IMG/VR virus record: IMGVR_UViG_3300025120_000755
Span: 1-20,113 of that record
Length of the DNA: 20,113 bases
Direction: 5' to 3' (one strand)
Origin: a virus
In this document: positions 1 to 20,113 of the stretch, piece after piece
How positions within the stretch are numbered: position 1 is the first letter of the stretch
Layout: the number at the start of each line of letters is the position of its first letter
Notes under the pieces: generated by a model
The model's database searches: none
Seen by the model: the letters and a program-made list of their open reading frames with translations, nothing else
What the model was told of the DNA's origin: nothing
Program-made: the position numbers and the translations under genes

Positions 1-1
1 C

Positions 2-121
2 TTGGGTGAGGGTGCCCCTGACTTCAGGCCGTCACAACATATACACTATTCAAAAAGTGATTTAGACTATACACTGGATGTGAATAGAGTGTTCGATAAT
101 CTTTATAACGAGGAAGAGTAA
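2..121 (+). CDS. C-terminal end of an unidentified phage gene (5' truncated)
   Basis: Frame 2 is open from the left edge for 39 codons and closes with TAA at 119-121, one base before the next ATG at 123. The visible residues end in RVFDNLYNEEE, an acidic tail with no recognisable domain. The tight junction with the next gene, whose ribosome binding site lies inside this reading frame, is what makes it the likely real frame. Frame 3 is also open but stops at about 63-65 and would leave a gap. From its place just upstream of connector genes it could be the end of a head gene, but that is only inference. Confidence 0.6.
   Translation: MGEGAPDFRPSQHIHYSKSDLDYTLDVNRVFDNLYNEEE
111..116 (+). promoter_or_regulatory. 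Strong ribosome binding site (AGGAAG) for the 123 gene
   Basis: AGGAAG lies 6 bases upstream of the ATG at 123, inside the last codons of the preceding gene. It supports the start chosen for the lysine-rich protein and coupling of the two genes. Confidence 0.6.
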
Positions 122-122
122 T

Positions 123-626
123 ATGGCAAAATCGGCTGATAAAAAAAAGAAACTGAGCAGGCTTGAAAAAGCTAGACGTATTAGAGACACAAATAAGGTC
201 ACACGGAATTTAAAAGAAGACCCTAAAACCCCTTCGCAAAAAGCTAAGGATGAGTTATTTGGTGAGCCAAGTCTTGCGCGAGGCCAGAACTCTATGCAGC
301 CTCTCTTGTTAGATGACGGTACAGATGTGGGGTCAAAGCGAATAGGCGCACTTACGGGGGTCAACCAACGTAATAACACTTATCATGGTGGTGGTAGCAC
401 GTATGATAATATTAAAGATGAAAACCGAAGGAAGTTACGCAGGAAGATGCCTGCTGATCGATTTCAGGATGGTGGAACTGTGGGTAAAAAACAGATACCT
501 GAAGGACCCAAGGGAAAGGGCTTACGAGCTTTAAAGGCGAAGGCTCCGGAAGTCGCTGCTAAGATGGGCTACAGACACGGTGGCGCGGTTATGGTAAAGA
601 CAAACCAGAAACCACATATGAGTTAG
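123..626 (+). CDS. Small lysine/arginine-rich phage protein, unknown function
   Basis: This is a 167-residue, strongly basic protein. The first 35 residues are a highly charged helix (runs of Lys near residues 8-11, then several Arg). The C-terminal half carries two short glycine-pair motifs, FQDGGTV (nt 462-482) and YRHGGAV (nt 570-590), separated by a Lys/Pro/Gly-rich stretch. There is no signal peptide, membrane segment or enzyme motif. I recall similar basic proteins with GG motifs next to structural genes in marine phages, but without an assigned role. The basic character would suit contact with DNA or with the acidic capsid interior (inference). It follows the preceding gene by 1 base and precedes the connector gene by 4 bases. 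Confidence 0.75.
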   Translation: MAKSADKKKKLSRLEKARRIRDTNKVTRNLKEDPKTPSQKAKDELFGEPSLARGQNSMQPLLLDDGTDVGSKRIGALTGVNQRNNTYHGGGSTYDNIKDENRRKLRRKMPADRFQDGGTVGKKQIPEGPKGKGLRALKAKAPEVAAKMGYRHGGAVMVKTNQKPHMS

Positions 627-630
627 AGAT

Positions 631-1305
631 ATGACAACTTATGGACAGTCGGGAACCAGAACGTTTAACCTAGACGTTGCTGAAATTATTGAGGAATCGT
701 TTGAGAGATGCGGACTAGAGATTCGCACGGGGTACGATACGATTACGGCTCGTAGGTCTCTAAACATAATGTTTGCAGAATGGGCTAACCGAGGGTTAAA
801 CCTATGGACTGTAAAGCAGGGTACGATAACATTGACTAAGGGTCAGGGTCAAGAAACCCTAACAGACGATGTTGTGGATTTGCTAGATGTTGTGGTTCGC
901 CGGGACGGTACTGATTTTGAGGTTCAAAGGATCAGCCGTGGTGATTATTCAACACTGCCTAATAAAACAACTCAAGGCAGGACCAGTCAGTACTGGTTAA
1001 ACCGTCAAATTTCCCCTGTAATTAATTTGTGGGCTGTTCCGGAAAACTCTACGGATCAACTTATATATTACTACATTCAAAGAATAGAAGACGTTAACGT
1101 TTTAACAAACACCACGGATATGCCTTTTCGGTTTTATCCATGCATGGTAGCGGGTTTATCTTACTATTTATCTATGAAGAAAATGCCTGAAAGAATGGCG
1201 TCTTTAAAATCGATATACGACGAAGAGTTTCAACGTGCTGCGGACGAAGATCAGGGTCGGACAGCTTTGAGACTTCAACCTAGTCTTAGTTATCTGAGGG
1301 TCTAA
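631..1305 (+). CDS. Head-tail adaptor (P22 gp4 / tail tubular A-like) protein
   Basis: This 224-residue protein probably forms a ring beneath the portal that closes the DNA-filled head and receives the tail. The N-terminal part (residues about 10-60) is helical, with an AEWANRGLNLW segment typical of phage connector proteins of this type. The C-terminal third has the pattern RFYPCMVAGLSYYLSMKKMP followed by a helix with YDEEFQRAADED. I recognise this as the helical bundle seen in gp4- and T7 gp11-like adaptors, where Leu/Tyr-rich helices pack in a dodecameric ring. The assignment is by resemblance and by position ahead of other neck genes. The stop overlaps the next start by one base (TAATG), suggesting coupled translation. 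A specific ring position cannot be read from sequence. Confidence 0.7.
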   Translation: MTTYGQSGTRTFNLDVAEIIEESFERCGLEIRTGYDTITARRSLNIMFAEWANRGLNLWTVKQGTITLTKGQGQETLTDDVVDLLDVVVRRDGTDFEVQRISRGDYSTLPNKTTQGRTSQYWLNRQISPVINLWAVPENSTDQLIYYYIQRIEDVNVLTNTTDMPFRFYPCMVAGLSYYLSMKKMPERMASLKSIYDEEFQRAADEDQGRTALRLQPSLSYLRV

Positions 1306-1952
1306 TGCCTTACGCTGCGGGAAAAAACGCTTGGGGTATATCGGATCGGTCAGGTCGCCGTTATCGCCTGAACAAGATGAAAACTGAGTGGACGGGTGCG
1401 AAAGTTGGTCCTGATGAGTTTGAACCAAAACACCCGCAGTTATTTCCGCCTAAAGCATTTCCTGATCCGCAAGCGTTAAGAGATCCAAGACCGGAAACGG
1501 GATTAACGGACCAAAGAACAATACAATGGGGTTGGAATCCAGTAGGCTTTCAAAACATTCCGGGAGTATCTCCTCCTAACAACCTAGTTGCTACAGGTTC
1601 TGTCGGTGCCGTCACGATAACTGGCTCAAGTTCGCAGATTACGGTATTTACGGTCACCTTTCAGAACTATCTCGGAGGTAATCGGTATTACATTGATGGA
1701 GTTCGACAGCCTACGTTAAGTCTTTCTGAGGGCAGTACATATGTGTTTAACTGGTCGGCGGCTACGAGTCATCCGTTGCGCTTTTCCACCACTTCAGATG
1801 GCACACATGCTGGCGGTTCAGAATACACAACAGGCGTGACAATTAACACGTTAGCATATACATCTACTATTACCGTGGCTGTCGGTGCACCAACATTGTT
1901 CTATTATTGCCAATATCACAGTCAAATGGGAGGTCAGATTAACACGCCATGA
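1305..1952 (+). CDS. Structural protein with degenerate zinc-ribbon N-terminus and cupredoxin-like C-terminal domain
   Basis: This is a 215-residue protein. Residues about 8-65 resemble a small zinc-binding module that I recall from other phage neck proteins (CDRCG...CPEC..EPKHPQ, then DPQAL..PRP). Here all four expected cysteines are replaced: S13, S16, G35 and E38, while EPKHPQLFPP and PDPQALRDPRPE are kept. Residues about 100-215 are a beta-rich domain with the ligand pattern of type-1 copper proteins: H156 (SHPLRF), then C202-x2-H205-x2-M208 (YYCQYHSQMGG), the same loop spacing as amicyanin-type sites. Cupredoxin-like domains occur in some marine phage structural proteins. Whether this one binds copper or is only a fold remnant is unknown. 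It lies between two adaptor-like genes and overlaps the next gene by 4 bases, with GGGAGG upstream of that start. A virion component is likely. Confidence 0.7.
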   Translation: MPYAAGKNAWGISDRSGRRYRLNKMKTEWTGAKVGPDEFEPKHPQLFPPKAFPDPQALRDPRPETGLTDQRTIQWGWNPVGFQNIPGVSPPNNLVATGSVGAVTITGSSSQITVFTVTFQNYLGGNRYYIDGVRQPTLSLSEGSTYVFNWSAATSHPLRFSTTSDGTHAGGSEYTTGVTINTLAYTSTITVAVGAPTLFYYCQYHSQMGGQINTP

Positions 1953-2974
1953 GCTTTACTTTTGCAAGTTTAAAACAAGCGATTCAAGACTATACTGAAA
2001 ATTCAGAAGCGTCTTTTATTACTAATCTGCCTCTTTTTATAAGGCAAGCTGAAGAGCGCATACTCAAAGGTGTTCAACTAAATTTGTTTCGAAAAACGCA
2101 GACAACAAATGTTGCACAGGGAAACCAATACCTTGAAATTCCTGTAGATTTTCTAGCTCCTTTTTCTTTAAGTATTGTAAAACAGAACCCGTTACCTGCT
2201 GCTACAAACCCTTTTCCGAACGGAGCAATAGTGAACGGCGTTGTTGATCCTACCTCTTCTGGTTATCTTATTTCTTCTGCTATTTTAGAGGCTGCTTTAA
2301 ACAGAAGCCCTTGGAACGTTCAGTTCCTCGCCCTTGCGCAGCCTTTTGCATCTAGGTTTTTAGGTGACCTGTCGGGAAATGGCTCCGTTAATGCCGGGGA
2401 CTCTGCCCTTATGACTGACTATATAAACTATAAGTACGGGTCAGGGGATGCTCCGGCTACTGATGTGATTAGTTATGTAGAAACTGGTATGCTTCCTTAT
2501 ATGTCTCAGTCTTCAACCCAAAGTACATATAGACAGTATTACTACCCGTTTGCTGATGAAATTAAGTATCTTTATTATAAGGACGTAGGTTTTGTTAGAG
2601 AGTTCTCTCAGGATACGTCTAATGCGATTTCTTGGGGAGAGCCTAGATACTATTCCCAATTCGACAACGATAACTTTATTGTAGGTCCTGCACCCAACTC
2701 GACTTACCAAGTTCAACTTAGCTATTTATATCGCCCCACAAGCCTAACTGCGGGTGCGGAAGACGGTACTACATGGCTAAGTATAAATGCAGAAATGTGT
2801 TTGTTGTACGGTTCTTTGATTGAGGCGTATATTTACATGAAGGGTTCTGCGGATGTTTTGGGAAACTATAACTCTCGGTTTCAAGAAGCTTTGGTTGGTG
2901 TTAAGATGCTGGGTGAAGCCAAACAAACAATAGATGAGTTCTGGGAAGGTAGAGTTATGAGGCAGAGAACATGA
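1949..2974 (+). CDS. Adaptor-like neck protein with an inserted dockerin-type calcium loop
   Basis: This is a 341-residue protein. The N-terminus (residues 1-78, including LPLFIRQAEERILKGVQLNL and VDFLAPFSLSI) and the C-terminal part (about 205-341, including YYKDVGFVREF, RYYSQFDNDNFIVGPAPN, SYLYRP, AEMCLLYGSLIEAYIYMKG) resemble a conserved adaptor/neck family of marine podoviruses. I recall that family as roughly 220-240 residues long. Here about 120 residues are inserted between the halves. The insert holds one EF-hand-like loop at residues 140-151 (nt 2366-2401), DLSGNGSVNAGD, with Asp, Ser, Asn, Ser, Asn and Asp at loop positions 1, 3, 5, 7, 9 and 12. A dockerin-style helix follows (ALMTDYINYKYG). 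Only one loop is evident, whereas dockerins normally have two. It overlaps the next gene by ATGA. Confidence 0.7.
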   Translation: MSFTFASLKQAIQDYTENSEASFITNLPLFIRQAEERILKGVQLNLFRKTQTTNVAQGNQYLEIPVDFLAPFSLSIVKQNPLPAATNPFPNGAIVNGVVDPTSSGYLISSAILEAALNRSPWNVQFLALAQPFASRFLGDLSGNGSVNAGDSALMTDYINYKYGSGDAPATDVISYVETGMLPYMSQSSTQSTYRQYYYPFADEIKYLYYKDVGFVREFSQDTSNAISWGEPRYYSQFDNDNFIVGPAPNSTYQVQLSYLYRPTSLTAGAEDGTTWLSINAEMCLLYGSLIEAYIYMKGSADVLGNYNSRFQEALVGVKMLGEAKQTIDEFWEGRVMRQRT

Positions 2975-3252
2975 ATATGAGCAACATTAATTTTCAAGTT
3001 GATGTGCACACTACTAGTGGCAGGGGTTTTTCTTCGGAAGAATTGTCTGAAAGATGTGTTGATAGAATTGTGCATGTTTCGGAAAACGCTATTCCCGCGG
3101 TAAGGGATCAAGTTCACGCCTTTAAAAAAACTATTAAAAGTGTTATACGCGAGTATATGGATCAAGCTATTCTAAGCGACAGAACAACGGTTTGGAACGC
3201 ACTTCAGGACGCAGGGCACCCAGAGTTAGCCGAATTGATAAGGAAACTATGA
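2971..3252 (+). CDS. Small conserved phage protein, unknown function
   Basis: This is a 93-residue, mostly helical, soluble protein. The C-terminal half (REYMDQAILSDRTTVWNALQ, then AGHPELAELIRKL) is a pattern I recall from unnamed small proteins in marine phage structural operons. It has no membrane segment or catalytic motif. The first ATG (2971) overlaps the previous stop as ATGA. A second ATG at 2977 is equally possible and would shorten the protein by two residues. By position between neck and fibre genes it could be a small head-tail completion protein or an assembly factor, but the sequence does not decide. Confidence 0.7.
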   Translation: MNMSNINFQVDVHTTSGRGFSSEELSERCVDRIVHVSENAIPAVRDQVHAFKKTIKSVIREYMDQAILSDRTTVWNALQDAGHPELAELIRKL

Positions 3253-3253
3253 C

Positions 3254-3742
3254 ATGGCATTTAGCGGAAACTTTATGTGCGACACTTTCAAGAAAGAGTT
3301 GTTGGAAGCCAAGCACAACTTCATAAATTCGCAACACACTTTTCAAATTGCGTTATACAACAACACTGCTGCCTTTACTAACGCAACGCCAACGGCGTTG
3401 TTTGGGGCTGGCAATAACGAGATTGCAAGTTCCGGATCGGCTTCTTCTGGTTACGTTTCGGGCGGACCCGCAGCTTCTACAACGACGAACAGTCTTGTAA
3501 ACATTAGTCCTTCTAACACAGGCAATAAATCGTTTACGTCCTTTCAACCAAAAACGTTTACTGCGGTAACTGTAAGCAGTTACGGGGCTTTGTTGTATAA
3601 CAGTACAGCGGGAGGCGGTTCAAACACTGCGAACTGTGTTTTAGTTTTAGATTTTGGCGGACAAAAGGTTGCTACTGGCGGGGATTTTCAAATTGTGTTT
3701 CCAACGGCAAATGCGACCTCTGCGGTAATCCGGATAGAGTAA
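3254..3742 (+). CDS. Beta-rich phage structural protein, probably tail-associated
   Basis: This is a 162-residue protein. The N-terminal helix (FMCDTFKKELLEAKHNF) is followed by a beta-rich body: FQIALYNN, a Ser/Gly-rich middle, ALLYNST, VLVLDFGGQKVATGGDFQIV and a C-terminal FPTANATSAVIRIE. I recognise the overall pattern (a KKELLEA.H.F start, LDFGG.K...GDF.I.FPTA.A..AI.RI end) from conserved structural proteins of marine podoviruses, where it is usually left as hypothetical. It begins one base after the previous stop and opens the block of fibre-like genes. It may be a small tail-tube or fibre-attachment protein (inference). Confidence 0.7.
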   Translation: MAFSGNFMCDTFKKELLEAKHNFINSQHTFQIALYNNTAAFTNATPTALFGAGNNEIASSGSASSGYVSGGPAASTTTNSLVNISPSNTGNKSFTSFQPKTFTAVTVSSYGALLYNSTAGGGSNTANCVLVLDFGGQKVATGGDFQIVFPTANATSAVIRIE

Positions 3743-3751
3743 GGTTGTGTA

Positions 3752-4390
3752 ATGGTTCTTACTCTCGCAAATAGGGTCAAGGTAGCTACCTCAACAACAG
3801 GCACAGGCACTATTACGTTAGGCAGTGCCGAAACGGGCTATCAAACTTTTGCGGATGGAGGAGTTTCTAACGGGGATACCGTAAGATTTACCATAGAGGA
3901 CGGAGACGCTTGGGAGGTATCGACGGGAGTTTACACTGCTTCTGGCACGACATTAACCAGAGTCCTGACTCAAGCCTCTACAGGATCTTTGTTGAACTTG
4001 TCTGGGTCCGCTATTGTATTTATCACCGCAGCGGCGGAAGATTTAGTAGTGCAGGACACTTCAGGCGATGTTCATCTTGGCTCTACGGACTATATATTTT
4101 TTGACGGAGCAGACCCGACAGAGTTTGTCAAAATAACAGGTCAGGTTGTAGGTCCGTATCGAAACTTCTATATACAATCAGAGTCTAACATTTTTTTTGC
4201 GGCTGTAGATACAGTCGGAATTACTATTCTTGGTCATAGCATCCTTTTTGAGGGTGCAACTTCAGATGCTCATGAAACAACACTCACAGTAACTGATCCC
4301 ACAGCAGATAGAACAGTTACAATACCGGATCAAAGTGGCACCATTGCGTTTAACACGAGGGCTATAGCTATGGCCTTAGTTTTTGGGTAG
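3752..4390 (+). CDS. Tail fibre-like protein (conserved fibre N-terminal domain)
   Basis: This is a 212-residue protein. Residues 1-110 match a pattern common at the start of marine phage tail-fibre proteins: [20 protein letters not shown], then [17 protein letters not shown], a Leu/Ser-rich strand and [11 protein letters not shown]. This region is thought to anchor fibres to the tail. Residues about 165-212 ([10 protein letters not shown]-like: [20 protein letters not shown], then DQSGTIAF) resemble short beta-solenoid or connector units found repeatedly in such fibres. The protein is short for a complete fibre, so it may be a base piece to which other surface proteins attach. It contains the FADGGVS motif at nt 3848-3868. 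The start has only a weak upstream purine stretch (AAGG at 3742-3745). Confidence 0.65.
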
Positions 4391-4395
4391 GGTTT

Positions 4396-4659
4396 ATGAT
4401 AACATACACGGTAACTAGAAAATACACTATAACAGACTCTGTGGCGTTTATAGACGGTGTAAAAGACGTTTTAGTGTCAAGAGGCATGACTCAGGCAGAG
4501 GCTACAAGTCATTTAGCGGATAAGCTAGAAGATATGCCTGATATGTTATTGGCGTTTATAGAACTTTTTTCCCAAAGTCTTTTTAACGGGTCTTCTTTAC
4601 TTTTGTCTGAGGTAGTTGATAGGGAAGAGATCATAGAAGAAAAGGACGAAAGCCCATGA
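4396..4659 (+). CDS. Small acidic protein, unknown function
   Basis: This is an 87-residue acidic protein with the features MITYTVTRKYTITDSVAFID, a helix (MTQAEATSHLADKLEDMPDM), a hydrophobic helical stretch (LLAFIELFSQSLF) and a very acidic C-terminus (EEIIEEKDESP). The hydrophobic stretch is too short and too polar for me to call a membrane segment with confidence, so I do not call a holin. It sits between two probable structural genes and overlaps the next by ATGA, with AAAGGAC upstream of that start. I do not recognise the family. A fibre chaperone or a small tail component would fit the location (inference). Confidence 0.65.
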   Translation: MITYTVTRKYTITDSVAFIDGVKDVLVSRGMTQAEATSHLADKLEDMPDMLLAFIELFSQSLFNGSSLLLSEVVDREEIIEEKDESP

Positions 4660-5009
4660 CCGCGCCCAACATTGCCGAACTTTCTATAATCACAGGAAAA
4701 ACTTTTGTAGGGGATTTAAGCAACTCTCTGGCTACTTTAGTGGCTGGTGCCTCTAACAAGGTTATGAAAATAAATTCTATAGTCGTTGCCAATGTTGACG
4801 GTGTTAATTCCGCCAGTGTTAATATTTCATTGCAAAGAAGTAGCACTGATTATTACGTGGTTAAGACCGTTGAAGTGCCGGGGGACACAACTTTAGTTGT
4901 GCTGGATAAAGACATGGGTATTTACTTAGAGGAGGCAGATATACTGCGGGGTTCAGCTTCAGTTGATGGTGATCTACAAGTTGTCGTTTCTTACGAAGAA
5001 ATTAGTTAG
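4656..5009 (+). CDS. Small beta-sandwich structural protein, conserved in marine phages
   Basis: This is a 117-residue protein made almost wholly of predicted beta strands: ELSIITGKTFVGDL, KVMKINSIVVANVDG, ASVNISLQRSSTDYYVVKTV, a PGDTTLVVLDKD hairpin, IYLEEADILRG, and a C-terminal GDLQVVVSYEEIS. I recall this pattern (ITGKT...IVSNVDG...D..YLEEGD.L......GDL...SYEEIS) from unnamed structural proteins in cyanophage and other marine phage operons. It could be a decoration protein or a small tail/fibre subunit. It overlaps the previous gene by 4 bases and is followed by the glycine-rich gene after 8 bases. Confidence 0.7.
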   Translation: MTAPNIAELSIITGKTFVGDLSNSLATLVAGASNKVMKINSIVVANVDGVNSASVNISLQRSSTDYYVVKTVEVPGDTTLVVLDKDMGIYLEEADILRGSASVDGDLQVVVSYEEIS

Positions 5010-5012
5010 AGG
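5008..5012 (+). promoter_or_regulatory. Ribosome binding site (AGAGG) that decides a GTG start
   Basis: AGAGG lies 5 bases upstream of the GTG at 5018 and overlaps the previous stop codon. No ATG near this point is in the frame of the glycine-rich protein, so this site supports a GTG start. Confidence 0.5.
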
Positions 5013-5017
5013 TAGTA

Positions 5018-6007
5018 GTGGCAAATCGTTGGAGACATAGCGGTGGTCTTATAAGGAGTGTAACTACTCCCTTTGCAGACGGTGGAGTTTTTGGCATTGT
5101 TGCGTCTTACTTATCAAAAGGTCCTACCGGAGAAGCACAGTTTTTATCCACTGGCTCAACTTCGTTTACTGTCCCTACGGGGGTTAATAGTGTTTGCGCT
5201 GTTTGCATTGGCGGTGGTGGCGGTGGCATGCATTATAGCAACGGCAATTCTTCGTCTACTTTCGCTATGAGCGGTGGCGGTGGCGGTGGGCTGGGCTGGC
5301 TTAATAATATTGCGGTTATTCCGGGGGAATCCTTTAATGTATTCGTTGGAGCAGGAGGTTCTGCTGGAGCCTACAGCGTAGGCTCTACGGTGGGAGGCAA
5401 CTCCATCTTTAAGACTTGTATAGGATACGGAGGTAGCGCAGGCAGGTACTCCGTTAATGGAGCTGGAGGAAGTTTTCTAGCTTCCGGTGGTGGAGGTGGT
5501 AGCGGAGGCGGCACTCTAAGAACGGCGAACAGCGGTTACGGCCCTGCGGGAGGCGGTGGCGCGGGAGGCTATAATGGCGTGGGTGGTGTTGGTCGAGATC
5601 AGGGGTACGCAAGCGAACCTGCTGGCGAGGCCGCAGCAGTTGGCTCTGGCGGTGGCGCGGGAGGTGGCGGTGCTTTTTTCTCTACTCCACAAGACCACAT
5701 GTCCGGCTCTGGCGGTGGCGTGGGAATTTTCGGCATAGGTGCAGACGGTGCTCCCGGTACAGCGGGTAGAGCGGGGGGAGGCTCTGGTGGTGGAAACGGT
5801 AGTATTCCAAATCAAAACTCTCCTCATGGCCCTGTTGTGGGAGGCCTTTATGGCGGTGGCGGGGGAGGAAGTTCAGCACAAGTGCCTTACGGAAATGCTG
5901 GAAACGGTGGAAACGGTGCCGTTAGAGTTATTTGGGGGTTAGGAAGATCTTTTCCAAGCACTAATTGTGATTTAGCAAGCAGTTTTGGAAATGTTACAAC
6001 ATATTAA
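5018..6007 (+). CDS. Glycine-rich adhesin-like tail protein (GTG start)
   Basis: This is a 329-residue protein. After an N-terminal segment (residues 1-45, including FADGGVF) comes a beta strand with TSFTVPTGVNSVCAVCIGG. About 240 residues follow with many runs of four to six glycines separated by short Ser/Ala/Asn-rich turns. The C-terminus returns to ordinary strand sequence (GAVRVIWGLGRSF). This matches the glycine-rich domain known from phage fibre and adhesin proteins. In the adhesin of Salmonella phage S16, such runs form bundled polyglycine-II helices that present receptor-binding loops. The loops between the glycine runs would be the contact surface here (inference). The GTG start is fixed by AGAGG 5 bases upstream. 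It is flanked by other surface-type genes, consistent with host recognition. Confidence 0.75.
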   Translation: MANRWRHSGGLIRSVTTPFADGGVFGIVASYLSKGPTGEAQFLSTGSTSFTVPTGVNSVCAVCIGGGGGGMHYSNGNSSSTFAMSGGGGGGLGWLNNIAVIPGESFNVFVGAGGSAGAYSVGSTVGGNSIFKTCIGYGGSAGRYSVNGAGGSFLASGGGGGSGGGTLRTANSGYGPAGGGGAGGYNGVGGVGRDQGYASEPAGEAAAVGSGGGAGGGGAFFSTPQDHMSGSGGGVGIFGIGADGAPGTAGRAGGGSGGGNGSIPNQNSPHGPVVGGLYGGGGGGSSAQVPYGNAGNGGNGAVRVIWGLGRSFPSTNCDLASSFGNVTTY

Positions 6008-6019
6008 AGGATGTGTTAG

Positions 6020-6640
6020 ATGTTAGGTTTTTCCCCATTATCATCTAATCCGCTTGCGTCTCAAGAAGTTGTTTCTAATGGGGTTGTAGTAACGCTAGAC
6101 TTTACAGCGGTTAAGGCTACAGGTGTCGTAGATAGCAATCCTGTTCTTGTTACTGGGGCCACCGTTGCACTTCTTGATTTTACGGCTGTTAGGGCTGTTG
6201 GATTTGTTGCTGCTGTTTCCGAAACAAAGACAGGTTCTGTTGTAACTCCTGATTTTACGGCTGTTAAAGCTAGTGGTGTTGTAAGTGGCGTTACAGCAGC
6301 GGTGGGGGTTACTGTAACTCCTGATTTTACGGCTGTTAAAGCTAGTGGTGTTGTAAGTGGCGTTACGACAACAGTTGTAACAAGGGTGCTTCTTGATTTT
6401 ACGGCTGTTAAAGCTAGTGGCGTTATAAGTGACGTTGTTGTAATTGACGAAGATTCGTGGAGCATCGTCGTAACTGATGCAAACAATCAGTGGTTGGACG
6501 CTCAAAACGGAGCATCTAATACATGGTTGTCCGTACCTACTGTGAACAATCAATATGTCGAGCTTGCTCCAAATCCCGGAAACAGCTATAATGCTGTGGA
6601 GCCTTCTCCGGGAAACACTTGGACAACTGTGGCTGCGTAA
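6020..6640 (+). CDS. Tandem-repeat tail protein with two different repeat arrays
   Basis: This 206-residue protein is built mostly of repeats. The first array has five units beginning at residues 27, 53, 78, 102 and 126, each with the core LDFTAVKASGV or a close variant (unit lengths 26, 25, 24 and 24 residues). The second array runs from residue 147 to the end and shows an aromatic residue every 10-11 positions (W147, W158, W169, Y179, Y190, W201), usually preceded by Asn-x and followed by a hydrophobic residue: NQWLDA, NTWLSV, NQYVEL, NSYNAV, NTWTTV. I recall Asn/Trp repeats of the second kind at the ends of phage structural proteins. The first array I do not recognise. Sited among fibre genes, it is likely a fibre shaft or spacer. 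AAAGGATG lies upstream of the ATG. Confidence 0.7.
   Translation: MLGFSPLSSNPLASQEVVSNGVVVTLDFTAVKATGVVDSNPVLVTGATVALLDFTAVRAVGFVAAVSETKTGSVVTPDFTAVKASGVVSGVTAAVGVTVTPDFTAVKASGVVSGVTTTVVTRVLLDFTAVKASGVISDVVVIDEDSWSIVVTDANNQWLDAQNGASNTWLSVPTVNNQYVELAPNPGNSYNAVEPSPGNTWTTVAA
6241..6366 (+). repeat. 54-bp exact direct repeat, 72-bp period, inside the 6020 gene
   Basis: The bases at 6241-6294 are repeated exactly at 6313-6366. The period of 72 bases equals 24 codons, and the unit encodes TPDFTAVKASGVVSGVT. More diverged units lie before (cores at about 6098 and 6176) and after (about 6395). Near-identity at synonymous positions points to recent duplication or gene conversion of this unit. Confidence 0.9.
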
Positions 6641-6649
6641 GGATGTAAA

Positions 6650-7588
6650 ATGTCGAGTACTTTTTCAAACACCGGAATTGAGTTAATAGGAACAGGAGAC
6701 CAGAGTGGGCAGTGGGGAAATACCACCAACACCAACTGGACAATTGCAGACAGGGCCATCAATGGCGTTGTTACTATAAATCTTACGGGAAATGCGACCT
6801 CGTTAGCAACATCATCCGGTGCTCTGTCTTTGGGACAGGCAAAGGTTCTTGTTTTGGGTGGTACTCCGAGTTCTGGAACTAACACGGTTACCCTGACCCC
6901 GAACAGTTCTTCTCATGTTTATTTTGTTGACAACCGGACGAGTGGCAGAGACGTTGTGTTTCGGCAAGGAGACGGCACGGGAGGTGGTTCTGCGGGAGAT
7001 GGCGAAACCACAGTTTTAAACGGCAGGGTTGATATTATTTACGCTAATGGTGCAGGCACCAACGGAAAAATTGTCAGCATGATGAACCTTGTAAATGCAT
7101 ATGGCATCACTGCTTCGGTTGACGAGCTTAATTACAACGACATTACGACACTAGGGACATCACAAGCTTCTAAGACTGTTACTGCGGATGTTAATGGTGA
7201 TGTTAACTTAGCCGAGGAGTTGAAAGCTAAAAGCTATACTGAGACGGTAAGTCAGATTACACAGAGCACTGGTACTTTGACAATAGATTGTTCAACGTCC
7301 AACGTTTTTGAGGTTACGTTGTCTCAAAATATAACGTCGATAGTTCTGACCAATGTTCCGACTTCAGGTGGTTCGCCACAGACTAAATCATACGGCTTTA
7401 TTTTAAAGGTTACACAGGGCGGCGGTGCGGGAGGGTTTACTGTGGCGTTTCCTGCAAGCTTTAAGTTTACGGGTGGTACGGACCCTGTAATTACAGTGAC
7501 GGGCAACGCGGTTGATGTGTTTAGTTTCTTTACGGTGGACGCTGGCACAAACTGGTACGGCTTTACTTCCGGACAGGATCTCAAATAA
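6650..7588 (+). CDS. Tail fibre-like protein
   Basis: This is a 312-residue protein. The N-terminus (GIELIGTGDQSGQWGNTTNT, then a helix and ...VTINLTG) and strands such as AKVLVLGGTPSSGTNTVTL, VYFVDNRTSG and GRVDIIYANG form a domain I recall from many marine phage fibre proteins. A middle linker (about 150-190) has VDELNYNDI. The C-terminus (about 205-312: GTLTIDCSTSNVFEVTLSQN, FILKVTQGGGAGG, VDVFSFFTVDAGTNWYGF) matches a common terminal beta-domain of phage fibre and tail proteins that ends in WYGF...G.D. It probably forms a trimeric or appended fibre that contacts the host surface. AAGGA lies upstream of the start, and its stop overlaps the next start by one base (TAATG). Confidence 0.75.
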   Translation: MSSTFSNTGIELIGTGDQSGQWGNTTNTNWTIADRAINGVVTINLTGNATSLATSSGALSLGQAKVLVLGGTPSSGTNTVTLTPNSSSHVYFVDNRTSGRDVVFRQGDGTGGGSAGDGETTVLNGRVDIIYANGAGTNGKIVSMMNLVNAYGITASVDELNYNDITTLGTSQASKTVTADVNGDVNLAEELKAKSYTETVSQITQSTGTLTIDCSTSNVFEVTLSQNITSIVLTNVPTSGGSPQTKSYGFILKVTQGGGAGGFTVAFPASFKFTGGTDPVITVTGNAVDVFSFFTVDAGTNWYGFTSGQDLK

Positions 7589-9747
7589 TGAGTTTTATTA
7601 CTAAGTCGGCCATAATGTCTTCAGGCGGTTCTTCGGCGGGGGCAAAAGAACTTAAAAACTACGTTTTTTCAGGTGCTCCGTTATATCAAGCTAATCAGTT
7701 TCCCTCAACAGTTTACTCAGGGTCTGGTTCTGCTACGTCTCAAGCGACTTATTGGAATGGTTGGTCTGGTACTTCCACCCAGTATCGTCCCAGTCAAATA
7801 CATGTTCATCCAAGCGGAACAAGTTGGTTCTTTGTTCAACCAAAGGCGGGTGGTGCTCTAGGAAATAGTTTATATCAAGTGTTTATGAGCACGGCGTGGG
7901 AAATGGCCTCGGCGGATGGTTCTACGCCAAATGCGAATAAAGCCCTTGGAGTCATACAAAACACGAACAATCTTGCAAACGCCGTAGAGTTTAAACCGGA
8001 CGGAACCAAGTGTTTTGTTATGGTAAGTAATCCAGACCCCGCTACAAATAGCGTTGCCTCTACAGTGCAAGAAGTAGCTTTAAGCACTCCTTGGGATGTG
8101 ACTACCGCTTCAGTAACGGCAGGTTCTTATTACACAATGACTTTTGCGGTTACTACTTCGGGCATCCGGTTTAACCCCTCTGGGTTGTCCTTTAGCACCT
8201 GTGATGTTGACAATGGCAGGATTGAAACTTTTGTGGTTTCTTCAGCATGGGACTTGTCTAGCACAGTGACTCGACAAACTACTTATGTCGATAACCAATC
8301 AGGAACTGTTAGCTCCAATGGATACAGAGGTTTGTTTTACAACAATACTGGCACGATACTTTGGCGTGTTAGCGACACAGGTGATTTGTTCGGAAGCAAT
8401 TTAAACACTGCGTATAGGCCCGATCAAGGAGGCTCCTACAACAGTGCTCTTAGTGGCGGACCCGCTTGGTCTTGGAAGCGGGGGAACTGGGTGGAACAAG
8501 CAGCGTATAGTACTCCAGCCCACGGTGGCATTGTTGCTGGTACAGGTTCTTGGGGTAAAAAGGATGCAGGTTCGGCGGACGGTTCAGCGTATTTTTTCTC
8601 AACGGGGGTTTCGGCTTATCTTGGGGCATACGGATCGTCAACTATATCGGGTGAAATAAACGGGGTAAATCAAGGGTTTGTGCAAAAACTAAAGTTTAGT
8701 ACTCCATATTTAGCAAGTACTGCGGATCAAGAGACTCCTACTACAAAATTTTTAGATTTAGGAGCGAACTTTCGGACTGCTAGACAAATAGGGAACTCCG
8801 TTTCTGTTTCGGGAGATGGTACAAAACTCTTTAGTTTAAATGCAGACTACATAACCTCTCCTTTAAAGTTTGATTTTGCCGTTTACACTTTAAGCACTCC
8901 TTATGATATTCATACGGCAGGTTCTCCTACTGCAATTAGTTTTGCAGATCCAAATCCCCCTTCTACTACTGACACGGGAGCAGGTCGGGCGTTTGAGTGG
9001 GGGGATAATGGCTCCTCTATATTCATTGTCGCAAGTCCGACCGCTTTGAGCGGAGGGACGCACGAGCGCATTATTCATTTCACTGTTAGTGTTCCGTATG
9101 ATTTGACAAGCACTGTTAGTAAAGTAAGCGAAGTTCTTGCTTCTGTTTTCACTACTTATGGTACAAATGCTGCTTTGAGTGGTATTAAGCACATAACTTG
9201 GAGACCTGACGGAACAGGTTTTTATCTTTTGTCTAATAGCAATCTTGAAGATACGAGGTTTAATTCGTTTACGGTAACGACACCATGGACTTTAAACGGG
9301 GTTACTCGACTTGATGCACCCGGTCTTGCTGACGCGAACAAAAACATAGTACAAACCATAACGGAGCAATCCGAAGGTCATGTGGATTATAAGATACCCG
9401 CTGTATTAGAGGGGCTTTGGCTTGCTCCAGATGGAAAATCGTTTTTTGTTCTAGGTAAAAACTCTGACACACCATCTAACGGCGAAGAACCTCCCGGATT
9501 TTCTTTTATGCCCTTTCTTAGACAATACAACATTTCAGCTTATCCTTGGCAACCCTACGTTGAGACGGCTTCAGGTACTCGAAACGATTTGCAGACCAGA
9601 TCAATATCTCAGTTTGGTGGTGTTCCAACTTCTGTGTCTGTGTCTGGGGATCAAAAACATCTTTATCTTGGGATGTATTATTACGGTAGTGCAACAACTG
9701 CAAATGTTGATTACCACACTGTTATTTACCAACTAGATGCTCCATAA
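7588..9747 (+). CDS. Predicted beta-propeller tail protein (candidate receptor-binding protein or spike)
   Basis: This is a 719-residue protein. After a short N-terminal segment (residues 1-65) the rest shows repeats in two coupled motifs. One is a turn of the type PDGTK-F (near residues 74, 136, 196, 252, 329, 408, 472, 539, 613 and 687). The other is a motif of the type LSTPWD (near 101, 166, 218, 371, 436, 501, 565 and, weaker, 651). Spacing is mostly 52-65 residues, typical of propeller blades. I recall this repeat (FKPDGTK.F......LSTAWD) from marine bacterial and phage surface proteins, where it is usually predicted as a beta-propeller. No hydrolase triad or glycosidase signature stands out. 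It is the largest gene of the fibre block, directly before the gp10-like hub, so attachment to the tail as a receptor-binding protein is plausible. Binding target unknown. Confidence 0.75.
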   Translation: MSFITKSAIMSSGGSSAGAKELKNYVFSGAPLYQANQFPSTVYSGSGSATSQATYWNGWSGTSTQYRPSQIHVHPSGTSWFFVQPKAGGALGNSLYQVFMSTAWEMASADGSTPNANKALGVIQNTNNLANAVEFKPDGTKCFVMVSNPDPATNSVASTVQEVALSTPWDVTTASVTAGSYYTMTFAVTTSGIRFNPSGLSFSTCDVDNGRIETFVVSSAWDLSSTVTRQTTYVDNQSGTVSSNGYRGLFYNNTGTILWRVSDTGDLFGSNLNTAYRPDQGGSYNSALSGGPAWSWKRGNWVEQAAYSTPAHGGIVAGTGSWGKKDAGSADGSAYFFSTGVSAYLGAYGSSTISGEINGVNQGFVQKLKFSTPYLASTADQETPTTKFLDLGANFRTARQIGNSVSVSGDGTKLFSLNADYITSPLKFDFAVYTLSTPYDIHTAGSPTAISFADPNPPSTTDTGAGRAFEWGDNGSSIFIVASPTALSGGTHERIIHFTVSVPYDLTSTVSKVSEVLASVFTTYGTNAALSGIKHITWRPDGTGFYLLSNSNLEDTRFNSFTVTTPWTLNGVTRLDAPGLADANKNIVQTITEQSEGHVDYKIPAVLEGLWLAPDGKSFFVLGKNSDTPSNGEEPPGFSFMPFLRQYNISAYPWQPYVETASGTRNDLQTRSISQFGGVPTSVSVSGDQKHLYLGMYYYGSATTANVDYHTVIYQLDAP

Positions 9748-9758
9748 GGAAGATCTAC

Positions 9759-11657
9759 ATGCCCTTAACAAAACTTGGTTTTCAACCCGGAATAAATAAC
9801 GAGCTAACACCTTTTTCAAACCAAGGAGGTTGGGAGGACGGAGACTTAATACGTTTTCGTTTAGGTTTTCCTGAAAAGATAGGTGGTTGGACACGGTTTG
9901 CCAACACTTCTTTTTTAGGTTCTTGTAGATCCCTTCACTCTTGGGTTTCGGTGGTAGGAGATCGTTACTTAGGCATAGGTACGTCAAGCAAGTTTTATCT
10001 TGAGACGGGAGCCTCCTTTTACGACATCACGCCAAATCGTCTAACATTAGCGTCACCCTCTTCTTTGTCCTCTTCTTCGGGGTCTACTATTACTATTACC
10101 ACTCCGTCTTCTCATGGCGCGGTATTAGGGGATTTTGTTACTATAAGCGGTGCTGCTAGTCTGGGCGGAAACATGATTCCAACGGTTCTTAACCAAGAAT
10201 ACAACATTACGTCCGTATCTAGTGCCACCGTGTTTACAATAGAGGCTAGAGCGGCGAACACGACTATTCCGTCCATCACGGTAGACGGTCAATTAACACC
10301 TTCTCCAGTAGTTCGAACGTCTTCCGACACAGGGAACGGAGGGTCCTCCGTTTCTTTAGTGTTTCAAATAAATACGGGATTAGACACAACTATTCTAGGT
10401 AATGGTTGGGGCGCGGGATCTTGGAACAAGACTGGCAGAACGTGGGGTTCAGCAGCCGTTGTAAGTGTTGTGTCTCAAACATTACGTTTATATTCTCAAG
10501 ACAATTACGGAGAAGATTTACTTATAAACCCTAGAAACGGTAGTGTTTATTACTGGGACGCAAGCGGTTCGGTAACTAATCGCGCTGTTGCACTTCAAGA
10601 TTTAGCGGGTGCTTCCAGTGTCCCAACGGTATGCCGTCAGATACTAGTGTCAGACACAGACGGACACGTAATAGCCTTTGGATGTGACCCAGAATCAACG
10701 CCGGGGGTCCTTGATCCTTTAACAATTAGGTTCTCTTCTCAAAGATCAATAACGGAGTGGTCTTCTCTTGACACTACCACAGCAGGGGAAGTACGTTTAG
10801 GCTCCGGATCTGAAATAGTTTGTGCAATAGAGACTCGACAGCAAATACTCGTTTTCACGGACACGGCTCTTTACACCATGCAGTATCTAGGCCCTCCTTT
10901 TATATTTGGTCTGACGATGGTTTCGGAAAACACCTCTGTAGCAAGTCCAAACGCAGCAATAGCGGTTGATGACACTGTGTTTTGGATGGGTCTAGGTGAG
11001 TTTTATGTTTTTTCTGGCACCGTTCAACGGGCACCCTGCACTGTTAGGGATTACGTTTTCAACGATTTTAACACAATACAATATGAAAAGGTTGTTTCGG
11101 GGGCGAACTCAAAGTTCGGGGAAGTGTGGTGGTTTTACCCGTCCGCAGACAGCGATATCAATAACAGATACGTTGTGTTTAACTACCTTGAAAATATTTG
11201 GTACTACGGATCTTTAACGAGAACGGCTTGGTTGGATCAGGGGACTTATGACTTCCCTGTTGCCGCAGCTACAGATAACTATTTGTATTTTCAAGAAAAC
11301 GGGTTTAACGATGGAAGTGTCAACCCTTCTGCGGCGTTAACTTCCTTTATAACATCAAGCCCTCTTACTATAGGAGACGGGGAGAACTTTACGTTTGTTA
11401 GTAGGTTGTTGCCGGATGTTACTTTTAGAAACTCTTCTGAGTCTACTCCGACACTAAAGATAACAACACGAGTTAGGAATAAGTCTGAAGGTGCTTTTGT
11501 AAAAGAAACATTATCTGAAATTAACGCGGACACAGAAATAGTAGATCTTCGTTTAAGGGGGCGTCAAATGTCTATTGACGTAAGGTCCACCGAAGCGGGA
11601 ACTACTTGGAGACTTGGTACTCTACGTTATGACTTACGAGAAGATGGCACACGATGA
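9759..11657 (+). CDS. P22 gp10-like DNA stabilisation / tail hub protein
   Basis: This is a 632-residue protein. The N-terminus (LGFQPGINNELTPFSNQGGW, then EDGDLIRFRLGFPEKIGGW) and the later motifs ILVFTDTALYTMQYLG, AVDDTVFWMGLGEFYVFSG and the C-terminal GRQMSIDVRSTEAGTTWRLG are those I know from phage stabilisation proteins annotated as P22 gp10-like, a mostly beta-propeller tail-hub component comparable in role to T7 gp12. An extra segment at about residues 90-185 (Ser/Thr-rich strands, then VDGQLTPSP) interrupts the early part, and WGAGSWNKTGRTWG follows. The protein would sit under the adaptor ring and help hold packaged DNA in place until ejection. AAGGAAG lies upstream of the ATG, and its stop overlaps the next gene by ATGA. 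Confidence 0.8.
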   Translation: MPLTKLGFQPGINNELTPFSNQGGWEDGDLIRFRLGFPEKIGGWTRFANTSFLGSCRSLHSWVSVVGDRYLGIGTSSKFYLETGASFYDITPNRLTLASPSSLSSSSGSTITITTPSSHGAVLGDFVTISGAASLGGNMIPTVLNQEYNITSVSSATVFTIEARAANTTIPSITVDGQLTPSPVVRTSSDTGNGGSSVSLVFQINTGLDTTILGNGWGAGSWNKTGRTWGSAAVVSVVSQTLRLYSQDNYGEDLLINPRNGSVYYWDASGSVTNRAVALQDLAGASSVPTVCRQILVSDTDGHVIAFGCDPESTPGVLDPLTIRFSSQRSITEWSSLDTTTAGEVRLGSGSEIVCAIETRQQILVFTDTALYTMQYLGPPFIFGLTMVSENTSVASPNAAIAVDDTVFWMGLGEFYVFSGTVQRAPCTVRDYVFNDFNTIQYEKVVSGANSKFGEVWWFYPSADSDINNRYVVFNYLENIWYYGSLTRTAWLDQGTYDFPVAAATDNYLYFQENGFNDGSVNPSAALTSFITSSPLTIGDGENFTFVSRLLPDVTFRNSSESTPTLKITTRVRNKSEGAFVKETLSEINADTEIVDLRLRGRQMSIDVRSTEAGTTWRLGTLRYDLREDGTR

Positions 11658-11950
11658 GTAGAAACCTTGTCCGCCCTTTCTTTCCTGTTCCACCTGTGGA
11701 GTATAGTGCCTTGTATATGACGGAGGTGGTTCGATCTTTTTCCGTTTATCTAAATCAAATGCAAAATCCGGGGGAAGGTCGCAACACGGATCTAGTGTTG
11801 ACAGCACTTCAAACAGATGACTATGGCTTAGAAACAGGAGCCTTGTTCCAACAGGAGGGATTTGTTAAGATAGCGTTGTCTAATGTAGCAAGTGTTCGAA
11901 GTTCTGTGGCAACAAGCAGGGTAGGACAAGTAACGGTGGTAATTTCATGA
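11654..11950 (+). CDS. Small conserved phage protein, unknown function
   Basis: This is a 98-residue protein: a Pro/Phe-rich start (RPFFPVPPVEYSALYMTEVV), a helix with VRSFSVYLNQMQNPGEGR, and a beta-rich end (TSRVGQVTVVIS). No enzyme motif, membrane segment or metal site is visible. I recall similar small proteins directly downstream of gp10-like genes in marine podoviruses, without known role. The genes on both sides overlap it by 4 bases (ATGA), so it is translated in step with the tail hub. It may be a tail-tip or plug partner (inference). Confidence 0.7.
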   Translation: MSRNLVRPFFPVPPVEYSALYMTEVVRSFSVYLNQMQNPGEGRNTDLVLTALQTDDYGLETGALFQQEGFVKIALSNVASVRSSVATSRVGQVTVVIS

Positions 11951-12126
11951 TAAGAAAATGTGACTGTGAAAACGACAGTTTAAAACAATTAATATTGTCT
12001 GCGCACAACACTTATAGAGGTGTTTGCCCCAAGTGCGGCATAGATTGGACACAAGCTGCAATAACAGGAAGACAATCTGCAACGGTCTTCGTTACTGCTC
12101 CTCAAGCGGCATCAGGAGAGACATAA
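11947..12126 (+). CDS. 59-residue zinc-ribbon protein
   Basis: This small gene runs from the ATG at 11947, overlapping the previous stop as ATGA, to a TAA at 12124-12126 that overlaps the next ATG by one base. The protein has two cysteine pairs, C5-D-C7 near the start and C27-PK-C30 (RGVCPKCGIDW), separated by 19 residues. That is the arrangement of a four-cysteine zinc ribbon. The C-terminal half is Ala/Gln/Thr-rich without further motif. Zinc ribbons in phages occur in transcription, DNA and structural proteins alike, so function is open. Its exact fit between two overlapping neighbours and the intact cysteine pairs argue that it is a real gene. Confidence 0.75.
   Translation: MIRKCDCENDSLKQLILSAHNTYRGVCPKCGIDWTQAAITGRQSATVFVTAPQAASGET
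12114..12120 (+). promoter_or_regulatory. Strong ribosome binding site (AGGAGAG) deciding the start at 12126
   Basis: AGGAGAG sits 5 bases before the ATG at 12126. It favours this start over an in-frame ATG at 12024, which would place 34 extra residues in a different frame over the zinc-ribbon gene. Confidence 0.7.
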
Positions 12127-12905
12127 TGGTTAATATTGTGGCGGCAATCGGTGGGTTGGTTGGCTTTGCGATGGGCGGTCCCGCAGGCGCGGCCCTCGGT
12201 GCTGGAATCGGGAGTGCTGGTTCGGGCAGTAGCTTAGACAATATCTTAAAAGACGCTGGCATGGCTTTTGGAGCGGGAGCTATTCCCGGTGTGGCGGGTA
12301 TGGCTACAGGCATGGCGGGAAAAGCAGGACTTGCTGGTTTAATGAGTCCGCAGGCTTTGGCGGCGAGTGCTCCGGGGGCAACCTTTGGAGGCAACCTGAT
12401 GTCCGCGGCACAACCCTTTTTAGGGGCTGGTGCAAAGACTGCGGCAAAGACTGCGGCAACTGGTCTTGGAAGCGGGGGAACTGGTGCAACTGGCGGTTTG
12501 GGAAGTCTAACGGACGGGTTGCCCTTTGATCTCAAGGATCTTGCAATAGCGCAGCTAATGGCTTCAGGGCAACCTAAACCTATTCCGTTAACAGAACAAC
12601 AAAAGTATCTAATGAGAACGGGTGAAACTAGCGACTATCAAGGCACTGCCACGCCTCAGTCACGAGCAACGAGACCTACCATGATGGCGGCTCAAGGCGG
12701 TTACATTGAAGGTCCCGGCACAGGAAAGAGTGATAGTATCCCGGCTATGATTTACCAGAACGGAGGCCCGGTTCAGGAGGCTGCTCTTTCGGACGGGGAG
12801 TTTGTTATGACTGCGGACGCGGTCAAGGGTGCGGGAAACGGTAGCCGTGCGAAGGGGGCCGCTGAAATGTATCGGATGATGAATCAATACGAACGGAGAG
12901 CGTAA
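12126..12905 (+). CDS. Gly/Ala-rich probable internal or ejection protein with DGEFVM motif
   Basis: This is a 259-residue protein. Residues 1-130 are very rich in Gly and Ala with zipper-like small-residue periodicity (IVAAIGGLVGFAMGGPAGAA, then LGAGIGSAGSG), compatible with helices that associate with or cross membranes. The C-terminal 70 residues contain GPGTGKSDSIPAMI, YQNGGPVQEAALSDGEFVM and TADAVKGAGNGSR, ending in a helix with GAAEMYRMMNQYE. I know this C-terminal module (GPGTG.SDSI.A.LSDGEFV..A.AV.G.G) from many phage structural or tape-type proteins. Its role is not established. Its place after the tail hub and ahead of the giant protein suggests an ejection protein comparable in position to P22 gp7/gp20 (inference). 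The start at 12126 follows AGGAGAG. Confidence 0.75.
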   Translation: MVNIVAAIGGLVGFAMGGPAGAALGAGIGSAGSGSSLDNILKDAGMAFGAGAIPGVAGMATGMAGKAGLAGLMSPQALAASAPGATFGGNLMSAAQPFLGAGAKTAAKTAATGLGSGGTGATGGLGSLTDGLPFDLKDLAIAQLMASGQPKPIPLTEQQKYLMRTGETSDYQGTATPQSRATRPTMMAAQGGYIEGPGTGKSDSIPAMIYQNGGPVQEAALSDGEFVMTADAVKGAGNGSRAKGAAEMYRMMNQYERRA

Positions 12906-13987
12906 TGGCAGATAGTGGTCAGATCGTAACTAACACAAGTATGCAGGTCAAACCGAAGTATCTTGAAGATGCACAAAAAGATTTATTAGCAAACATTTAT
13001 GATGTGAATCCTCGGTACGATCTTCCCGAAACTCTTCAGCGTAGAGAAAACTATGACCCGGAAGGAGGACTTTCTGAGTTCTTCTACACAGATGTAGATG
13101 GTAATGAACTTGACTACGCTCTTCCCGAAGGAGTTACGTTTGACAACGTAACAGGTGCGTTTGACGTACCTCAAGATATATCGGGTATTGCTACTAAATC
13201 TGTTCTTGAAGGGGTTCTAAAACCTGCTGTTGCCGCACTTACTCCTTTACAGCAAAAAGCTATTCAAATGGGTGCCGAAGGTATTGGCTCCTATCAACAA
13301 TACCTTGACGATGCTGAAGGTAGCTTCGGAGAAGGGTTGGACGCTTTACGCACCAGCCTTGGAGCGTATGATCCTCAGTCGTATAAAGAGTACATGGACC
13401 CGTACACTCAAGAAGTTATTGATTCCACGTATGCTGATTTAGATCGACAGGGATTAGTTGACTTAGCTAACTTAGGTTCAAACGCCGTTGGTGCAGGAGC
13501 TTTCGGGGGTTCTCGTGACGCTATTGCTAGAGCAATGTATGGTCGAGATGTTCGGGATCAGAAAGCAGAGTATGGTTCGAAGATGAGGTCTGACGCTTAT
13601 AGAACGGCTCAAAAACAAGCGCAGTCCGCGTTTGAGAATCAAATGAATCGCAATCAAACCGCAGCGGGGGTTTTCCAGAACTTAGGAACTAGCCAAGGTG
13701 CTTTGGGTAGCTCCCAACAATCTCTTGATTTTAATGATCAAGCGAACTTGTTGGGTTTAGGTGGTTTGGAGCAAGCGCAGCAACAGTCTGAGTACGATGT
13801 TGCTAGAGAGGGTCAGATAGAAGCTAACTTAGAACCGTTTACTAGGTACGGTTACATGAGTGATGTCATACAGGGAATGCCTTCTGGTCAATCAGCCATA
13901 AACACAGGTGGTGCTCCTGCTCAGAATACAATAGGTAACACGGTTGCTGCCGCAGCCGGACTTAATTCGTTAGGAAATTTAAAATGA
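12905..13987 (+). CDS. Probable internal virion protein, Gln/Ala-rich helical
   Basis: This is a 360-residue protein. After an extended N-terminal third, residues about 155-270 form long helices with a conserved-looking stretch: YKEYMDPYTQEVIDSTYADL, then LANLGSNAVGAGAFGGSRDA and helices rich in Gln, Ala and Arg (RTAQKQAQSAFENQMNRNQT). I recall this pattern (YM.PYT..VID....D..RQG, AVGAGAFGGSR) from marine phage proteins found beside ejection or internal virion genes. No catalytic site is evident. The long helices without cysteines fit a protein that can unfold to pass the tail channel (inference). Both ends overlap neighbours (TAATG and ATGA), indicating coupled expression with the other ejection candidates. 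Confidence 0.75.
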   Translation: MADSGQIVTNTSMQVKPKYLEDAQKDLLANIYDVNPRYDLPETLQRRENYDPEGGLSEFFYTDVDGNELDYALPEGVTFDNVTGAFDVPQDISGIATKSVLEGVLKPAVAALTPLQQKAIQMGAEGIGSYQQYLDDAEGSFGEGLDALRTSLGAYDPQSYKEYMDPYTQEVIDSTYADLDRQGLVDLANLGSNAVGAGAFGGSRDAIARAMYGRDVRDQKAEYGSKMRSDAYRTAQKQAQSAFENQMNRNQTAAGVFQNLGTSQGALGSSQQSLDFNDQANLLGLGGLEQAQQQSEYDVAREGQIEANLEPFTRYGYMSDVIQGMPSGQSAINTGGAPAQNTIGNTVAAAAGLNSLGNLK

Positions 13988-15300
13988 CGGTTAACAATAG
14001 GGCGTTATTTCAGAAGAAAAGTAGTCCCGTTAATATGCCTAGTTATTCGGACACAGCGGCACGAGATACGTTACGTACTGTAGGGGGAGTAGCACCAAAA
14101 GGTATTATGTCTTCTTCTCCAGAATTAATATTAGCGCAGCTTGGTCAGATTTTGCAGCCTAAAGGTCCGAGAACCAATGTTGTCCCAATGGGAGGACCTC
14201 CTCCTGCGGGATCAAGGCTTCCGCCTCCCGTTCCTGTCCCGGATATTGCGGGTACTGGAGCAATGCAGCGTGTTACCCCTAGACCTGCTGCATCAATGCC
14301 TAGACCTGCTGCATCAATGCCTATGCCCATGCCGCAAGGTAATCCCATGTCCGGTTCGTTGCAGAATAAGCCGGGGTTTCATGACGGAGGGCCAATAGGT
14401 CATAATCATGGAGACGATGCGTTACGGAGTATGCAAGCATCTATGAACACCCCCAAGGAGCCGACTTCTGGTGGGTTCATGGACAAAGCAAAAGGATTCA
14501 CGGACAAAGCAAAAAAAGTTTTTAACTTTAACCCTAATCGACGTTATGAGGAAAGTATTCCCAAAAACTTTAATGATTTGTTTAAATTAGGAGACAATCT
14601 AATAGTTAATGGTTTAGGCGGACCCGAAGTTCGTGGAAAAAGAAAAGAAAAACTAGATGCGATACGCAAAAAGGTTTTGGAAGCAAAGAAAAATCCACCC
14701 CCAAGGGAAGAGTTAGAGGCGGCTGCGTCTCAGGCTGCTCCGGGCACCCCTAAAGAAGTGTTAGCCGCCGCAGAAGTTGACGAATTGTTAAAAGTTATGG
14801 TAGGTGCAGAACTAGCAGCGGCAATGGCTAGTCCTGTTATTAACAGGCAAACAGGTGCTGTGGTTCGGGAGAGTGACGCTCAACGTATTGGGAACGCAGC
14901 GGTTAGAGCATCCAAGGCTAAACTTGCCGTTGAGATGGGCCGTGAGCAGAATGAGCTTGATCGTCAGAAATCCGAGGCGGTTGCTCGGATACAATCGACA
15001 AAAGGCACAGGTCTTAAACTAAAAGATCAACTGGATATTTTTGTTAAATTGTTTGGCGAAGTTAAACCGGATTTTGGCAATGATTCTGATAAAGCAATGG
15101 CGGAAATGAGGAGGTTGCATCCCATCTTAACAAAGACGTTTGAAGACTTTAGTGGGGGCAACGCGCCAAGCACCGGGCCAGTAAATAGTGTTGCCTCTCC
15201 AGAACAACAAGAAGCCTATGTGATTGAGTTTAAAAAACTTAACCCAGAAACTACCGCGACAGATGAACAAATCAAACTTGCCACCCCCTCAGACTATTAG
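13984..15300 (+). CDS. Proline-rich / helical probable internal virion protein
   Basis: This is a 438-residue protein in two parts. Residues 1-135 are low in structure and rich in Pro, Met, Gly and Ser, with a 7-residue tandem repeat (RPAASMP twice) and then FHDGGPIGHNHGDD (nt 14377 onward). Residues about 155-438 are strongly charged and helical, with Lys/Glu-rich stretches (RGKRKEKLDAIRKKVLEAKK) and Ala-rich helices. I do not recognise a named family. The HDGG-HNHGDD stretch resembles motifs found in other phage virion proteins and, with three His and several Asp, could bind a metal (inference). It overlaps the preceding gene by 4 bases and is separated from the giant gene by 9 bases holding AGGTGA. 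Confidence 0.7.
   Translation: MTVNNRALFQKKSSPVNMPSYSDTAARDTLRTVGGVAPKGIMSSSPELILAQLGQILQPKGPRTNVVPMGGPPPAGSRLPPPVPVPDIAGTGAMQRVTPRPAASMPRPAASMPMPMPQGNPMSGSLQNKPGFHDGGPIGHNHGDDALRSMQASMNTPKEPTSGGFMDKAKGFTDKAKKVFNFNPNRRYEESIPKNFNDLFKLGDNLIVNGLGGPEVRGKRKEKLDAIRKKVLEAKKNPPPREELEAAASQAAPGTPKEVLAAAEVDELLKVMVGAELAAAMASPVINRQTGAVVRESDAQRIGNAAVRASKAKLAVEMGREQNELDRQKSEAVARIQSTKGTGLKLKDQLDIFVKLFGEVKPDFGNDSDKAMAEMRRLHPILTKTFEDFSGGNAPSTGPVNSVASPEQQEAYVIEFKKLNPETTATDEQIKLATPSDY
14278..14319 (+). repeat. 21-bp exact tandem duplication inside the 13984 gene
   Basis: Two adjacent exact copies of a 21-base unit (14278-14298 and 14299-14319) encode PRPAASM twice. A degenerate third unit follows (PMPMPQ). It lies in the disordered proline-rich N-terminal part of the protein. 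Confidence 0.9.
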
Positions 15301-15309
15301 GTGATTTGA

Positions 15310-18300
15310 ATGGCTGAAGCTCCCCTTAAATCTTTACCAGAGGGTTCCATACTTCCGGGTCCAAGAAACAATTCTATTAAATCTTTACCAGAGGGTTCTA
15401 TACTTCCGGGTCCAAGGACCCAGCCTGAAGACGAAGACAAACGAAATGTTGTTGGAGACGTAGTTTTGGGCGCGGTCTATGGTCCTTTGTCCATGGTTCA
15501 AGGTTTGAATGAGTTAGGTGCCGCAGCGTTTGACAAAACATTTGGTACGGAAACAACAGATGATGTCACTGAGTTTTACGACTGGGCCTTGGATGCCATC
15601 AAACCAGAGACCGGGGCAGGAAAAGTAGCTTCTGTAGCCACAGAAATTGGTGCAAGTCTTGTTCCGTTTATAGGCTGGGCGAGTAGAGCTTCTCAAGTAG
15701 CACGAGCTACAAAGATGGGTATAGACGCTTCTAAAGTTGTAGCACCTGCAAAAAGCATTTTTGGCAAGTCCGCAGAAGCCTATGGCAAGTCCAAAGCAGG
15801 ACAGGCGTTGTTGGCTAACACCAGCAAAAGTCTCGGAGGTAGAACAGCACGGTCAGTAGGTGTTGGGGTTCCCATGGCGGGTTACACTGCGGGTGTGGAG
15901 TTTATGTTTAGCCCGGACGGACGGTCCACGCTTTCTGAGTCTGTTGGGTTTTTGCCTGATGCCTTACACACAGAAGTACATCGCGGAGATTTGGAGGACG
16001 ATAATGCAGGACGCATTTTACGAAACAAATTTAGACGAGGTGTTGAAGGTGGTGCGTTAAGCGTGGCTTTTGATTCTGCAATCATGGGTCTTACACAAGG
16101 AGCTAGAATAGCTGGAGGGATTACTCCTGTACACAAAACAGCTAAGTTTATTTCCGAACGAGCCGCATCTCTAGGCGGTGCCGTTGCAGCTAGTAGAGTT
16201 GGGCAAAGTGCTCCTGTTCAAAATGCAAAAGAATTTGCAACAAAATGGTTTACTCCGGACGGTGGTGCAGATCCTTTTCTTACAAAAACAATTAGGGACA
16301 TAAAGGATCGGGAAGACCTGATGCAGCGTAGGGCATTAGATATTATGGACGAGCTTCACTCAGCCTCGGATAACGTTCTCAAAAAAGGTAGTTTCTGGGA
16401 AAAAACTAAACCGCAGGCTGAAGAGTTCAAGCCTCGTCTTAATGCTTACTTACGCGGAGGTCATTCATTCCCCCGTAAAGTATTTCCTAATGATCCCAAC
16501 TCCGATGAAATTATAGACGCAACTATTTTTGCTAAAAAATACGGCAAGGAAGTTCGTGATGCAGCCGATAAGATGGTAGCTTTAAAATCTGAGTACGAGG
16601 ATCATATGATGAAGATGCTTGAGGATGCTCGTTCCTCGGCACCGGACGGATCTGACACCCAAAAATGGGCGAAAGAAGCTATAAGTATTATTAAACTAGC
16701 GGATGAGTCTTCCGAATCCTATATGCGCCAGTTGTATGAAGCACACGAAAATCCTTTAAAGTTTCTTCGTAACCTAGATTTTTCTAACGCTACTACAAAA
16801 AAACTATACAACGAGGCTACTGATCAAGTGTTTAAACACTTGAGAAACACAGACGAGTATAGTCCAAAATCGGGAAAGACAGATGTCGAGGTGTATGACA
16901 AAGCTCGTGGAGTTGTAAACGAGTCAATACATTTGCCTGCGGCCTCTATTCCCGGCGCAAACATGAACAAGGTTCTTTCTCTAGCAATTAAAGAATTTAA
17001 AAAAGCAAATACCATGGAGGGCACTGGTGGGCTTATTGCTCAAAGTACTCCAAAGGTATCTTTGGATGAATCTGTGTTAATAGAACGTAAGGAGATATTG
17101 CAAAAAACTCCTGCGCTAAAAGAGCTTATGGGTGAGATACAAGATCCCCTAGAGTCTTTCACTCGCACTATGTCGGACATGTCAAAAACCCTTTCAGCCC
17201 AGAAGTTTTACAACACATTATCTAAAGATAAGGGTCTTACAAAACTTTTAACACCTAAAACATTACAACAAATTGTGAATGGAGAGAAACCATCTATTGT
17301 TTTAGTTCCTAAAATTGAAGCCATACTTGCAGCTAGTAAAAAATCGGCTCAAGGCCAAGGCGTTAATAAAAAGAACTTAACACAAGAACAGTACGTCAAA
17401 CAATTTGCAGCAAGTGCTGAAGCTGCGGATAACGCCGGGGATATTACTACTAAGGTTTTTGACAACTTTGAAGCAAGTCGTGTAGCCAATCTTACCCCCG
17501 AAGATTATTTAAGGGAAGCTGAAGCAGGTCCTCAACAAAACACAACCTTTACCCTTGACCAATATAACCGTGATTTGGATAAACTCGGTAAAGGAGGCTT
17601 GGGCTATAGGCAACTTTCTGACGAGGATGCTAAAGAGTTATCTATGGCTGGCGGACCTAAGAACATATTGGGCGGCACTTATGGGGATTTGTCTGGAGCA
17701 TTCGTATCAGAAGAAGCCTACCGTGCGCTAAAAACTCCGCTCAATATTTCTCCTTTTAACGGCGTAGCCTCAGTGTTTCAGCAACTTAGAGCTTTCTCAC
17801 AAAAAATGGCTATTGTACCAAGCCCTGCCACACAGATTAGAAACATAATTGGTGGCATCTCAATGTTGTTCATGAACGGCAACTTGCAACGAAACCTTGA
17901 CATGGTAGAAACGTTTTCCTTGTTTACTCGCAGTCTTGATCAATTAGATGATGCAGGTTTAAAGAGGCAAGCTCAGATTCTAAACGCTACAGGCTTGAGA
18001 GACTCAAGTGTTATTTACAAATCTCTCAAGGAATATCAAGCGTTTGGTCGCCAGATAAACGCGGGGGAAAAGGTTGGCAAAGTATTGGACGGGATAGAGG
18101 ATCTCGTTCCGTTTATGCAAAAGTTTGAGAAGCTATACGCTAACTCAGATGCGTTTTTTAAAGCGGTTGCTTTTCGGGGAGAGTACAACAAACTAGCAAA
18201 TGCGTTTACCATGGGCGGTTTTGATATAGACGCCAAGATCAACCCTTTGATCTTAGATGAAATGCGTAAAGGTGGGTTACTTACTCGTTCATCTGGTCTG

Positions 18301-19941
18301 ACCACAGGTTTAACAGACCTAGAGTTGTTTGCTGCGGAGTTAGTCAAAGACACAATGCCTATGTATGACAGAGTTGCTCCAGCTATGCGGATTCTGGATC
18401 GGTTTCCGGTACTTGGTAATTTCACATCCTTCGCATCTGAGAACGTCCGTAATAGCTACAACATACTAGAACGAGGTATGAAGGAGCTTTCTTTTGAAAT
18501 TGGACCGGATGCTAGAGAAGAGCTAATTAAAAACCGTGTAGCAAGAGGCGAGGCACCGGAAGCTGTAGAAGCGGCATTAAAACAGTTTGAGGTTGGCATA
18601 CGATCTAATGGTTCTCAACGTCTGACTAACGCGATTGCTGGTGCCACCATTTATCCAAAGATGATTACTCAGTATTCTCGCAAAATGACAAATACAACGG
18701 ATGAGGAGAACCAAGGGTTACAGGATAGTGTGCAAGAATACGCGACTGGTGGAGATTTCTTAATTTTAAGCAACGATAAGAAAGGCAACATTGAGTATGT
18801 AGACCTTAATTACCACAATCCTTATGGCTACTTAGTGGCGGCGGGAACTTCTGCATTGCGTACTTACGACAAACAAGGTCGATTGGGCAAGGATGAAGCG
18901 TCACAGATTGCTAACACAGCTATGGACTTCTTGTCCAAGATCGCTGATCCGTTTGCCAGTGAAACACTGATCTTTGAAAGGCTTCGGAACTCACTGCCTA
19001 AAGAAATGCTTGTTGGCAGGGGTGGGATGACAGACACAGGAGCTAAAATCTGGAGAGATTCCGATTCCTTGGGAGATAAGATGGTGAAGGGCATGGCCCA
19101 CATTGTTGAAGGTGTTACGCCCCGGTATTTCCTAGAGATTGCCGAGGAGAAGGGTGGTCGTGTTCGTCCGGGCAAAGTGTATCGGTCCCTGACCGGAATG
19201 CCTGATGCCTCTGGCATAAAGGATTATGATCCGATTGAGGAGGGCGCGAGATTAATTACGGGTTTAACGACTATGGAATTAAATCTGAACAACACTTTTA
19301 ACTTTGCGGCCTCTGAGTATGCGTCTATTAGATCGGACGCCAAAGGTGCCTTTACTGGAATGTTAGATGATGCAGATCGAACAGCCGACGATATGGTTGA
19401 CGCTGCATCCCAGTACATACAAACGGCTATTAGGTTGCAGACAGAAATGTTTGGTAAGTATCAAGCTGCAATTAAAACAGGGGCGGACCCCAGAAAAATA
19501 CGTCAATCAATGACAAAGGATGCAAATCTCAGCGTGGACGAGGCTACCGCGATTATGCGTGGAGAGCTTTATATCAAGGGCGTTGCCCAAGACATGTTTA
19601 GAGACATACAAGAACGTCAACGTAGAAAAGAAGTCGAGCCTATGGCAGAGATTCCTGTGTTTAGAATACAGGAACTTGTTCGGGAGAACCTATACCGGAA
19701 GCTAGGTAGTGACGAGGGGTACGGAGCGTTTCAAGATATTCCATCTCCTACGTCCGTGTTGCCAGCAGGTTCTATACTTCCCCCACCTAGAATCGCTCCC
19801 GCTCCCGCTCCCGCTCCTGTTCTACCGACTGGTTCTATACTTCCTCCACCTAGAACCCCGGCCCCAACAGGGAAGGTTAGTCCGATACTGTTAGGTGGAG
19901 ACCCTGCAACAAAGGCACTAGCAGAACAGCTTGGTCGTTAG
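15310..19941 (+). CDS. Giant probable internal virion / DNA ejection protein
   Basis: This 1543-residue, mostly helical protein closes the structural operon. Its size and last position fit the large ejection protein of podoviruses (T7 gp16 or P22 gp16 role), which is packed in the head and enters the cell with the DNA. Two copies of an 11-residue motif open the protein (LPEGSILPGPR at residues 9-19 and 26-36), and two variants close it (LPAGSILPPPR at 1484-1494, LPTGSILPPPR at 1505-1515, joined by an APAPAPAP linker). Residues about 50-75 and 110-125 are hydrophobic and Gly/Ala-rich, possible membrane-active segments. The middle has a SPATQIRN motif (838-845) that I recall from large marine phage proteins. 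I see no convincing transglycosylase or protease active site. Its TAG stop overlaps the stop of the convergent polymerase gene. Confidence 0.75.
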   Translation: MAEAPLKSLPEGSILPGPRNNSIKSLPEGSILPGPRTQPEDEDKRNVVGDVVLGAVYGPLSMVQGLNELGAAAFDKTFGTETTDDVTEFYDWALDAIKPETGAGKVASVATEIGASLVPFIGWASRASQVARATKMGIDASKVVAPAKSIFGKSAEAYGKSKAGQALLANTSKSLGGRTARSVGVGVPMAGYTAGVEFMFSPDGRSTLSESVGFLPDALHTEVHRGDLEDDNAGRILRNKFRRGVEGGALSVAFDSAIMGLTQGARIAGGITPVHKTAKFISERAASLGGAVAASRVGQSAPVQNAKEFATKWFTPDGGADPFLTKTIRDIKDREDLMQRRALDIMDELHSASDNVLKKGSFWEKTKPQAEEFKPRLNAYLRGGHSFPRKVFPNDPNSDEIIDATIFAKKYGKEVRDAADKMVALKSEYEDHMMKMLEDARSSAPDGSDTQKWAKEAISIIKLADESSESYMRQLYEAHENPLKFLRNLDFSNATTKKLYNEATDQVFKHLRNTDEYSPKSGKTDVEVYDKARGVVNESIHLPAASIPGANMNKVLSLAIKEFKKANTMEGTGGLIAQSTPKVSLDESVLIERKEILQKTPALKELMGEIQDPLESFTRTMSDMSKTLSAQKFYNTLSKDKGLTKLLTPKTLQQIVNGEKPSIVLVPKIEAILAASKKSAQGQGVNKKNLTQEQYVKQFAASAEAADNAGDITTKVFDNFEASRVANLTPEDYLREAEAGPQQNTTFTLDQYNRDLDKLGKGGLGYRQLSDEDAKELSMAGGPKNILGGTYGDLSGAFVSEEAYRALKTPLNISPFNGVASVFQQLRAFSQKMAIVPSPATQIRNIIGGISMLFMNGNLQRNLDMVETFSLFTRSLDQLDDAGLKRQAQILNATGLRDSSVIYKSLKEYQAFGRQINAGEKVGKVLDGIEDLVPFMQKFEKLYANSDAFFKAVAFRGEYNKLANAFTMGGFDIDAKINPLILDEMRKGGLLTRSSGLTTGLTDLELFAAELVKDTMPMYDRVAPAMRILDRFPVLGNFTSFASENVRNSYNILERGMKELSFEIGPDAREELIKNRVARGEAPEAVEAALKQFEVGIRSNGSQRLTNAIAGATIYPKMITQYSRKMTNTTDEENQGLQDSVQEYATGGDFLILSNDKKGNIEYVDLNYHNPYGYLVAAGTSALRTYDKQGRLGKDEASQIANTAMDFLSKIADPFASETLIFERLRNSLPKEMLVGRGGMTDTGAKIWRDSDSLGDKMVKGMAHIVEGVTPRYFLEIAEEKGGRVRPGKVYRSLTGMPDASGIKDYDPIEEGARLITGLTTMELNLNNTFNFAASEYASIRSDAKGAFTGMLDDADRTADDMVDAASQYIQTAIRLQTEMFGKYQAAIKTGADPRKIRQSMTKDANLSVDEATAIMRGELYIKGVAQDMFRDIQERQRRKEVEPMAEIPVFRIQELVRENLYRKLGSDEGYGAFQDIPSPTSVLPAGSILPPPRIAPAPAPAPVLPTGSILPPPRTPAPTGKVSPILLGGDPATKALAEQLGR
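15326..15417 (+). repeat. N-terminal direct repeat (51-bp period) encoding LPEGSILPGPR twice
   Basis: Bases from about 15326 and 15377 repeat for about 41 positions with a single C/T difference, which is silent (TCC/TCT, Ser). They encode KSLPEGSILPGPR at residues 7-19 and 24-36. Near-identity at the DNA level indicates a recent duplication. Confidence 0.9.
19759..19854 (+). repeat. C-terminal motif pair (LPxGSILPPPR) with APAP linker
   Basis: Two motif copies (residues 1484-1494 and 1505-1515 of the giant protein, 63 bases apart) share GGTTCTATACTTCC with each other and nearly with the N-terminal copies. They are joined by a hexamer-type DNA repeat (GCTCCC units near 19795-19817) that encodes alternating Ala-Pro. 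Confidence 0.85.
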
Positions 19942-19969
19942 CCAACCTCGCCCCAGTCTGCACCAAGCT
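19928..19969. other. Inverted repeat across the convergent stop codons
   Basis: AGCTTGGT at 19928-19935 is an exact inverted copy of ACCAAGCT at 19962-19969, with a 26-base loop that contains both stop codons. Neither side has a T-run, so it is not a standard intrinsic terminator. It could weakly form a hairpin in both transcripts, or be chance. Confidence 0.25.
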
Positions 19970-20113
19970 CCTGATCCACCTTAGATGGAACCTTGAGCAC
20001 ATCGTTTAAACCGTTCTCCATAATGTCCTTGATCCGTGCAGCTTGCTCCTCGCTCTCCACAGAGAAGCACAGTTCGTCATGCACCGTGAGGATAGGCATC
20101 AGCCCCTCCGCGT
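19938..20113 (-). CDS. DNA polymerase I (family A), C-terminal 57 residues, truncated by window edge
   Basis: Read on the minus strand from 20111 to the TAA at 19940-19938, the frame gives 57 residues. They begin AEGLMPILTVHDELCFSVES and end VDQELGADWGEVG. The TVHDEL stretch is motif C of the palm of family A DNA polymerases, where the Asp of HDE is a catalytic metal-binding residue. The ending with a Val/Asp strand followed by G-x-x-W matches the usual C-terminus of PolI-type enzymes (VxVGxGxxW). Most of the gene lies outside the window. It marks the replication module, transcribed towards the structural operon. Its G+C by hand count is about 55% over 176 bases, higher than two sampled 60-base lines of the structural genes (45-48%), a weak comparison given the short length. 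The stop codons overlap: the shared bases are TTAG at 19938-19941. Confidence 0.88.
   Translation of the reverse strand, partial: AEGLMPILTVHDELCFSVESEEQAARIKDIMENGLNDVLKVPSKVDQELGADWGEVG

Follow-up and report, generated by a model that had tools for sequence, protein, structure and literature searches.

Few virion proteins diverge as strongly, or are understood as poorly, as the ejection proteins and the way their stack is ordered. In the T7 virion core, gp15 forms an octamer and gp16 a tetramer, and "molecular tape" residues in the N-terminal part of gp16 bind flexible C-terminal regions of gp15 (reviewed in PMC8954989). The PhiM1 ejectosome is built from an octameric and a tetrameric ring (PMC11440229). 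Open-access papers yielded no account of docking domains or short linear motifs for ejection proteins of phages, and none is known to have been described elsewhere. Sequence patterns and gene order suggest to us that a short terminal peptide of a gp16-like ejection protein is probably a tag, docking this protein to a reader module of the gp15-like protein encoded just upstream.

The window, i.e., the whole analyzed stretch of 20,113 bases of the virus record IMGVR_UViG_3300025120_000755, encodes two SU10-type adaptors, a 632-residue structural protein (phrog_3287), a DNA ejection protein, proteins of 438 and 1543 residues, and the end of a DNA polymerase, a gene order that fits a marine podovirus. 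The two adaptor paralogues (PF24175; 631-1305 and 1949-2974) belong to a single virion gene cluster. The protein encoded at 1305-1952 ends FNWSAATSHPLRFSTTSDGTH...LFYYCQYHSQMGG, with a His, Cys, His, Met spacing that resembles a cupredoxin copper site; its sole Pfam match was sub-threshold and to a non-cupredoxin family. A 206-residue ORF at 6020-6640 contains tandem repeats, TPDFTAVKASGVVSGV, with a 72-bp period, 2.7 copies, and 84% matches. At the other end, the minus strand encodes the C-terminal portion of a DNA polymerase of family A, which exits the contig (19942-20113; VHDEL motif; PF00476, E 1.7e-7, slightly under the curated cut-off).

The T7-like small-middle-large order of ejection genes (order as in PMC8954989) is present on the plus strand at 12024-12905, 12905-13987, 13984-15300, and 15310-19941. 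The first of these genes, annotated as the longest ORF with its actual start probably at 12126, encodes a small glycine/alanine-rich protein whose SDSIPAMIYQNGGPVQEAALSDGEFVMTADAV stretch gave weak PHROG tape-measure matches. Many of these phages conserve a EGPGTGKSDSIPAMIYQNGGPVQEAALSDGEFVMTADAV stretch in this protein and its homologues, with weak matches to tape-measure families. The second encodes a 360-residue member of a DNA ejection protein family (phrog_4287, E 4.5e-9), the third the 438-residue protein, gp15-like by gene order and directly upstream of the last, and the last the 1543-residue large ejection-type (gp16-like) protein which bears the tags. The 438- and 1543-residue proteins had zero matches to known families in Pfam and PHROG, and homology to the T7 gp15/gp16 families was not detected in these databases. 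Polyvalent phage proteins combine several recognizable enzymatic domains within a single large packaged protein (PMC5512222); the 1543-residue protein is without a Pfam domain and so does not fit this type.

The sequence-only reading of this DNA had reported LPxGSILP[GP]PR at residues 9-19, 26-36, 1484-1494, and 1505-1515 of the 1543-residue protein and nowhere between, and a re-scan reproduced this; a six-frame search of the window for LP.GSILP returned no copy beyond these four. Both N-terminal copies read LPEGSILPGPR (15334..15366 and 15385..15417), and their DNA is near-identical as claimed, with two synonymous changes per 33 nt. The C-terminal copies, on the plus strand like the former, read LPAGSILPPPR (19759..19791) and LPTGSILPPPR (19822..19854). 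An alignment of 16 homologues shows that the extreme C-terminal tail VSPILLGGDPATKALAEQLGR (19876..19938, plus strand) is alike across the family, independent of tag type. The sortase LPXTG sorting signal was considered and rejected, as the window motif reads LPxGS and is present at the N-end too.

The same reading expected a conserved motif. When IMG/VR was scanned with DNA patterns encoding LPxGSILPxPR, using TCN or AGY for serine, there were chance matches only, in antisense or spurious frames, so the exact peptide is not widespread, and the search for LPxGSILP[GP]PR yielded no other genuine occurrence in that database. The whole 1543-residue protein as a query found no close relatives in viral contigs and none that was confirmed in genome contigs; Pelagibacter phage HTVC027P and phage 023Pt_psg01 encode distant relatives. 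Homologues were reached via the neighboring 632-residue protein and then by alignments, and full-length ones are present across many marine phage contigs. The 15 homologue-bearing loci found via the 632-residue protein all lack LPxGSILP[GP]PR. Two more scans brought the set to at least 123 complete distinct ORFs; pattern and homologue scans covered IMG/VR, and counts hold among the matches listed (at most about 80 loci per scan).

These homologues have short peptides of their own, as a rule in duplicate at the N-end and with a counterpart near the C-end, such as NPLEGLTPEMFN (L028), LPEGFTLDAAP (L039), FDDLVP (L047), LPPGFVPV (L056), EFVPQPY (L025), and MFGDPV (L085). Among 107 non-redundant homologues, the alignment score between a protein's own N-tail and C-tail averaged 51.1 versus 26.4 with C tails randomized (null sd 0.76; top of 5000 shuffles 29.6), and the likeness of the two tails thus exceeds chance. 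With explicit patterns, partly designed after inspection of the data, exactly two copies per end (2+2) were found in 26 of 36 lineages, and in these 36 only one loose pattern matched inside the body. In the contigs tested, the sole tag match outside the large protein is to FVDLVP, in a frame of 318 residues in G008. The sequence-only reading had named equal-length homologues without the motif as a refutation. Homologues do lack that sequence, but many bear another peptide at the same 2+2 sites, so conservation concerns the tag layout and how it pairs with the neighbor's C-terminal module rather than LPxGSILP[GP]PR. As far as these sequences tell, the exact motif is private to the window virus and the tag layout is shared by many of its relatives. 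About half of the homologues (59/107 with an own N/C score <50) are without a clear C-end copy, which implies that C-end tags are dispensable in some; in some the module is at the N-end only or absent altogether. In one large protein (L165), a 35-residue domain-like module (VEIxxVGxVxFPxSMxxEEIxxAIxTxI) is repeated at both ends instead of a short peptide.

Between relatives with 81-98% identical bodies, the peptides differ at both ends, and each end matches its own other end. Such swaps were seen in L039/L092 (body identity 98%), L025/L085 (94-96%), L176/L183 (95%), L163/L109 (92%), L115/L116 (88%), and L181/L227 (81%). By this comparison, close relatives appear to exchange both ends together. 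In L117 and L110 (body 94%), both C-ends hold LFGEP (LFGEPAE) followed by an NPF-type peptide and the N-ends hold one type each, LFG in L117 and NPF in L110; the mixed C-ends look like a switching intermediate. Matching ends and concerted swaps would be accounted for without any partner if the peptide bound itself and so linked large proteins in series, N-end to C-end. We consider such homotypic self-assembly quite unlikely since it leaves unexplained that tag type predicts the neighbor's C-end, as well as the inverted cases in which the upstream protein bears the tag and the downstream one the folded module (both below). Two sites per end in disordered tails would likewise suit the removal of both tails by a phage maturation protease with a specificity that varies by phage. 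Processing is very improbable, however, as swaps at >90% body identity would demand a new protease specificity every time, the tag sequences are without a common cleavage logic, and pairing with the neighbor's C-end is given no reason.

Tandem copies inside one end share 64% and 62% of their codons, versus about 37% expected, whereas codon identity between N- and C-end copies is 296/715 (0.414) versus a codon-usage expectation of 0.377. The N-C sharing is at chance level, which indicates that the match between ends is maintained by selection on the protein and not by DNA copying. The recent duplication suggested by the sequence-only reading therefore holds inside each end but not between the ends. 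The window's own N-C codon sharing is 10/20 versus 5.6 expected, and in the window itself there may be some N-C DNA kinship. If the tags were neutral repeats arising from local low-complexity DNA duplication, gene conversion would make the N- and C-ends alike and hitch-hiking would link them to the neighbor. The codons shared by tandem copies agree with such an origin, and so does the adjacency of tag and reader in the DNA, which leads one to expect joint exchange through recombination to some degree. Against it stand the chance-level N-C codon sharing (41% versus 38%) and the presence of the pairs in unrelated carriers and in both polarities, which hitch-hiking cannot produce, and we regard neutral repeats as highly improbable.

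Of 121 homologue loci, 119 have an ORF of the 438-residue kind upstream of the large gene; its product has a conserved N-terminal part and a variable C-terminal end. When these C-ends were tabulated beside the tags, tag class tracked C-end class across distant body clades, and the last 25-40 residues of the upstream protein appear predictable from the peptide type. LFGxPV, MFGD, and FGGIPV tags pair with ...EYDALPPGSEFIQNGxKRxKP C-ends, FDDLIP and NPFxDL tags with helical ARxAIxxGADPxxVxxRLxxMGIDPxxL C-ends, LPxGFxLD tags with TATGPNGEKIRWDGTKWQKV, FEIIDPGTP tags with SYFEANRPKNANAVYTFGGVTYKN, and PPGLSP tags with YDSTGKPFYSTDGTNYVDADGNPYVPP. There are also inverted cases where a folded module opens the large protein and a short peptide, e.g., SLDDI or GFKVIK, closes the upstream one. 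Among 104 homologues, FGxxP tags and YDALP ends coincided in 8 of 8 with zero unpaired (p 4e-12), FDDLIP-type tags were joined with the helical C-end in 9, and LPxGFxL tags with WDGTxW ends in 6 with one exception in each direction. An apparent FDDLIP exception (L047) has its reader encoded in a separate frameshifted ORF and adds to the helical class. A family-wide partial Mantel test gave a partial correlation of 0.134 (null sd 0.016), barely above the 0.126 obtained with the upstream protein's middle part; this is significant, but the control is not clean, and we therefore rely on the class tables and on independent scans.

Terminal peptides are a common docking means of virion proteins. The tags might bind another target, such as the portal, the capsid, the tail, or a host protein, and several left-hand structural genes diverge too in L025/L085. 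We consider this unlikely in view of the pair G001/G002, in which identity is mostly 89-96% for the genes that follow the large protein, up to the far contig end, but 42% for the protein just upstream (G002 includes little upstream sequence), and because the neighbor's C-end predicts the tag in unrelated carriers. Among the roles that the sequence-only reading proposed for a functional short motif, docking to another ejection protein is the one favored here; roles in portal binding, packaging, or processing gained no specific support.

The independent scans covered IMG/VR and their counts apply among the matches listed. The first used a YDALP[PSAT]GxxF DNA pattern; of the 74 ORFs with YDALPxG, 71 have it at their C-end. 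The genes that follow YDALP ends make up 30 sequence clusters, few of them from the large-protein family. A strict aromatic-P-V tag was found at the N-end of 34/56 of these proteins versus 27/500 control N-ends, and at least two tag copies in 20/56 versus 6/500; by eye, most remaining N-ends have looser forms (WWDDAPL, FGGIAV, WLKQAIPV). Within this class there is a finer code, as W-tags occur with F-x-x-P-DG readers 28:4 and FG-tags 3:12 (p 1e-5).

The second scan, with T[AV]TNPxTGE, gave 17 C-end and 27 N-end modules among the matches listed. A loose PxGFxxD-type regex matched the gene after the C-end TATNP module in 16/16, mostly twice, one of these matches (L380) probably being chance. Before N-end TATNP modules, the C-end of the previous protein bears the tag in all 26 of 26 by eye, 21 of which the regex also matched, the other five being PPPGAKVD, LPPGAKLD, LPQGAVLD (twice), and PPKGMKIN; the control rate for TATNP was about 6.5%. 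Among the matches listed, YDALPxG ends were followed by aromatic-xx-P-V tags in 42/52 and GFxxD tags in 0/52, and TATNPxTGE ends by GFxxD tags in 15/16 and aromatic tags in 1/16. At the level of sequence, this confirms that the YDALP and TATNP codes are separate and that pairs recur between unrelated carriers. An inverted TATNPxTGE pair is found between two annotated ejection proteins of a cultured phage, Pseudanabaena phage Pan3, where one protein ends PPPGFVMDN and the next begins MQEGATATNPQTGERVVLRGGQWVPMG.

By position and gene order, the window's own reader would be residues 406-438 of the 438-residue protein (15199..15297, plus strand), which contain QEAYVIEFKKLNPETTATDEQIKLATPSDY, and a low-confidence model points the same way. 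In AlphaFold2 models, which are of single chains, the C-end of this protein is a helical module with pLDDT 84-86 (residues 411-430; protein mean 52), preceded by a linker with pLDDT below 50 (residues 392-402), as would be expected of a tethered reader. One weakly similar reader was found among the loci examined, in L114, whose tag DFIDPTPAD differs. The window's tag and reader are rare, and their pairing thus rests on gene order and the low-confidence model. The 33-residue YDALP module was modeled as a short helix and a beta-hairpin (pLDDT 80). A PDB fold search with this reader gave no significant match, and the reader modules had no match in Pfam, docking families included.

The co-occurrence of tag and reader is observed directly; that the two physically bind, and that the same reader serves N- and C-end tags, we infer. 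In the docking arrangement proposed here, the large gp16-like protein would present two tag copies in each disordered tail, and its gp15-like upstream neighbor would terminate, at the C-end, in a small folded reader tethered through a flexible linker; in the window, the pair would be the tag peptide KSLPEGSILPGPR and the 406-438 module. Binding would bring both proteins into the correct assembly order within the capsid, and the contact might be used a second time in the periplasmic tunnel, post-ejection. With two tags per end, each large protein could hold two gp15-like subunits, which fits the eight-to-four gp15-like/gp16-like rings of other podoviruses. What the C-end copies would contribute, whether a second contact, avidity, or a role at a different stage, is speculation. 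The tag/reader pairs would vary among phages and be exchanged in matched sets. On balance, and with less assurance than for docking itself, we favor a general, orthogonal, and exchangeable code that joins consecutive ejection proteins in tailed phages, where matched sets move between unrelated proteins, polarity can flip, and assembly is kept phage-private in co-infection. If true, consecutive ejection proteins could be paired from sequence alone, the shuffling of dissimilar proteins between phages with assembly intact would be explained, and a small orthogonal connector set would become available for protein engineering. A function would also be suggested for terminal modules of many phage proteins annotated as hypothetical.

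With T7 gp15/gp16, this system would share gene order, size order, and the contact of a gp15-like C-terminal with a gp16-like N-terminal part, whereas the available part of the T7 review (PMC8954989) mentions neither a repeated short tag nor a distinct reader module. For PhiM1, the portion at hand gives domain-level contacts and describes neither tag nor reader, and its eight-to-four arrangement would give two readers per large protein (PMC11440229). Another small phage module is PF24243 Phage_tail_C, a 26-residue phage tail tip domain of which ten residues align with YDALP-type ends, at 18.2 and 17.5 bits and thus under the Pfam cut-off of 23.7.

The nearest analogue is the docking domains of polyketide and non-ribosomal peptide synthases. 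Those are different proteins, no Pfam docking family matched by sequence here, and the phage peptide is tandemly repeated, often at both ends of one protein. In the phages, the folded module is usually at the C-end and the peptide at the N-end, with both polarities used. Compared with beta-hairpin docking domains, the AlphaFold2 model of the YDALP reader has a helix and a beta-hairpin, and the window's reader was modeled as helical. As judged from sequence patterns and gene order, a peptide of less than about 15 residues faces a folded module on the opposing termini of consecutive gene products, as in short linear motif docking. The synthase domains of the short linear motif/beta-hairpin type (PMC9113145) combine a disordered terminal peptide with a small folded terminal partner module, as proposed here, and likewise comprise several unrelated pair types that are exchangeable and set the order of assembly.
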